The notes under the pieces: generated by a model
What the model was told of the DNA's origin: nothing
Databases searched by the model: none
What the model saw: only the letters and a program-made list of their open reading frames with translations
Assembly (NCBI GenBank): GCA_903927185.1
Contig: CAIYLW010000023.1
Span: forward strand, 1 to 64,000
Reading direction: 5' to 3'
Length of the DNA: 64,000 nucleotides
Source of the DNA: an uncultured Bacteroidota bacterium
GTDB lineage: Bacteria; Bacteroidota; Bacteroidia; Chitinophagales; Chitinophagaceae
Position numbers and translations under genes: made by a program
Part shown: piece by piece, positions 1 to 64,000 of the stretch
How positions within the stretch are numbered: position 1 is the first letter of the stretch
Layout: every line of letters starts with the position of its first letter

Positions 1-101
1 CAAACACCACGGCGCTGAGGACATGCATCCAAAGCTCTTGATTTACTTTTAGCCCTGATTATTTCGCGACCTTTTCTAACTAATTGCTGTATTGTAGGCA
101 T
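1..101 (-). CDS. rpsL: 30S ribosomal protein S12, N-terminal part (runs off window start)
   Basis: Reading the minus strand from the ATG at 101 gives [20 protein letters not shown] followed by [13 protein letters not shown]. This is the start of ribosomal protein S12; the QLVRK opening and the ACPQ(K/R)RGV motif are diagnostic. S12 sits at the decoding centre of the small ribosomal subunit. Only 33 codons are in the window and the rest lies beyond base 1. In bacteria rpsL usually heads the str operon (rpsL-rpsG-fusA), so this is probably the first gene of that operon. A good promoter lies just upstream. The short stretch is absent from the ORF track because it is truncated. Confidence 0.95.
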
Positions 102-424
102 TCTAATCCGTTTAAAATTTCGGACGGCAAAGGTAATGGCTAGATGTGAAAAACCAAAATGTTTTCAGAAGTTTTCCCCCAGTATTTCAAAAAAAAATCA
201 AAATAGACCCAATTCTGCCTGAAAATCGGGGATAAATAGTTCCGCCAAGTCGGCAAATTTCTGAAGAAATCCGGATCTAACCAATTAAATCCGATCAACC
301 GCTAAAACACCTCAGACTCATTTATCTGAAACACCCAACTTATAAATTGTTTTAGCCCAATCTCATTTCAGGGCTTGTGAAAAGAATTTTCAGCATTTTA
401 TTTTGATGTCTTAATTCTACTCAT
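102..424. other. Intergenic region between divergent rpsL and the T9SS protein gene
   Basis: The 323-base gap holds the rpsL promoter at its left end. I see no ORF, RNA gene or strong hairpin in the remainder, and no clear -7 box for the plus-strand gene at 425. Confidence 0.6.
128..158 (-). promoter_or_regulatory. Bacteroidota-type promoter for rpsL
   Basis: On the minus strand a TTTG (complement of 155-158) is followed after exactly 19 bases by TACCTTTG (complement of 128-135). This matches the known Bacteroidota primary-sigma consensus TTTG-N(17-23)-TAnnTTTG. Transcription would start near 120-124, about 20 bases before the rpsL ATG. Confidence 0.7.
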
Positions 425-3022
425 ATGTTACGCAAAATCCTAATTAGCCTTGCTACCCTTCTCTTCATTTTACAAGTAACAGCTCAAGGCACCAGTTTAA
501 AACCAGGCGATATAGCCATAATCGCCTTTCAATCTGATAATAATGATCAGTTTGCATTTCTATGTTTAGTGGACCTTGCTCCAAATACTCAAATTCAATT
601 TTCTGAGAAGGGCTGGAACGGATCACTGGATACAGCTGCTTTTGTAACCACTACCGAAGGGGTACATACTTGGACCGCCCCAAGTATCGGTATTACAAAA
701 GGAACCGCAATTACTATCAGTTTCAATAATCTTGGTAAAAGTCCAATAGCCAATTACGGAACTGTTCAATCCAGCGCAGCAGCAAAACTATCAACAACAG
801 GTGACGAGTTAGTAGCATTTCAAGGGTCTGCATCATCGCCAAATTTCATATACGCATTTGGTTCAAGAGCCTGGATCAATGTTGGTATACCCAATTCTAA
901 TCAATCATGGCTTCCATTTCCACTAGTAAATGGAATAACCGCAAGGGATTTCAAAACCCAATATCATGACCAATATTTTAAATTGACTAATTATTCAGGT
1001 TCCAGAGATTCCATTCTTGCGGCAATAGGGAATATCAATAATTGGACGAGAAGCAATACTCGTTTTTCCAGCTTGCCGAATTGGAATATTCAAATATTGG
1101 AAGATTACTATTTAAAACCTCAAGACGATCCCACAAAATTGAGCAGTTGGGGAAATATTTTAGATGGAAGTGGAACCATGCCCATTTCATTCACAGCAAA
1201 TGGAACCGTATTTCACTTGGCAAACCAAACAGGAAATATAGCATTAACAGATAACTGGGTTTTAGATATGCTGATGATTCATGAGAATCTTTCCTTGTCA
1301 CTAAATGGATATCAATTAAGCATCTCTAGTCTTATGGATTCCAGTAAAGGATTTATTAAGGGATCCGATATATCAAGTTTAATCATCAGGGGCAAATCAG
1401 GCCCTCTCCGATTTGATAGTAGCTATGCAATTTTAAATAATCTAAGCCTTTTAAATGGGGCGTCTACCAGCATGAATAATAAACTCAATATTGTTAGTAA
1501 CAAAAATATCGGAACTGTTAACCTAAGTGATAGTTCCTTTTTAAATACTAATGGATTTTTAATTTTAAACGCTTCAGAAAAAGGCTCCTCTATTCTTACA
1601 AACTTGGGAAAAGAGGCTGTAATAATGGGGCCAGTGGAAGTGCAAAAATATATCCCCGCAGGAAAAAGAAATTTTAGGTTTATGGGACATCCCTTTGCAA
1701 AGGCAATACCTTTAAGTCAATTGACTTCAGATATAGACATTACTGGCAAGGATGGCTCTTCTAATGGCTTTACCAATACCTATACTAATAATCCATCGGC
1801 CTTCTGGTTCGATACAAATTTGAGTGATGGAACTTTAAGTGAACAAGGATGGACTGCTTTTACAAATACGGATGGGATTGGGAACAATGCATGGCTTCCT
1901 AAACAGGGAATACGAATCAACGTAAGAGGCAGTAAGGGAGAGGGTTTGAATGGTTTACCTTATACCCCGTCTCCTGTTATTTTACATTTAAAAGACAGTT
2001 TAAATACTGGTGATCAAACTGCTACTTTAACTAAGAATACGCTAAACGCAGGATATAATTTTATAGGGAATCCTTTTGCCTCAGCAATAGATATGAGTAA
2101 ATTACAAATTGGAAAAAATATAGTTCCTAACTATTATTTATGGGATCCTTATATGGGCAATAAAGGAGGGTATACTTGTTATCCATTTTCAAATAGCATT
2201 TACTTACCAAGTTTTGCAGCATTTTTTGCTCAAACAATTGATTCGAGCAAGGAAAATCAAATACTATTTCCAGAAACATGCAAAGTTTCTAATAGCAATC
2301 TTATTCGGGTGCTTGGAGTTGAAGAAAAAACAAATAATCAATTAGAATTGATTGTCGAATCCGATAGTATTATATGGGACAGAGCACTTTTTATATTTAA
2401 AATAAATGCATCAGATAGTCTGGATTTTTTTGATGCAAAAAAATTATTGAACCCGGATTTTAGTTTATTCAGTTGGAGTGCTGAAAAAGAAAAATTATGT
2501 ATTGATACCAGATCAAGTTTACATAGTACCATTATTCCCTTAGGACTCAAATCTGATATTCAAAACACTTTTCAGTTGAAAGTCAAGCAGTTTCCTGATA
2601 TAAATGTTTATGATTTTTATTTAATTGACAAATTAGTGAATCGTAAACTTGCGTTGAAATCGGGTTTCAATTATTCATTTGAAGTTGACAGTTTAAAATT
2701 ACCAACAGATAGCAGTCGATTTGAAATTCAAATGATAGCTAAAAATATCCCAATCAATTCTATCGAATTTCCAAAATTAAATTGTCAGGTATTTCCAAAT
2801 CCAACTGAGAATCTATTATCACTAATTATCCAATCATCGAAATTATTACCTGTATATATTTCAATAAGTAATACATTAGGGCAACAATTTTTAAATACAA
2901 AGTTAGCACCAGCTCAACAAATTAATTATTCGATTTTACTAAATAAAATGGATGCAGGAGTTTACGTTTTAACTATCACCAACAGAGAAGAAACCATTGT
3001 TCAAAAAATTATTAAATATTAA
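425..3022 (+). CDS. Secreted cell-surface protein with T9SS type A sorting domain
   Basis: The 865-residue protein starts with a signal peptide (about residues 1-20, ending LQVTAQ). Residues 22-240 form a domain of the GDIAIIAFQSDNNDQFAFLCL type, common in large exported Bacteroidota proteins. The middle (about 270-640) is rich in Asn and Ser and includes a segment around VQKYIPAGKRNFRF that is typical of beta-rich surface proteins. The last 80 residues (FPNPTENLLSLII... to VQKIIKY) are a classic T9SS C-terminal sorting domain, directing export across the outer membrane and surface anchoring or release. No catalytic motif is visible, so adhesion or structure is only an inference. The small PID-CTERM-like gene follows after 11 bases and is probably co-transcribed. 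Confidence 0.85.
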   Translation: MLRKILISLATLLFILQVTAQGTSLKPGDIAIIAFQSDNNDQFAFLCLVDLAPNTQIQFSEKGWNGSLDTAAFVTTTEGVHTWTAPSIGITKGTAITISFNNLGKSPIANYGTVQSSAAAKLSTTGDELVAFQGSASSPNFIYAFGSRAWINVGIPNSNQSWLPFPLVNGITARDFKTQYHDQYFKLTNYSGSRDSILAAIGNINNWTRSNTRFSSLPNWNIQILEDYYLKPQDDPTKLSSWGNILDGSGTMPISFTANGTVFHLANQTGNIALTDNWVLDMLMIHENLSLSLNGYQLSISSLMDSSKGFIKGSDISSLIIRGKSGPLRFDSSYAILNNLSLLNGASTSMNNKLNIVSNKNIGTVNLSDSSFLNTNGFLILNASEKGSSILTNLGKEAVIMGPVEVQKYIPAGKRNFRFMGHPFAKAIPLSQLTSDIDITGKDGSSNGFTNTYTNNPSAFWFDTNLSDGTLSEQGWTAFTNTDGIGNNAWLPKQGIRINVRGSKGEGLNGLPYTPSPVILHLKDSLNTGDQTATLTKNTLNAGYNFIGNPFASAIDMSKLQIGKNIVPNYYLWDPYMGNKGGYTCYPFSNSIYLPSFAAFFAQTIDSSKENQILFPETCKVSNSNLIRVLGVEEKTNNQLELIVESDSIIWDRALFIFKINASDSLDFFDAKKLLNPDFSLFSWSAEKEKLCIDTRSSLHSTIIPLGLKSDIQNTFQLKVKQFPDINVYDFYLIDKLVNRKLALKSGFNYSFEVDSLKLPTDSSRFEIQMIAKNIPINSIEFPKLNCQVFPNPTENLLSLIIQSSKLLPVYISISNTLGQQFLNTKLAPAQQINYSILLNKMDAGVYVLTITNREETIVQKIIKY

Positions 3023-3033
3023 AAAGATGATTT

Positions 3034-3246
3034 ATGAAAATGCTATTCATCTTTAGTATCATACTTTTTTGCTTACTATTTATTTGCTACCAACCCCTCT
3101 TAGCTCAGCCACCCAGTTTTGATAATGACACGGCTGATGTGCCAATAGATGGGGGTTTGAGTATATTATTAGCAATAGGTATTGGATATGGGATAAAGAA
3201 AAATCTTAAACAAGAGGATACTTCAAAAAAAAATAGCCTGCATTAG
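3034..3246 (+). CDS. Small PID-CTERM-like sorting-signal protein
   Basis: The 70-residue protein has a signal peptide or first membrane segment (residues 1-24, ending PLLAQPP), a short acidic linker (DNDTADV), then PIDGGLSILLAIGIGYGIKK and a charged tail. The PxDGG motif, hydrophobic helix and basic end match the short Bacteroidota PID-CTERM family, thought to be processed by an exosortase-like enzyme. No such enzyme is in this window. The mature function is unknown. The ATG at 3034 was chosen, though the Met at 3040 would also work. The stop codon lies inside the left arm of the following terminator hairpin. Confidence 0.75.
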   Translation: MKMLFIFSIILFCLLFICYQPLLAQPPSFDNDTADVPIDGGLSILLAIGIGYGIKKNLKQEDTSKKNSLH

Positions 3247-3275
3247 TTGTCTAATGCAGGCTTGAATATTTTTTT
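3236..3275. terminator. Bidirectional terminator between PID-CTERM-like gene and ilvE
   Basis: GCCTGCATTAG (3236-3246) pairs perfectly with CTAATGCAGGC (3251-3261) around a TTGT loop. A T-rich run (ATATTTTTTT) follows on the plus strand and TATTTTTTTTT on the minus strand. It can end both the plus-strand transcript and the convergent ilvE transcript. The left arm overlaps the stop codon of the upstream gene. Confidence 0.85.
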
Positions 3276-3280
3276 AATGT

Positions 3281-4345
3281 TTATACCTGATACATCCAAC
3301 CAAATTCATCAGCTACTTTACAAGATTTAATATTATCCATATCTTGTTTGATAGCTGGCGCTATTGTCCAGGTAGTTGTATCGAATTGCATAATATTATC
3401 TTTATATTTCAACTCCTTGATGGGTGCTATTGTGGCTGCGGTGCCAGTACCAAAAACTTCCTGAACTTTACCTGCTTTATATTCTGCCACTAATTCATCA
3501 ATGCTAATTTTACGTTCCTCCACTTTAAATCCTCTTTTCTTCAAAAGTGTTAAGACACTATCTCTGGTAACTCCTTTTAAAATAGTTCCTTCTTCAAGTG
3601 AAGGGGTAACGGCAACACCATTAATGATAAAAACAACATTCATCATCCCTACTTCTTGCAACCATTTATGTTCAAAAGCATCAGTCCATAAAACTTGGTC
3701 ATAACCCATTTTATTAGCCAACCTTGCTGCAATTAAACTACCACCGTAGTTACCGGCATTCTTCGAAAAGCCAACACCCCCTGGGGCAGCTCTAGTGAAA
3801 TTTTCTTCCACCAAAATTTTCATAGGTGCCGCAAAATAGGGTCCTGAAGGGCTTAATATGATCATGAATTTATAAGTATCAGAGGGACGAACACCTAAAA
3901 AGGCATCGGTTGAAAACATAAAAGGTCTGATATATAATGAATGTTCCTTTTTATTGGGAATCCAATCCTTATCAATTTCAATTAATTGTCTCATTCCATC
4001 AATAAACAATTCTTCAGGAACTGTTGGCATGCACATCCGCTCAGCTGAAGTATTAAAGCGAATTAAATTATCATAAGGGCGAAATATATACGCATCCCCT
4101 TCTTCCGACTTATATGCCTTTATTCCTTCAAAAATAGATTGACCGTAATGTAAAACAGATAAGGCAGGATCGAAAGATAAAGCCTGATAAGGTCTGATAA
4201 TAACATTTGTCCATTCTCCATTGATATAATCTGCTTCTAGCATATGATCAGTGAAAAATCTTCCAAAAGGCAGATTTTCAAGGCTCATTTCCAATAACTT
4301 ACTTTCAGCTATTTTCTCAATCTTTATATCTACTGCTTCAACCAT
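3281..4345 (-). CDS. ilvE: Branched-chain amino acid aminotransferase
   Basis: This PLP-dependent class IV aminotransferase carries out the last step of valine, leucine and isoleucine synthesis and the first step of their breakdown, using 2-oxoglutarate/glutamate. The sequence shows YGQSIFEGIKAYK, YIRPFMF, and the Lys of GFSKNAGNYGGSL that would bind PLP, followed by LWTDAFEHKWLQEVGMMNVVFI and GTGTAATIAPI. It has 354 residues from the chosen start. The ORF track begins 12 codons earlier; I prefer the ATG at 4345 (MVEAVDIKIEKI), because the earlier extension (MFFSFICIKYKT) is not family-like. It is transcribed alone and divergently from the gene at 4414. Confidence 0.93.
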   Translation of the reverse strand: MVEAVDIKIEKIAESKLLEMSLENLPFGRFFTDHMLEADYINGEWTNVIIRPYQALSFDPALSVLHYGQSIFEGIKAYKSEEGDAYIFRPYDNLIRFNTSAERMCMPTVPEELFIDGMRQLIEIDKDWIPNKKEHSLYIRPFMFSTDAFLGVRPSDTYKFMIILSPSGPYFAAPMKILVEENFTRAAPGGVGFSKNAGNYGGSLIAARLANKMGYDQVLWTDAFEHKWLQEVGMMNVVFIINGVAVTPSLEEGTILKGVTRDSVLTLLKKRGFKVEERKISIDELVAEYKAGKVQEVFGTGTAATIAPIKELKYKDNIMQFDTTTWTIAPAIKQDMDNIKSCKVADEFGWMYQV

Positions 4346-4413
4346 AGTTTTATATTTGATGCAAATAAACGAAAAAAACAAAAGCTAACAAACGTTATCT
4401 TTACAAACTGCTC

Positions 4414-5043
4414 ATGAGTACAAAAAAAATACAGCTCCCAGATTTTGTTATTGCCAATTTATACACAAATCAATTGGTATTGGGTACTGATGTGCAGGCG
4501 CAAAAAAATGAAATTGTGGCTATTTCTGAAACTGATTCAAAAACGGAGGCAATCATTACTGGTTCTTTTCCAGAAAAAATAGTTCCCACACCTATAGAAA
4601 TTGCAAAACCAAAAACAAAAGAACCAGTTCTCTCAGATATCGATAAACAATGGTATTTAGGAGATAATGGAAAAAATATTATTGTATTGATTAAAGAAAA
4701 AGGGGTAACCTATATCAACGATAAACATCTCCAATTTCTATCCAATATTTTAAACGCCTGTAAGTTAAATCTAGGTGATATAGCTTTAGTTAATCATTCA
4801 AATTATCCATTAAGCTATACAGAACTAAAAGAAAGATTGAAGCCAAAATTCATTTTAGTTTTCGACTTAGAAACGAAAGAAATAAATCTTCCATTTACTA
4901 TACCAAATTTTCAAGTTCAGTCGCACGACAACTGCAAATTTCTATTTTCTTCATCTCTTACAAAAATGGATGGTGAATCTCAAGAATCTAAAATTGAAAA
5001 ATCGAAACTCTGGGCTAGCTTAAAAAATATATTTCAATTGTAG
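4414..5043 (+). CDS. Conserved hypothetical protein, possibly HolD (pol III psi)-like
   Basis: The 209-residue soluble protein has no signal peptide. Residues 1-75 are low-complexity and probably flexible (many Lys, Pro and Glu). The C-terminal 130 residues look folded: NIIVLIKEKGVTYINDKHLQ, an FLSNILNACKL helix, LKPKFILVFDLE, and an ending LFSSSLTKMDGESQES...KLWASLKNIF. The order of strand, Leu-rich helix, (V/L)VFxLE strand and a final sSL...K..LW..LK segment recalls the psi subunit of DNA polymerase III (HolD). The next gene is a GNAT acetyltransferase, as in the E. coli holD-rimI pair. This is a remote, pattern-level resemblance only; hypothetical is the safe label. Confidence 0.6.
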   Translation: MSTKKIQLPDFVIANLYTNQLVLGTDVQAQKNEIVAISETDSKTEAIITGSFPEKIVPTPIEIAKPKTKEPVLSDIDKQWYLGDNGKNIIVLIKEKGVTYINDKHLQFLSNILNACKLNLGDIALVNHSNYPLSYTELKERLKPKFILVFDLETKEINLPFTIPNFQVQSHDNCKFLFSSSLTKMDGESQESKIEKSKLWASLKNIFQL

Positions 5044-5060
5044 GATTAAAATAATGTTTG

Positions 5061-5606
5061 ATGCAGGAACAGATATTCATTGAAAGTCCTAGGCTCTTTA
5101 TTAGAAGTTGGAAAGCATCCGACATTATCGACTATATAAAAATGAATCAAGACCCAATGGTCATGAAATATTTTCCTAAAACTCTTTCTACTCAAGAAAC
5201 GCTAAATCACTTCCATAAAATTCAAGCGCATTTTATAGAGTTCAACTATGGATTGTTTGCTTTAGAACTAAAGGAAGAAAATCGTTTTGTTGGATTTACA
5301 GGTTTATCTCATCCCCAATTCAATTCATTTTTTACACCATGTGTTGAAATTGGCTGGAGAATCGATTCTGCTCATTGGCAAAAAGGAATCGCAACTGAAG
5401 CTGCAAATGCTTGTTTAGATTTTGGATTTAAAAATTTGAATTTAGAAAAAATAGTTTCCTATACTTTTATTCATAATCTCGCTTCTGAAAAAGTAATGCA
5501 AAAAATAAGTATGAAAAAATTAACTGAGTTTGATCATCCTAATTTGGAAACTAACCATTACTTATGCAAACATGTATTATATGAAATTAACCGGACAAAT
5601 AAATAA
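5061..5606 (+). CDS. GNAT family N-acetyltransferase (RimJ/RimL type)
   Basis: The 181-residue protein matches acetyl-CoA-dependent N-acetyltransferases of the RimJ/RimL or ribosomal-protein-alanine type. It opens with ESPRLFIRSWKASD, then has NRFVGFTGL, VEIGWRIDSAHWQKGIATEAANACLDFGF (acetyl-CoA binding motif A, in the variant QKGIATEA) and HNLASEKVMQKISM. The substrate cannot be read from sequence. The ORF track begins at a TTG; the ATG at 5061 (MQEQIFIESP) is the better start. It lies 17 bases after the preceding gene and 3 bases before rdgB, so it belongs to one run of co-oriented genes. Confidence 0.88.
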   Translation: MQEQIFIESPRLFIRSWKASDIIDYIKMNQDPMVMKYFPKTLSTQETLNHFHKIQAHFIEFNYGLFALELKEENRFVGFTGLSHPQFNSFFTPCVEIGWRIDSAHWQKGIATEAANACLDFGFKNLNLEKIVSYTFIHNLASEKVMQKISMKKLTEFDHPNLETNHYLCKHVLYEINRTNK

Positions 5607-5609
5607 GTA

Positions 5610-6200
5610 ATGGATAATATAGACCTTGTATTTGCAACCAACAATCAAAATAAAATAATTGAAATTCGTTCGATTTTAAAAAAGCCTTTTAGTATCATAA
5701 CTTTAAAGGACGCAGGTATTGACATAGATATCCCAGAACCGCATGACACTCTGGAGGCAAATGCTTCCGAAAAATCATTCACAATTCACCAACTTACAAA
5801 CAAGAACTGTTTTAGTGAAGACACCGGGTTAGAAGTATTTTCTATTAATAGTGAACCGGGTGTAAAAAGTGCACGTTATGCCGGCGAGGGTAGAAACTTT
5901 CAGGATAATATCAATTTACTTTTAAAAAACTTAGAAGGCAAATCAGATCGCTCTGCACAATTTAGAACTGTGGTATCATTAATTTGGGAAAACAAGGAAT
6001 ACTTATTCACTGGAATTTGTTTAGGAACAATCATTGAAAAACAAAAAGGTGAAGCAGGTTTTGGATATGACCCTGTATTTGTGCCTGAAGGTTCTCACAA
6101 TACATTTGCTGAAATGAGTATTGAAGAGAAAAACAAATTCAGTCATCGCAAAAAAGCAGTTACACAACTTATAGAATTTTTAAAAATGAAAGTATCATGA
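5610..6200 (+). CDS. rdgB: Non-canonical purine NTP pyrophosphatase, RdgB/HAM1 family
   Basis: This enzyme hydrolyses ITP, dITP and XTP to monophosphates and so keeps deaminated purines out of nucleic acids. All family signatures are present in 196 residues: FATNNQNKIIEI at the N-terminus, EANASEKS, the metal-binding SEDTGLEV, RSAQFRTVVSL, GFGYDPVFVPEG and the near-terminal SHRKKAV. The length is typical. The stop codon overlaps the next ATG (ATGA), so translation is probably coupled to the thioesterase gene. Confidence 0.95.
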   Translation: MDNIDLVFATNNQNKIIEIRSILKKPFSIITLKDAGIDIDIPEPHDTLEANASEKSFTIHQLTNKNCFSEDTGLEVFSINSEPGVKSARYAGEGRNFQDNINLLLKNLEGKSDRSAQFRTVVSLIWENKEYLFTGICLGTIIEKQKGEAGFGYDPVFVPEGSHNTFAEMSIEEKNKFSHRKKAVTQLIEFLKMKVS

Positions 6201-6634
6201 ACAGGATAAAATTAAATATGCCCAAGAGCTATACATTTTTTACTGAACTAACTATTCGTTTCACAGATTTAAACTATGCAGGCCATGTAGGAAACGACCA
6301 TTTTCTAACTTTGATTCAAGAAGCCCGTCAACAATATTTAAAACATTTTGATTACGAAGAATTAAATTTTGAAGGCTATGGTTTAATTATGGCAGATTCA
6401 GCAATTGAATACAAACACGAATTAAACTATGGTGATGTTCTAAGAATTTCTGTGAAGGCTGTTGATTTTGATAAATTAGGATTTGATATTCTTTACTTAC
6501 TAGAAATTATCAATCATGGAGATATTATAACGGCTGGAAAAGCTAAAACTGGTATGATCTGTTACGATTATTCTGCAAAAAAGAAAATGAGTATTCCTGA
6601 GATTGCGATTAAAAAATTAATGGCAGACCAATAG
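6197..6634 (+). CDS. Acyl-CoA thioesterase, 4HBT (hotdog) family
   Basis: The 145-residue single hotdog domain has RFTDLNYAGHVGNDHFLTLIQEARQQYL near its start, the 4HBT active-site region in which an acidic residue follows the first strand (here FTDLNYAGHVGN). It continues with DSAIEYKHELNYGDVLRISV and ends with a MICYD segment. Members hydrolyse fatty acyl-CoA or 4-hydroxybenzoyl-CoA thioesters; the actual substrate is unknown. It overlaps rdgB by 4 bases. An internal Met (residue 8, MPKSYTFF) is an alternative start that would remove the overlap. Confidence 0.85.
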   Translation: MNRIKLNMPKSYTFFTELTIRFTDLNYAGHVGNDHFLTLIQEARQQYLKHFDYEELNFEGYGLIMADSAIEYKHELNYGDVLRISVKAVDFDKLGFDILYLLEIINHGDIITAGKAKTGMICYDYSAKKKMSIPEIAIKKLMADQ

Positions 6635-6658
6635 TTTTCAAAGAAAATAAAACTAACT

Positions 6659-9331
6659 ATGAAACTTTATAAAATACTTTTATTTGTTTTAATTTTTTTT
6701 GCAATTAACTATACAATAAAAGCTCAAACAATACCTAGTTATAAAAATGCTTCACTTCCTATTCCAGAAAGGGTTAAGGATCTTTTAATGAGAATGACTC
6801 CAGAAGAAAAATTTTGGCAATTGTTTATGATCCCAGGAGAAATAAAAGATTTACAGGATTTAAGCTTTAAGAACGGGTTATTCGGTTTTCAGGTAAGTGC
6901 TGAATCTTCTGGTACAGGAGCAACAAATCAGATATTAAAATATGGTTTAGATGAAAACGATTTAATTCTTGTTAAAAAAATCAATAAAAGTCAGCATTAT
7001 TTTGTAGATCAAACAAGATTAGGAATCCCCATCATTGCCTTCGATGAAGCATTGCATGGATTGGTTCGAAAAGGAGCAACAGTATTTCCACAGTCTATTG
7101 CACTCGCAGCTACCTGGGACACCGCTTTGATGCACGATGTAGCAAGTGCTATTGCGTTTGAAACAAAAAATAGAGGTATCCGTCAAATACTTTCGCCAGT
7201 TATTAATCTTGCATCAGATACTCGTTGGGGAAGAACAGAAGAGACATATGGAGAAGATCCATTTTTAAGTTCAGCAATGGGTGTTGCCTATATTGCTGCA
7301 TTTGAAAGAAACAATATCATTGCAACTCCAAAACATTTTATTGCTAATGTTGGCGATGGAGGTAGAGACAGTTATCCCATTAATTATAACGAACGACGAT
7401 TATATGAAAACGACTTCGTTCCTTTTATCAATGTAATTAATAAAGCTGGAGCGAGAAGTATTATGACAGCTTATAATTCTGTTAATGGAATCCCAGCCTC
7501 TTCAAATAATTGGTTACTCAATGAAACGCTAAAAAAGAAATGGGGATTTAATGGATTTGTGATTTCAGATGCAAGTGCCGTTGGTGGTGCCAATGTTTTA
7601 CATAACACTTCAAAAACTTACGACGAATCAGGCATACAGGCAATCACCAATGGTTTAGATGTGATTTTTCAAACTGATCACGAACATGGAAAATTATTTA
7701 TCCAACCTTTTTTGGATGGAAGTATTTCAAATGCTATAATTGATTCTGCTGTTGCAAGAGTATTGAAAGTGAAATTTGAGTTAGGTTTATTTGAGACCCC
7801 TTATGCACTGGAAACTTTAATCGATTCAAACACTCTTGATAAACACAAGGAACTTTCAAAAAAAGCATCCATTGAATCTCTAGTATTATTAAAAAATGAA
7901 AATAATATTCTGCCCATCCAAAAAAACATAAAACGAATTGCAATTATAGGTACTGATGCAAAAGAAGGGAGATTGGGCGGCTATTCAGGTCAACCCAATA
8001 AAATTGTAACCATACTATCTGGCATTAAAGATTTAGCCAATAAAAATAACGTAGAAGTATTTTATGCCGATGGCTCCTTAAGATTATCACAGGAAATCCA
8101 AACAATTCCAACAACTTATTTATCCACTATTCAAGATGGGAAAATAGTTTCAGGTTTGTTGGGTGAATATTACAATAATATAGATGCGGTAGGGCATCCC
8201 ATTTTAAATAGAATAGATAAGACAATTGATTTTAATTGGACACTTTATCCTCCCGTGAATGAACTAACTCCAGACTTCTATAGTGTAAGTTGGAAAGGAA
8301 ATTTCACCTCGCCAAAAACAGAAACAATCTCCATTGGATTAAAAGGGAATGATGGGTACCGCTTATACATCAACAATAAACTAATAATTGATCGTTGGTT
8401 GAAACAAAGTTATCATACTGATCTGGTTGATTACAATTTCGAGAAAGACAGACCCTATCCTATTCGAATAGAATTTAAAGAGCCTAATGGCAATGCTCAT
8501 TTACAATTGATATGGAAGGTTTCTAATCAAGAAGAAAAAAAATGGACTGAGGCAATTGAAATTGCAAAAAAATCTGATTTGGTTATTTTTACCGCTGGGA
8601 TTGAAGAAGGTGAATTTAGAGATCGATCCTCACTAGCTCTTCCTGGGAATCAAGAAAAAGTGCTGCAAAAAATTCTTTCCATAGGAAAACCTGTTGTTGT
8701 ATTACTTGTTGGGGGAAGTGCAATAACTATGAAAGATTGGTTACCTAAAACTAATGCTGTAATTGACTGTTGGTACCCAGGCGAAAAAGGAGGAGAAGCT
8801 ATTGCTGCTGTATTATTTGGAGAAGCGAATCCCGCTGGACGGCTTCCAATAAGTTTTGTAAATTCAGAAGGGCAACTTCCATTGGTTTATAACCATTTGC
8901 CTACAGGACGAGGAGATGATTATAATGACCAGAGCGGCTTACCTCTGTTCCCTTTTGGATTTGGGCTTAGTTATACCCAATTTGATTATACCAATTTACA
9001 AATGAACAAAAAGCAGATGACCCCAAATGATACGGCAGTCTTAAGTTTCCAATTAAAAAATATTGGAGAGAGAGATGGTGAAGAAGTAGTTCAATTATAT
9101 ATACATGATGAATTCGCATCAGTAGCCAGACCAGTTATGGAACTAAAAGGATTTCAACGAGTTTCACTAAGGAAAGGAGAATCTAAAATAATCCGGTTTT
9201 TAATTTCAAAAGAATTGCTTGAAATGTATAATTTACAAATGAGTAAACTGGTAGAACCGGGTACATTTAGACTAATGATAGGTGCCTCATCCAAAGATAT
9301 CCGGTTAAAAGAAACCCTTTTGATTCAATAA
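6659..9331 (+). CDS. Glycoside hydrolase family 3 with inserted PA14 domain
   Basis: The 890-residue exported beta-glycosidase has a signal peptide at residues 1-22 (ending TIKAQ). The GH3 N-terminal barrel shows PIIAFDEALHG, SPVINLASDTRWGRTEETYGEDPFL, KHFIAN and GFVISDASAV, where Asp304 is the expected nucleophile. A PA14 sugar-binding domain (about 500-625, GLLGEYYNN to HLQLIWK) is inserted in the C-terminal alpha/beta domain. The likely acid/base Glu lies in the GIEEGEFRDRSSLALP segment. A fibronectin-III-like domain closes the protein (after FGFGLSYTQFDY). The fold suits beta-glucosidase or beta-xylosidase activity; the linkage cannot be told. No SusC/SusD pair is nearby, so it is not in a typical polysaccharide utilization locus. 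Confidence 0.92.
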   Translation: MKLYKILLFVLIFFAINYTIKAQTIPSYKNASLPIPERVKDLLMRMTPEEKFWQLFMIPGEIKDLQDLSFKNGLFGFQVSAESSGTGATNQILKYGLDENDLILVKKINKSQHYFVDQTRLGIPIIAFDEALHGLVRKGATVFPQSIALAATWDTALMHDVASAIAFETKNRGIRQILSPVINLASDTRWGRTEETYGEDPFLSSAMGVAYIAAFERNNIIATPKHFIANVGDGGRDSYPINYNERRLYENDFVPFINVINKAGARSIMTAYNSVNGIPASSNNWLLNETLKKKWGFNGFVISDASAVGGANVLHNTSKTYDESGIQAITNGLDVIFQTDHEHGKLFIQPFLDGSISNAIIDSAVARVLKVKFELGLFETPYALETLIDSNTLDKHKELSKKASIESLVLLKNENNILPIQKNIKRIAIIGTDAKEGRLGGYSGQPNKIVTILSGIKDLANKNNVEVFYADGSLRLSQEIQTIPTTYLSTIQDGKIVSGLLGEYYNNIDAVGHPILNRIDKTIDFNWTLYPPVNELTPDFYSVSWKGNFTSPKTETISIGLKGNDGYRLYINNKLIIDRWLKQSYHTDLVDYNFEKDRPYPIRIEFKEPNGNAHLQLIWKVSNQEEKKWTEAIEIAKKSDLVIFTAGIEEGEFRDRSSLALPGNQEKVLQKILSIGKPVVVLLVGGSAITMKDWLPKTNAVIDCWYPGEKGGEAIAAVLFGEANPAGRLPISFVNSEGQLPLVYNHLPTGRGDDYNDQSGLPLFPFGFGLSYTQFDYTNLQMNKKQMTPNDTAVLSFQLKNIGERDGEEVVQLYIHDEFASVARPVMELKGFQRVSLRKGESKIIRFLISKELLEMYNLQMSKLVEPGTFRLMIGASSKDIRLKETLLIQ

Positions 9332-9334
9332 AAT

Positions 9335-9787
9335 TTATACCCCAAATTGGTGTAAATGATGGTCTAAGTGTTTATAGAACATGTTGTTCCACTCGGCGAT
9401 ATTTAATGACCCAAATGATAAGGATTCTCTTCCTTCAAAATAACTTGCCCCTAATTCTTGTGTCTTTATGATATAGTTGATAAGCCTTTCTTTTTCTGAA
9501 GCAAAATCTTTATCCTCTTTTATTATGAAAGCAGGTGCTGTTTGAATACTTTTCTTATAGGGCGTTTCATTGACTACTGTTTTTTTCACAAATAGTTTCA
9601 ACATGAATTTCACGAATGAATTTGGCGCAGGATGTATATTTTCATACGCCATCTCATAAGTAACATTGCAATGAGCTAACATTTGAGCAACAGACATTTT
9701 TCCCCAAAGTCCTTTTCTATCAGGAGTTAATTGACTAATTCGATCAATTATTTCCTTTGAATCATTCAGGTTAAATACGCTTTTCAT
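9335..9787 (-). CDS. DUF1569 (DinB-like) protein
   Basis: The 150-residue soluble protein resembles the DUF1569 family of DinB-like four-helix bundles: LTPDRKGLWGKMSVAQMLAHCNVTYEMA near the start and HLDHHLHQFGV at the end. The conserved His residues (AHCN and HLDHHLHQ) correspond to the metal-binding positions of the DinB/YfiT fold. The enzymatic role is unknown; relatives act as thiol-dependent transferases or have no known activity. It lies 15 bases after the lipoprotein gene on the same strand, and its stop is 3 bases from the stop of the convergent GH3 gene with no terminator between. Confidence 0.8.
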   Translation of the reverse strand: MKSVFNLNDSKEIIDRISQLTPDRKGLWGKMSVAQMLAHCNVTYEMAYENIHPAPNSFVKFMLKLFVKKTVVNETPYKKSIQTAPAFIIKEDKDFASEKERLINYIIKTQELGASYFEGRESLSFGSLNIAEWNNMFYKHLDHHLHQFGV

Positions 9788-9802
9788 AAAGAGTTTTAAG
9801 AA

Positions 9803-10234
9803 TTAATATTTTAGAACTTTTTTTAAATCTACAAAATAAATAAACAAATCCTGGGGTATCATTAATTTCCCTTTTAGGATCTTACTTTTTGAGAAATACA
9901 TTTTTGCGTTAAAAACTAGAAAGGGTGATCTAAAATCTCTTTCCCTTATATTAAGCTCATGATGGTTGATGAGTATGGTATAATGGGTTTCCGTTAGATT
10001 ACTGATTTTAGTGTAATTATGATCCACAGAATAAGCTGTATCAAAAACGGTAAAAAGTTTCTTGGGGTTTTCTTCTGAGTTATAATAAAAATCTATCACT
10101 TGCTGGGGTAATTGGTACATATCAGCTTTTGTCCAATCCAGTAATTGAACATCCTTTTTATTACTACATGCTGAAAGCAAAAAGAAAGGACTACCAAAAA
10201 TAATGAAAGATAATAGTCTTACTGAAAGCTTCAT
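9803..10234 (-). CDS. Predicted lipoprotein of unknown function
   Basis: From the ATG at 10234 the protein has 143 residues. It begins with a lipoprotein signal peptide (MKLSVRLLSFIIF...) ending in the lipobox LSAC, so it should be acylated at that Cys. The rest has a mix of strands and helices with a long conserved-looking centre (DWTKADMYQLPQQVIDFYYNS) but no motif I can name. The ORF track starts three codons earlier (MVI); I prefer MKLSV as a normal signal-peptide start. It sits between aroE (23 bases upstream) and the DUF1569 gene (15 bases downstream) on the same strand, probably in one operon. Confidence 0.75.
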   Translation of the reverse strand: MKLSVRLLSFIIFGSPFFLLSACSNKKDVQLLDWTKADMYQLPQQVIDFYYNSEENPKKLFTVFDTAYSVDHNYTKISNLTETHYTILINHHELNIRERDFRSPFLVFNAKMYFSKSKILKGKLMIPQDLFIYFVDLKKVLKY

Positions 10235-10257
10235 AATTACCATTTAAAAAATTGAGA

Positions 10258-10995
10258 CTAGGTTATTTCATTCCAAATTCTCCAACTTTCTTCTGCTTGA
10301 AGTATGAGCATTTCATAACCATTTTGAATAGAAGCACCTTTTTGTTTTCCAATAGTTAAGAACTTTGTCTCAGTTGGATTATAAATCAGATCGAACAAAT
10401 GATGTTTGTCAGTTATAAATTCGTAGGGAATTTCAGGCAAATCTTCCAAATTAGGATACATTCCTAAAGGTGTTGTATTTATAATCAGTTGATGGGATTC
10501 CATTATTTCACTATTCAAATCCCGATAACTAATGGCTGTAGATGATGCGGTTCTTGAAACAAATTGATAAGTGATATTGAGTTGTTGAAATACATATTCT
10601 ACTGCAGCTGATGCGCCGCCAGTTCCTAAAATCAAAGCTTTCTGGTGATTTGGTTTTAAAAAGGGTTGTAGAGATTTTTGAAAACCAACTATGTCTGTAT
10701 TGAACCCTATTAATTTGCCATCAATAATTTTCACACAATTACATGCACCCATTTTTTTTACGGGTTCAGATAATTCATCTAGAAAATTAATGACTGCTTT
10801 TTTATATGGTATAGTAATATTAAATCCTTCTAATCCTTTTTTTGTATCCAGAATAATTGTCAATTCTTCAATAGTTGGAATTGAAAAATTTTCATACAAT
10901 GCATTAGCAATGCAAAGCTTCTGAAATTTTTCATTGAAATATTTCTGCGAAAATGAATGCGTTAAAGGATAACCTATTAAGCCAAATAAACGCAT
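10258..10995 (-). CDS. aroE: Shikimate dehydrogenase
   Basis: This enzyme reduces 3-dehydroshikimate to shikimate with NADPH in aromatic amino acid synthesis. In 245 residues it has the substrate loop LIGYPLTHSFSQKYF (with the SxS pair), GFNITIPYK with the catalytic Lys, GACNCVK, FNTDIVGF with the catalytic Asp, the nucleotide-binding GTGGASAAVEY, and INTTPLGMYPN. The ORF track start at 11013 is a TTG within the upstream gene; the ATG at 10995 begins MRLFGLIGYPL, as the family does, and leaves a 7-base gap. It is co-directional with the ComA-like gene. Confidence 0.93.
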   Translation of the reverse strand: MRLFGLIGYPLTHSFSQKYFNEKFQKLCIANALYENFSIPTIEELTIILDTKKGLEGFNITIPYKKAVINFLDELSEPVKKMGACNCVKIIDGKLIGFNTDIVGFQKSLQPFLKPNHQKALILGTGGASAAVEYVFQQLNITYQFVSRTASSTAISYRDLNSEIMESHQLIINTTPLGMYPNLEDLPEIPYEFITDKHHLFDLIYNPTETKFLTIGKQKGASIQNGYEMLILQAEESWRIWNEIT

Positions 10996-11002
10996 AGCAA
11001 AA

Positions 11003-11764
11003 TTATTTATCAAGGTATAAACTGAAAGTGTCTCCTCTTAAACCTATGCGCATGGCTTCTAATGCAAGCATTTCATTGGGTGCGATATTTCCAAGATTCA
11101 CATTACATCCTATTAATTCAAGAAAGTACAATTGTTGTGCTTTCTGTGGAGCTTCCCAAATAATTTTTTCGGCAGGTATTTGTGTTAGAATTTCCTGAAC
11201 CAAGCCTTCACGTACCTCGCCACTTCCGCGATAGATACCCACATTCCCGGCTTCTCTAGCTTCTGCTATAACATAAGATGATCCAGATTCTAATTCAGCT
11301 CTCATCAGCTCAATCCATTTATAAGGAGGGATAATATGAGCTGCATCTTTACTTCCCACTTCACTTAATACAGTAACATGTTTAGTCAATTTTTCAATAT
11401 AACCACATTTTTCCGGATGAGGGATACTGATAGAACCATCACTTACTTCAACATAATTAATACCATAATCTTTACACATTGCGAGATAATCATCAAATTG
11501 ATTTCTGATTAAAAACGCTTCAAATAAAGTACCCCCAAAATACACAGGAATGTCGTATGATTGATATGCCTCAATCTTTTCTCTCAAATTTGGAGTAACA
11601 TAGGCAGTTCCAAAACCCAATTTAACAACATCTACATGAGGACCCGCTATACTCATAAAATTGTGAACTTCAGGAATACTGAGCCCTTTATCCATTACCA
11701 TAGTAATTCCGTATGCTCTTGGTTTCTTTACTCGATCAGGTATCTGAGTCAGATTAAAATTCAT
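11003..11764 (-). CDS. Phosphosulfolactate synthase (ComA) family protein
   Basis: The 253-residue TIM-barrel protein matches the ComA family, which adds sulfite to phosphoenolpyruvate to give (2R)-phospho-3-sulfolactate. Visible motifs are KPRAYGITMVMDKGLS, VDVVKLGFGTAYVTP, VYFGGTLFEAF, YVEVSDGS, VLSEVGSKD, VIAEAREAGNVGIYRGSGEVR, IIWEAPQKAQQLYFLELIG and NVNLGNIAPNEMLALEAMRIGLRGDT. In methanogens ComA starts coenzyme M synthesis, and Bacillus YitD makes sulfolactate. No ComB or ComC gene is nearby, so the product in this organism is unknown. The gene is 7 bases upstream of aroE and may lead an aroE operon. Confidence 0.85.
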   Translation of the reverse strand: MNFNLTQIPDRVKKPRAYGITMVMDKGLSIPEVHNFMSIAGPHVDVVKLGFGTAYVTPNLREKIEAYQSYDIPVYFGGTLFEAFLIRNQFDDYLAMCKDYGINYVEVSDGSISIPHPEKCGYIEKLTKHVTVLSEVGSKDAAHIIPPYKWIELMRAELESGSSYVIAEAREAGNVGIYRGSGEVREGLVQEILTQIPAEKIIWEAPQKAQQLYFLELIGCNVNLGNIAPNEMLALEAMRIGLRGDTFSLYLDK

Positions 11765-11782
11765 ATCGCTTTATTTTCGGCA

Positions 11783-11790
11783 GCAAAAAT
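11783..11790 (-). promoter_or_regulatory. Candidate -7 element upstream of the ComA-like gene
   Basis: The complement of CAAAAATA reads TATTTTTG, a full match to TAnnTTTG, about 19 bases before the ATG at 11764. No TTTG -33 box is seen at the expected distance, so this is only a half-site match. Confidence 0.35.
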
Positions 11791-11845
11791 AGGTTAATCG
11801 AGCGACTTTAAGAGCTACCTCCCGTATCACAATGTTTTTGTTTTC

Positions 11846-13267
11846 TTATATTTTTCTTCCTTTCTTATATCTAGCTACAATATCAACCACTTGATTGTTC
11901 TGAAGTATAGCCGGATTTAGCTCAATAAATTTTTTCAGAAGCTTGGGAGCTTTTTCCATAGCAATTTCTAATTTAAGTAAAGCTTCTTTTGATTTTCCAT
12001 TTGCAAATAAGGCCGTGCTTTGATAAAAAAGAAAAACGGGTTTCCCATCTGTGGCTTTCATTGCTGCGATTGACTGATTCAAAGCCTCTTCAAAAAATTC
12101 TCCTTTGAGTAAACAACGAATAAGGGCTTCCCATCCTGCAACATTTTTTTGTTTTTGTCGAACCACCACACTGAAATATTGGATGGCTTCTTTATATTGT
12201 CCAAGATTAAGGCGACATTCACCCATCGCTAAATTATATTCGGTTATAGTTCGATGAATACGCATGGCATTTTCAAGATGCTTCAATGCACTTTGCCATT
12301 GCTCTTCAAGCATATAAGTAACTGCAATTTTATAATGCAGTTTACTATCATCAGTATTCAAATGCACGGCTTTCTTATAATGAAATCTTGCTTGCGCATA
12401 ATTACCCAAGCGATGATAGCAGTGCCCAATTGCTTCATAAATCACATCTTCAGGTCTTGATAATTCTAAGACTTTCTCTAAAACTTCAATTGCTTCTTTA
12501 TACTTACGCAAACGCAGGAAAGCATCCCCCATATTCCGATATGCATAATCAAATTTTTCATCTATTGCCACTGCATATTGATAAGCATCGATAGATTTTT
12601 CATAGAGTTTTAATCCCTGAAATGCGGCAGCCATATTGAACCAGGCAAGTTCGTTGTAAGGAAACTCATCAATAATTTTTTGATGCAATCGAATACTCTC
12701 TTCATTTCTTCCAGTAAAGTCTGTCCAGAAACAAACCTTATAAAGGGCCTCCTCATTATTGGGTTCTTCCTCTAAAATCAACTTAAGGCAGTCGAATACC
12801 TTATCAAATTCTTCATAATCGTCATAAACGTCTGCTAGTTCAAATAAGAGGTCAATTCGCTCTTCTCCTTCAAAAAGGCTTAATGCAGATTCTAATAGCT
12901 CCACTGCTTTTTGTTGCTGGTCAAGTGCTAAATAGGCATCCGTTTTTAAAATATACAGATTAACATCGTTACTATCGAAAAGCTCAGCTGTTTCAAGAAT
13001 ATTCAGGGCTTCCTGATATTTTCTGTTAGCCAACAACAAATCAGCTTTTTTTATCATTAATAGGGATGAATAAGGAAATTGCTCTAAAGCTATCTCTGAG
13101 GCTTCTAAAGCTTGATTCATGTCGTCTTTTTCATCAAAATAGTCGATAATCCGCTCAAAAGCATCTTCTTCAATGAAAGAATGGCTAATTCCCTGTTTAA
13201 GGTTTTGGTATTGCATTAAGAGTTCTTTGAGCTCCTCTCGGTCTTCGCGGTATGGATTTTCTCTCAT
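11846..13267 (-). CDS. Tetratricopeptide repeat protein
   Basis: The 473-residue soluble protein is built almost entirely of TPR helices, roughly ten repeats between residues 50 and 440. Clear repeat phrases are ASEIALEQFPYSSLLMIKKADLLL, AWFNMAAAFQGLKLYEKSIDAYQYAVAIDEKF, AYRNMGDAFLRLRKYKEAIEVLEKVLEL and IGHCYHRLGNYAQARFHYKKAVHLN. TPR proteins act as protein-protein scaffolds; no partner is evident and there is no signal peptide. The N-terminus (MRENPYREDREELKEL) is highly charged. It is common in Bacteroidota genomes without a known role. It is divergent from the small exported protein at 13404 and 81 bases upstream of the ComA-like gene. Confidence 0.88.
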   Translation of the reverse strand: MRENPYREDREELKELLMQYQNLKQGISHSFIEEDAFERIIDYFDEKDDMNQALEASEIALEQFPYSSLLMIKKADLLLANRKYQEALNILETAELFDSNDVNLYILKTDAYLALDQQQKAVELLESALSLFEGEERIDLLFELADVYDDYEEFDKVFDCLKLILEEEPNNEEALYKVCFWTDFTGRNEESIRLHQKIIDEFPYNELAWFNMAAAFQGLKLYEKSIDAYQYAVAIDEKFDYAYRNMGDAFLRLRKYKEAIEVLEKVLELSRPEDVIYEAIGHCYHRLGNYAQARFHYKKAVHLNTDDSKLHYKIAVTYMLEEQWQSALKHLENAMRIHRTITEYNLAMGECRLNLGQYKEAIQYFSVVVRQKQKNVAGWEALIRCLLKGEFFEEALNQSIAAMKATDGKPVFLFYQSTALFANGKSKEALLKLEIAMEKAPKLLKKFIELNPAILQNNQVVDIVARYKKGRKI

Positions 13268-13403
13268 TGGACTGTTGGTTTATTGAATATAAAACCTTTT
13301 TTTTACTTTTTTTCAACTTACAGGCAACTATTTTCATTTTCCTGCGTCTTATTAATATTATGTGAATTGGCATATTATTAAGAAAAAGTTTTACCTTCAT
13401 ACT

Positions 13404-13760
13404 GTGAGATTTAAGCAAACCATACAAAAAATCGGTATTTCCATCATGTTGGTGATGGCAATACAGGTCGTTTATGCTGCATTTTCATTTTCTGGAATCT
13501 CAGACGAGCATAATAAAAACAGTAAATATTCTTTAAAGAATCTGAACTCAATCTCAAGAAAAGGACTTACTTATTCAGCGATGAAAACGAATTTACAATT
13601 CAGAGGAACACAATTATTGTCTAATAAAGACAATCAAAATAGCTCTGAAATGAATTATATGCTACGTTTTGAAAATGGGAACTCAACTTTTGTATACCCG
13701 TACAAATTCAAAGTAAGAGTACCAACCAAATTTAAAACCCCGGTTGCTCCTCACCATTAA
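13404..13760 (+). CDS. Small exported hypothetical protein
   Basis: The ORF track starts at a GTG (13362); a second in-frame GTG at 13404 begins MRFKQTIQKIGISIMLVMAIQVVYA, a plausible signal peptide, and I use it (118 residues). The mature part is basic and Asn/Ser-rich and ends with VYPYKFKVRVPTKFKTPVAPHH. I do not recognise a family. The stop TAA shares the palindrome TTAA (13757-13760) with the stop of the convergent gene. The start codon is uncertain because no ATG precedes the signal sequence. Confidence 0.55.
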   Translation: MRFKQTIQKIGISIMLVMAIQVVYAAFSFSGISDEHNKNSKYSLKNLNSISRKGLTYSAMKTNLQFRGTQLLSNKDNQNSSEMNYMLRFENGNSTFVYPYKFKVRVPTKFKTPVAPHH

Positions 13761-14392
13761 TTTAATAATCTATAACCACTTGTTGGGATATCATACTTGG
13801 AAGCTTGAACAGGGCTTAGATTAATTTTTGTTGCTATATATCTGACAACAGAGGCACTCTGCTCCTTAACATCAAATTCTAACACAAAACCTGGAACATC
13901 TTTGAATTGGAATTCGAACTCCCGAACAGAAGGAACAATAGCTGTTGCATAATAAATATTATAAATGCTGCTATCTTTTAAGTTTAAAACAGCTTTTTTA
14001 CATTCATATCCCAATATAGTTTTAAACTCATTCACAAAATGAATGGTCATTCCATCAAACTGCTTATTAGCCAACCTCCATTCAGTACTACTCATCTTTG
14101 TCAAAAATTTATTATTCCCAAACTCACGTAGTATAACAGCCGTGCCATTCGATTTGTCATAAATAATTGATTGCAATAAAGAGGGGCTATTTAAATCTAC
14201 CCGACTATCATTCCCTTTGATAAAGACTGTTTTAGAACTTTGTTGAAGTGCTTTTTCGACTTCTTTATTCAAATTGGGTTCTTCTAAACTAATTTGATAG
14301 GTTACTGTACATTCAGCTACCACCCTTTGTTGAGCGTAACTATAATCAGTGAAAAAAAATAAAGGGATAAGCAATCCACAAAATATTTTCAT
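13757..14392 (-). CDS. Exported protein, GLPGLI/DUF4412-like
   Basis: From the ATG at 14392 the 211-residue protein begins with a signal peptide (MKIFCGLLIPLFFFTDYSYAQ). The mature part is a beta-rich domain with VVAECTVTYQISLEE, TVFIKGNDSRVDLNSPSLLQSIIYDKSNG, TILGYECKKAVLNLKD and VPGFVLEFDV, the layout of periplasmic DUF4412 or GLPGLI-type proteins. Function is unknown. The ORF track begins 11 codons earlier; the chosen start gives a normal signal peptide. It lies downstream of yidC but is separated from it by a terminator-like hairpin. Confidence 0.7.
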   Translation of the reverse strand: MKIFCGLLIPLFFFTDYSYAQQRVVAECTVTYQISLEEPNLNKEVEKALQQSSKTVFIKGNDSRVDLNSPSLLQSIIYDKSNGTAVILREFGNNKFLTKMSSTEWRLANKQFDGMTIHFVNEFKTILGYECKKAVLNLKDSSIYNIYYATAIVPSVREFEFQFKDVPGFVLEFDVKEQSASVVRYIATKINLSPVQASKYDIPTSGYRLLN

Positions 14393-14432
14393 AAAATGAA
14401 TTAAGAGATTTCTATTCGAAAGCAATAATAAA

Positions 14433-14464
14433 GAAAGCCCTCAAGATTAATCAGGAGGGCTTTC
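14433..14464 (-). terminator. Terminator hairpin after yidC
   Basis: GAAAGCCCTC (14433-14442) pairs perfectly with GAGGGCTTTC (14455-14464) around a 12-base loop, a few bases after the yidC stop. On the minus strand it is followed by the modest U tract TTATTATT. Confidence 0.65.
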
Positions 14465-14470
14465 AAATAT

Positions 14471-16321
14471 TTACTTATTTTTTTTCAGTGTACGTTCTTT
14501 TAAATCCTGTACTTTTTTATTGCTGTCCATCATCTGATCGTATTTCTCCTGCCATTTTGTTTTGGTCTTTGGAGCTTTTCGTTTCAACTCAATCTTCGCG
14601 AGAATCTTATCATGATCGATAATATAATTTTGAATAACAAATTGTAATCCCAACGTGATAATATTGGATACTGTATAATACCAAGTTAACGCAGAAGGAA
14701 GTCTGTTAAATATAAATAACAACATGAATGGGAAGAAATATGGCATATACTTCAAGGCAGGATTGTCCTGTGTTGGAGTCATACTCATATTATATATTGA
14801 AATTAAAAAGCTAGTTATTACTGCCGTAATAGTAAACAAGCTAATATGGTCTCCAAATCCCATTGGAACGTTAAACGGTAATTTTGCGATTACATCATAT
14901 GAAGACAAATCCTGGCTCCATAAAAACGCTTGTCCGCGCAAAGCAATATTTGAATTAAAGAAACTATATAGTGCAAAGAATATTGGGATTTGCAATAATG
15001 CTGGAATGCAACCTCCCAGGGGATTCACCCCTGCTTCTCTAAACAATTTCATTTGCTCCATAGCAAAGCCTTGCTGATCCTCCCCAAACTTCTTTTTTAA
15101 GACATCCAATTCCGGACGCATTACTTTCATTTTAGCACCACTCAAATAACTGCTATAAGTAAGAGGCGCAGTAACAAGGCGAATAAATAAAGTAAGTAAC
15201 AAAACTACCCAACCATAATTCTTTACAAATCCTGCAAAGAAATTAAATACATTCATAATGATGTATTTATTAATTGGCCTAACAAAAGAATACATATCCC
15301 TTCCAAGATTAACAATCTGATCCATTCCTGGAGCTTGCTTCTTCAATATATTAAAATTGCTTGGGCCATAATACAATTGCATCGGAACCGCAACAGAAGC
15401 AGTAACTGGTAATTTCATTTGAAGGGCTGCATTTATAGTAGCTAACTGAGAACTAGAATCAGTTTTACGAATAAAACTTACAGATCCTGCATTGAAACTA
15501 TTTTTTGCAACCAACGTAGTATTGAAGAACTGTTGAACAACACTTATCCACTGTACAGGTTTTTCAAATTTCCTTTCATTCTTTGAAGAGATATAATCAA
15601 AATCGTTTCCTTCTGAGAAACAGATATTCGACATTTGACGTTCATAAACTGCAGTCCTTTCTAGCTGGTGAGTCGTTGAATTCCATTGCATATTCAACTG
15701 ACCCTGACTCAATAATTTATCAGCACCAGTTAAAGACAAATTCCAATCGATCATATATTCATTCGGGCGAATAATATATTCATGCAAAATAGATTGTCCA
15801 TTAGCAGATTGAATTACAAAACGTATGGTTTGACTACCATCGGTATTTTTTACTATCGGGCTTGAGGTAAAGAATAATTCAGAAGTTTGGGCAGATTGAT
15901 TAGTTCCAGTATTTACAGCATAACCAATTTGATCTGTTCCACCAGAAAGAGATACTAAATTGCCATCTTGTGATTTATAATTTTTAAGAATTACATTATA
16001 CACTCTACCTCCCTTATTGGAGAAGTTCACTTTCATTAATTCATTTTCTACTACAAACATTTGTTCAACACCTGTTGCAGCGGTGGTAAAGTTTCCAGCT
16101 GCAGAAACTCTGGATGCAGAATCCCTTCTAACGGAATCTATTTTTGCTGTTACAGTATCTACTATTTTAATCCTAGCGGCTTCTATACGGGCTATAGAAT
16201 CTTCTTGTTTCTTTTTAATTTCTACTAAGGCTGCTTGTTGTTTATTTGTATACCAGAAATATAAAAAAAACAAAATCGCTAGTAACACAAAACCAATTAC
16301 CGAATTCTTATCAGTCTTCAT
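14471..16321 (-). CDS. yidC: Membrane protein insertase YidC/Oxa1
   Basis: This inner-membrane insertase acts alone or with SecYEG. The 616-residue protein has an N-terminal membrane anchor (about 7-25), a Lys-rich stretch, a large periplasmic beta domain (about 85-340), and the conserved C-terminal core of five membrane segments. The core starts near YSFVRPINKYIIMNVFNFFAGFVKNYG, includes TLFIRLVTAPLTYSSY with the groove Arg, and continues to GGCIPALLQIPIFFALYSFF and LPSALTWYYTVSNIITLGLQ. The C-terminal tail is strongly basic, as expected for ribosome contact. The length fits Bacteroidota YidC. It is divergent from the DUF4407 gene. Confidence 0.95.
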   Translation of the reverse strand: MKTDKNSVIGFVLLAILFFLYFWYTNKQQAALVEIKKKQEDSIARIEAARIKIVDTVTAKIDSVRRDSASRVSAAGNFTTAATGVEQMFVVENELMKVNFSNKGGRVYNVILKNYKSQDGNLVSLSGGTDQIGYAVNTGTNQSAQTSELFFTSSPIVKNTDGSQTIRFVIQSANGQSILHEYIIRPNEYMIDWNLSLTGADKLLSQGQLNMQWNSTTHQLERTAVYERQMSNICFSEGNDFDYISSKNERKFEKPVQWISVVQQFFNTTLVAKNSFNAGSVSFIRKTDSSSQLATINAALQMKLPVTASVAVPMQLYYGPSNFNILKKQAPGMDQIVNLGRDMYSFVRPINKYIIMNVFNFFAGFVKNYGWVVLLLTLFIRLVTAPLTYSSYLSGAKMKVMRPELDVLKKKFGEDQQGFAMEQMKLFREAGVNPLGGCIPALLQIPIFFALYSFFNSNIALRGQAFLWSQDLSSYDVIAKLPFNVPMGFGDHISLFTITAVITSFLISIYNMSMTPTQDNPALKYMPYFFPFMLLFIFNRLPSALTWYYTVSNIITLGLQFVIQNYIIDHDKILAKIELKRKAPKTKTKWQEKYDQMMDSNKKVQDLKERTLKKNK

Positions 16322-16350
16322 ATCAAATTTTATTGAGCGGCAAAGGTAGT

Positions 16351-16372
16351 ATTCTCAGTTTAGATTGAGAAT
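16351..16372. promoter_or_regulatory. Inverted repeat in the yidC promoter region
   Basis: ATTCTCA (16351-16357) and TGAGAAT (16366-16372) form a perfect 7-base inverted repeat with an 8-base spacer. It lies directly upstream of the complement of CAAAGGTA (16341-16348), which reads TACCTTTG, a full match to the Bacteroidota -7 box for yidC. It could be an operator or a chance palindrome. Confidence 0.35.
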
Positions 16373-16488
16373 CAGGAATTATAAAATAATACAAGCGTTA
16401 AAATAGCTATAAAAAGGGCAATTGGGAGGGCAATATCAGTTTTTACTCGTTTCTTTAGATTCTTCAACAAGGGTTTTCCCAACTTCAA
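16372..16488 (-). CDS. Possible 38-residue single-pass membrane peptide (short ORF)
   Basis: This frame is too short for the ORF track. Reading the minus strand from a TTG at 16488 gives a basic N-terminus (MKLGKPLLKNLKKRVKTD) followed by a clean hydrophobic segment (IALPIALFIAILTLVLFYNS) and TGA. The topology is typical of small membrane proteins, and it lies upstream of yidC on the same strand. Against it: no ATG start is possible, and the stop overlaps the inverted repeat next to the yidC promoter. Treat as a candidate only. Confidence 0.25.
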   Translation of the reverse strand: MKLGKPLLKNLKKRVKTDIALPIALFIAILTLVLFYNS

Positions 16489-16513
16489 CCATCACATTTG
16501 AAAATTAAACAAT

Positions 16514-17542
16514 ATGATGGAGTATGCCAAAAGTGTGCTTCCCGGCGATAGCTATACGTCTGGAAAATTCACAAAGTTTTTATGGTGGCTCTCAACCGCC
16601 GAACAAGAATTAATAGAAACTGCAGTGATCGATCGTAACAGATATGCCATCACTGGTATGACAGTTTTGGGTACCTGGCTATTTGCAACACTTGCATGGG
16701 CCTATTTTTTTAGTACAGTGGTTTCTAATATTTGGGCACCCATTGTACTTGGAATTTTTATGGGAGGTATTATATTAGGTATTGATCGGGCGCTGATCAA
16801 AGGCATTAATCAGAATAATAAACTTAAGTTAGTTCCTATAAGTTTTCGAGTTTTACTAGCTATGACAATTGGCTTGTTTATGGCACAGCCTGCACTATTG
16901 TATTTGTTCGACAAAGAAATTCATACACAAATTTCAGTCGACAATGAACAACGCAAACGGATGAAATTACAACAACAAGACTGTGTGTATGTGAGTATTA
17001 GACAACCATTATTATTACAACGAAATCAACTACAGGCTCAATTATTAGCAAAGGATAAAGAGGTTTCAGCAGCACGAGAAAGTTTTATAACAGAAACAGA
17101 TGGTACTGGAGGAAGTAAAAAAGTAGGACTGAAAGATATTGCCAAAGCCAAACAAGAAGCATATCAAAAACTTCAATTAAATTATATTGCTTTAGAACAA
17201 TCACTTACACCCGAAATTCGAACGGCTGATAGCAGCTTAAGAAATATAGATGCAGGCATCTTAAAGGAACAAGCGGCATTTGAAAATTTATTGAATGATG
17301 GATTCATCACTAGAATTGAAGCATTAAATAATTTAATCAAAAACAATTCAGCCATTGCATTTCGGTATTATTTATTAGTTGTGATTTTAATGTTGATAGA
17401 ACTGATGCCTGTTATCGCAAAAACAATACTACCATCAGGCACTTATGACGAGCATGTAAAGCTTCAGGAGGAGTATGAAATAAAAAGTCTCCAGCAACTT
17501 TATCAAAAAGCTACTGAAGACATTAATAAAGAATGGCTTTAG
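16514..17542 (+). CDS. DUF4407 membrane protein
   Basis: The 342-residue protein matches DUF4407: SGKFTKFLWWLSTAEQELIETAVIDRNRYAITGMTVLGTWLFA at the start, membrane segments at roughly 45-70, 75-95 and 110-130, a cytoplasmic coiled-coil region (about 140-270) rich in Gln, Glu and Lys, and a last membrane helix (YLLVVILMLIELMPVIAKTI). The GIDRALIKG segment between helices 2 and 3 is characteristic. The role of the family is unknown. Two adjacent ATGs (16514 and 16517) could both start it. It stands alone between divergent yidC and the convergent peptidase, with only 3 bases before the latter's stop. Confidence 0.85.
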   Translation: MMEYAKSVLPGDSYTSGKFTKFLWWLSTAEQELIETAVIDRNRYAITGMTVLGTWLFATLAWAYFFSTVVSNIWAPIVLGIFMGGIILGIDRALIKGINQNNKLKLVPISFRVLLAMTIGLFMAQPALLYLFDKEIHTQISVDNEQRKRMKLQQQDCVYVSIRQPLLLQRNQLQAQLLAKDKEVSAARESFITETDGTGGSKKVGLKDIAKAKQEAYQKLQLNYIALEQSLTPEIRTADSSLRNIDAGILKEQAAFENLLNDGFITRIEALNNLIKNNSAIAFRYYLLVVILMLIELMPVIAKTILPSGTYDEHVKLQEEYEIKSLQQLYQKATEDINKEWL

Positions 17543-17545
17543 AAA

Positions 17546-19741
17546 CTATTTAGCTCCGCTAGGGCAGTTTCTTTTTAAATAATTAGTATATAGTTTAGAA
17601 AGGTGTGGAAAAGTTCCAGCACCTTCTGAAATGCTATGTGTTCGATTTGGGTAACTCATCATTTGAAATTGTTTTCCATTTTTCACAAGTTCATTCACTA
17701 GCATTTCCATATTTGAATAGTGCACATTATCATCTCCAGTTCCATGAATGAGTAATAGATTTCCTTTCAGATTTTTGGCATAAGTAATTGGAGACCCTTT
17801 TATAAAACCGGTCTTATCTTCTTGAGGTAATCCCATATACCTTTCTTGGTAAAGATTGTCATAAGTAAGCTGATTAGCAACACCGGCAACAGCAATACCT
17901 GTTTGATAAATCTCCGGGAATTGAAACATTAAGTTTTGTGTGGCTGAACCACCACCACTCCAGCCCCAAACGGCTACTCGGCTAGTATCGATATATTTCC
18001 ATTTCAAAATTTCTTTTGCAGCAAGTGCCTGATCGCGAATATTAACTTGTCCTATTTTTTTATACACTGATTTTCGCCATTCTCTTCCTTTTGGAACTGG
18101 TGTTCCACGATTATCAATAGAAATATAAAAATACCCATCTGCAGACATATCTCCATCATAAAGATAGTTGTATGCTGCACCATATTCATCTCTTACATTT
18201 TGTCCCCACGGTTCTGTGTACACATAAAAAACAACTGGATATTTTTTTGTAGAATCAAAATTATTAGGCTTAACTAACCAGGCATCCATTGTTACATTTT
18301 CTGAAGTTGTAACTGTGAAGAATTCAATATTTGATTTCGATTTATCTGATGCAAGAAGTGCTTTGTTTACCTTATTTCCATCAATTGGAATATGACCAGG
18401 GAGTTTTATCCATTCAATTATATTGGGGGTATAATAATTAGAAAATTTATGTTGCGCAAAAGTTGCGAAAGGTGACAATTCATAATCGTTGGTACCTGTT
18501 TGATTGTTTGGAGTAACACGAATAGCTGATCCAGTTCCATCTAATGAAACCTTGTATAAATATTGTTGTGTTGCGTTTTCTGGTGAGCCATCGAAATATA
18601 AGAAACCGTTTTTTTCATCAATTGCAGAAATACTCATCACATCATATTTTCCATTGGTAATACATTTTACTTTTTTACCGTCACGACTTATTCTGTAAAT
18701 ATGTCGCCATCCATCTTTTTCGCTCGACCATAGAAATTCATTACCCTTTTCAATCCAATCCCAACCTCCATAAGAATATTTTTGATCCCATTCTTGTTGA
18801 AGATCTATCCATGCAGAATCTTCTTCGTGATAAATAGAAGTAACTTTCCCGGTATTAGATTCACATAATAATATGGCTGTTTGATTCTGCCTACGATTTA
18901 AATGTTGTACAATTAATTCAGAGCTATTAGCGGCCCATTCCATTCTAGGTAAATAGGTTTCTAATATGGTATCAGTAGGAATATTCATCCATTTTGTTTT
19001 ACTAGTAGCTAATGAAACAACTCCAATTTTAAATGGAGAAGGCTTTTCCCCAGAAATAGGATATTCTACAGGTACTGCAAAAGGATAAATCGAATCCGTA
19101 TTATTAATCATCAGATGCTCTCTTGTAATTTTCGCATCTATTTGCCAATAAGCAATCTGTTTGCTATCAGGGCTCCATCTAAAACCATCTCTACAAAAGA
19201 ATTCTTCTTCATAGGCCCAATCGAAAGTGCCATTGATTTTTTTCTTATTACCGCCAATAGTGAGTGCTTGTATTTTATTAGTTGCGAGATCTTCTACATA
19301 AATATTATAGTCGCTTACATACGCTACTTTATTATCATCTGGAGAGAACTTAGCAAACATCAAAGATGAAGCAGGTTTGCCCTTTCCTAATTGTTTTAAA
19401 CTTTTATCATTTAAGTTGAGTACCCAGTAATCACCTCTAGTATCATATCGCCAAACTTTTTTAGAATTGGTATAGATCAACAATTTACTTTCGTCGTTCG
19501 AAAAGAAAAAATTACGAACTGTTAAAGGTTTATCGGCACCTTCAGGAGTTAATTGTTTTTTGGTAATGACAACTAACTTTGAATTATCCAACAAATTGTT
19601 ATAGGAAATTTCTCCATTCGCATTTGTATAATAACCATTGCCATTTATACTCCAATGAATCCCAGAGGGGGGCTGAGCCATTGCAGTACAAATTGAAAAT
19701 AAAATTATCACTAAAAGAATTAAGATTTTTTTGTTGTGCAT
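17546..19741 (-). CDS. Dipeptidyl peptidase IV-like S9 family serine peptidase
   Basis: The 731-residue exported prolyl peptidase has a signal peptide at residues 1-22 (ICTAMAQ). Then comes an eight-bladed beta-propeller domain (DPPIV_N, about 40-470) with FSPDDNKVAYVSDYNIYVEDL, WAYEEEFFCRDGFRWSPDSKQIAYW and YSYGGWDWIEKGNEFLWSSEKDGWRHIY. The C-terminal alpha/beta-hydrolase domain holds the triad Ser595 (GWSGGG), Asp670 (HGTGDDNVH) and His702 (YPNRTHSI). The double-Glu motif (WAYEEEFF) that holds the substrate amino terminus in DPP-IV is present. It probably acts in the periplasm on X-Pro or X-Ala peptides. It is the only gene between pyrG and the convergent DUF4407 gene. Confidence 0.92.
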   Translation of the reverse strand: MHNKKILILLVIILFSICTAMAQPPSGIHWSINGNGYYTNANGEISYNNLLDNSKLVVITKKQLTPEGADKPLTVRNFFFSNDESKLLIYTNSKKVWRYDTRGDYWVLNLNDKSLKQLGKGKPASSLMFAKFSPDDNKVAYVSDYNIYVEDLATNKIQALTIGGNKKKINGTFDWAYEEEFFCRDGFRWSPDSKQIAYWQIDAKITREHLMINNTDSIYPFAVPVEYPISGEKPSPFKIGVVSLATSKTKWMNIPTDTILETYLPRMEWAANSSELIVQHLNRRQNQTAILLCESNTGKVTSIYHEEDSAWIDLQQEWDQKYSYGGWDWIEKGNEFLWSSEKDGWRHIYRISRDGKKVKCITNGKYDVMSISAIDEKNGFLYFDGSPENATQQYLYKVSLDGTGSAIRVTPNNQTGTNDYELSPFATFAQHKFSNYYTPNIIEWIKLPGHIPIDGNKVNKALLASDKSKSNIEFFTVTTSENVTMDAWLVKPNNFDSTKKYPVVFYVYTEPWGQNVRDEYGAAYNYLYDGDMSADGYFYISIDNRGTPVPKGREWRKSVYKKIGQVNIRDQALAAKEILKWKYIDTSRVAVWGWSGGGSATQNLMFQFPEIYQTGIAVAGVANQLTYDNLYQERYMGLPQEDKTGFIKGSPITYAKNLKGNLLLIHGTGDDNVHYSNMEMLVNELVKNGKQFQMMSYPNRTHSISEGAGTFPHLSKLYTNYLKRNCPSGAK

Positions 19742-19810
19742 ATACTCTTTTTAAGAAATTGAAATTACTAAACTAAGGCAACAAAAAACTGATTAGCTAT
19801 TTTTATCTAT

Positions 19811-19848
19811 AAAAAATCCCGTTAAGATTTTGCTTAACGGGATTTTTT
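19811..19848. terminator. Strong terminator between pyrG and the S9 peptidase gene
   Basis: AAAAAATCCCGTTAAG (19811-19826) pairs without mismatch with CTTAACGGGATTTTTT (19833-19848) around ATTTTG. On the minus strand the U tract directly follows the GC core, so it ends the pyrG transcript. Confidence 0.85.
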
Positions 19849-19862
19849 AATGTTTGTATCTT

Positions 19863-21506
19863 TTAAACTACTTGAGCAACTTTTTTACCATTACTGTGCA
19901 GTTGCTCATTATATTTTTTTGCAGCTCCAATAAACGAAACAAATAAAGGCGCAGGATTTTCCACAGAGCTCTTTAATTCAGGGTGGTATTGCACGCCAAT
20001 AAAGAAGGGATGTGATGGAATTTCTACAATTTCCACTAACCCAGTTTCTGGATTAATTCCACTTGCTATCATTCCATTTTGTTGGATCTGCTCTAGGTAT
20101 TTATTATTAAATTCATAGCGATGACGGTGACGTTCAGTGATAGAAGTCTTACCATAAATTTTATGAGCCAGGCTACCCTCTGTAATTTCACAAGGATATG
20201 ATCCTAAACGCATGGTTCCACCCATCATAGTGATTTTCTTCTGCTCCTCCATAATATCAATCACAGGAAACTCTGTGTTTGCATCCATTTCTACTGAATG
20301 AGCACCTTTCAATCCAAGAATATTTCTAGCAAATTCAATAACTGCCATTTGCATTCCTAAGCAAATACCAAAGAATGGCAACCCTTTTTCTCTTGCATAT
20401 TGTACTGCAATAATTTTTCCATCAATTCCACGCAATCCAAATCCAGGAGCAACTAATAATCCATCTAATCCGGAAAGTTTTTCAGAAACATTTTCTGCTG
20501 TAATATATTCACTGTGTACATTTACCACTTCTACTTTTACTTCATTCATAGCACCGGCATGAATAAAGCTTTCTAGAATTGATTTATAAGCATCTTGCAA
20601 TTCTATATACTTTCCAATTAAACCTACAGTTACTTTACTTTTTGGATATTTTAATTTGTCTAAGAACCCTTTCCATTTATCTAAATTAGGTTCGGCATAT
20701 CCGGTTATGTTCATTTTACGTAAACAAATAAGATCAAGCTTTTCGCGAAGCATCAATAATGGCACTTCATAAATTGTTGCTGCATCCATTGCTTCAATGA
20801 CTGCTTCGGTTTTTACATTACAAAACAGTGCAATTTTACGTTTGATATCATTGTTTAATGGTTCTTCTGTTCTACAAACTAATATATCAGGATGCACCCC
20901 TGTTTCACTCAACATTTTAACACTGTGCTGAGTGGGTTTTGTTTTTAATTCTTTGGCCGCTTTTAAATAAGGTATTAAAGTTAGATGGACCACAACTAGG
21001 TCTTCATCTGGCAATTCCCATTGTAATTGACGAACAGCCTCAATAAAAGGTAAACTTTCAATATCCCCAACTGTTCCACCTAATTCAGTGATAATGATAT
21101 CAAATTGACCACTTTGACCAAGCAATAACATTCTTCTTTTTATTTCATCAGTTATGTGAGGAACCACTTGAACTGTTTTACCAAGAAAATCGCCTGCCCT
21201 TTCTTTATTAATAACTGTTTGGTAAATCCTACCGGTAGTTACGTTATTTGCTTGAGAAGTATAATTACTTAAGAAACGCTCATAGTGTCCTAGATCCAAA
21301 TCGGTTTCAGCACCGTCTTCAGTTACATAACACTCTCCATGTTCATATGGATTTAATGTACCCGGATCCACATTGATATAGGGATCAAACTTTTGAATGG
21401 TAACTTTCAAGCCTCGAGCCTGCAATAGTTTTGCAAGCGACGCTGCAATAATTCCTTTACCTAAACTACTGGTTACTCCACCAGTAACAAAAATGTACTT
21501 AGCCAT
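19863..21506 (-). CDS. pyrG: CTP synthase
   Basis: The 547-residue enzyme converts UTP to CTP using ATP and glutamine. The N-terminal synthase domain starts [19 protein letters not shown] (P-loop), then [40 protein letters not shown] and [20 protein letters not shown]. The class I glutamine amidotransferase domain (about 300-535) has [11 protein letters not shown], the nucleophile Cys in FFGICLGMQ, and the His and Glu of [10 protein letters not shown]. Length and order are normal. A 17-base palindrome lies in its presumed 5-prime leader. Confidence 0.97.
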
Positions 21507-21826
21507 AAGAGCGTTTATTGATCAATGTTGAATACTTGAAGTATTCGTTTAAATTTATTAGAATTACCAAAGATGAGCTATCCGCACATCTTTACTTTAT
21601 CAATGTTCCTATAACAAAAAATAGCTCGAAAAAAAGCTTTCGCTTTAATTCAGCTTTAAAAGGAACATCGTATTTGACCAAGGGGAATAAATGACAAAAA
21701 TTCTCAGCGGTCATACAAACCTACTTTAAAAAAGCTCAGAAAAAAAATAGTAGCCCAAAAACAAACAATGGCTGAACAGAAGTGTTAATTTGAAGTGCAA
21801 ATCTTTCCTACTAAAAATTACAAATA
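21507..21826. other. Intergenic region between divergent pyrG and dienelactone hydrolase genes
   Basis: The 320-base gap holds the palindrome at 21530-21546 near pyrG. I see no ORF, RNA gene or full promoter consensus in the rest. A second loose pair is the shared word ATCAATGTT / ATCAATGTTC at 21521 and 21600. Confidence 0.5.
21530..21546. promoter_or_regulatory. 17-base palindrome upstream of pyrG
   Basis: GAATACTT-G-AAGTATTC is a perfect 8+8 inverted repeat, 24 bases upstream of the pyrG start codon. It could be a transcription factor operator or a small RNA hairpin in the leader. No terminator-like U tract follows it. Confidence 0.4.
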
Positions 21827-22705
21827 ATGAAAAAACTATTGATTTTGACCTTGGCTGCCTTTTCAACGGCCTTTATTTTCAGCTATCGCTATAAAGCTCC
21901 CAGTCCGAAAATTCTAACTCCTGAATGTTATATCAGTTGTTATAATGCAGATGTACGAGACCAATTCAGACAAGAAGCTAGTACTATGGCTTTTGCAAAC
22001 CTTCATCCTACACCATTGCCATTTCATCTTGATGGGGCTTTGGGCAAATCCATCAGTTTTAAGGCTGCAGATGGTTCAGAAGCTATGGGATATGAAATTA
22101 AATCAAAGAAAAAGAGCAATAAATGGGTTTTTGTGATTCAAGAATGGTGGGGATTGAACGATTATATCAAAAGGGAATCCGACAATCTTTCTAAAGAATT
22201 AGAAGATGTAAATGTGTTAGCCATTGACTTATATGATGGTAAAGTAGCAGCTACACCAGACAGTGCTATGAAATTAGTTCAGGCTGCAAAGACCGAAAGA
22301 TTAGAAACTATTATCAAAGGAGCATTAGCCTATTCAGGATCTAAGGCTAAAATTTATACTATTGGTTGGTGTTTTGGAGGTATGTGGAGTTTACAAACAA
22401 CTCTATTAGCCGGAAAACAAGCAGCTGGTTGTGTAATGTATTACGGTCGCCCTGAAACAAACTTAGATAAATTAAAGGGATTGAACTGTGATGTAATCGG
22501 TTTCTTTGGCAATAAAGACAAAAGCCCATCTCCTGAAATGGTAACTAAGTTTGAACAGGATATGTTGAGTAGCGGAAAAAAATTGACTGCTTATAAATAC
22601 GAAGCAGGTCATGGTTTTGCAAATCCTAGTAATCCTAGTTTTAATAAAGAAGCGACAGAAGATGCACACGAAAAAGCTATTGCATTTTTAAAGGCTCATC
22701 TGTAA
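21827..22705 (+). CDS. Exported dienelactone hydrolase family protein
   Basis: The 292-residue alpha/beta hydrolase has a signal peptide at about residues 1-20. The DLH core starts at KWVFVIQEWWGLNDYIKRESDNL and LAIDLYDGKVA. The nucleophile elbow is GWCFGG (Cys as in true dienelactone hydrolases), with Asp in IGFFGNKDKSPSP and His in YEAGHGFANPSNPSFNKEA. The order C-D-H and the QEWWGL oxyanion segment are family hallmarks. The physiological substrate is unknown. It is a single-gene unit ended by a strong hairpin. Confidence 0.88.
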   Translation: MKKLLILTLAAFSTAFIFSYRYKAPSPKILTPECYISCYNADVRDQFRQEASTMAFANLHPTPLPFHLDGALGKSISFKAADGSEAMGYEIKSKKKSNKWVFVIQEWWGLNDYIKRESDNLSKELEDVNVLAIDLYDGKVAATPDSAMKLVQAAKTERLETIIKGALAYSGSKAKIYTIGWCFGGMWSLQTTLLAGKQAAGCVMYYGRPETNLDKLKGLNCDVIGFFGNKDKSPSPEMVTKFEQDMLSSGKKLTAYKYEAGHGFANPSNPSFNKEATEDAHEKAIAFLKAHL

Positions 22706-22719
22706 TTTTAGAATTAATG

Positions 22720-22763
22720 AATAATAAAGTCCGTCCCGAATGCTCGAGACGGACTTTATTATT
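22720..22763. terminator. Bidirectional terminator between the DLH gene and the barrel gene
   Basis: AATAATAAAGTCCGTC (22720-22735) pairs with GACGGACTTTATTATT (22748-22763). After one C-A mismatch the pairing continues (CGA/TCG) to an ATGC loop. The right arm's last base touches the stop codon of the convergent gene. Confidence 0.8.
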
Positions 22764-23995
22764 TAAAACACTTCTCCTAGATTAACGAAGAATCCCCTCG
22801 ATCCATCCTTACCAAAGCCATAATCAATGCAAAGATTAGCTCCGGAATGCTTATTAAGTTTTAATCGAATTCCGGTTCCATAACCAGGAGAAAGTACTTG
22901 AAACTGTTTCGAAATTTCAGGTGAGAAATATTGAAGATTACCAAACACCACACCACCTAAAAAACCATTTCTACTTATATTAAATCGATACTCGCTCTCA
23001 AAATAAAACATATTGTTTCCCCTAAAGCGGCCTTGTATATAACCACGGCCAGTATTATATTGATCATCCCAACCAGTGCTAGGCATCAATAAATAAGGTG
23101 GGGTTCCACCCAAGGTCATCCAGTTGAAACTCCAAAGAGCCAATGTATTTTTGGAATTTCTTGGAAAGGGTAAATATTTACGAATATCAATTAGGAATGA
23201 TTGCCAATTATTATCACTACCAAAAAATGTTCGACTATCTCTATATACTGCATTGATGAACCATCCATTTTTGGAATTGATCTGATTCAAACGATTGTCA
23301 TAAAGTACTTTCAATGCGATACTTGAGGCCATCTCTGTCTTACCTAACTGTCTATTGATTAAATTATTTAATCTTCTTGTAACTGAATCAACCACTATAA
23401 TATTCCAGTTTCTATCAAAATATATACCAGCTCCAACAAAAAGATTTTTTGCAACAGATTTCAAAATTGTTTCATGAAGTTTTATTCCGTAAAAGGCAAT
23501 TTGGTGGCCTTTATTTGGATTTGATCTTCCACCCAATCCATAGATGTTTGAGGGATAATCTATATATCGATTGTCGGATATAAAATTGTATTTATTATCC
23601 TTTGTCCAAATATCAATTGTTAACGGAGCTAAAATTTGATCGTATTGTGTATACGTTACGCTGGTGGAAATGCTAGATAATTTCTGGTTAGCTGCAGTGT
23701 CATTAAAATATGCAAGGTTGGCACTTAAGATACCTGCAAAACCAGTTTGTAATGAATAACCAGCAGCAGGTATAAAACTAAATTGCTTTTTAATTTTATT
23801 TTCCAGCGGATCAGTAGGATTCAATACATTATGATTATCATTCTTATTAGCTCTCCTTAAAATATCGCTGAAATCTTTTTCAGCAAACATTTTCGCAGGA
23901 ACCGATTTATTATTTTGCATAGAATCGAGCTGAGCTGTTATTGGCCCAACCAAAAGAAAGGATAGCAGTAATAATAAATAGGTTTTAAATTTCAT
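22763..23995 (-). CDS. Outer-membrane beta-barrel protein, BamA/TamA surface-antigen type
   Basis: The 410-residue protein has a signal peptide at 1-21 (LLVGPITAQ). A short linker leads to a barrel-like region from about 75 to the end with alternating amphipathic strands (LSSISTSVTYTQYDQILAPLTIDIW, YGIKLHETILKSVAKNLFVGAGIYFDRNW, GYIQGRFRGNNMFYFESEYRFNIS). The chain ends GFFVNLGEVF, a C-terminal Phe beta-signal as used by Bam-inserted proteins. The last third resembles the Bac_surface_Ag (D15) domain. No POTRA repeats are visible, so it is not BamA itself. Its substrate or function is unknown. It follows proC after 42 bases on the same strand. Confidence 0.8.
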   Translation of the reverse strand: MKFKTYLLLLLSFLLVGPITAQLDSMQNNKSVPAKMFAEKDFSDILRRANKNDNHNVLNPTDPLENKIKKQFSFIPAAGYSLQTGFAGILSANLAYFNDTAANQKLSSISTSVTYTQYDQILAPLTIDIWTKDNKYNFISDNRYIDYPSNIYGLGGRSNPNKGHQIAFYGIKLHETILKSVAKNLFVGAGIYFDRNWNIIVVDSVTRRLNNLINRQLGKTEMASSIALKVLYDNRLNQINSKNGWFINAVYRDSRTFFGSDNNWQSFLIDIRKYLPFPRNSKNTLALWSFNWMTLGGTPPYLLMPSTGWDDQYNTGRGYIQGRFRGNNMFYFESEYRFNISRNGFLGGVVFGNLQYFSPEISKQFQVLSPGYGTGIRLKLNKHSGANLCIDYGFGKDGSRGFFVNLGEVF

Positions 23996-24037
23996 TAAGT
24001 TTATTTAATACGAATCTTATTTACATTTTAAATAGCA

Positions 24038-24838
24038 CTACATATCACTTAGAATCTTCTTATAACTTGTAACAATTCCTTTAATCAAAGAAGAGCTAAA
24101 TCCCTGGTGTTCCATTTCATTCAATCCAGCAATAGTACACCCCTTTGGGGTTGTAACTTTATCAATCTCTTGTTCAGGATGCGTATTCTTTTGTAATAGT
24201 AATTCAGCAGCTCCCTTCACAGTTTGTGCAGCAATTAAAGAGGCTACTTTAGCACTAAATCCAATTTCTATTCCGCCCTGAATATTAGCTCTAATATAAC
24301 GCATCGCATAAGCAGTTCCACAAGCACCTAGTACAGTTGCCGCATCCATTAATTTTTCTTCAATTAAAACAGACTTTCCTAACTGATTAAATAATTCAGA
24401 CACAAAAGAAGTTTGTTCTAATGAAGCGTTAACGGAACAGATGCAAGTCATACTTTCTTGAATCGCGATGGCAGTATTGGGCATAGCTCTGAAAATTGGA
24501 AAATCTATTCCCACAATCTCCTGAATATCTTTGATCCATACCCCAGTAACAACGCTAATCAAACAGTGTTTAGATGCATTCAATTCTGGTTTTATTTGCT
24601 CAAGTACTTCTTTCACTTGAAAAGGCTTAATTGCTAAAATGATCCAACTAGCGTTTTTAACAGCTTCTAAATTATTAACAATAATGTTGACTCCTCTTTC
24701 TGCTAATGGTTTAAGCGTCTCAATATTTCTTTTTGTTACTATTAATGCTTCAGGCAAAACAAACCCACTATCAATGAGCCCTTCTGCAATAGCAGTTCCT
24801 AAATTTCCTCCCCCGATAATTGCAATTTTTTGATTCAT
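24038..24838 (-). CDS. proC: Pyrroline-5-carboxylate reductase
   Basis: This enzyme makes proline from pyrroline-5-carboxylate with NAD(P)H. The Rossmann motif is IAIIGGGNLGTAIAEGLI, followed by VTKRN, LAIKPFQVKEVLEQI, ISVVTGVW, FRAMPNTAIAIQESMT, ATVLGACGTAYAMRYI and the C-terminal signature near VTTPKGCTIAGLNEMEHQGF. It has 266 residues from the ATG at 24838. The ORF track begins 15 codons earlier, inside a hairpin region, which I reject. It follows hldD on the same strand after 51 bases. Confidence 0.95.
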   Translation of the reverse strand: MNQKIAIIGGGNLGTAIAEGLIDSGFVLPEALIVTKRNIETLKPLAERGVNIIVNNLEAVKNASWIILAIKPFQVKEVLEQIKPELNASKHCLISVVTGVWIKDIQEIVGIDFPIFRAMPNTAIAIQESMTCICSVNASLEQTSFVSELFNQLGKSVLIEEKLMDAATVLGACGTAYAMRYIRANIQGGIEIGFSAKVASLIAAQTVKGAAELLLQKNTHPEQEIDKVTTPKGCTIAGLNEMEHQGFSSSLIKGIVTSYKKILSDM

Positions 24839-24861
24839 GGCTTTTAAGATTGATAAACAAA

Positions 24862-24882
24862 TGCCCCAAAAACATCGGGGCA
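24862..24882 (-). terminator. Hairpin between hldD and proC
   Basis: TGCCCC (24862-24867) pairs with GGGGCA (24877-24882); flanking A and T bases extend it slightly. On the minus strand TTTGTTTATC follows, so it may terminate or attenuate the hldD transcript before proC. Confidence 0.5.
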
Positions 24883-24889
24883 AATATTC

Positions 24890-25891
24890 TTACATATATT
24901 TCAAGGTTTTTAAATAATGGCGCACATAATCGTCTACCCCTTCTTCTAATGTATAAAAATGATTCAAATACCCAGCATTTTGCAGCTTTTGCATATTTGC
25001 TTCTGTAAAATATTGGTAGGTTTCTCTGATATCTTCTGGCATATCAATGAATTCAATATTAGGTTCCAAATCAAGTCCTTTAAAACTTGCAGCTGCTAAA
25101 TCATAAAACGATCTGGCTTTTCCAGTACCTAAATTATAGAGACCATTATTAGCAATTTGCCATTTATTACTTAACATAGTTTCTTCAATCCAATCAATCA
25201 CTTTAACTACATCTTTAACGTAAATAAAATCTCTAAGTTGTTGTCCATCTTTGAAATCATCGCGATGACTTTTAAATAATTTAACAACTGCATTATTCTT
25301 TATCTGATTCACTGAATGCCAAATCACACTAGCCATTCTTCCTTTATGGTATTCGTTAGGACCGTAGACATTAAAGAATTTCAATCCTGTCCAAAAAACC
25401 GGACAATTATTTTGTTGAAATGCCCATTTATCAAATTCATTTTTGCTAACACCGTATGGATTCAATGGCTTTAACTTTTCCACCAATTCATGATCGTCGT
25501 TATAACCGAATTCACCTGCTCCATAAGTGGCAGCAGAAGATGCATAGATTAATGGAATTTGATGTGCAACTGAATAATTCCAGATAGATTTTGAGTAGGC
25601 TACATTTAGAGTTTCATGAATACTGTAATTAAATTCAGTAGTATCTGTTCTCGCTCCTAAATGTATGATCAGATCAATTTTAGGTTTGTGTAATTCCAAC
25701 CATTCAAAAAAAGAATGGCGTTCAAGAATTTCCAAATAGTCTTTGCCTTCCCAATTTTTTCTTTTTGTTTCAATACCAAAATCATCTACTAACAAAAGAT
25801 TATCAAACCCTTTATTGTTGAGAGATTTTACCATACAAGAGCCTATGAATCCGGCTGCACCTGTAACTACAATTGTTGCTGATTGATGCAT
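24890..25891 (-). CDS. hldD: ADP-L-glycero-D-manno-heptose 6-epimerase
   Basis: The 333-residue short-chain dehydrogenase-type epimerase has the NADP motif VVTGAAGFIGSCMVKSLNNKGFDNLLLVDDFG, HLGARTDTTEFNY, SSAATYGAGEFGY, the catalytic YGVSKNEFD pair, GLKFFNVYGPNEYHKGRMASVIWH and FIYVKDVVKVI. HldD inverts C6 of ADP-D,D-heptose to give the L,D-form for the lipopolysaccharide inner core. TTEFNY and YHKGRMASV are typical of HldD rather than GalE. It starts on the base after the purL stop, so translation is likely coupled. An LPS gene joined to purine and proline genes is unusual but compatible with a housekeeping operon. Confidence 0.92.
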   Translation of the reverse strand: MHQSATIVVTGAAGFIGSCMVKSLNNKGFDNLLLVDDFGIETKRKNWEGKDYLEILERHSFFEWLELHKPKIDLIIHLGARTDTTEFNYSIHETLNVAYSKSIWNYSVAHQIPLIYASSAATYGAGEFGYNDDHELVEKLKPLNPYGVSKNEFDKWAFQQNNCPVFWTGLKFFNVYGPNEYHKGRMASVIWHSVNQIKNNAVVKLFKSHRDDFKDGQQLRDFIYVKDVVKVIDWIEETMLSNKWQIANNGLYNLGTGKARSFYDLAAASFKGLDLEPNIEFIDMPEDIRETYQYFTEANMQKLQNAGYLNHFYTLEEGVDDYVRHYLKTLKYM

Positions 25892-28096
25892 TTAGTTCAG
25901 TAGTTTTTCAATTGCAGTATCATATTTTAATTTCCAATTGGTGATATTGCCCCAATCAGCACCGTTTACATTAATTGATCCTGTGCTAACGGTTCCTAAT
26001 TCAGTAATTGTAATGCCTGCATTTTTTGCATATTGCAAAAGTGTTGAAAGTTTATCTTTTGAAACAGATGCGACTACCCTACTTTGCGCTTCACCAAACC
26101 AATAAGCATCTTTTCTGGCAGGTTCTTTTGCGTTAACAATAAATCCAAGATCATTTGTAAATCCAGACTCTAACAGCGTGATAGCCAAGCCGCCTTCACT
26201 GATATCATGGGCACTTTGAATCAGTCTATCTTTTATAATAGCTGTTACAAATTCTTGCACATTATATTCTTGATCTAAATCAAAATAAGGAGCAGGAGAA
26301 AATTCCACTGATTTTAATTTGTGCAAATATTCGGAGGAGTTAATATCATTTTTTTGATCTCCGATTAATACTATAATATCACCTTCATTTTTGAAATTGA
26401 GTGTCATTCGATTTTCAAAATCGTCCAATATTCCAACCATACCAATAGTAGGTGTGGGATAAACAGGACCATCAGGATTTTGATTATAAAAACTTACGTT
26501 ACCACCAGTTACCGGTGTTTTGAATTTCTTACATGCGTCACCCATACCTGTTACGGCTTTGACAAATTGATAATACACTTCAGGGTCGTAGGGATTCCCA
26601 AAGTTTAAGCAGTTGGTAACACCAATAGGCTCTCCACCACTACAAACAATATTTCTTGCAGCTTCCGCAACCGCAATCATTCCTCCTTTATAGGGATCAG
26701 CAAAAACATATTTACTGTTACAATCAACAGTAATGGCTAATGCTTTTCCAGTTCCTTTTGCTAAAACAATTGAGGCGTCACTGGGAGCGTTTGTGGAGGT
26801 GTTTCCAGCTCCAACCATGCTATCGTATTGGGTATAGATCCAGCGCTTTGATGCGATATTCGGTATTTGAATTAATTGTTCAGCCACTGCTTTGAGATCA
26901 ATAGCATCTTCAATATTATTAGGATCAAAAGCTTTTATTTTTTCGAAATATTTAGGTTCTGTATATTCTCTGGTATATTGAGGAGCTCCGCCGCCAAGTA
27001 CTAATTCGTATGCAGGAATTTCCGCTTCTAGTTCGCCGTGCATATAAAATTTTAATAACCCATCGCCAGTTACTTCTCCAATTTTGCTACAACTCAAATC
27101 CCATTTATCGAATACAGCTAATACTGCTTCTTCTTTCCCTTTTTCAACAACAATTAACATTCTTTCCTGACTCTCACTTAAAAGAAGTTCCCAGGCTTTC
27201 ATATTTTGCTGACGGGTAGGAACTTTATCTAAATCGATACGCATACCAACACCACCTTTTGCACTCATTTCTGCAGTAGAACAAATGATACCAGCGGCAC
27301 CCATATCCTGCATACCTATAATAGCATTTGTGTCAATCACTTCCAAACATGCTTCTAATAATTTCTTTTCCTGAAATGGATCGCCAACTTGAACTGCAGG
27401 CAATTCTTCTGTACTTTCTGCAGTAATTTCTGCCGATGCAAAACTTGCTCCCCCAATTCCATCTTTACCAGTAGCACTTCCAACAAAAAAAACTGGATTC
27501 CCGATACCAGCAGCCGTAGCACTAATCATTTTATTTGATTGCATAATACCTACACTCATCGCATTAACCAATGGATTGGTATGATAGCAATTTTCGAAAT
27601 AAACTTCACCACCAACAGTTGGAACACCAAAACAGTTTCCATAATGTCCAATACCATGAACTATCCCAGCAAGCAAGCGTTTCGTTTTATTATCTTCAAT
27701 ATTTCCAAAACGCAAACTATTCAATGAGGCAATAGGTCGGGCCCCCATTGTAAAAATATCTCGCTGAATACCACCAACACCTGTAGCAGCACCTTGAAAG
27801 GGTTCAATCGCACTTGGATGATTATGGCTTTCAATTTTGAATACAACACCAAAACCATTCCCCATATCCATTAGTCCGGCATTTTCTTCACCTGCAGCTA
27901 CTAGCATCCTTCCCCCATCACGAGGAAGAGTTTTTAACCATTTAATACTGTTTTTATAACTACAATGCTCACTCCACATTCCACTGAAAGCACATAGCTC
28001 AGTAAAATTGGGGGTGCGACCTAGTTTCTGTTTAATCAGTTCGAATTCCGATTCTGTGAGTCTTAGTTGCTTGGCTGTGTTGACAGTAATTTCCAT
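25892..28096 (-). CDS. purL: Phosphoribosylformylglycinamidine synthase subunit PurL
   Basis: The 734-residue protein is the small-type PurL, the ATP-dependent synthase subunit of the fourth step of purine synthesis; it needs separate PurQ (glutaminase) and PurS partners, which are not in this window. Motifs include FTELCAFSGMWSEHCSYKNSIKWL, FKIESHNHPSAIEPFQGAATGVGGIQRDIFTMGARPIA, VPTVGGEVYF, MQDMGAAGIICSTAEMSAKGG, GGEPIGVTNCLNFGNPYDPEVYYQF and AHDISEGGLAI. The length separates it from the about 1300-residue PurL fused to its glutaminase. It appears to lead a purL-hldD-proC-barrel run. Confidence 0.96.
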   Translation of the reverse strand: MEITVNTAKQLRLTESEFELIKQKLGRTPNFTELCAFSGMWSEHCSYKNSIKWLKTLPRDGGRMLVAAGEENAGLMDMGNGFGVVFKIESHNHPSAIEPFQGAATGVGGIQRDIFTMGARPIASLNSLRFGNIEDNKTKRLLAGIVHGIGHYGNCFGVPTVGGEVYFENCYHTNPLVNAMSVGIMQSNKMISATAAGIGNPVFFVGSATGKDGIGGASFASAEITAESTEELPAVQVGDPFQEKKLLEACLEVIDTNAIIGMQDMGAAGIICSTAEMSAKGGVGMRIDLDKVPTRQQNMKAWELLLSESQERMLIVVEKGKEEAVLAVFDKWDLSCSKIGEVTGDGLLKFYMHGELEAEIPAYELVLGGGAPQYTREYTEPKYFEKIKAFDPNNIEDAIDLKAVAEQLIQIPNIASKRWIYTQYDSMVGAGNTSTNAPSDASIVLAKGTGKALAITVDCNSKYVFADPYKGGMIAVAEAARNIVCSGGEPIGVTNCLNFGNPYDPEVYYQFVKAVTGMGDACKKFKTPVTGGNVSFYNQNPDGPVYPTPTIGMVGILDDFENRMTLNFKNEGDIIVLIGDQKNDINSSEYLHKLKSVEFSPAPYFDLDQEYNVQEFVTAIIKDRLIQSAHDISEGGLAITLLESGFTNDLGFIVNAKEPARKDAYWFGEAQSRVVASVSKDKLSTLLQYAKNAGITITELGTVSTGSINVNGADWGNITNWKLKYDTAIEKLLN

Positions 28097-28404
28097 TATC
28101 GTTACTTAATCTTTAAATAAGTTGCGAAGGTACAAAAGTGTAGCTTAAGCGAAATGTTGAATTTCCACAAATAGTTTATAAAGTGTCGGCACTTACTTTC
28201 ATATCATAAAAAATTAATTTGATTCAAAAAATTAAATTATTTTTACATTAAATTATTATTTAATATAATTATTTGCTTACATTTTCTTCTTTTTATTGAA
28301 ATATTTTGAAAATATTCATAATTCCATTAAATTTGTTTCGTTTTTTGGATAAAGACTTATTCATTTTACAATATATTTTAATTTTTAATATAAAATAAGA
28401 AGTG
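28097..28404. other. AT-rich intergenic region between divergent purL and glnA
   Basis: The 308-base gap is extremely AT-rich. It contains a perfect inverted repeat AATATTTT-G-AAAATATT at 28300-28316, about 90 bases before glnA, which could be an operator. On the purL side the complement of 28125-28132 reads TACCTTCG, one mismatch from the -7 box. No ORF or RNA gene is evident. Confidence 0.5.
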
Positions 28405-29418
28405 ATGTCAGTTTCAAAGTTAGAGTACATTTGGCTTGATGGTTATAAGCCAACTCAATCATTGAGAAGTAAAACTAAAATCGAAAAGAATTTTTCTGGG
28501 AAGTTGGAAGATTGTGATATGTGGTGTTTTGATGGTTCTTCAACTGAACAAGCGCCAGGTGGATCAAGTGATTGTTTGTTAAAACCAGTCTTTATCGTAA
28601 GAGATCCCTTACGTAAAAACGCCTTTTTGGTGATGTGCGAAGTATTAAATTCTGATTCTACAGCTCATATTTCTAATGGACGTGCCACAATTGAAGATGA
28701 TGATAACGATTTCTGGTTTGGTTTTGAACAAGAGTATTTCTTGTGGAATCCTAAAACAAATAAGCCCTTAGGTTTTCCTGAAGGAGGCTATCCTGGGCCC
28801 CAAGGTCCTTATTATTGCTCAGTAGGAGCCAATAATGCCTATGGTAGAAATATTGTAGAAGAACATCTAGACGCTTGTATCGATGCTGGTTTAAATATTG
28901 AAGGAATTAATGCGGAAGTAGCTGCTGGTCAATGGGAATTTCAAATTTTCTCAAAAGGTGCTAAAGAAGCAGGTGATCAAATCTGGATTGCACGCTATTT
29001 ATTAGAAAGAATAGGAGAAACTTACGGAGTGGCCATCAATTGGCATTGTAAACCATTAGGTGCTTTAGATTGGAACGGATCTGGCATGCATGCTAATTTC
29101 TCTAATACTACTTTAAGAACTTGCGGTAATAAAGCCACTTATGATGTAATCTGTGAGTCATTCCGTCCATACGTAAAAGAACATATAGAAGTATATGGTG
29201 CAGATAATCATTTACGTTTAACTGGTAAACATGAAACAGCTAGCATCCATGATTTTTCGTTTGGCGTTTCAGACAGAGGTGCTTCCATCAGAATTCCTAT
29301 TGGCGCTGTTGAAAAAGGCTGGAAAGGTTGGTTAGAAGACCGCAGACCAAATTCAGCTGCAGATCCTTATAAAGTAGCAGCCAGAATTATTAAAACAGTA
29401 AAAACAGCAGATATTTAA
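28405..29418 (+). CDS. glnA: Glutamine synthetase type II (beta-grasp, eukaryote-like)
   Basis: The 337-residue enzyme joins ammonia to glutamate with ATP. It is the short type II form, usual in eukaryotes and some bacteria: KLEYIWLDGYKPTQSLRSKTKI, CDMWCFDGSSTEQAPGGSSDCLLKPV, WFGFEQEYFLW, GYPGPQGPYYCSVGANNAYGRNIVEEHL, GINAEVAAGQWEFQIF, WNGSGMHANFSN and SDRGASIRIP. It lacks the adenylylation-site region of GlnA type I, so control by GlnE is not expected. The ORF track begins at a GTG one codon earlier; the ATG at 28405 is used. The type III gene follows 126 bases later behind a terminator. Confidence 0.93.
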   Translation: MSVSKLEYIWLDGYKPTQSLRSKTKIEKNFSGKLEDCDMWCFDGSSTEQAPGGSSDCLLKPVFIVRDPLRKNAFLVMCEVLNSDSTAHISNGRATIEDDDNDFWFGFEQEYFLWNPKTNKPLGFPEGGYPGPQGPYYCSVGANNAYGRNIVEEHLDACIDAGLNIEGINAEVAAGQWEFQIFSKGAKEAGDQIWIARYLLERIGETYGVAINWHCKPLGALDWNGSGMHANFSNTTLRTCGNKATYDVICESFRPYVKEHIEVYGADNHLRLTGKHETASIHDFSFGVSDRGASIRIPIGAVEKGWKGWLEDRRPNSAADPYKVAARIIKTVKTADI

Positions 29419-29436
29419 TTTTATTTGAATATAACT

Positions 29437-29484
29437 AAAAAAATCTATTTCCCCAACTTAAATGAAAGATGGGGAAATTTTTTT
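29437..29484 (+). terminator. Terminator after glnA type II
   Basis: ATTTCCCC (29447-29454) pairs with GGGGAAAT (29471-29478), and flanking A and T runs (AAAAAAAT before, TTTTTTT after) extend it into a classical intrinsic terminator separating the two glutamine synthetase genes. Confidence 0.75.
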
Positions 29485-29544
29485 CAACATATGCTTTTAA
29501 ATTGATGCTATCTTTAATCAATTATTAACTTAAAATTACCTCCT

Positions 29545-31737
29545 ATGTCATTACGATTCGAAGCCATTAATAAAGTGGCTAATGAAAGAAGTACCAGTTT
29601 AAATGTGACTTCACCCAAAATCACTTCCATTTTTGGTGAAAGTGTTTTCACTATTAAAACTGCTAGAGAGTTTTTAAGTGATGATGCTTATAAAAGCCTT
29701 GTAACAAGTATTAAAGGTGGTAAAAAAATTGACCGTGCAAATGCAGGTGGTATAGCAAATGGTATGCGTGCCTGGGCTGAAGCGAAAGGTGTTACGCATT
29801 TTACACATTGGTTTCAACCGTTAACAGGAACTACAGCTGAAAAACATGATAGCTTTTTCACTCTAAAAAGTGATGGTACTGCTATTGAAGAATTTGATGG
29901 CGCTGCTTTAATTCAACAAGAACCAGATGCTTCATCTTTCCCTAATGGAGGTATTCGTGCCACATTTGAAGCACGTGGTTATACAGCATGGGATCCTTCT
30001 TCTCCAGCATTTATTATTGAAATAGGTTTTGGTAAAACTTTATGTATTCCTACTATTTTCGTTTCTTATACTGGTGAATCATTAGATTATAAAGCCCCAT
30101 TGTTAAAAGCTTTGGAAGCATTGAATAAATCTGCGGTTGAAGTGGCAAACTATTTCGACAGAAACGTTACAAAAATTACTGCTACCCTAGGTTGGGAACA
30201 GGAGTATTTTGTGATTGATGAAGGTCTTGCAAATTGTCGTCCCGACTTAGTTCAAGCCGGTCGTACTTTATTTGGAGCTGCTCCTGCAAAAGGCCAGCAA
30301 TTAGAAGATCATTATTTCGGATCAATCCCTGAAAGAGTTTATGCTTTTATGCGTGATTACGAAACCGAAGCATACAAATTAGGAATTCCATTAAGAACTC
30401 GTCATAATGAAGTAGCACCTGCTCAGTTTGAGTGTGCGCCTATTTTTGAAGAAGTGAATATTGCAGTGGACCACAACACATTGTTGATGGATATTATGAG
30501 TCGTGTAGCTAAAAGACATGGATTACGTGTTTTATTACACGAAAAACCATTTGCTGGCATCAATGGAAGTGGTAAGCACAATAACTGGAGTATGGCTACA
30601 GATACTGGTGTTAACTTATTAGCTCCTGGTAAAACGCCAAAGACAAATTTAATGTTCTTAACTTTCTTCGTTAATACCATCAAAGCTGTTCATGATTATT
30701 CTGATATTTTAAGAGCTTCAATCGCTTCTGCAGGAAATGATCATCGCTTAGGTGCTAATGAAGCTCCCCCTGCAATTATTTCTGTTTTCGTTGGACAATA
30801 TTTAGCAAAAGTTTTATCTGATATCGAATCAAGAGTTGGAGATAAATTCGACGAGCAGGATGAAGCTATCTTGAAATTAGATTTACACCGCAGCATACCA
30901 GAATTGTTATTAGATAATACTGATCGTAACAGAACTTCACCATTTGCATTCACCGGAAACAAATTTGAATTCCGTGCAGTAGGTTCAACCGCTAACTGTG
31001 CCAATCCAATGATTGCCTTGAATACTATTATTGCTGCTACTTTGAAGCAATTCAAAAAAGATGTTGACTCTTTAATTGAAAAAGGCGACAAAAAAGAAAT
31101 TGCAATCATGCACGTTATACAACGTTATATTGTTGAGAGCAAAAACGTATTATTTGAAGGTGATGGTTACAGTGCAGAATGGGCTAGAGAAGCACAAAGA
31201 AGAGGTTTGGAAAATATCAAAACCACACCTTTAGCATTCGATGCATTAGGTACTGATAAAGCAAAACACCTTTTCGAATCTAATGGCATTTATAACCATA
31301 TTGAATTAGAAGCTCGCCACGAAATTGAATTAGAAAATTATTTGAAAAAAGTTCAGATTGAAGGTCGTGTAATGGGCGATTTAGCATTAAACCATATTAT
31401 CCCGGCAGCCATCAAATATCAAAATGGCTTATTGACTAATATAAATGGTTTAAAAGAAGCAGGCCTTCCAGAAGCTGCATATGCTAGTCAGCTTTCTATC
31501 TTAAAGCAAGTAAGTGAACATATTCAAGTGATTCACGAGAAAACGCATGCAATGGTAGAAGCACGTAAAATTGCTAACAATATCGAAAATACACGTACAA
31601 AAGCTATCGCATATGAAAGCCAAGTAAAAGCTGCTTATTTCGATATTATACGTTACCACGTTGACAAACTGGAAGCGTTGGTTGATGATGAAATCTGGAC
31701 CCTTCCTAAATACCGTGAAATGTTGTTCTTAAGATAA
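29545..31737 (+). CDS. glnN: Glutamine synthetase type III
   Basis: The 730-residue protein matches GSIII, the large dodecameric form typical of Bacteroidota. It opens SLNVTSPKITSIFGESVFTIKTAREFLSDDAY, then THFTHWFQPLTGTTAEKHDSFF, GGIRATFEARGYTAWDPSSPAFI, TATLGWEQEYFVIDE, RTRHNEVAPAQFECAPIFEEVNIAVDHN, LLHEKPFAGINGSGKHNNWSM, GNDHRLGANEAPPAI, and NRTSPFAFTGNKFEFRAVGSTANCANP. Length and motifs are complete. The bases just before the ATG read ACCTCCT, identical to the anti-Shine-Dalgarno core, so initiation cannot be SD-driven. It sits beside a type II enzyme. Confidence 0.96.
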   Translation: MSLRFEAINKVANERSTSLNVTSPKITSIFGESVFTIKTAREFLSDDAYKSLVTSIKGGKKIDRANAGGIANGMRAWAEAKGVTHFTHWFQPLTGTTAEKHDSFFTLKSDGTAIEEFDGAALIQQEPDASSFPNGGIRATFEARGYTAWDPSSPAFIIEIGFGKTLCIPTIFVSYTGESLDYKAPLLKALEALNKSAVEVANYFDRNVTKITATLGWEQEYFVIDEGLANCRPDLVQAGRTLFGAAPAKGQQLEDHYFGSIPERVYAFMRDYETEAYKLGIPLRTRHNEVAPAQFECAPIFEEVNIAVDHNTLLMDIMSRVAKRHGLRVLLHEKPFAGINGSGKHNNWSMATDTGVNLLAPGKTPKTNLMFLTFFVNTIKAVHDYSDILRASIASAGNDHRLGANEAPPAIISVFVGQYLAKVLSDIESRVGDKFDEQDEAILKLDLHRSIPELLLDNTDRNRTSPFAFTGNKFEFRAVGSTANCANPMIALNTIIAATLKQFKKDVDSLIEKGDKKEIAIMHVIQRYIVESKNVLFEGDGYSAEWAREAQRRGLENIKTTPLAFDALGTDKAKHLFESNGIYNHIELEARHEIELENYLKKVQIEGRVMGDLALNHIIPAAIKYQNGLLTNINGLKEAGLPEAAYASQLSILKQVSEHIQVIHEKTHAMVEARKIANNIENTRTKAIAYESQVKAAYFDIIRYHVDKLEALVDDEIWTLPKYREMLFLR

Positions 31738-31757
31738 TATTTTAGACTTGATCAGTG

Positions 31758-31794
31758 ATAGCCTTCTTCCATTTGGATCAAGGCTATTTTTTTT
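31758..31794 (+). terminator. Terminator after glnN
   Basis: ATAGCCTT (31758-31765) pairs with AAGGCTAT (31780-31787) and is followed by a run of seven T. Confidence 0.8.
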
Positions 31795-31888
31795 AACAAA
31801 TACAGGCCGACTTAAAAAAAGGCTTCACCGATAATCATTTTAAAGAATCAGGCAAGTGCTAACTTAACATGAGAAAAACAATAAAAAT

Positions 31889-32272
31889 ATGAAAAAAGTA
31901 CTTGCATTAGTTGCCCTTGTATTGATTGCATCATTCAGTACAATCATGGCACAACCTCCAGGTGGTGGTCAACAAATGGACCCTGCAAAAATGCTCGAAA
32001 TGATGAAGCAAAGAGTAAAACCACAGTTAATTGAAAAAACAAAATTAACTGATGCAGAGGCTGACAAAGTATTGGAAATTCAAGTAAGCTCTCAAGGTGC
32101 TATGCGAGGTATGCGCGAATTGAGTGATGAAGAACGTATGGCAAAAATGAAAAACATCAGAGAAGAAAACAATAAAAAATTTAAAGCCATTCCTTTAACT
32201 GACGACCAAATTAAAGCGGTGAATGATTTCTATGATGAAATGCGAAAGAATAGGATGCAGAGAAACAATTAA
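31889..32272 (+). CDS. Small exported helical protein, Spy/CpxP-like appearance
   Basis: The 127-residue protein has a signal peptide ending at about residue 21 (SFSTIMAQ). The mature part is Met- and charge-rich and probably all helical: MDPAKMLEMMKQRVKPQLIEKTKLTDAEADKVLEIQ, MRELSDEERMAKMKNIREENNKKFKAIPLTDDQIKAVNDFYDEMRK. The order (helix, L(T/S)DxE or LTDDQ turn, helix) resembles small periplasmic proteins of the Spy/CpxP or DUF4890 type that bind unfolded proteins or sense stress. No LTxxQ motif pair is exact, so the assignment is tentative. It is transcribed alone. Confidence 0.65.
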   Translation: MKKVLALVALVLIASFSTIMAQPPGGGQQMDPAKMLEMMKQRVKPQLIEKTKLTDAEADKVLEIQVSSQGAMRGMRELSDEERMAKMKNIREENNKKFKAIPLTDDQIKAVNDFYDEMRKNRMQRNN

Positions 32273-32357
32273 AAAGTAAAAAATAAAAAGTTAGAAATAA
32301 AATAGCCCCTGAAAATTCAGAGGCTATTTTTATACTTAGTATTTCTTTTTACTTTTT
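32271..32357. terminator. Nested bidirectional terminator with AT-rich inverted arms
   Basis: The inner hairpin pairs AAAATAGCCcCTGA (32299-32312) with TCAGaGGCTATTTT (32317-32330) around AAAT, with one mismatch. Outside it, AAAAAGTAAAAA (32271-32282) is the exact inverse of TTTTTACTTTTT (32346-32357). It lies between convergent genes and can end both. Confidence 0.75.
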
Positions 32358-32381
32358 ACTTTTAAATTTTAACTTTTAATC

Positions 32382-33719
32382 CTATTTCATCTTAAAAGAT
32401 TCTAAAAACTTGGTAGTGAAATTACCTTTTCTAAAATCTTCATTCTGCATTAGTTGCAAATGGAAAGGGATTGTTGTTTTAACCCCTTCGATTACATACT
32501 CGCTCAAAGCCCTGTACATGGTATCAATTGCTTCCTGACGCGTTTGAGCAACGGTAATTAACTTACCAATCATGGAATCATAATAGGGAGGAATTACATA
32601 TCCGGCATATACATGGCTATCTACACGAACACCATGTCCTCCTGGAGTATGCAAATTAGTAATCTTACCTGGTGAAGGACGAAAATCGTTATAAGGATCT
32701 TCGGCATTAATTCTACACTCAATTGCATGCATTTGAGGTTCATAATTTCTTCCGGAAATTTTCTCACCCATGGCAATTTTAATTTGTTCTTTAATCAAAT
32801 CAAAACTTACCACTTCTTCAGTCACGCAGTGTTCTACCTGAATACGCGTATTCATTTCCATGAAATAAAAATTGCGATGCTTATCTACCAAGAACTCAAT
32901 GGTACCAACGCTTTCGTAGTTAATGGCAGATGCTGCTTTGATGGCGGCTTCACCCATTTTCTGACGTAATTCAGCAGTCATAAATGGAGAAGGTGATTCT
33001 TCTACTAACTTCTGATGGCGTCGTTGAATAGAACAATCGCGCTCACTTAAATGACAAACATTTCCATATTGGTCTCCTGCAATTTGAATTTCTATATGAC
33101 GTGGTTCTTCTACAAATTTTTCCATGTAGATACCATCGTTTTTGAAAGAAGCAGCAGCTTCTATTTTTGCGGTCGTATATGCTTTTTCAATTTCTTCTTC
33201 ATTCCAAACCACGCGCATTCCCTTACCACCACCACCTGCAGTTGCTTTTAAGATCACCGGGTATCCCACAACTTTTGCTAATTCTTTAGCTTCTTCAATA
33301 CTTTCTAATAACCCCTTCCCACCAGGTACAACTGGTACACCAGCTTTGATCATGGTTTCTTTAGCTGTGATCTTATCTCCCATCTTATTAATCATATCCG
33401 GAGTAGGCCCAATAAACTTAATGCCATGATCTGCACAAATCTGTGAGAACTTAGCATTTTCTGCTAAAAATCCATAACCTGGATGCACTGCATCTGCATT
33501 AGTAATTTCTGCAGCTGCCATGATATGTGGAATGTTCAGATAAGAATCGGCACTCTGGGGCTTTCCAATACAAACAGCTTCATCAGCAAATTTTACGTGA
33601 AGACTGTCTTTATCAGCGGTTGAATAAACAGCAACGGTTTTAATACCCATTTCTCTACAGGTACGGATTACACGTAATGCTATCTCACCCCTATTGGCTA
33701 TCAATATTTTTTTAAACAT
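32382..33719 (-). CDS. accC: Biotin carboxylase subunit of acetyl-CoA carboxylase
   Basis: The 445-residue ATP-grasp enzyme carboxylates biotin on AccB, feeding malonyl-CoA synthesis. It starts [26 protein letters not shown] and has [31 protein letters not shown], the glycine-rich ATP loop [52 protein letters not shown] and [10 protein letters not shown]. The length fits AccC and excludes pyruvate carboxylase. It follows accB by 24 bases; together they form the usual bacterial accBC pair, here downstream of efp. The malonyl-CoA produced is also the expected extender for the type III PKS at 45 kb. Confidence 0.96.
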
Positions 33720-33743
33720 GGATTCATTTTATTGAAGAAAAAA

Positions 33744-34211
33744 TTATGCAGGCTCTACCAAGAACAAAGGTTGGTCGTACTCAACGGGACTAGCGTCGTC
33801 AACCAATATTTTTACTATTGTTCCGCTGATTTCGCTTTCAATTTCATTGAAAAGCTTCATAGCCTCGATAATACATACCACTTTACCTGGAGCAACTTCA
33901 GTGCCGATCTCAGCAAAAATGGGCTTGTCTGGAGAAGGGCGACGGTAAAATGTACCAATCATTGGACTTTTAATAGTGATATAGTTATCTGCCTTAGCAG
34001 GTGTAGCAACCACAGGAGCAGCAGGTGCAGCAACAGGTGCTGGAGCTGGAGAAGATGTAGTATAGACTTGGTGCTGAGGAGCCGCTACATTTATAACCGG
34101 TTCTTCTTTTTGCTTAATGGTAACCTTACCATCTTTGTCTTCTATACTGATTTCACCAATATTACTTTTATTGACGATTTTGATTAATTCGTGAATTTGC
34201 TTCAAGTCCAT
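33744..34211 (-). CDS. accB: Biotin carboxyl carrier protein of acetyl-CoA carboxylase
   Basis: The 155-residue protein has an N-terminal helical segment (MDLKQIHELIKIVNKSNIGEISIEDKDGKVTIKQKEE), a flexible Ala/Pro-rich hinge (about 50-75, with PAPAPVAAPAAPVVATPA) and a C-terminal biotinyl domain with the attachment site EAMKLFNEIE. The usual EAMKMMNEIE has Leu-Phe here, a normal variation. It carries carboxybiotin between AccC and the carboxyltransferase. It is directly upstream of accC. Confidence 0.95.
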   Translation of the reverse strand: MDLKQIHELIKIVNKSNIGEISIEDKDGKVTIKQKEEPVINVAAPQHQVYTTSSPAPAPVAAPAAPVVATPAKADNYITIKSPMIGTFYRRPSPDKPIFAEIGTEVAPGKVVCIIEAMKLFNEIESEISGTIVKILVDDASPVEYDQPLFLVEPA

Positions 34212-34351
34212 AAATGGCAGATTTTTAGTAAAAAACGGTTAATTTAGGTCAAATCGGGTGGAAAAATAGCCCTTTTTTAGCAAAAAATGCGATTTTCTTT
34301 AAAATGGGTAGAATTAGATTCCTCAAACTTTATTAACCCCCGAAAAGAAAA

Positions 34352-34372
34352 ATGGCAGCTCTAGGCTGCCAT
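34352..34372 (-). terminator. Terminator after efp
   Basis: ATGGCAGC (34352-34359) pairs with GCTGCCAT (34365-34372) around a TCTAG loop. On the minus strand TTTTTCTTTTC follows. It separates efp from accBC. Confidence 0.75.
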
Positions 34373-34394
34373 ATATAAATATGTTTAAGTATTA

Positions 34395-34961
34395 TTATTC
34401 TTTTACACGCTCCACATATTCCCCAGATTTAGTGTTTACACGAATCAATTCTCCATCTTCCACAAATAAAGGAACCATCACAGTGGCCCCACCTTCAACG
34501 GTGGCAGCTTTCAATGCTCTGGTTGCAGTATCACCTCTCAGTCCTGGTTCGCAATAAGTAATTTTCATGACTATTTTTTCAGGTAATTCTGCACCAATAG
34601 GAAGTTCTGTTTCGGTATTAATAAACACGAATACTTCAGATCCATCTTTTAAAAACTGAGGTGCATCAATCATTTCTTCGCTTAGTGCTATCTGCTCGAA
34701 ATTTTCGTTATTCATTAAATTATAACCACTCTCGTCTTTATATAAGTATTGAAAAGCTTTCTTTTCTACTCGAACAGGATAAACGGTTTCACCACTATTC
34801 CATGTTTTTTCAATAGAACGCTTATTGTCTACTCCCTTTAATTTTGCCCAAACTTTTGCTGCAGCACGGGCTGTTTTATTTTCACCGAATTCCACAACTG
34901 AATACAAACTTCCGTCCAGTTTCAGGATCATTCCACGGCTGATGTCGGCTGTATTTGCCAT
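34395..34961 (-). CDS. efp: Elongation factor P with non-canonical tip loop
   Basis: EF-P helps ribosomes stalled on polyproline. The 188 residues cover all three domains: MANTADISRGMILKLDGSLYSVVEF, an N-terminal KOW-like domain, YLYKDESGYNLMNNENFEQI (E. coli: FMNNETFEQL), and the C-terminal GDTATRALKAATVEGGATVMVPLFVEDGELIRVNTKSGEYVERVKE, which is a strong match. The domain I tip, PGKG(Q)A in E. coli with modified Lys34, reads FGENKTARAAAKVWAKL here. The modified position would be Thr or Arg depending on alignment, so the usual EpmA lysylation site is not conserved. A promoter-like TTG-N18-TACTTTTG lies upstream. Confidence 0.93.
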   Translation of the reverse strand: MANTADISRGMILKLDGSLYSVVEFGENKTARAAAKVWAKLKGVDNKRSIEKTWNSGETVYPVRVEKKAFQYLYKDESGYNLMNNENFEQIALSEEMIDAPQFLKDGSEVFVFINTETELPIGAELPEKIVMKITYCEPGLRGDTATRALKAATVEGGATVMVPLFVEDGELIRVNTKSGEYVERVKE

Positions 34962-34994
34962 AATTTTTAATTTTTATACTGATTTGTGCAGGCG

Positions 34995-35024
34995 CAAAAG
35001 TAGGCATTGACAGTCAATTCCAAG
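34995..35024 (-). promoter_or_regulatory. Candidate promoter of efp
   Basis: On the minus strand CTTG (complement of 35021-35024) is followed after 18 bases by TACTTTTG (complement of 34995-35002). This is a full -7 match and a partial -33 match to the Bacteroidota consensus, about 34 bases before the efp ATG. Confidence 0.5.
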
Positions 35025-35240
35025 CTATTTTTTTTAAAGGTTTAAGTATTAATTCAAATATATTTTCTCATCAAATTAAACAAAAATCAAAAAATAATTT
35101 ATCGCAAAAAGCTGCAATATGAAAAAGTATGGTATCTGAATAAGTACCAAAACAAAGTATATGTAATGAGCATAAATAGCTTTTATACACAAAAAAAAGT
35201 TATCGGCGAATTACATGTAACCAAAATAAACTACACACAC

Positions 35241-37010
35241 ATGAAAAAGAATTTTCGTTTTCTCTTCGTACTATTTCTTCTTTCTTTTCAAACAATGGTA
35301 TCTGCTAATACAATTATTATAAAGGGTACTGTGAAAGATAGTAGTAATCATTATTTAGCTAACAGATTAGTTAAAATTTATAGTACAGATAGTATTAATG
35401 GTGGATGTAATATTGCACATAATGTATTAACCAATCCTAACGGTTTTTATATCGACACATTAAAGTGTAACGGAGATATAAAAAAGCTGTATGTAATAGT
35501 AGAAAATTGCAATGGAAAAAACATTACCAATAATCCAGCATTAACTACTACAGGTATTGTGGAATCAAATTTTATTATTTGTTCCAACCCAAATATTCCT
35601 TCCCCTATTCCTGGATGTAAAGCGGTAATTGCCTATACATTAATTGATAGCATTGCAAAATTTAACAGTAAAGAATCTTATGCAGGTTCTGTGCCAGGTT
35701 CTCTGCCAGACAGTATTATCAGTAGATCTTGGGACTTTGGTGATAGTAGTACCATTCTAACTGGAAATAGAATTGACCCAAGTCATATTTATAAATATCC
35801 GGGCCAACATATCGTAACGCTTACCATTAAAACAAAGAGTGGTTGTGAAAGTAGTTATCAACTAATTTTTGAAATTAACCTACCCGTGATCCCTACAAAT
35901 TGCAAAGCTTTTTTTACAAGCATTGTAAAAGATTCTATTGCTCAATTTAATAGTGAAGGATCTTTGGCAAGTGTTTCAACAAGTATTGTAAAGGATAGCA
36001 TCATTAGTCGTACTTGGTATTTTATGAATACTTATCCAACAATTTCTACACTAACTGGAAATAAAATAGATCCTACTTTTATTTATTCAAAACCCGGAAC
36101 TTATCGAGTATATCTTTTGATCAAAACAAAGTTTGGTTGCGAAAGTAAATACACTGATTCAGTGATTATAAAAGCAGCACCAATTCCAACTTCTTGTAAA
36201 GCTCATTTTACAAAAACCATTACTGATGGAATAGTAAAATTCAATAGTTCAGATGCATTAGCTGCAGGGGTAAAAGATAGCATTGTGAGTAGATATTGGA
36301 TATTCGGTGAAACAACTAATATTACAGGAATTTTACAAGGCAATATCATCGATCCTTCTCATACCTATACAAAACCCGGAAAATATATTGTACTCTTATA
36401 TATAAAAACAAAAGCTGGCTGTGAGAGCAAATTTGCAGACACTATTACGATTTCAAATGTAGTTTGTAAAGCAATTGCAGCATTTTCTATCGAAAAGATT
36501 GGATTAAAAAAAGTGATTTTCAATAGCGATTCTAGTTATGTTCAAAAGGGGGATAGCATCATTCAGCGGACTTGGAAATTTGGAGATAATACTTATTTAG
36601 AAGGTAACATCATTAAATTGGAAAGAGCGTTTCCAACTCAGGGTATTTATACTGCTTGCTTACAAATAAGAACCCAAAATGGTTGTGTGGCAGATACTTG
36701 TAAAGAAGTAGTTATTCAGGATACGGCGAATATCCGCCCAATTTCGGTTGACTTTATAAAGATTTTGGCTATTAATCCTAACCCAGTAATTACTGATATG
36801 CGGGCAACCATATATTGTAGCTCTAAGGATATTGAATGTGAAATTGATGTGTATGATATTTACGGAGGATTAAAGAGTAGTATTAAAAAGCAGCTAGCTA
36901 AAGGAAATAATATCGTGGAAGTTCAAACAGCCAACTTATATCATGGTCCGTATTTTCTAAGAGTAATTTCCAAATCAGGAAAAGACGCCAGGATTTTCTA
37001 TAAGCTTTAA
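35241..37010 (+). CDS. Secreted PKD-repeat protein with T9SS sorting domain
   Basis: The ATG at 35241 gives MKKNFRFLFVLFLLSFQTMVSA, a clear signal peptide, and a 589-residue protein; the ORF track start 25 codons earlier is not signal-like. An N-terminal carboxypeptidase-like region (IIIKGTVKDSSNHYLANRLVKIYST) precedes four PKD-type repeats starting near residues 118, 219, 318 and 408. Each opens with a CKA(x)F-like phrase, and most carry WxFG, GNxIDPSHxY and a closing GCES motif. The conserved Cys pairs could form disulfides. The last 80 residues (INPNPVITDMRATIYCSS to DARIFYKL) are a T9SS type A sorting domain. It is probably a surface adhesin-like protein. Confidence 0.88.
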   Translation: MKKNFRFLFVLFLLSFQTMVSANTIIIKGTVKDSSNHYLANRLVKIYSTDSINGGCNIAHNVLTNPNGFYIDTLKCNGDIKKLYVIVENCNGKNITNNPALTTTGIVESNFIICSNPNIPSPIPGCKAVIAYTLIDSIAKFNSKESYAGSVPGSLPDSIISRSWDFGDSSTILTGNRIDPSHIYKYPGQHIVTLTIKTKSGCESSYQLIFEINLPVIPTNCKAFFTSIVKDSIAQFNSEGSLASVSTSIVKDSIISRTWYFMNTYPTISTLTGNKIDPTFIYSKPGTYRVYLLIKTKFGCESKYTDSVIIKAAPIPTSCKAHFTKTITDGIVKFNSSDALAAGVKDSIVSRYWIFGETTNITGILQGNIIDPSHTYTKPGKYIVLLYIKTKAGCESKFADTITISNVVCKAIAAFSIEKIGLKKVIFNSDSSYVQKGDSIIQRTWKFGDNTYLEGNIIKLERAFPTQGIYTACLQIRTQNGCVADTCKEVVIQDTANIRPISVDFIKILAINPNPVITDMRATIYCSSKDIECEIDVYDIYGGLKSSIKKQLAKGNNIVEVQTANLYHGPYFLRVISKSGKDARIFYKL

Positions 37011-37061
37011 GAAAAAAAAGAAATAATGGATTTTAACTCTAAATACTACTTGGTTTTAACC

Positions 37062-37069
37062 TATTTTTG
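37062..37069 (+). promoter_or_regulatory. Candidate -7 element of sucD
   Basis: TATTTTTG matches TAnnTTTG and lies 20 bases before the sucD ATG. No clear -33 box is seen. Confidence 0.4.
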
Positions 37070-37089
37070 CGGCAAATTTTAAGCAATCC

Positions 37090-37971
37090 ATGGCAGTTTT
37101 AGTAAATAAACAGTCTAAAATCATCGTTCAAGGTTTTACCGGCACAGAAGGTACATTCCATGCAACTCAGATGATCGAATACGGTACCAATGTGGTAGGC
37201 GGTGTAACACCCGGAAAAGGTGGAACTCTACATTTGGATAAGCCGGTTTTCAATACCGTTTCTGATGCGGTTAAAGCAACAGGAGCGAATGTAAGTATCA
37301 TCTTTGTGCCTCCTGCATTTGCTGCAGATGCCATAAAAGAAAGTGCTGAAGCAGGAATTGCTCTGGTGGTTTGTATCACAGAAGGCATTCCAGTTCAAGA
37401 CATGATACACGTAAAAAGCTATTTGCAAACTACAAATACGCGTCTAATCGGACCAAACTGTCCAGGGGTTATTACAGCTGATGCAGCTAAAGTGGGAATC
37501 ATGCCAGGCTTTATCTTTAAAGCTGGAAGAATTGGTATCGTTTCGAAAAGTGGAACACTTACTTACGAAGCAGCTGACCAGGTAGTAAAAGCAGGATTAG
37601 GTATTAGTACAGCAATTGGTATTGGTGGGGATCCAATAATCGGTACACCAACTAAAGAGGCGGTTGAATTATTAATGAACGATCCAGAAACTGATGGTAT
37701 CATTATGATTGGCGAAATCGGAGGTAGCATGGAAGCTGAAGCAGCTCGTTGGATCAAAGAAAACAAAACAAAACCTGTAGTTGGTTTCATAGCCGGACAA
37801 ACTGCCCCTCCAGGCCGCAGAATGGGTCATGCTGGAGCCATTGTAGGTGGCGCTGACGATACTGCTGCAGCTAAGATGAAGATTATGGCTGAATGTGGTA
37901 TCGAAGTTGTTGCAAGTCCTGCAGATATCGGTAAAACGATGGCAGCAGCAATTGCAGCATTAAAAAAATAA
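37090..37971 (+). CDS. sucD: Succinyl-CoA synthetase alpha subunit
   Basis: The 293-residue subunit binds CoA and carries the phosphohistidine. It begins [45 protein letters not shown] (CoA-binding Rossmann fold), then [65 protein letters not shown], and the active-site segment [13 protein letters not shown] with its His. It works with SucC in the TCA cycle; sucC is not adjacent, as in many Bacteroidota. It is a single-gene transcript with its own terminator. Confidence 0.96.
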
Positions 37972-37990
37972 AGAAACAACAATACTATAT

Positions 37991-38022
37991 AATCCCGGTC
38001 AGGCAACTGACCGGGATTTTTG
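37991..38022 (+). terminator. Terminator after sucD
   Basis: AATCCCGGTCAG (37991-38002) pairs perfectly with CTGACCGGGATT (38007-38018) around a stable GCAA tetraloop, followed by TTTTG. Confidence 0.9.
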
Positions 38023-38123
38023 TTTCCTGGATTTACTTGAAAAGGTTTTGTTAAACGGTACTTTCGTTTATGCATTGGTTGCGAAATTGCATCTAATCAG
38101 AAACAGGCTTAATTATTAGCAGT

Positions 38124-41100
38124 ATGAATCTAAAAAGATGGGCATTTATAGGGATTCTATTTTGGGCGGGAAATAGTTTGATGGCTCAAGAAACAGACAC
38201 CACTTTTTCCAAACAATGGATTGAAATTGACAGCCTCCTGGGTATTTCACATTTGCCCAAATCTGCACTTGATAAAGTAAATCAGATTTATGTGCTCGCT
38301 GAAAAAAAATCTAACAATGTACAAAAGATTAAAGCCCTACTTTATCGAACAGCAATTGAAATAAATGTAGCCGAGTATGATATCAATAAAAACATAAGTG
38401 CATTTAAATTAGAACTAGGTAAAACAAATGACCCAAGTTGCAAGGCTTTAATACATGTTTTAATCGCTAAACAATATCAAAAGTATTTCAATGATCATCG
38501 CTGGCAATTATATGATCGATTTAAAATTAAAACTCAAAATACTAATGATATTTTAAGCTGGTCGGCTGATGAATTTTTAAAAAATATCGAAGTTGAATAT
38601 GATTACTCTTTAGCAGATAAAGATTTTCTTAAAAAAACCAAACTGAATACGTTCAGAGCTATTTTATGGAAAGGAAATGCAGAACACTTAAGACCTACTT
38701 TATATGATGTAATTGCACAAGATGCATTAGACTATTTTAAAACTGGACAGGAATCCAGAACAAATGCAAAAAACAGCTTTACAATTCAACAACAAACCTC
38801 ACTAGGAACTTATGCTGAATTTGCTGCGCTCAAACTTATTAGCAACGACAGTAATGCGCATACATTTAGAGCACTTCAATTATTTCAAGACCTTACTTTA
38901 TTTCATATTAACGATGCACAAAAAGATGCATTAATAGATCTAGATATTGATAGAATCAATTGGGTTTATCAACAAGTTTTATTTGAAAATAAACAACAAT
39001 TAAAGGAAAAGGCATTAACCGCAATTACAACAGATTTCGAAAGCAATGCAGCTGTATACGCATGGCTGCAATTGGCTAAGGACAAAAGTTTATTAGCTGC
39101 GACCTATCAACCATTTCAAGACAGTAGTGAAAGATGGCAATATATTGCAGCTATTAAAATAATTGATGCTGCCAATAAAAAATTTAAGGATAATAATCCA
39201 GTCAGGAACGAATTAGAAAATTTAAAACAGCGTATTCTACTAAAAGACGTAAGTATACATTCCGAAAAAATAGAAATCCCTAATAAACCAATTAAAGTAT
39301 TGGTAGAATACAAAAATGTGGATACACTATACCTTAGAATTTTAGCATTGCCACTGGAGTTTACTAAAACAAATGACCAAGCCCAGTTACTTATCCAAAA
39401 GCTTTGTGATAAAAAGGAATTTCAATCAAGCGAGCAATGGCTTCCTGTAACAAATGATTATCAAAACCATTTTGTAGAAATAAAATTAGATCCTTTAACT
39501 CAAGGTGAATATGTATTGTTGTCTTCTACTGGAAAGGATTTCAATCCTGCTAGGGATATTATCAATTATCAATCATTTCAAGTTTCAAATATCAGCCTTG
39601 TTCAAAACAAGAGTGATTTTTTTGTACTGAGTAGAGAAACCGGAAAACCTATTTCAAAAGCAAACATCACTATTCTTAGTAGGCCTTCAAACTCTCAAAG
39701 CAAAGAATGGGATAATGAGGGTGTAAGAATCACTGATGAAAATGGATATGTAAAAATGGATGGTCAAAAAAGCAATAGATATTATTCATTTATCATTGAA
39801 AGCAAAAAAGAAAAATTTAGAACTATCGACCCCACATGGTTTGAAAATGAGCAAAACCCAAACAAACTCTATGATTCTATACATTTCGAAAAGAGAAATC
39901 AAAGAACTTTCTTTTTTACAGACAGATCCATTTATCGGCCTGGGCAAATCGTATATTTCAAAGCCATCATCTCTACCATTGATTTTAATAACCAAAAAAG
40001 TAAACTCCTAGCACAAACTAATGCAACAGTATTTTTGAGAGACGTAAATTATCGCATCATAGATTCATTAAAATTTACAAGTAATGATTACGGATCTTAT
40101 CATGGAAAATTTACGTTGCCTGAAAAAATACTCACTGGTAATTTTTCGCTAACAGTTAAAAATGGTGAAACAGGCAATACTAATTTCTCTGTGGAAGCTT
40201 ATAAACGCCCAACCTATTCTATACAATTTGAAAAAATTGCAAAGGCTTATCAACTCAATGATACCATTGAATTAAAAGGAATTGCAAAAGCATTTGCAGG
40301 GAATTTTATCACTGGCTCCAAACTAACTTATCATGTTGTTAGAAATGCCAGGTTATTAAATCCTTACTTTAGAAATCGAATGTTTTCCAATAATCAATCA
40401 CAGGAAATTGCTCAGGGCACTATTCAAACAGATGATAAAGGTGCATTTACTATTCGATTTAAAGCAGTACCTGACTTAACAAAAGATGCCAGCTCAAAAC
40501 CTGTGTTTGATTTTTCCATTGATGCTGCCATAACAGATGCCTCAGGAGAAACCAGAACTGCTAATAAACAAATTAGCTGCGCATATCAAGCACTTATATT
40601 AGAAGTCAATTATCCTCAAATTACAAATGGCAGAAAGGATATCAAGATTGAAATGGGTTGTACAAATTTGAACGCAGAAAAAGTGGCTACGATCATTGAT
40701 GTAAAAATTTCTGAATTAACTGGTCCAGATAGAATTTTGAAAGATCGGAATTGGTCAAAACCAGACCAATTCATCATGAGTAAAGACGCGTTCATAAAAG
40801 ACTTTCCCTATGACATCTTTGATAATGAAAATGAGATCAGTAATTACCCAATTGTAAAAACAAGTTTAACAGCTACCATTGATACAAAGAATCAAAGTGA
40901 ATTGGTAATTGAAGGGGGAAACCTTAAAGTGGGGTATTATCAAATCGAAGCCACTGCAAAAGACAGCTTAGGGAATCAGGAAATTCACAAAAGTTATTTA
41001 CAGGTTTTTGATCCTTCAAGCAATGCAGTTGCAAATGGAAACATAAACCTGTTCTATGCTAATGATCAACCAATGGAGCCAGGTGAGAATGATACCATCT

Positions 41101-44100
41101 ATTCTGGAACCATCGCAAAGGACTTATTTGTTATTCGACATATACAAAAAGAAAATGGAGCATTTCAATTCATCAATAGAAAAAAAGGAATTGAACCATA
41201 CATCTATTCTGCCACAGAAAAAGATAGGGGCGGTATTTTTATAGAAGAACTTTTTGTTTTTCAAAATAGAATATTCATTAATAGTATTTCAAAAAGAGTG
41301 CCTTTCACAAATAAAGAATTACAAATAAAGTATCAGAGTTTCCGTGATAAAACCGAACCAGGATCGAAAGAAAAATGGACAGTTTCTATTTCAGGAAAAA
41401 AAGGAGAAAAAGTTGCCGCCGAATTATTGACATCTATGTATGATGCTTCTTTAGATGAATTTAAATTCCAGCAATGGTATCAGCCAAATTGGTGGAATGA
41501 AAAATACCGAACTGATTATTGGAAATATAATTTTAGTGCAATTATTTCTGAGCAAAATTATATTACTCAATATATATGGAAGGAAGATACCGCTATTGAG
41601 TATGATAGAATTCGTGATGATTTTGGGATACTCCAGGGGTATGAAAACGATTCACAAATAGGGCATCCTATGATGCCAATGAATTCCGTTGCTTCACCAG
41701 CCTCAGGTAAAAAACAAGAAGACCAAAATAAAGAAGTTCATTCCCGTATATCTCCATTAAAACAAAATTCTAAAGAATCCATCGAAACCATCATTCGAAA
41801 AGATTTTAACGAAACTGCATTTTTCTTTCCTCAATTAACAGCGGATAGTTCTGGTAATTTTCAATTCAACTTTACCATGCCTGATGCAGTTACCAAGTGG
41901 AAGTGGATGAGTTTTGCCCATACAAAGGATTTGTCTGCTGGCGTTCAAACAGCAGAAATTCAAACGCAGAAAACATTGATGGTTCAAACCAATGCAACCA
42001 GGTTTATGCGGGAAGGCGACAAGATGGAGTTCAGCACACGAATCGCCAATTTGAGTGATAAAGAATTAACTGGTCAGATTACACTTGAATTAATTGATGC
42101 TTCAACTAACACATCAGTGGATGGTTGGTTTCAGAATATTTTTCCAACCCAATATTTCACAGTTGGACCAAAACAAACAGAAGCGATTAAGTTTCCAATA
42201 CAAATTCCCTTCAGTTATAATAAACCATTGATTTGGCGGGTAGTTGCAAAATCTGGCAACTATAGTGATGGAGAAGAAAATATGTTGGCTGTATTAAGTA
42301 ATCGTGCTTTAATAACAGAGAGCCTTCCAATATTAGTGCTTGGAGACACTACTCAGCAATTTCATTTCGATAAATTATTGCATCAAAACAGCGGCAGTTT
42401 AAGCAATGAATCATTAACTGTAGAATTTAGCAGCAATCCGATCTGGTATGCAGTTCAGGCACTTCCATATTTAAAACAGGGAATGGACAATTGTGCTGAA
42501 GCAATCTTTAATAAAATATATGCAAACAGTATTGCAGCATACCTCGTATATAAAAATCCGATTATTAAAACCTGGTTCGAAAAAAGCAAAAAAGATACTG
42601 CATCCATATTATCGAATCTTCAAAAGAACCAGCAACTAAAACAAGTATTATTAGAAGAAACGCCTTGGGTATTGGCAGCAAATACTGAAGGGGAAAGAAA
42701 AAAGAATTTATCAGAATTGTTCGACTTATTAAAATTGGGCGAATCCAATCAATCGTCCTTGGAGAAATTGCAAGAGTTACAATTGCCGAATGGAGCATTT
42801 AGCTGGTTCAAAGGAGGTTATGAAGATCCATATATCACCACTTATATTTTAACTGGAATTGGAAGACTAAAAAGATTGGGGGCTATTACACCGGATATGG
42901 CTATTCGCTTCAAACCAATGATCGTTAAAGCAATACAATTTACTGATGATTATATAAATACCGAGTATCAATTTGCATTCAGTCATGGTATTGATCCAAA
43001 ACTAAAATACATAAATGAAAGCCAAATTCAGTGGCTCTACATGCGAAGTTTTTATGGAGATATTGCAATGAATTCAACAACAGCTTCCGATTTTTATTTT
43101 AAACAAAGCAAATTGTATTGGAATCAATTTTCGGTTTATTATAAATCGTTAATTGGACTGATTCAATTAAGAAATAAAGAAGAAATATTTGTTGGCAAAA
43201 CTATACTTCCTTCCATATTTGAAAATGCAATAGTTGATAAACAAAAGGGCATGTATTGGAAACAAACAGCCAGGGACTGGTATAACGCTTCAATTGAAAC
43301 CGCCTCGATGGTTATTGAATTAGTATCCGAATACAATCAACAGAACAATTCAGCTGAGAGGATAAAAGCAATTGATGCAATTAAAACCTGGTTAATTTTA
43401 AATAAGCAAACCAATAACTGGAAAACCAGTATTAAAACTGCGAATGCCTGTTATGCGCTATTACTCAATGGCTCAAATTGGCTACAACAAGAAAAAACTG
43501 TTCAGATAGCATTAGGAAATACTGTGATTAATAGCCGTAATGTAAAAACAGAACTTGGAACTGGTTATTTCGAAAAAAGAATTGACGGGTCAAAAGTTGA
43601 ATCTGAAATGGGTGAAATTAAAGTAACTACCAAAACAGTAAATAGTGGCAACCAAAAAAACAATCAACCCGCCTGGGGTGCTGTTTACTGGCAGTACTTT
43701 GAAGATCTTGATAAAATCACAGAAGCTGCATCTCCCTTGAATATTCAAAAACAATTAATGATCGAAAAAATAATAGATAAGGGAAAAGAATTGGTGGAAG
43801 TTGATCTGAATAATCCATTAAAAGTAGGCGACAAAGTAGTATTTCGATTGATCATCAAAACAGATCGTGAAATGGAATATCTGCATTTAAAAGATCTGCG
43901 AGCAGCTGGGATGGAACCAGTAAATGTATTGAGTGGTTACAAATGGCAGGATGGAATGGGTTATTATGAAAACACCACAGATATTAGTAGTAACTTTTTT
44001 ATTAATCATTTGAATAAGGGAACATATGTTTTTGAATATCCTGTTTACATCACACATACAGGAAATTTTTCTGTGGGTCTTGCCAGCATTCAGTGTATGT

Positions 44101-44156
44101 ACGCACCTGAATTTAGTAGTCATTCAGAAGGAATAAGAATCAATGTGGCTGAATAA
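38124..44156 (+). CDS. Large alpha-2-macroglobulin family protein, degenerate thioester motif
   Basis: The 2010-residue exported protein has a signal peptide at 1-22 (GNSLMAQ). Residues 23-390 are helical and repeat-like and typical of the Bacteroidota A2M N-terminus. A MG2 domain lies near 590-690 (TDRSIYRPGQIVYFKAII). The A2M domain is at about 1230-1320 (FFFPQLTADSSGNFQFNFTMPDAVTKWKW). The thioester-domain helices (about 1440-1770) include KQGMDNCAEAIFNKIYANSIA, where active relatives have YGCxEQ; Cys1457 is present but the Gln is replaced by Ala1460. Bacterial A2Ms trap proteases in the periplasm; this one should lack covalent trapping. No penicillin-binding protein gene (the pbpC partner) is adjacent. 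Confidence 0.9.
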   Translation: MNLKRWAFIGILFWAGNSLMAQETDTTFSKQWIEIDSLLGISHLPKSALDKVNQIYVLAEKKSNNVQKIKALLYRTAIEINVAEYDINKNISAFKLELGKTNDPSCKALIHVLIAKQYQKYFNDHRWQLYDRFKIKTQNTNDILSWSADEFLKNIEVEYDYSLADKDFLKKTKLNTFRAILWKGNAEHLRPTLYDVIAQDALDYFKTGQESRTNAKNSFTIQQQTSLGTYAEFAALKLISNDSNAHTFRALQLFQDLTLFHINDAQKDALIDLDIDRINWVYQQVLFENKQQLKEKALTAITTDFESNAAVYAWLQLAKDKSLLAATYQPFQDSSERWQYIAAIKIIDAANKKFKDNNPVRNELENLKQRILLKDVSIHSEKIEIPNKPIKVLVEYKNVDTLYLRILALPLEFTKTNDQAQLLIQKLCDKKEFQSSEQWLPVTNDYQNHFVEIKLDPLTQGEYVLLSSTGKDFNPARDIINYQSFQVSNISLVQNKSDFFVLSRETGKPISKANITILSRPSNSQSKEWDNEGVRITDENGYVKMDGQKSNRYYSFIIESKKEKFRTIDPTWFENEQNPNKLYDSIHFEKRNQRTFFFTDRSIYRPGQIVYFKAIISTIDFNNQKSKLLAQTNATVFLRDVNYRIIDSLKFTSNDYGSYHGKFTLPEKILTGNFSLTVKNGETGNTNFSVEAYKRPTYSIQFEKIAKAYQLNDTIELKGIAKAFAGNFITGSKLTYHVVRNARLLNPYFRNRMFSNNQSQEIAQGTIQTDDKGAFTIRFKAVPDLTKDASSKPVFDFSIDAAITDASGETRTANKQISCAYQALILEVNYPQITNGRKDIKIEMGCTNLNAEKVATIIDVKISELTGPDRILKDRNWSKPDQFIMSKDAFIKDFPYDIFDNENEISNYPIVKTSLTATIDTKNQSELVIEGGNLKVGYYQIEATAKDSLGNQEIHKSYLQVFDPSSNAVANGNINLFYANDQPMEPGENDTIYSGTIAKDLFVIRHIQKENGAFQFINRKKGIEPYIYSATEKDRGGIFIEELFVFQNRIFINSISKRVPFTNKELQIKYQSFRDKTEPGSKEKWTVSISGKKGEKVAAELLTSMYDASLDEFKFQQWYQPNWWNEKYRTDYWKYNFSAIISEQNYITQYIWKEDTAIEYDRIRDDFGILQGYENDSQIGHPMMPMNSVASPASGKKQEDQNKEVHSRISPLKQNSKESIETIIRKDFNETAFFFPQLTADSSGNFQFNFTMPDAVTKWKWMSFAHTKDLSAGVQTAEIQTQKTLMVQTNATRFMREGDKMEFSTRIANLSDKELTGQITLELIDASTNTSVDGWFQNIFPTQYFTVGPKQTEAIKFPIQIPFSYNKPLIWRVVAKSGNYSDGEENMLAVLSNRALITESLPILVLGDTTQQFHFDKLLHQNSGSLSNESLTVEFSSNPIWYAVQALPYLKQGMDNCAEAIFNKIYANSIAAYLVYKNPIIKTWFEKSKKDTASILSNLQKNQQLKQVLLEETPWVLAANTEGERKKNLSELFDLLKLGESNQSSLEKLQELQLPNGAFSWFKGGYEDPYITTYILTGIGRLKRLGAITPDMAIRFKPMIVKAIQFTDDYINTEYQFAFSHGIDPKLKYINESQIQWLYMRSFYGDIAMNSTTASDFYFKQSKLYWNQFSVYYKSLIGLIQLRNKEEIFVGKTILPSIFENAIVDKQKGMYWKQTARDWYNASIETASMVIELVSEYNQQNNSAERIKAIDAIKTWLILNKQTNNWKTSIKTANACYALLLNGSNWLQQEKTVQIALGNTVINSRNVKTELGTGYFEKRIDGSKVESEMGEIKVTTKTVNSGNQKNNQPAWGAVYWQYFEDLDKITEAASPLNIQKQLMIEKIIDKGKELVEVDLNNPLKVGDKVVFRLIIKTDREMEYLHLKDLRAAGMEPVNVLSGYKWQDGMGYYENTTDISSNFFINHLNKGTYVFEYPVYITHTGNFSVGLASIQCMYAPEFSSHSEGIRINVAE

Positions 44157-44186
44157 AGTTTATATTCATTATTCAATTCCCACAAA

Positions 44187-45050
44187 TTGATTCGAAAATC
44201 AACCATTCAGCTTTTACGTATTCCGTTTAGCTTTTTTTTAATGCCGGTATACTGGTTTGCTTTAAGCATAACCTCCCAAATCAATTTGCCGAAGGCCATT
44301 TTGGTTTTCATTTTATTGCATGCTATACTTTACCCATCAAGCAATGGATATAATAGTTATAATGATAGGGATACAGAAAGCATCGGTGGCGTTGCCAATC
44401 CCATGCTGCCTACAAAACAATTGTATTACATAACATTAGTATTGGACATCATTGGATTTATTCTGTCATTTTACATTAGTACTGTCTTTGCAGGTTGTTT
44501 TCTATTTTTTATTATTTGTTCCAGGTTATATAGTTGGCGTGGCTTACGTTTAAAGAAATACCCTGTTCTTGGTTATCTATTGGTAATTAGCAATCAAGGC
44601 TCATTAGTTTTTTTTGCCATTGCACATGGGGTTAGTAGTAATCTTACCATGGAAGTCCCTTTATTACTAATTGGTGCTGCAGGATTATTAATTGGAGGTT
44701 TCTACCCCATCACTCAAATCTACCAACACATTCAAGATCGAAAAGATGGTGTTATAACCATTTCCATATTATTGGGAAAAAGAGGTACATTTTTATTCTG
44801 TGCAATTCTTTATTTATTAGCATTTCTTTGCCTCTTCATGCATTTTCAAACACAAAATGAGCTGACAAATTTTTGGATTATTCAACTTTTTTTCATTCCA
44901 GTGGTTCTATATTTTGTGAGTTGGGCGCTGAAAGTCTGGAAAGATCCAGATCAGGCTGATTTCAAAAATACGATGCGTATGATTTGGTTAGCAAGTACTT
45001 GCACGAATCTGGCATTTTTCACCTTATTAATATTGAACCATTTTGGCTGA
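44187..45050 (+). CDS. UbiA-like prenyltransferase, divergent motifs
   Basis: The 287-residue integral membrane protein has about eight hydrophobic helices. It aligns with UbiA-type aromatic prenyltransferases through NGYNSYNDRDTESIGG (normally NDxxDxxxD) and YQHIQDRKDGVITISILLGKRG (normally DxxxD before the DRK). Both Asp motifs are changed: the first ends in Glu and lacks the leading Asp, and the second has Gln-His where the first Asp is expected. So it may prenylate with altered metal binding, or have another role. No ATG is available in the gap; translation must start at TTG 44187, 30 bases after the A2M stop. It overlaps the PKS gene by 8 bases. Confidence 0.82.
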   Translation: MIRKSTIQLLRIPFSFFLMPVYWFALSITSQINLPKAILVFILLHAILYPSSNGYNSYNDRDTESIGGVANPMLPTKQLYYITLVLDIIGFILSFYISTVFAGCFLFFIICSRLYSWRGLRLKKYPVLGYLLVISNQGSLVFFAIAHGVSSNLTMEVPLLLIGAAGLLIGGFYPITQIYQHIQDRKDGVITISILLGKRGTFLFCAILYLLAFLCLFMHFQTQNELTNFWIIQLFFIPVVLYFVSWALKVWKDPDQADFKNTMRMIWLASTCTNLAFFTLLILNHFG

Positions 45051-46128
45051 TATCGTATCTATAGCAACTGCATCTCCCCCATTTGCACACAAACAAGTGG
45101 ACATTCTGCAATACATGCAAAAAGCCTATCAGTTAGAAGCTGATGAAAAAAGGAAACTGACTTTTCTTTATCACCATAGTGGCATCGAAACAAGACATTC
45201 TGCTATCCCAGATTATGGAGACACAAATGCTAACTGGAATTTTTTACCAAAGAACAACCAAGACGCTTTTCCTTCTATTGAGCATCGAATGGAATTGTAT
45301 AAAAAAAATGCTTCCCTATTATCTATTGAGGCTATTAAGAAATGTATAGGATCACATATTAATAGCGATCAAATTACTCATTTGATAACAATAAGTTGTA
45401 CAGGAATGAGCGCCCCAGGATTAGATTTAGAAATCATGGAAGCAATGCAACTATCACCTTCCCTTTTTAGGACTTCCATTAATTTTATGGGATGTTATGC
45501 TGCCATACATGGATTGAAAATGGCAAAATTTATTTGTGACAGTGAACCAGATGCACAAGTGGTAATAGTAGCAACAGAATTATGTACCATACATTTTCAA
45601 AAAGAGTATACACTTGAAAATGCATCGAGTAGTCTTTTATTTGCAGATGGATCTGCAGCAGTTTTGGTAAGTAATAATAGAACCAGCACAAAGGCGCTAC
45701 AGATAGAAAGCTTTCATTCTCAAGTTGCATTTCAGGGAAAAACTGATATGGCATGGGAAATTAGTAGTAAAGGTTTTTTAATGACATTAAGTAGCTATAT
45801 CCCCCAAATCATCAAAGAAGATATTGATTTACTCATTACTGCAGCATTGGCGAAAAAAGAATTAACGGTAGCTGATATCCCTTATTGGTGCATCCATCCT
45901 GGTGGCAAAAAAATTGTTGATGTCATAGAACAAAAACTATCGTTAACAAAATCACATACAAAATTTGCAAGAAAAATATTAGCAGAAAATGGAAACATGT
46001 CCTCTCCTACGATTCTTTTTGTTTTAAAAGAAATCATGGACAGTGCAATCGAATCAGGCGAGAATATATTTGGTATTGCATTTGGACCAGGACTAACTAT
46101 GGAAACCTTCCTTTGCAAAAAGAAATAA
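45043..46128 (+). CDS. Type III polyketide synthase (chalcone/stilbene synthase family)
   Basis: The 361-residue homodimeric-type ketosynthase condenses an acyl-CoA starter with malonyl-CoA units. The catalytic triad is complete: Cys151 (FMGCYAAIHGLKMA), His285 (WCIHPGGKKI) and Asn318 (NGNMSSPTILFVL). Other family motifs are ISCTGMSAPGLD, ATELCTIHF, LLFADGSAAVLV and the C-terminal FGPGLTME. Bacterial relatives often use long fatty acyl starters to make alkylresorcinols or alkylpyrones. The start is TTG 45043, overlapping the UbiA stop, suggesting translational coupling. Co-oriented methyltransferase and FAD genes follow. Confidence 0.93.
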   Translation: MADIVSIATASPPFAHKQVDILQYMQKAYQLEADEKRKLTFLYHHSGIETRHSAIPDYGDTNANWNFLPKNNQDAFPSIEHRMELYKKNASLLSIEAIKKCIGSHINSDQITHLITISCTGMSAPGLDLEIMEAMQLSPSLFRTSINFMGCYAAIHGLKMAKFICDSEPDAQVVIVATELCTIHFQKEYTLENASSSLLFADGSAAVLVSNNRTSTKALQIESFHSQVAFQGKTDMAWEISSKGFLMTLSSYIPQIIKEDIDLLITAALAKKELTVADIPYWCIHPGGKKIVDVIEQKLSLTKSHTKFARKILAENGNMSSPTILFVLKEIMDSAIESGENIFGIAFGPGLTMETFLCKKK

Positions 46129-46139
46129 TTTTATTTGAA

Positions 46140-46838
46140 ATGAATTTTAAAATCAGATCATATCAAAAGGAATTACTCGACGGTGAAGGAATTCCTTTTG
46201 CGGATATTGCTCAAACCATGCGGGAGCTGAATACCATTAATACATTATTGGGTGGCCATGCCATTACTTTAGATGGGTTTAAACAGTTAGCCAAAGACAA
46301 AAAAGAAATTACGGTATGTGAAATTGGTTGTGGTGGTGGTGATAATTTAGTAGCTATTGTTAAATATTGTGAAGCTCACAAAATTAAGATTCATTGTATT
46401 GGTATTGATTATAATAATGAATGCATTGTTTTTGCTAAACAAAATGAATACTTGAAAGCAAATACCGATTTTATCTGTAGCGATTATTCTAAAGTTTATT
46501 TTGAAAACAAACCAGATATTATTTTCTCCAGTTTATTTTGTCACCATTTTACAGATGAAGCATTAGTTTTTCAACTAAATTGGATGAAAGAAAATGCTGA
46601 GAAAGGTTTTTTCATCAATGACTTACAAAGGCATTGGTTGGCTTATTATTTAATAAAAATATTGACAAATGTATTTTCAAAATCCTATTTAGTTAAAAAC
46701 GATGCCTGCTTAAGTGTTGCCCGTGGTTTTATTAAATCTGATTGGAAAAATTTTTTCTCGATATATGGTATTGAAAATTATAAAATTAGATGGAAATGGG
46801 CTTTTCGTTATTTGATAGTAAAAGAACAGGGACTTTAA
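46140..46838 (+). CDS. Class I SAM-dependent methyltransferase of the PKS cluster
   Basis: The ATG at 46140 begins MNFKIRSYQKELLDGEGIPFADIAQTMRELNTIN (232 residues) and leaves an 11-base gap after the PKS gene; the ORF track start inside the PKS gene is rejected. SAM-binding motif I is VCEIGCGGGDNLVAIVKYC, followed by the acidic IGIDYNNECI and a post-I region ending at IIFSSLFCHHFTDEALV. It resembles small-molecule O- or C-methyltransferases in polyketide and quinone clusters. The likely substrate is the PKS product. The stop is adjacent to the start of the FAD oxidoreductase with no gap. Confidence 0.87.
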   Translation: MNFKIRSYQKELLDGEGIPFADIAQTMRELNTINTLLGGHAITLDGFKQLAKDKKEITVCEIGCGGGDNLVAIVKYCEAHKIKIHCIGIDYNNECIVFAKQNEYLKANTDFICSDYSKVYFENKPDIIFSSLFCHHFTDEALVFQLNWMKENAEKGFFINDLQRHWLAYYLIKILTNVFSKSYLVKNDACLSVARGFIKSDWKNFFSIYGIENYKIRWKWAFRYLIVKEQGL

Positions 46839-47972
46839 ATGAAAGTAGAATTTGATATCGCAATTATTGGAGGAGGCCTCGCAGGATTAAGTCTTTCCAT
46901 TCAATGTGCAGATGCTGGATATAAAACAATATTATTCGAAAAAGAAACCTACCCATTTCATAAAGTTTGTGGTGAATATATTAGCAATGAATCCCTTCCT
47001 TTTTTAGAAAAATTAGGCGTGCCAATATCAACCTGGGGACTTCCAAACATTAATGAATTAAAAATATCCGCCCAAAATGGAAGGTCTTACCAATTTTCAC
47101 TTCCTCTTGGAGGCTTTGGAATTAGCCGGTATAAACTAGATGAATATTTATATCGCATTGCAAGAGATAAAGGAGTCACATTTTTTACAGGAACCAAAGT
47201 GCAGGATCTGGTTTTTAAAACAAATGGATTCGAAATTATAACAGACAATGGCAGTTATAACAGCAGGATAGCTGCGGGTAGTTTTGGCAAAAAGAGTAAT
47301 CTGGATATTCATTTATCTCGACCTTTTGCAAAAGCGAAACCCAATGCTTTAAATAATTTTATTGGCGTTAAATACCATATTCGATACCCACATCCTAGAA
47401 ATCAAATTGCTTTACACAACTTTGATAACGGCTATTGTGGTATTGAAGAAATAGAAAATGGAGATTGTTGTTTGTGCTATTTAACTACAGCAGAAAACTT
47501 AAGGAAATCAGGGAATACCATTCCTGAAATGGAGGAGCAAATTTTATGGAAAAATCCTTTTTTAAAAGATATTTTTAACAACGCAGAATTTATTTATAAA
47601 AAGCCGCTGACAATTTCACAGATAAGTTTTCAAAAGAAATCGCAAATAGAGGAACATATGTTATGTGTTGGAGATGCAGCTGGCATGATCACACCTTTAT
47701 GTGGTAACGGAATGAGCATGGCTTTGCATGGCAGCAAAATTGCTTTTCAAAATATTGATTACTATTTCAAGAACGGACAAAATCGCTCCGTCTTAGAATC
47801 GAACTATGAGCTGCAATGGAAAAAACAATTTGCAAAAAGGGTTTTTGTTGGCAGAACAATTCAACGTCTTTTTGGAAAGGATTATGTGACAAATCTTTTT
47901 TTACAATTCATGCAATATTTTCCTAGTCTATCCAGAAAATTAATCAACACTACACACGGTAAGCCATTCTAA
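46839..47972 (+). CDS. FAD-dependent oxidoreductase of the PKS cluster (geranylgeranyl-reductase/monooxygenase-like)
   Basis: The 377-residue flavoprotein has the dinucleotide motif IAIIGGGLAGLSLSIQCADAGYKTILFEKE, the HKVCGEYIS segment typical of the geranylgeranyl reductase / aromatic hydroxylase group, GISRYKLDEYLYRIARDKGV, a basic KKSNLD stretch, and the second FAD motif MLCVGDAAGMITPLCGNGMSMALHGSKI. In quinone-lipid clusters such an enzyme would hydroxylate or oxidise the aromatic ring; reduction of an isoprenoid chain is the alternative. It immediately follows the methyltransferase gene and closes the core cluster. Confidence 0.87.
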   Translation: MKVEFDIAIIGGGLAGLSLSIQCADAGYKTILFEKETYPFHKVCGEYISNESLPFLEKLGVPISTWGLPNINELKISAQNGRSYQFSLPLGGFGISRYKLDEYLYRIARDKGVTFFTGTKVQDLVFKTNGFEIITDNGSYNSRIAAGSFGKKSNLDIHLSRPFAKAKPNALNNFIGVKYHIRYPHPRNQIALHNFDNGYCGIEEIENGDCCLCYLTTAENLRKSGNTIPEMEEQILWKNPFLKDIFNNAEFIYKKPLTISQISFQKKSQIEEHMLCVGDAAGMITPLCGNGMSMALHGSKIAFQNIDYYFKNGQNRSVLESNYELQWKKQFAKRVFVGRTIQRLFGKDYVTNLFLQFMQYFPSLSRKLINTTHGKPF

Positions 47973-48009
47973 TTCTTAAGATTCAGATTTATTGTCGAAT
48001 TTCGCAAAC

Positions 48010-49065
48010 ATGCAGTTTGATTATATTATTGTAGGACAAGGACTCTGCGGTACATTCCTGAGCTGGAATTTAATGAAAGCCGGAAAGAGTGTATTGGTAA
48101 TAGATGAAAACCAAACTTCCACATCTACAAAAGTGGCAAGTGGTGTGATTAATCCTGTAACTGGAAGAAGAATTGTACGTACCTGGGAGATTGAAAAATT
48201 ATTGCCTTTTGCCTGGAATGCGTATACAGAATTAGGAAACGAATTGGGTGATGAATTAGTTAGAAAATGTAATATTCTTAATTTTCATCCTACTCCTCAA
48301 ATGGAGTTGGCATTTCGGGATAGAATGCCTGAAGAAAAAGAATATTTGCGTGTACCTGAGGATCAGGAAGCCTGGCGGGCCTATTTTAATTTCCCTTTCA
48401 GCATTGGTGAAATTGATTCTTGTTTATTAATTGAGTTGCATGGCATGCTGAACGGATGGAGGAAAAAATTAGATGATGCAAATGCATTAATAAATGAACG
48501 TTTTGATTGGATAGCTTGCGAAATAGAAACAGATCTGGTACGATATCAAAATCATACCGCTCAAAAAATAATTTTCTGCGATGGTGCAGAAGGAATAGAC
48601 AATCGCTATTTTAATTTATTACCCTATTCAAGAAATAAAGGAGAAGCAATTATTGCAGATATTCCGGCGCTTCCCAGAAATCATATTTATAAACAAGGCA
48701 TTAGTTTGGTACCCTGGCATAATAATTTATGGTGGATTGGCTCAACACATGAATGGAATTTTACAGATCTAATGCCAACTGCAGAATTTAGAAGAAATAC
48801 ACAAACCCAATTATACCATTGGTTAAAACTTCCTTTCGAAATAGTAGATCATTTTGCATCAGAGCGTCCCACAAATATGGAAAGAAGACCTTTTGCAGGC
48901 CTTCACCCCATTCATCAATCAGTGGGTTTATTCAATGGGATGGGCACCAAGGGCTGTTCGCTTGCCCCTTATTTTGGTAAACAATTTGCCGATTTTCTAA
49001 CAAATCAAACTCCCATGGAACCATTAGTGGATATTGCTCGCTTCAACAATATTTTAAGTAGATAA
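48010..49065 (+). CDS. FAD-dependent oxidoreductase, DAO family
   Basis: The 351-residue protein has the FAD motif FDYIIVGQGLCGTFLSWNLMKAGKSVLVIDE, ASGVINPVTGRRIVRTWEI, a middle substrate domain, and the C-terminal RPTNMERRPFAGLHPIHQSVGLFNGMGTKGCSLAPYFGKQFADFL, as in the D-amino acid oxidase / glycine oxidase fold. The substrate is not evident; it may oxidise an amine. The ORF track start (TTG 47992) is replaced with the ATG at 48010. It lies 37 bases after the PKS-cluster FAD gene on the same strand, so it may be the fifth gene of that operon, but homologues commonly stand elsewhere. Confidence 0.85.
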   Translation: MQFDYIIVGQGLCGTFLSWNLMKAGKSVLVIDENQTSTSTKVASGVINPVTGRRIVRTWEIEKLLPFAWNAYTELGNELGDELVRKCNILNFHPTPQMELAFRDRMPEEKEYLRVPEDQEAWRAYFNFPFSIGEIDSCLLIELHGMLNGWRKKLDDANALINERFDWIACEIETDLVRYQNHTAQKIIFCDGAEGIDNRYFNLLPYSRNKGEAIIADIPALPRNHIYKQGISLVPWHNNLWWIGSTHEWNFTDLMPTAEFRRNTQTQLYHWLKLPFEIVDHFASERPTNMERRPFAGLHPIHQSVGLFNGMGTKGCSLAPYFGKQFADFLTNQTPMEPLVDIARFNNILSR

Positions 49066-49116
49066 TTCATAACAAAAAATTAATTTAGCGCCAACTTCCA
49101 ATCTTAAATACACCCC

Positions 49117-49590
49117 ATGGGCAAAATGGCAACCGAAACTTTGAACAAAAACATAGCACAAGAACATCCTGTTTTGAATGTCATAGAACCTAAGCCAAAC
49201 GAAGCTTTATATAATATCCCGCTTCATTATCGAAAGATGGAAAACTTACATATTGTTTTCTGGCTGTTTAAAGATGTTGCCTGGTGTATGGTTTGGAGAC
49301 CGTTGGGAATTATGATGATCTTCCCTACCCTAATCGTTTCTATTATTATCGCGTGGAGAACCCGACAATTTGTTTCTGAACTATGTCATAACCTTGCTAT
49401 TACAGTTTGGATCACTGCAAACTCTTACTGGATGCTAAGCGAGTTTTTTGGTTTCGATACGCATATTCTTTTTGGTAGCTATACCATGAAACATCTTGCT
49501 ATTATTCCATTTAGTGTTGGCTTATTGATTTTAGGATATTATTATCTGTATTGGAAGCCTCGTCACAAAGACGAACTTGAAACAATGTAG
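49117..49590 (+). CDS. Conserved membrane protein of unknown function
   Basis: The 157-residue protein has a soluble N-terminus (1-60) and three hydrophobic helices at about 62-80, 88-110 and 122-145, with Trp-rich interfaces (VFWLFKDVAWCMVWRPLG). The C-terminus is charged (YWKPRHKDELETM). It contains SELCHNLAITVWITANSYWMLSEFFG but no catalytic motif I can name. Met4 (49126) is an alternative start. It lies 51 bases after the DAO-family gene and is followed by the long gap discussed separately. Confidence 0.75.
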   Translation: MGKMATETLNKNIAQEHPVLNVIEPKPNEALYNIPLHYRKMENLHIVFWLFKDVAWCMVWRPLGIMMIFPTLIVSIIIAWRTRQFVSELCHNLAITVWITANSYWMLSEFFGFDTHILFGSYTMKHLAIIPFSVGLLILGYYYLYWKPRHKDELETM

Positions 49591-49960
49591 CAAATTTCGA
49601 CCCTTTTTTAGCTATTTTACCACTCTTCCTACATACTCTACCATTGGTATGAATGCCAGTCCCGCTAGACCTGTATCCCCTTTGAAGCAGACCCTGCAAC
49701 GATATATCTTTACTGTATCAAAGAAAACGGAGCTAGTCTCCCAAACACATGAACCACTTATTGGAATTTCTTTTCGGACGTTGCAGACAGCGTGAAAACC
49801 CACCAGAAATTCATCGGCTATAAATAAGCCAGAATCCATCAAAAAATAAATTAACTGAAAGCAATAACCAGCAATAAGCAGTTTAACTTTAGCATCAATC
49901 TATATTTTGATGGTGGCCAAAAATTGGCCCGAGTATCAACCAAATTGAAAATTTACACTT
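49591..49960. other. Unexplained 370-base intergenic region with raised GC
   Basis: Unlike other gaps here, which are AT-rich, bases 49600-49842 look GC-enriched. The minus strand is open from about 49910 to 49612 and, from the ATG at 49839, encodes MDSGLFIADEFLVGF...SGSCVWETSSVFFDTVKIYRCRVCFKGDTGLAGLAFIPMVEYVGRVVK (75 residues, five Cys). A plus-strand ORF also spans it. Neither has a signal peptide, an RBS or a codon bias that decides. It may be a small gene, a gene remnant or a structured RNA. No tmRNA, SRP RNA or RNase P motif was seen. Confidence 0.4.
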
Positions 49961-50302
49961 ATGTATACCATGAAACCGATCGTATTAGCGATTTTAGGAG
50001 GCGCAGCCTTATTATATTTAATTTCTTGTCAAGACCCTCAGCCAAATGAAGATGTAACTAACGCAGTAAATAAATCTGGAGCTATTGAAAGTTCTGTAAA
50101 AGTAGAACACTTAGATAGCTTACACGATATTCTTGTAACTACCCACGCAGTATGGGCACATGATAGTATTCTAAAAAATATTGTCTATCGTGATACCTTA
50201 CCAAGCTTGGGCATACATAACACCTATGCAGAAAATCAGGATGGCGATACAAAAGCTGTTTCTGTAAAAAAGGATTATGAAATTTATATAACAGTTAAGT
50301 AA
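49961..50302 (+). CDS. Small predicted lipoprotein upstream of the YgiB/YgiC-like pair
   Basis: The 113-residue protein starts MYTMKPIVLAILGGAALLYLISCQDPQ: a signal peptide and lipobox (YLISC), so it is probably lipid-anchored. Met4 is an alternative start. The mature part (VEHLDSLHDILVTTHAVWAHDSILKNIVYRDTLPSLG and a strand-like tail KKDYEIYITVK) shows no known domain. It is 6 bases upstream of the next lipoprotein gene and clearly co-transcribed with it. Confidence 0.75.
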   Translation: MYTMKPIVLAILGGAALLYLISCQDPQPNEDVTNAVNKSGAIESSVKVEHLDSLHDILVTTHAVWAHDSILKNIVYRDTLPSLGIHNTYAENQDGDTKAVSVKKDYEIYITVK

Positions 50303-50308
50303 GCAACA

Positions 50309-50647
50309 ATGAAGAAATCAAAATATGTACAACTCGTATTGATTACCGCTGCTTTAGCCAGTTGTAATCAGGCCAAGAAACCCGATTGGGATGATAATGC
50401 CAAAATGCATATCCGTAGTGATTCAACGGCTCCATATACTAATGTGTATCATCACGGCGGTATTGGTACTGCACTACTTTGGTATTATGCTTTTAGACCT
50501 TATGGAAACTATAATAATGGCTATTATCAGCGTGCAGGTTATTATTCCAGCGCCATCCATCCTAGTTCAAATATTGGGAGTAATGGCTTTAAAGCGGCAG
50601 TAAGTAGAGGCGGATTTGGCAGAAGCGGATTTAGTGTTTCTTCATAA
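50309..50647 (+). CDS. YgiB-like lipoprotein
   Basis: The 112-residue protein has a signal peptide with lipobox LASC at about residue 19, then a Tyr/Gly/Ser-rich region (WYYAFRPYGNYNNGYYQRAGYYSS) ending in VSRGGFGRSGFSVSS. The Gly/Ser-rich tail and its place directly before a YgiC-like ligase match the YgiB-YgiC pairs of other bacteria, although YgiB of E. coli (DUF1190) is larger. Its function is unknown. The gap to the next gene is 22 bases. Confidence 0.65.
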   Translation: MKKSKYVQLVLITAALASCNQAKKPDWDDNAKMHIRSDSTAPYTNVYHHGGIGTALLWYYAFRPYGNYNNGYYQRAGYYSSAIHPSSNIGSNGFKAAVSRGGFGRSGFSVSS

Positions 50648-50669
50648 AAAATTAATTAGTAATTAGATC

Positions 50670-51800
50670 ATGCAAAGAAATCAGATAATAGCCAGAAATA
50701 ATTGGCAAAACGAAGTTGAAAAATTAGGCTTTGGTTTTCATAGCACCAATGTTCCCTATTGGGACGAATCGGTTTATTACAGTTTCGAGATGCCAGAAAT
50801 ATTGGCCATCGAAAAAGCCACCAATGAATTGTGGAATTTATGTTTGGGTGCGGTGCAACATGTGATGGACAATAATTTGTATAGTCAATTTAAGATCCCA
50901 GAATGGGCGATACCGTTGATTGAAAAAAGTTGGACAGAAGACCATCCCGCTATTTATGGTCGCTTTGATCTTTGTTATAAAGATGGACAAATTAAATTAC
51001 TTGAATTTAATGCCGATACACCTACTAGTTTATATGAAGCAGGAATTGTGCAATGGTTTTGGTTACAAGATTTCGACAAAAACAAAGACCAGTTCAATAG
51101 TGTTCATGAAAAACTAATCAACTATTGGAAGTATTTAAAAAATTATTTGAATCCGGGTACTTTACATTTTACTTGTTTGAAAGAAACTTTAGAAGATCTA
51201 ACAAATACAGAATATTTACGTGATTGTGCAATTCAGGCTGGCATTGAAACCAAACTGATATTTATAGATGATCTTGGTTGGGATGATGATGGAAAACAAT
51301 TTTTGGATCTGGAGGATGAATCCATCAAAAATATTTTCAAACTCTATCCATGGGAATGGCTTTTAGCAGAATCTTTTGGACAGAATATTCCTAACGATTC
51401 CAATAGGGCTTTATGGATTGAGCCCGCATGGAAAATGATATTATCAAATAAAGCTATTCTTCCAATTTTATGGGAATTGTATCCTGATTGTCAGTATTTA
51501 TTACCGGCTTATTTTGAACAAGGTACTCTTACTAATTATGTGAAGAAACCTATTTTATCAAGAGAAGGTGCAAATATTGATTTAGTGATGAAGAGTATAT
51601 CTTTAGCAAAGACAGATGGACAATATAGCAATGAAGGATTTATTTTTCAGGAACTATTTACACTTCCAAATTATGCAGATCATTACCCTGTAATTGGATC
51701 ATGGATAATTGGACAGGAATCAGCAGGCATAGGTATTAGAGAAGCTAATAGTTTAATTACTGATAACCAAAGCAGGTTTGTTCCACACTTAATTCAATAG
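50670..51800 (+). CDS. Glutathionylspermidine synthase family protein (YgiC-like)
   Basis: The 376-residue protein matches the C-terminal ATP-grasp amide ligase of glutathionylspermidine synthetase. Motifs are WDESVYYSFEMPEI, YGRFDLCYKDGQIKLLEFNADTPTSLYEAGIVQWFW, KLYPWEWLLAE, IEPAWKMILSNKAILPILWELYP, and KKPILSREGANI ending in VIGSWIIG and GIGIREANSLITDNQSRFVPHLI. It lacks the amidase half of E. coli Gss. YgiC homologues have an uncertain substrate; the neighbouring lipoproteins suggest a peptide-like envelope target. It ends the three-gene unit and converges with the MFS gene. Confidence 0.9.
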   Translation: MQRNQIIARNNWQNEVEKLGFGFHSTNVPYWDESVYYSFEMPEILAIEKATNELWNLCLGAVQHVMDNNLYSQFKIPEWAIPLIEKSWTEDHPAIYGRFDLCYKDGQIKLLEFNADTPTSLYEAGIVQWFWLQDFDKNKDQFNSVHEKLINYWKYLKNYLNPGTLHFTCLKETLEDLTNTEYLRDCAIQAGIETKLIFIDDLGWDDDGKQFLDLEDESIKNIFKLYPWEWLLAESFGQNIPNDSNRALWIEPAWKMILSNKAILPILWELYPDCQYLLPAYFEQGTLTNYVKKPILSREGANIDLVMKSISLAKTDGQYSNEGFIFQELFTLPNYADHYPVIGSWIIGQESAGIGIREANSLITDNQSRFVPHLIQ

Positions 51801-51807
51801 AAAAATA

Positions 51808-52950
51808 TTAAGACCATTTTACTCTGCTTGCCAGAACCGTAATACTAAAACCTAATATGGCGATTACTGTAAATGACCATCTTAAACTTGAGTATTCCGC
51901 AATAGTTCCGATTAAAGGTGGCCCCATTAAAAATCCTATAAAGCCAATAGAAGAAATCGCAGCAAGTGCAGTTCCGGGTGACATGGTTTTTGATTTTCCG
52001 GCGGCACTATAAACTAATGGCACCACCGATGAAACACCTAATCCAACAAGCATAAAACCAATTCCTGCAGTAATGATATATGGAAAAATAACAGCGATTA
52101 ATAATCCGCTTGTAATACTAATTCCACTTGCGATCAATACTTTTTGAATTCCTACTTTTTGTGTAATTCTATCGCTCACGAATCTGCCGCCGGCCATCAT
52201 TCCCATAAATAATAAATATCCAAGGGTAACTAAATGTACAGGAGCATGCACAATTTTTTGAAAGTAAACACCACTCCAATCAAACATGGTTCCTTCGCAT
52301 ACCATACAGCCAAAAGCAATCAATCCATAAATCAAAATAAACCGATCTGGTTTTGTAAAGAATGAAGTATGCGCAGCTCCTCTTTGATCTCTGATCGTAT
52401 ACTGTGAAAAATAAATTGCTAAACTAGCTGCTAAAAAAAAGATAATAGAAAAATGTAGGAAAGGATTCAACCCTAAGGCAATGATCAATGTTCCTAAAGC
52501 AGCGCCGCTAAATCCCGCTAAACTCCAGATACCATGGAAAGATGCCATAATAGTTTTCCCATACATTACTTCTACAGCAATAGCTTGTGTATTCACTGAT
52601 ATATTAGAATAATTCCCAAAAGTTCCAAAGAAGAATAGAGCCAATGCTAATTGCCAGGGTTCTTGTACAAGTCCAATCATTACTAAAGTAGTAGGATAAA
52701 AAAGTGCTGAGGCAATCATAATGCGCCTACTTCCCAGTTTGTTGATCACCCATCCTGTAAAGGGCAAACTAAACATTGTACCAATGGGCATAGCGAATAA
52801 TATAAGGCCTAATTTGCCATCACTTAAAGCTAAATGACGTTTGATATCTGGGATGCGACTAGCCCAGCTTGCGAAACCTAGGCCTGCTATAAAAAAGAAA
52901 ACCGCAATGGCTATCCGATAGGTTTTGGGGCTGATTGTACTCGAATTCAT
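51808..52950 (-). CDS. MFS transporter, 12 membrane segments
   Basis: The 380-residue transporter has about twelve hydrophobic helices. The opening (FFFIAGLGFASWASRIPDIKRHLALSDGKLGLILFAMPIGTMFSLPFTGWVINKLGSRRIM) carries the MFS motif A-like GWVINKLGSRR after helix 2. The overall look is that of the YbjJ/FucP-like branch of MFS. The substrate cannot be inferred. It is a single gene, divergent from aspS with about 110 bases between. Confidence 0.85.
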   Translation of the reverse strand: MNSSTISPKTYRIAIAVFFFIAGLGFASWASRIPDIKRHLALSDGKLGLILFAMPIGTMFSLPFTGWVINKLGSRRIMIASALFYPTTLVMIGLVQEPWQLALALFFFGTFGNYSNISVNTQAIAVEVMYGKTIMASFHGIWSLAGFSGAALGTLIIALGLNPFLHFSIIFFLAASLAIYFSQYTIRDQRGAAHTSFFTKPDRFILIYGLIAFGCMVCEGTMFDWSGVYFQKIVHAPVHLVTLGYLLFMGMMAGGRFVSDRITQKVGIQKVLIASGISITSGLLIAVIFPYIITAGIGFMLVGLGVSSVVPLVYSAAGKSKTMSPGTALAAISSIGFIGFLMGPPLIGTIAEYSSLRWSFTVIAILGFSITVLASRVKWS

Positions 52951-52993
52951 TCAATTAAAGGTAGTACAAGGAAGGGAAGTCGCCCAATTCGGT

Positions 52994-53001
52994 TATATTT
53001 G
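52994..53001 (+). promoter_or_regulatory. Candidate -7 element of aspS
   Basis: TATATTTG is a full match to TAnnTTTG, 59 bases before the aspS ATG. The -33 position has no TTTG. Confidence 0.45.
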
Positions 53002-53060
53002 CGACCCGAAACTTTAATTGTGTTTCGTAAATTAAACATTTCAAATTCAAATTAGTTTAT

Positions 53061-54887
53061 ATGTATCGTTCGCACACTTGTGGTGAATTAAGAATCAGTG
53101 ATGTTGGCAAGAAAGTAACGCTGGCAGGTTGGGTTCAAACCGTTCGCAAATTTGGCGCCATTACATTTGTGGATCTACGCGATCGTTATGGTATTACCCA
53201 ATTGTTGATGGGCGAAGATTTGAATAGTATTTTGGATGCGAACCCATTGGGCAGAGAATTTGTATTGCAGGCAGAAGGGATTGTTGCAGAGAGAAGTAAT
53301 AAAAATAGCAATATTGCTACTGGTGAAGTAGAAATTACTATCAGTAGTTTTAAGATTTTGAATAAATCTGCAGTACCTCCTTTTACCATTCAGGATGATA
53401 CAGATGGTGGTGAAGATTTAAGAATGAAATATCGTTATCTGGATTTGCGCAGAAATGCTGTGAAAAAAAATATGGAACTACGATATGCCGTGAGCAGATC
53501 AGCCAGAAACTATTTACATGAAAATAATTTCATGGATATTGAAACACCATTCTTAATTAAATCAACACCAGAAGGTGCAAGAGATTTTGTGGTACCATCA
53601 AGAATGAATGCAGGTCAGTTTTATGCTTTACCACAATCTCCACAAACTTTCAAGCAATTATTGATGGTAAGTGGTTACGATCGTTATTATCAAATTGTAA
53701 AATGCTTTAGGGATGAAGATTTGCGCGCTGATCGTCAGCCAGAATTTACGCAGATCGATTGCGAAATGTGTTTTGTAGAACAAGAAGACATCTTGAATAT
53801 GTTTGAAGGTTTGGTGAAACGCATTTTCAAAGACGTAAAGAATATCGATTATACAGAACTAGTGGAACGTATAAGTTGGGAAGATGCAATGTGGCAGTTT
53901 GGGAACGACAAACCAGATATTCGTTTCGGCATGAAGATCGCGAATTTGAAATCTGCTTTTTTGAAAGGTGGAAAAATCAGTGCTGTTGGTGAATTAATTA
54001 ATGGGGCAGGTTTTGGTGTGTTTGATCAAGCAGAAACCGTTCTTGCTATTGCAGCGCCTGGTTGCAGTGAATATACTCGTAAACAAACAGATGAATTAAC
54101 TGAGTGGGTGAAGCGTCCTCAAATCGGCATGAACGGTTTGATCTATATTAAATGTAATGTTGATGGAACTTATAAGAGTAGTGTAGACAAATTCTATACA
54201 GAAGAAAAATTAAAATCCATTGCTGATGCAGCAGGTGCAGTAGCTGGTGATTTGGTTTTAATTCTTGCAGGTAGAGAAGAAAGAACTCGGAAAGCTACTA
54301 GCGAATTACGTTTAGAAATGGGCAAACGTTTGGGTTTTAGAAAAGAAGATGAATTTAAAATGCTTTGGGTTTTAGATTTCCCATTGTTCGAATATGCAGA
54401 AGAAGACAATCGTTGGGTTGCGCGTCACCATCCGTTTACTTCTCCTAAACCAGAAGAAATTGAGATCATGATTAACAATAATCCATTAATCGAAAACGCA
54501 GATAAATATTTAGAGCATCCTTATTCTAATATTAAAGCCAATGCTTATGATATGGTTTTGAACGGAAATGAAATTGGTGGTGGTTCTATCCGAATTTATC
54601 AAAGGGCTTTACAAGAAAAAATGTTTGCAGCTTTGGGGATGACCGAAGAAGAAGCCAACCATAAATTTGGATTTTTATTGGGTGCTTTTGAATATGGTGC
54701 CCCACCACATGGAGGATTAGCTTTTGGATTTGACCGCCTTTGTGCTATCTTGGGTGGAAGTGAAAGCATCCGCGACTTTATCGCCTTCCCTAAAAACAAT
54801 AGTGGACGCGATGTAATGTTAGATGCGCCAGGTCCGATAGATGAAAAACAGTTTTCTGAATTACAGATTAAATTAGATATTAAATAA
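53061..54887 (+). CDS. aspS: Aspartyl-tRNA synthetase
   Basis: The 608-residue class II synthetase has an N-terminal OB-fold anticodon-binding domain ([49 protein letters not shown]), the class II motif 1 region around [33 protein letters not shown], motif 2 ([23 protein letters not shown]), the GAD insertion domain (about 295-415), and motif 3 ([16 protein letters not shown]) near the end. The length is the full bacterial type. It has its own terminator. Confidence 0.97.
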
Positions 54888-54908
54888 AATATACATATTC
54901 ACTTTTTT

Positions 54909-54950
54909 AAAGGGAAATCTGAATAATTCGGGTTTCCCTTTATATTTTTT
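54909..54950 (+). terminator. Terminator after aspS
   Basis: AAAGGGAAA (54909-54917) pairs with TTTCCCTTT (54933-54941), followed by ATATTTTTT. Confidence 0.75.
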
Positions 54951-55090
54951 ATACTATTTACATCTTTTTTATAGATATTTTCTAATAATACTGAAACAAA
55001 ATAAAAATATTCTTAATTTACATAAGTTTTTTGTGGGCCAGCTCGGTCAATAACCAACTTTTTTTGTAACTGACCATACAAATATTTCTT

Positions 55091-56536
55091 ATGACGGGAG
55101 AGTCACTTTTTAATCAGTACCCTATTTCTTCCCATATTTGGGATGAGATGAAAGGCACAGAGGGTATCAGACATCAATATCATAGCATCTATGAGGCCTG
55201 TCAAAAACTGAACCTAGACGAATTCTTACAAAAACACCAGCTGGCGGCAGAACTGTTCATGAGCCAGGGTATAACGTTTACCGTATATAGTGAGAATGAA
55301 GGCATTGAAAGAATATTCCCCTTCGACATCATTCCAAGAATTATTACAGGTGCAGAATGGGACCATATAGAAAAAGGCATCAAACAACGCCTTTCCGCCT
55401 TGAACCTTTTTTTAAAAGATATTTATAATGAACAACAAATTGTCAAAGACGGAATTATTCCTGCTGATTTAATAGCGTCTTGTCCACATTTTACCAGAGA
55501 AGTTTTTGGCATTCAGGTGCCCTTCGATATTTATGTACATATTGCTGGTATTGATTTGATAAGAGGCGAAGACGGAACTTTTTATATTTTAGAAGACAAT
55601 CTGAGAACGCCATCTGGTGTTTCTTATATGCTTGAAAATAGAGAAGTCACTAAGCGAATATTCCCTAACCTATTAGGTGATAGTAACGTGAGAATGATCA
55701 ACAACTATCCCCTGCTTTTACATGACAATTTAGTATCCTTTGCACCAAGGCAAATTGCAAACCCGACGGTTGTGTTATTAACGCCGGGCATTTATAATTC
55801 TGCGTATTTCGAACATACTTTTCTGGCACGTCAAATGGGTGTACAATTAGTTGAAGGCCGCGATCTTTTGGTGAACGACCATAAAGTTTATATGAAAACT
55901 ACCGCCGGCCTTCGTCAGGTTGATGTGATCTATCGAAGAATTGATGATGAGTTTTTAGATCCATTAGTATTTAGACCCGATAGTGCATTAGGTGTTCCGG
56001 GTTTAATTAGTGCTTATCGCAAGGGAAATGTAGCGATCATAAATGCTTTAGGTAATGGTGTAGCCGACGATAAAGCAGTTTATGCTTATGTTCCAGCTAT
56101 GATTAAATATTATCTCAATGAAGAAATTATTCTTCCCAATATTCCTACGTATCATATGAACAATGTTGAAGAGAGGAATTTTGTTTTCGAAAACATGCAT
56201 AAAATGGTTGTGAAAGAAACCAATCAATCTGGAGGCTACGGAATGGTGATGGGTAATAGTGCCTCAGAAGAAGCTTTGAAAAAAGCAAAAGAAAATATCT
56301 TGGCAAATCCACGCAACTTTATTGCACAACCCATAATTCAATTATCAACTGTACCTTGTTTAATTGATGGAAAACTTCAACCCCGACATGTAGACTTAAG
56401 ACCTTATGCACTTTGTGGTCCGAATGGTATTAGTATTGTTCCAGGGGGACTAACCAGAGTTGCATTGAGAGAAGGCTCACTGGTTGTTAACTCGTCACAA
56501 GGGGGTGGAAGTAAAGACACGTGGATAGTGGATTAA
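55091..56536 (+). CDS. Circularly permuted type 2 ATP-grasp protein
   Basis: The 481-residue protein belongs to the DUF404/DUF407 group: FPFDIIPRIITGAEWDHIEKGIKQRLSALNLFLKDIYNEQQIVKDGIIP, GIDLIRGEDGTFYILEDNLRTPSGVSYMLENREVTKRIFPNL, DVIYRRIDDEFLDPLVFRPDSALGVPGLISAYRKGNVAIINALGNGVADDKAVYAYVP and KETNQSGGYGMVMGN. Such enzymes are predicted ATP-dependent amide ligases making or modifying peptides. It leads a three-gene set with an alpha-E protein and a transglutaminase-like protein, a known conserved association. An imperfect inverted repeat GGTCA...TGACC (55045-55075) lies just upstream. Confidence 0.92.
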   Translation: MTGESLFNQYPISSHIWDEMKGTEGIRHQYHSIYEACQKLNLDEFLQKHQLAAELFMSQGITFTVYSENEGIERIFPFDIIPRIITGAEWDHIEKGIKQRLSALNLFLKDIYNEQQIVKDGIIPADLIASCPHFTREVFGIQVPFDIYVHIAGIDLIRGEDGTFYILEDNLRTPSGVSYMLENREVTKRIFPNLLGDSNVRMINNYPLLLHDNLVSFAPRQIANPTVVLLTPGIYNSAYFEHTFLARQMGVQLVEGRDLLVNDHKVYMKTTAGLRQVDVIYRRIDDEFLDPLVFRPDSALGVPGLISAYRKGNVAIINALGNGVADDKAVYAYVPAMIKYYLNEEIILPNIPTYHMNNVEERNFVFENMHKMVVKETNQSGGYGMVMGNSASEEALKKAKENILANPRNFIAQPIIQLSTVPCLIDGKLQPRHVDLRPYALCGPNGISIVPGGLTRVALREGSLVVNSSQGGGSKDTWIVD

Positions 56537-56586
56537 TACAATCATGTTTTGAAATAAAATTGAAGAACCATCACAAATTTTAGTAC

Positions 56587-57528
56587 ATGTTAAGTAGAAT
56601 AGCAGATTCATTATATTGGTTACACCGTTATATGGAAAGAGCAGATGGAATGTTGCGCTTAATGCATACCAGTTATATTTTATCTTTTGATAAAGTGCAG
56701 GCTAGTAGCATGTCTTGGGAACCATCTCTTCGAATTTTTACTACATTACCTAAAGAAGAAATCGATCGTATAAAAAAGGATAATGCAGCTGTATTACATT
56801 ATTTATTCCTGGAAACTAAGAATCAGAATTCATTAAAAGTAATCATAACAAAAGCACGTGAAAATGCAAGAGGTGTGCAAGATCAGATCACGAAGGAAGT
56901 ATGGGAGCAAGTAAACTTATTATATCATCAAATAAATAAGCCTGGCTTAAAAGAAAAACTAGCCGGACCAGAAGCAATAAGAACTATTGATAGCTTTATA
57001 AAAAGCAGCGATCAATTTTGTGGTATTACAGATAGTACGATGCCTCGAGGCCAAGGTTGGAATTATATGAATTTGGGGAAATATACAGAGCGCTGTTTAA
57101 TGACGACTGAATTTACCCATTTTTACTTCAAAAAGTTGGATTTCGATTTAAAAGACGAACAGGACATTATTTTCTGGAGAAGCTTACTATTGTCGTTATC
57201 GGGCTATGAATTACACCTGAAAAATTATAGTAACCTCAAACATAATTATAATGTTTTACAGCAATTAGCTTTCGATAAGAACTTTCCGAGAGCAATTTAT
57301 TATTCTTTAGACCGAGCTAATAGATATTTAACCGAAATTGCAGGTTCTAATCCAGTGGAAGGTAGCATTAAACTGCTCAGAACTTATGGAAGGTTATATA
57401 GTTCTGTAAAGTTTGCTGATATTGAATTAGTGGAAAGAGAAGGTTTAGAAAAATATTTGATTTATGTCCGAAAAGAGTTAAATGAATTCAGCCAAGATTT
57501 AGGCAGAATTTATTTCTCTTATTCTTAA
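56587..57528 (+). CDS. Alpha-E domain protein (DUF403)
   Basis: The 313-residue all-helical protein begins MLSRIADSLYWLHRYMERADGMLRLMHTSY, the family signature, and continues with ARENARGVQDQITKEVWEQVNLLY, FCGITDSTMPRGQGWNYMNLGKYTERCLMTT and RAIYYSLDRANRYLTEIAGSNP. Alpha-E proteins nearly always sit next to circularly permuted ATP-grasp and transglutaminase-like genes, as here; a role in peptide ligation or delivery has been predicted, but no activity is established to my knowledge. The gap to the next gene is 12 bases. Confidence 0.92.
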   Translation: MLSRIADSLYWLHRYMERADGMLRLMHTSYILSFDKVQASSMSWEPSLRIFTTLPKEEIDRIKKDNAAVLHYLFLETKNQNSLKVIITKARENARGVQDQITKEVWEQVNLLYHQINKPGLKEKLAGPEAIRTIDSFIKSSDQFCGITDSTMPRGQGWNYMNLGKYTERCLMTTEFTHFYFKKLDFDLKDEQDIIFWRSLLLSLSGYELHLKNYSNLKHNYNVLQQLAFDKNFPRAIYYSLDRANRYLTEIAGSNPVEGSIKLLRTYGRLYSSVKFADIELVEREGLEKYLIYVRKELNEFSQDLGRIYFSYS

Positions 57529-57540
57529 ACAAAACCAAGA

Positions 57541-58491
57541 ATGTCTGTTTTTACAATACATCACATTACAAAATACGAATACGATAGGCCAGTAAAAGAA
57601 AGTGTAAATGAAATAAAAATATTTCCATTTGCGTCAGCAGAACAAGATGTTATACAACATGATGTAATCATTACAGAACAGCCAGATATATTGATTTTTG
57701 ATGACTATTGGGGGAATAAAACAGGTTGCTTTAACCTTCTTTCGCCGCATAAACACTTAGTCATAGAAAGCAAACTGAAAATTAGAAACTCGAAAGATCC
57801 CAATCCAACCTTTCCAATTGTTTCCTACACACAAGATTTAGATTCATTTATTTTAAATGATTTAAAATTGTTGGAACTGGCAAGAAGTACTGAAACAAAA
57901 TCAATCGAAACCATGCGCAATTATGTGGATGGTTTTTATCATTCTCGAAAGCCAATAGCTCAAATTGTTAAAGATTGTTGCAGTTTTATATTTACGGAAT
58001 TTACCTATATAAAAGGGATTACTAATATAGAAACAACAGTTGATGAAATTGTAGAACAGAAAGCAGGGGTTTGCCAGGATTTTGCACATGTAATGCTCGA
58101 ATTATTAAGAATGATTGGAATTCCTGCGAGATATGTGAGTGGCTATATTTGTCCGAATAAAAACGGAATGAGGGGTGAAGGAGCTACTCATGCTTGGGTA
58201 GAAGCTTTTATTCCACATTATGGATGGTGCGGGATTGACCCAACCAATAATACCTGGGCTACTAATAACCATATCATCTTAGCGGTTGGACGAGATTTTA
58301 AAGATTGCACACCCGCAAAGGGAACTTTCAAGGGACCAGCTCGTCAATTTTTGTCTGTGTATGTTTCTGTTGGTTACGAAGATGGCCAAGTTTTTGAAGA
58401 AGTTACCGATGTTCAATTACAAAAACAAACAGGTGCTGAAGTAACTGAATTAATAATCGATAACTTTGCTGAACATCAACAACAACAGTAG
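57541..58491 (+). CDS. Transglutaminase-like cysteine protease family protein
   Basis: The 316-residue protein has the bacterial transglutaminase-like N-terminal domain (FTIHHITKYEYDRPVKESVNEIKIFPF) and a transglutaminase core with the triad Cys178 (AGVCQDFAHVMLELLRMIGIPARYVSGY), His217 (ATHAWVEAFIPHYGW) and Asp233 (GIDPTNN). It has no signal peptide. It could cleave or cross-link the peptide made by the partner ATP-grasp enzyme. It is the third gene of the conserved set and is followed after 11 bases by a small membrane protein. Confidence 0.92.
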   Translation: MSVFTIHHITKYEYDRPVKESVNEIKIFPFASAEQDVIQHDVIITEQPDILIFDDYWGNKTGCFNLLSPHKHLVIESKLKIRNSKDPNPTFPIVSYTQDLDSFILNDLKLLELARSTETKSIETMRNYVDGFYHSRKPIAQIVKDCCSFIFTEFTYIKGITNIETTVDEIVEQKAGVCQDFAHVMLELLRMIGIPARYVSGYICPNKNGMRGEGATHAWVEAFIPHYGWCGIDPTNNTWATNNHIILAVGRDFKDCTPAKGTFKGPARQFLSVYVSVGYEDGQVFEEVTDVQLQKQTGAEVTELIIDNFAEHQQQQ

Positions 58492-58502
58492 TTCGTTTGC
58501 TT

Positions 58503-59018
58503 ATGAAACAATTGACCCTATTCAGATTCCTTACTTATATTCTTTTACCCTTTGCTTCATTCTTTGCATTTATTGATTTAATCATGCTATTGAGTGCCTT
58601 AGGGAATCCAACTTTATTGTTCGCAGTTTTTTTAATTGCCGCATTTTGCATTTATGTTTTTGCATATATCATTTTCTTAAAAAGGCATATTGATCGAAAT
58701 CAACATGCTAAATCATCCTTAAAGGATTGGATAAAAGTAAACGCTTATGCTAGTTTGTTTTTAGGATTTCAATTTCTAATTTCAGCAGTAGGAATTTTTT
58801 ATATGGGGGAGCACGATTTAAGGAATGTAGTTGATAGGTTTCTGGAGACTCAACCTAATATGCCGGGCGAAATAAATATTGCATTATTTGTTAAAATAAT
58901 GAAAGGCGCCGCCTATTTCTTATTTTTCTTCTCCTTTGTTTTATTAGTACATATTACAATGGGCTTAAGAATTTTAAAGCAATATGCCTTCCTCTTCGCA
59001 GAAGAAGTAATAGACTAA
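58503..59018 (+). CDS. Four-helix membrane protein of unknown function
   Basis: The ATG at 58503 (MKQLTLFRFLTYILLPF) replaces the TTG of the ORF track, giving 171 residues. Hydrophobic segments lie at about 8-32, 38-58, 77-100 and 135-160. A charged loop between helices 2 and 3 (KRHIDRNQHAKSSLKDW) is likely cytoplasmic. No family was recognised. It is transcribed with the ATP-grasp/alpha-E/transglutaminase genes. Confidence 0.7.
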   Translation: MKQLTLFRFLTYILLPFASFFAFIDLIMLLSALGNPTLLFAVFLIAAFCIYVFAYIIFLKRHIDRNQHAKSSLKDWIKVNAYASLFLGFQFLISAVGIFYMGEHDLRNVVDRFLETQPNMPGEINIALFVKIMKGAAYFLFFFSFVLLVHITMGLRILKQYAFLFAEEVID

Positions 59019-59063
59019 ACTAATTTTCATATCTGTTTGATCCATCCTTTTTAGTACTTTAGA

Positions 59064-60344
59064 ATGGTGAATTCATCTACTCCTTTAGCAGAAAGAATTC
59101 GTCCCAATACGCTGGACGAATTGATTGGGCAAGAACACTTGACCGGCAAAGGATCCATTCTTAGAACTGCTATTGAAAATGGCCGTATACCTTCTTTAAT
59201 TTTATGGGGGCCACCTGGCGTAGGGAAAACTACCATCGCCAATATCATAGCTCATACCATGCATGTTCCCTATTTTCAATTGAGTGCAATTAGCAGTGGC
59301 GTAAAGGATGTGAGAGAAGTCATCGAATCGGCAAAAGAACATATTGATATTGGTGCTATTTTATTTATCGATGAGATTCATCGATTTAATAAAGGCCAAC
59401 AAGATGCCTTACTTGGAGCAGTAGAGAAAGGTATTATTACACTTATTGGGGCTACTACTGAAAATCCTTCCTTCGAAGTAAATAGTGCCTTACTCAGTAG
59501 ATGCCAGGTATATGTGTTGAAAGCTTTGACAGAAGATGGATTGAAAAAATTATTGCAACACGCATTAGAAAAAGATCCAACACTTTTGAGTATAAAACCA
59601 ACACTCAAAGAAACGGAGGCGCTCATCAGACTCTCAGGTGGAGATGCAAGAAAATTATTGAACCTTTTAGAATTAGTTGTCAGCTCTTTTCCCTCTAATG
59701 ATATAACAAGAATTATCTCTGATACTTTTGTAATGAAAGTGGCACAGAATAAAATTGCATTGTATGATAAGCAAGGCGAACAACATTACGATATCATTTC
59801 TGCTTTCATAAAAAGCATGCGAGGCAGTGATCCAAATGCTGCTGTTTATTGGTTAGCAAGAATGATTGAAGGCGGGGAAGATGTAAAATTCATCGCAAGA
59901 AGAATGGTTATTTTTTCAAGTGAAGACATTGGCAATGCTAATCCCAATGCCTTATTGATGGCCACTACTACCTTTGATGCAGTTACTAAAATAGGATACC
60001 CGGAAAGTAGAATCATTCTTTCTCAATGTGCCACATATTTAGCTTCCTCACCAAAAAGCAATGCTGCTGTTGTAGCCATCATGGATGCTCAAAAAGCAGT
60101 TCAACAATTTGGCGATCAGCCAGTGCCCTTGCATATTCGAAACGCCCCTACTAAATTGATGAAGGATTTAGACTATGGAAAAAATTATCAATATTCACAT
60201 ATAGGAGAAGGCAATTTTATTACACAAGAATACTTACCTGCACCACTAATTGGTACTAAATTTTATAACCCGGGTAACAATTTAAGAGAAAATGAAATTC
60301 GTAAATTCTTAAAAGACAAATGGAAAGACAAGTACCAATATTAA
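59064..60344 (+). CDS. rarA: Replication-associated recombination protein A (MgsA/RarA AAA ATPase)
   Basis: The 426-residue clamp-loader-like ATPase acts at stalled replication forks. It starts with PLAERIRPNTLDELIGQEHLTGKGSILRTAIENGRIPSLILWGPPGVGKTTIA (Walker A at about 49-56). Walker B is ILFIDEIHRFNKGQQDALL, the sensor region GATTENPSFEVNSALLSRCQVY, and the C-terminal tetramerisation part contains SDPNAAVYWLARMIEGGEDVKFIARRMVIFSSEDIGNANPNAL and NAPTKLMKDLDYGKNYQYSH. The length is typical. Confidence 0.95.
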   Translation: MVNSSTPLAERIRPNTLDELIGQEHLTGKGSILRTAIENGRIPSLILWGPPGVGKTTIANIIAHTMHVPYFQLSAISSGVKDVREVIESAKEHIDIGAILFIDEIHRFNKGQQDALLGAVEKGIITLIGATTENPSFEVNSALLSRCQVYVLKALTEDGLKKLLQHALEKDPTLLSIKPTLKETEALIRLSGGDARKLLNLLELVVSSFPSNDITRIISDTFVMKVAQNKIALYDKQGEQHYDIISAFIKSMRGSDPNAAVYWLARMIEGGEDVKFIARRMVIFSSEDIGNANPNALLMATTTFDAVTKIGYPESRIILSQCATYLASSPKSNAAVVAIMDAQKAVQQFGDQPVPLHIRNAPTKLMKDLDYGKNYQYSHIGEGNFITQEYLPAPLIGTKFYNPGNNLRENEIRKFLKDKWKDKYQY

Positions 60345-60366
60345 TTCTATCACAACTAAAAATTCT

Positions 60367-61722
60367 ATGAAAAAAATCTCAGGCACTGTTATCGTCCTTA
60401 TACTTACTTTAAACTTTATACATGCTCAAACAACCATCAATAGAGATCCAGAGATTAACCAAATGTTGAAAGAAGTTTCTTCGGATTCTTTAAAAAGCTA
60501 TATCTATCAGATAGTAAGTTATGGTACTAGAAATACCATGAGTTCTGCCACAGATCCTAACCGTGGCATTGGTGCCGCAAGAAATTGGGTACTTAATAAG
60601 TTTAATAGTTTTGCAAAATTATCAGGTGGTAGACTAATTGCTTTCATTGATACCACCACTTTAATGCCCGATAAAAAAAGAATTGACACTCCGACACTTT
60701 TAGGCAATGTGGTTGCTACCTTAAAAGGTACTGACCCAAATGATCATCGCATTTTTTTAATAAGTGGCCATTTAGATAATATGCGTGGAAGTCCAACTGA
60801 TAGAATTGGTGACGCACCTGGTGCTAATGATGACGGAAGTGGCACAGCAGCTGTGATTGAATGCGCTAGAATCATGTCGAAACATAGTTTCCCTGCTACA
60901 ATTATTTTTGTAGCTGTAAGTGGAGAAGAGCAAGGATTATTAGGAGCCAATTTTATGGCAACCAAAGCGAAAAAAGAAAATTGGAATATTGAAGCGGTTT
61001 TGAATAATGATATAATGGGTAGTAATAATAGTAGTGAAACAAATATTATTGATAATACACGTATTCGCGTTTTTAGTGAAGGTTTACCTGCTTATGAATT
61101 AGATAAAAATGCGAAACAAATAAGACAGTTTGGTTTAGAGAATGATGGTAAATCACGTCAATTAGCTCGATATGTAAAAGAAATTGGCGAACGCTATGTA
61201 GAAAATTTAGAAGTTGTAATGGTATATCGGAATGATCGGTTTTTAAGAGGTGGCGATCATACCCCTTATGTTGAAAATGGTTTTACTGCAGTGCGGATTT
61301 CTGAAATGAATGAAAACTATTACCACCAACATAAAGATGTAAAAATAGAAAATGGTATTCAGAACGGTGATCTTCCAGAATTTATGGACTTTGAATATCT
61401 CCGTAAAAATACCGCCATGAACTTATCAAATCTGGCGAACTTATCAAAAGCTGCCTCAATGCCAGAGGAAGTAAAAATCGAAGTGAAAAAATTATCCAAT
61501 AATACTTACCTAAGTTGGAATGCACCAAAAACAGGTAACGTAAAAGGCTACTATATTCTCCAACGTGAAACTACCAATGCGTTTTGGCAGAAAAAGTATT
61601 TTACTACAGAGAAAGAATTTCTTTTACCGTTCTCAAAAGACAATTACTTCTTTGCAGTTCAATCTGTAAACGAAACAGGCAATGAAAGTTTACCAGTGGT
61701 ACCTGGAATAGTAGGCAGATAA
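60367..61722 (+). CDS. Exported M28 family zinc peptidase with FN3-like tail
   Basis: The 451-residue protein has a signal peptide at 1-20 (LTLNFIHAQ). The M28 catalytic domain shows the metal ligands and catalytic residues in order: ISGHLDNMRG (His, Asp), GANDDGSGTAAVIECAR (bridging Asp), VSGEEQGLLGA (catalytic Glu and ligand Glu), NNDIMGSN (Asp) and GGDHTPYVENGFTAVRI (His). A C-terminal fibronectin-III-like domain (about 365-451, VKIEVKKLSNNTYLSWNAPKTGNVKGYYIL) follows. It probably removes amino-terminal residues from peptides in the periplasm. It is 22 bases after rarA but functionally unrelated. Confidence 0.92.
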   Translation: MKKISGTVIVLILTLNFIHAQTTINRDPEINQMLKEVSSDSLKSYIYQIVSYGTRNTMSSATDPNRGIGAARNWVLNKFNSFAKLSGGRLIAFIDTTTLMPDKKRIDTPTLLGNVVATLKGTDPNDHRIFLISGHLDNMRGSPTDRIGDAPGANDDGSGTAAVIECARIMSKHSFPATIIFVAVSGEEQGLLGANFMATKAKKENWNIEAVLNNDIMGSNNSSETNIIDNTRIRVFSEGLPAYELDKNAKQIRQFGLENDGKSRQLARYVKEIGERYVENLEVVMVYRNDRFLRGGDHTPYVENGFTAVRISEMNENYYHQHKDVKIENGIQNGDLPEFMDFEYLRKNTAMNLSNLANLSKAASMPEEVKIEVKKLSNNTYLSWNAPKTGNVKGYYILQRETTNAFWQKKYFTTEKEFLLPFSKDNYFFAVQSVNETGNESLPVVPGIVGR

Positions 61723-61738
61723 ATAATACATAGAACTC

Positions 61739-61808
61739 AAAAGTCAAAAATATAAATAAAAATAAGGCCAGAAGTATGAAGCTTCTGGCCTTATAAATTT
61801 TGACTTTT
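61739..61808. terminator. Nested bidirectional terminator with inverted AT-rich arms
   Basis: The inner hairpin pairs TAAGGCCAGAAG (61763-61774) with CTTCTGGCCTTA (61782-61793) perfectly around 7 bases. Outside it, AAAAGTCAAAA (61739-61749) is the exact inverse of TTTTGACTTTT (61798-61808). It lies between the convergent peptidase and flavoenzyme genes. Confidence 0.8.
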
Positions 61809-61814
61809 TATTTT

Positions 61815-63296
61815 TTAATTTTGATTTTTCAACGGTACCAATCGCTCTGCAATCTTTTCTTCATCTTCTGCTCCACGTAATCCGCCTTCATGGTATTCTG
61901 CGTCTTCATTTACATCCCAAAGATCATACAGTTCCTTTCCGGCGATAATATTTTTAGCGGCAAGCATTGCAGTCATCATACTATGATCCTGATTATTATA
62001 CTTGTGCATACCATTACGTCCTACCAAATATAGTCCAGGATAAGCTTTCAAGGCTTCACGAACATCTTCCACATTTTGTTTGTAGCTATGATCGTAAACT
62101 GGATAAGCTTTAGGCTGACGAACAACATAACCATCAACTACTGCAGTTGCCTTAGTTAATCCAATCTGTTCAATTTCTTTTTTTCCTAAATTAATCAATG
62201 TTTCGTCTGAACTAGTCCATAGCCCATCCCCTTCGAAGCAGAAATATTCTAAACCATAACAAGCCATTTCTGGATCGGGTACCATATACGGACTCCAGGA
62301 TTTAAAATTCTGAATTCTTCCCACTTTTACACTTGGATCGTGAATATAAATCCAGTTATCGTTAAATGCATCTTCGTCTTTGCATATCAATACAACAGTT
62401 ACAAAATCGCGATAGCCTAATTGTTGTGAGGATGCCAAAGGTTTTGCAGGAAATTGCGGAGCTACTGCTGGAATTAATTCGCGCATTGGTGCGGAAGAAA
62501 GTACATAATCAAAACCATCGAGGGTTCTACCATCTGAGGTTTGTACCGTCCATTTTCCATCAGCTTGGCTAATACCATTAACACCAGTATTCATTTTCAC
62601 CTGCACTCCCATTGCAATACATTTCTGTGTGCATACTTCCCACATCATACCAGGTCCTTTTTTAGGGTACCTAAAAGAGTCGATCAAAGTCTTGATTACT
62701 TTATCTTTGTCACCCTTGGCAGCTTTTGGCTTGAATAAAGCATTCCAAATGGCGCTACTTAAGGAAAGTCCTTTTATTCTTTGAGCAGCCCAATCTGCTG
62801 ATATTTCATTACAAGGTATACCCCATACTTTTTCGGTATAGGTTTTAAAAAATATATTAAAGAGTCTTTTACCAAATTGGTTGGTCACCCAATCTTCAAA
62901 ATTGGTAGGATTTTTTACAGGGAATACTTTTGCACGCAAGTAACTCATCACACATAAAAAGCTTTCCCAAATACCCAATTTCATTAAAGCCTCAAAAGCT
63001 ACTAAAGGATAAGAAAAGAATTTTTTATTATAAAAAATTCTAGAGGAACGTGGGCGTTCTAACATTTCATCGCCCAAAATTTCTGTCCAGAAATCTTCTA
63101 CTTCTTTTGATTTAGAAAAGAAACGATGGCCACCAATATCAAAACTGTAGCCTTTATAGGTTTCTGTTCTTGAAATTCCACCAACATATTGAGGGTCTTT
63201 TTCAAAAACCACAACCTGCTGATTTTCCTTGGCCAATAAATAAGCGGCAGTTAAACCAGCCGGACCAGCACCAATAATGGCAACTTTTTTCTGCAT
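61815..63296 (-). CDS. FAD-dependent oxidoreductase, UDP-galactopyranose mutase-like
   Basis: The 493-residue flavoenzyme begins [60 protein letters not shown], a FAD-binding fold seen in UDP-galactopyranose mutase and amine-oxidase-like proteins. It continues [73 protein letters not shown] and ends [30 protein letters not shown]. The family is widespread in surface polysaccharide and glycolipid regions, but the substrate is unknown. It is divergent from the ElaA-type gene. Confidence 0.88.
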
Positions 63297-63350
63297 AGAA
63301 TTGATTCAAGTAATTGTAAAACTTGCTATTAAGGTTGCAAAGATGTAAAA

Positions 63351-63370
63351 TAATGGTGGTTCTACCATTA
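63351..63370. promoter_or_regulatory. Inverted repeat between divergent flavoenzyme and ElaA-type genes
   Basis: TAATGGT (63351-63357) and ACCATTA (63364-63370) form a perfect 7-base inverted repeat with a 6-base spacer, midway in the 118-base gap. It may be a shared operator. Confidence 0.35.
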
Positions 63371-63414
63371 GTTTTGCATCCTAATCACGTAATTTAAGAT
63401 CGAATAAACATTTT

Positions 63415-63879
63415 ATGAGCGAAAATAGATACCAATGGGAGTGCAAAACCTTTCAAGAACTTAGTGTTGATGAGCTATACAGTGTATTACGACTACGTTC
63501 CGAAGTATTCGTAGTAGAACAAAATTGCATATTTCTAGATCAGGATAATAAGGACCAATACTGTTACCATATCATGGGTTGGGATGGTAAAAACTTAGTG
63601 GCAAGTACCCGGTTAGTTCCCAAAGGCGTTTCTTATCCAGATTATCAAAGTATTGGTCGTGTGATTAATAGTAAAGACTATCGCGGATTGGGATTAGGTA
63701 AAGAACTGATGGAATATAGTATAGAAAAATGTATCGAACATTTTGGAAATGGACCAATTAAAATTGGGGCGCAGCTGTATCTTAAAAAATTCTATGAATC
63801 ACTTGGCTTTGTGCAGAGCAGTGATATTTATGATGAAGACGGAATAGATCATATTGAAATGATACTTCAACCTATATAA
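63415..63879 (+). CDS. GNAT acetyltransferase, ElaA type
   Basis: The 154-residue protein shows WECKTFQELSVDELYSVLRLRSEVFVVEQNCIFLDQDNKDQ, the start signature of ElaA, then TRLVPKGVSYPDYQSIGRVINSKDYRGLGLGKELMEYSI (acetyl-CoA motif RGLGLGKEL) and QLYLKKFYESLGFV. ElaA substrates are unknown. Its stop overlaps the end of the convergent gene at the window edge by 8 bases. Confidence 0.9.
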   Translation: MSENRYQWECKTFQELSVDELYSVLRLRSEVFVVEQNCIFLDQDNKDQYCYHIMGWDGKNLVASTRLVPKGVSYPDYQSIGRVINSKDYRGLGLGKELMEYSIEKCIEHFGNGPIKIGAQLYLKKFYESLGFVQSSDIYDEDGIDHIEMILQPI

Positions 63880-64000
63880 ATAGACCCCAATCGTCTTCAT
63901 CACCTTCTTTCCGAAATGTACTTATCCAAATACGGAATACAGGCTTAAATTGTTCAAAGCTATCTTCAATGACTCGCTTATATGCTTCATCCGACCAACC
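63872..64000 (-). CDS. C-terminal end of an unknown protein (runs off window end)
   Basis: The minus strand is open from base 64000 to a TAG at 63872-63874, encoding GWSDEAYKRVIEDSFEQFK, then PVFRIWISTFRKEGDEDDWGLFI. The acidic and aromatic tail is protein-like, but 42 residues are too few to assign a family. It converges with the ElaA-type gene and overlaps it by 8 bases. Confidence 0.55.
   Translation of the reverse strand, partial: GWSDEAYKRVIEDSFEQFKPVFRIWISTFRKEGDEDDWGLFI

Follow-up and report, generated by a model that had tools for sequence, protein, structure and literature searches.

A conserved UbiA, type III polyketide synthase, methyltransferase, and FAD oxidoreductase cluster in a freshwater Chitinophagaceae bacterium: a candidate phenolic lipid pathway

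Described clusters and the Chitinophagaceae locus

The agq cluster of the actinomycete Actinoplanes missouriensis (Awakawa et al. 2011) reportedly brings together exactly the four enzyme types considered here, namely a type III polyketide synthase (PKS), a methyltransferase, an FAD enzyme, and a UbiA-superfamily protein. Its products are 6-alkyl-4-O-dihydrogeranyl-2-methoxyhydroquinones (PMC3569393), the polyketide being O-prenylated by a membrane-bound prenyltransferase (PMC4044012, PMC3569393). Methyltransferase-oxidoreductase-type III PKS operons of planctomycetes yield C15 and C17 (pentadecyl- and heptadecyl-) alkylresorcinols, to which the co-expressed methyltransferase and oxidoreductase genes add one methyl group (PMC10896814), and the cyanobacterial hidABC genes direct hierridin synthesis (PMC8086630). 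Published hid-type operons are without UbiA except for one cyanobacterial (Raphidiopsis) cluster with a prenyltransferase (PMC8086630). The three-gene pkq operon of Mycobacterium smegmatis and Streptomyces makes polyketide quinones, which carry electrons in respiration (PMC9927152).

The window, a 64,000-nucleotide stretch from a freshwater Chitinophagaceae bacterium, carries four genes head to tail on the plus strand. A UbiA-superfamily membrane protein (44187..45050; 287 aa, TTG start; PF01040, 64.5 bits) is followed by a type III PKS (45043..46128; 361 aa, TTG start; PF00195/PF02797), a PRK06202-like class I S-adenosylmethionine (SAM) methyltransferase (46140..46838; PF13847, 40 bits; NF004851/PRK06202, 111 bits), and an FAD-dependent oxidoreductase predicted to be an aromatic-ring hydroxylase (46839..47972; 377 aa; DAO/FAD_binding_3). 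Domain assignments are firm for the first three genes, and the fourth is assigned as an FAD oxidoreductase. The UbiA and PKS genes overlap by 8 bases. All 11 of the close relatives compared likewise have a PKS that starts with TTG and overlaps the UbiA stop; the arrangement is thus conserved, and translational coupling of the two genes probably is as well. The methyltransferase open reading frame runs from 46113 to 46838 and contains an in-frame ATG at 46140, 11 bases after the PKS stop; in many relatives the alignment begins only at about residue 10 of this frame, close to the same ATG, which is the likely start. The methyltransferase and FAD genes abut with zero gap, and coordinates and Pfam matches together bear out the spacing and shared orientation that an earlier note on this DNA had described. 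A DAO gene just downstream (47992-49065) was considered as a fifth member and dropped; close relatives alone have it 3′ of the cluster, and it was not seen in two compared loci (L031 and L032). Shuffled sequence contained more promoter-like sites than the region itself, and such sites were left out of the argument.

Co-inheritance of the four genes in Bacteroidota

The earlier note had proposed a search for this gene order and had staked the cluster on co-occurrence of the homologues in other genomes. Within Chitinophagaceae the four genes recur in the same order and on the same strand in relatives with as little as about 50% identity; only the closest of these also share the A2M gene upstream and the genes downstream. 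Across 395 Bacteroidota genomes, where type III PKS genes are common (matches in 179), a UbiA orthologue scoring at least 130 bits was found in 26, and every one of the 26 also has the PKS together with a close homologue of the FAD gene. UbiA adjoins the PKS in 20 of these and is unlinked but still present in 6, and the remaining UbiA matches among the 395 genomes score 73 bits or less and all fall in one family (f44). Hypergeometric probabilities, which ignore shared ancestry, are 4e-10 for the confinement of UbiA to PKS genomes and 1e-24 for its confinement to FAD genomes. Within the window's genus, and likewise within f1, f19, and f3, the listed genomes carry UbiA and this PKS together or carry neither, so ancestry alone is insufficient as an explanation. 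The same concordance holds among 61 relatives, in which UbiA is present in exactly the 10 genomes with the window's PKS clade; window-type sequences cluster in the PKS tree, and the core of this grouping has a local support of 93%. No UbiA relatives were found on plasmids. The four-gene set is a widely conserved functional unit and not a chance neighborhood, and the co-occurrence check set by the earlier note left its proposal standing.

The trio of PKS, class I methyltransferase, and FAD enzyme is distributed more widely than its linkage to UbiA. A close FAD homologue occurs in 59 of the 395 genomes, a type III PKS accompanies it in every one, and 33 of the 59 have no UbiA orthologue. Gene orders of the trio vary across Bacteroidota: in a second set of genomes, genes for a FabA-like dehydratase and then a ketosynthase come after FAD-methyltransferase-PKS. 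A Psychrobacter locus (L036) has the PKS, FAD, and methyltransferase genes with no UbiA adjacent.

Predicted enzyme functions and candidate product

The PKS matches both chalcone/stilbene synthase domains well above the cut-off of 27 bits (Chal_sti_synt_N, PF00195, 84.4 bits; Chal_sti_synt_C, PF02797, 87.2 bits). Its catalytic Cys151, His285, and Asn318, which the earlier note had read as an intact triad, are invariant in 40 of 40 clade members, as is Trp238; Met247, nine residues further on, is present in 38 of 40. The Trp238 column corresponds to the ArsB Trp281 position and Met247 to Met293 of ArsC, both placed indirectly, with PKS11, Tyr224 of THNS, and 2-PS as anchors. Trp281 of Azotobacter ArsB leads to resorcinols and the equivalent Gly284 of ArsC to pyrones, and the ArsC substitution G284W repositions Met293 and shifts the product toward resorcinol (PMC6274091). 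An equivalent Trp is reported for pkqA and for the Streptomyces polyketide-quinone synthase (PMC9927152). Column checks further match Cys181 with the acyl-tunnel Cys205 of PKS18 and Cys119 with the second active-site Cys of THNS/ORAS. The switch-position Trp is an imperfect predictor, since the pyrone synthase PKS11 has Trp and the resorcinol synthase CylI has Leu. Despite these exceptions, the Trp238/Met247 pair and the two Cys correspondences make a long-acyl resorcinol synthase the most likely prediction.

The methyltransferase matches Methyltransf_31/25/11 in Pfam and is of the class I Rossmann type; no ICMT-type domain was matched among the Pfam and NCBIfam profiles. For the FAD enzyme, the best NCBIfam match is to TIGR02032, the geranylgeranyl reductase superfamily, at 94 bits and below the family cut-off of 158.8; the QhpG monooxygenase profile scores 65.5 bits, and Ubi hydroxylase profiles match too. 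Its relatives in the PDB are mainly flavin halogenases and monooxygenases, with one geranylgeranyl-reductase-like protein, and homologues beside type III PKS genes in other phyla are annotated as monooxygenases. The AlphaFold model of this enzyme (pLDDT 46) is too low in confidence for use. Family profiles and occurrence without UbiA point to a predicted ring hydroxylase.

The AlphaFold model of the UbiA protein (pLDDT 82.8) has a UbiA fold, and its best Foldseek matches are DGGGP synthase, ApUbiA, and AfUbiA (TM 0.64 to 0.71). With these it shares, beyond the fold, the N and D of motif 1 and the last D of motif 2, and it differs from them in a 16 to 19% sequence identity and in both motifs. 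Motif 1 (N56SxxD60xD62; canonical NxxxDxxxD) retains N56 and D60, the third Asp not being conserved, and motif 2 reads Q180H181xxD184 within YPxTQxYQHxxD in place of the canonical DxxxD; in the ApUbiA alignment Gln180 occupies the first-Asp site and D184 is retained. The QHxxD signature is found in nearly all UbiA orthologues with a readable stretch, including three unlinked ones (L123-L125), whereas the UbiA paralogues of the host's own genome (L111, L113) have Asp motifs. The cluster UbiA represents a distinct subfamily, and neither it nor the Bacteroidota form of the cluster appears to have received earlier study. Chlorophyll synthase, a working prenyltransferase, likewise has no Asp at the −4 position in the ApUbiA alignment, so the Gln180 change is compatible with prenyl transfer.

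Four things are established directly: the gene set, its co-inheritance, the conservation of key residues, and the predicted UbiA fold. From these we infer all of the chemistry, a four-enzyme pathway to a phenolic lipid of the membrane, similar in kind to those of the hierridin, polyketide-quinone, and agq systems, a reading in which our confidence and our doubt weigh about equally. Judging by its active-site residues and phylogeny, the PKS would condense a fatty acyl-CoA or acyl-ACP with three malonyl-CoA to a tetraketide, and aldol closure would give a 5-alkylresorcinol. The class I methyltransferase would methylate the ring at O or C, and hydroxylation of the ring by the FAD enzyme would give a methoxy- or methyl-hydroquinone that could be oxidized to a quinone. 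Least certain is the last step, in which membrane-embedded UbiA may add a prenyl group to the product, as the A. missouriensis enzyme does. Some observations run against such a pathway: Gln180 replaces the first Asp of UbiA motif 2 and motif 1 has no conserved third Asp, the switch-Trp rule is imperfect, the FAD profile lies near the geranylgeranyl reductases, and the four-gene cluster includes no acyl-activating enzyme.

The alternative to which we give most weight, although it is fairly unlikely, holds that PKS, methyltransferase, and FAD enzyme make a hierridin- or pkq-type quinone or phenolic lipid that UbiA does not prenylate, UbiA instead catalyzing another reaction, using another isoprenoid acceptor, or binding or transporting the product. 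The near-universal QHxxD signature beside Asp-bearing paralogues, the six genomes with unlinked UbiA, and the frequency of the trio without UbiA (FAD in 59 genomes, UbiA in 26) are all in keeping with it, but perfect co-inheritance of UbiA with the PKS clade, retention of N56, D60, and D184, the chlorophyll synthase parallel, and the agq precedent argue for prenylation. The earlier note had the UbiA-like protein adding an isoprenoid chain or holding the product in the membrane; co-inheritance with the PKS clade and agq make the first of these plausible, and the non-canonical second Asp-rich motif leaves it unproven. A further reading recasts the FAD enzyme as a geranylgeranyl-reductase type that saturates a UbiA-added isoprenoid tail, as its top NCBIfam match and the dihydrogeranyl group of the agq product (PMC3569393) would allow. 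We consider this improbable: the enzyme accompanies the PKS in 33 genomes with no UbiA orthologue, which ties its substrate to the polyketide, the TIGR02032 score is subthreshold, and the QhpG and Ubi hydroxylase matches and monooxygenase annotations in other phyla favor ring hydroxylation.

Were the PKS instead an alkylpyrone synthase, the product would be a methylated pyrone lipid, as with Bacillus bpsAB. PKS11 makes pyrones with the same Trp, and the nearest PDB sequences of the PKS include, beside 4b0n, the pyrone former PKS18; yet Leu occupies the Trp238 position in both PKS18 and the 7cb3 enzyme, the Trp/Met pair is that of ArsB-type enzymes, the co-occurring FAD enzyme suits an aromatic ring, and homologous trios produce resorcinols (PMC10896814), so that a pyrone seems quite improbable. 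The idea that four unrelated genes from separate pathways happen to lie side by side is scarcely credible; it can draw on the six unlinked UbiA genes and nothing else, and it is contradicted by co-inheritance, conserved order and overlap, frequent adjacency, and concordant presence and absence. Returning to the four-enzyme pathway, a prenylated polyketide quinone with both alkyl and isoprenoid tails, made through QHxxD UbiA chemistry, might give these Bacteroidota a second redox carrier in addition to menaquinone, which we regard as a long shot. The open-access literature searched assigned no product to type III PKS genes of Bacteroidota, and near-perfect co-inheritance, a residue-level prediction of resorcinol over pyrone, and a distinct UbiA subfamily together make a small, testable pathway. 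If its product is a quinone, polyketide-quinone respiration would extend beyond Actinobacteria, and a UbiA active in the absence of the usual Asp pair would change the active-site rules of its superfamily.

Comparison with pkq/srs, hid-type, and agq systems

The earlier note had drawn its analogy from srsABC alone, overlooking both agq and pkqABC. The pkqABC and S. griseus srsABC genes share with the present cluster the PKS-methyltransferase-oxidoreductase order and a Trp at the ArsB-281 position, and their products are alkylquinones (PMC9927152). No UbiA is reported for these operons. SrsB is said to be an ICMT-type methyltransferase, seemingly different from the class I Rossmann enzyme here, which makes membership of the window cluster in the srs/pkq group doubtful; the analogy stands as a functional one, and the methyltransferase is closer to those of hierridin-type operons. 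A planctomycete operon (L040, methyltransferase-FAD-PKS), used as a proxy for HidABC and the hid-type operons, matches the window profiles at 110 bits for the methyltransferase, 285 for the PKS, and, more weakly, 45 for the FAD enzyme. Homologous PKS, class I methyltransferase, and FAD oxidoreductase thus share one operon in both, and by this homology the window trio is a member of the hid-type trio, although its order (UbiA-PKS-methyltransferase-FAD) departs from the hid-type methyltransferase-FAD-PKS. The hierridin/planctomycetal and polyketide-quinone gene trios, along with the resorcinol-type Trp, lend good support to the earlier prediction of a methylated, oxidized polyketide aromatic lipid. 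Compared by enzyme types, agq is the closest and most direct precedent, with type III PKS, methyltransferase, FAD enzyme, and UbiA all in one cluster; it belongs to another phylum, and the UbiA encoded in the window has an altered second motif. The four enzyme types together are already known from an actinomycete, and what is new here is the Bacteroidota lineage and the QHxxD UbiA subfamily.

A second type III PKS cluster type in Bacteroidota

Three Bacteroidota loci, L104 (5113-10618), L106 (4999-9612), and L108 (5278-9879), carry genes in the order FAD oxidoreductase, methyltransferase, and PKS, followed in each case by a FabF-like ketosynthase. The genes following the PKS also include one for a FabA-like dehydratase in two of the three (L104, which also encodes an SDR, and L106), and L108 carries a phosphopantetheinyl transferase. 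This second cluster type looks as if it supplies its PKS from fatty-acid machinery of its own. In the second-type PKS copies checked, phenylalanine occupies the position of Trp238 in the window's PKS, which is linked to resorcinol-type ring closure.

Genomic surroundings of the PKS genes

A DAO-type FAD oxidoreductase gene with weak ThiO/MnmC-like matches (window 47992-49065) begins 19 bases after the four-gene cluster and is kept behind it in close relatives only. In many genomes of Bacteroidota family f44, the type III PKS lies ∼10 to 13 kb from a contig end (e.g., genome:contig:position G246:C4:11910, G357:C21:11177, and G113:C17:11297); this recurrent placement hints at conserved synteny beside repeated DNA, for example an rRNA operon.

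Plasmid-borne homologues

A gammaproteobacterial plasmid (Psychrobacter urativorans NZ_CP012711.1, locus L036) encodes a PKS with 41% identity to the window's, accompanied by FAD and methyltransferase genes and without an adjacent UbiA gene at that locus. Its PKS branches basal to the Bacteroidota UbiA-linked clade, which points to transfer. Hymenobacter swuensis plasmid pHsw1 (L126:2063-7077) carries a homologue of the window's FAD enzyme (39% identity) that adjoins genes for isonitrile synthase and for a dioxygenase of the TauD/TfdA type, and thus this FAD family is also employed in other biosynthetic clusters.
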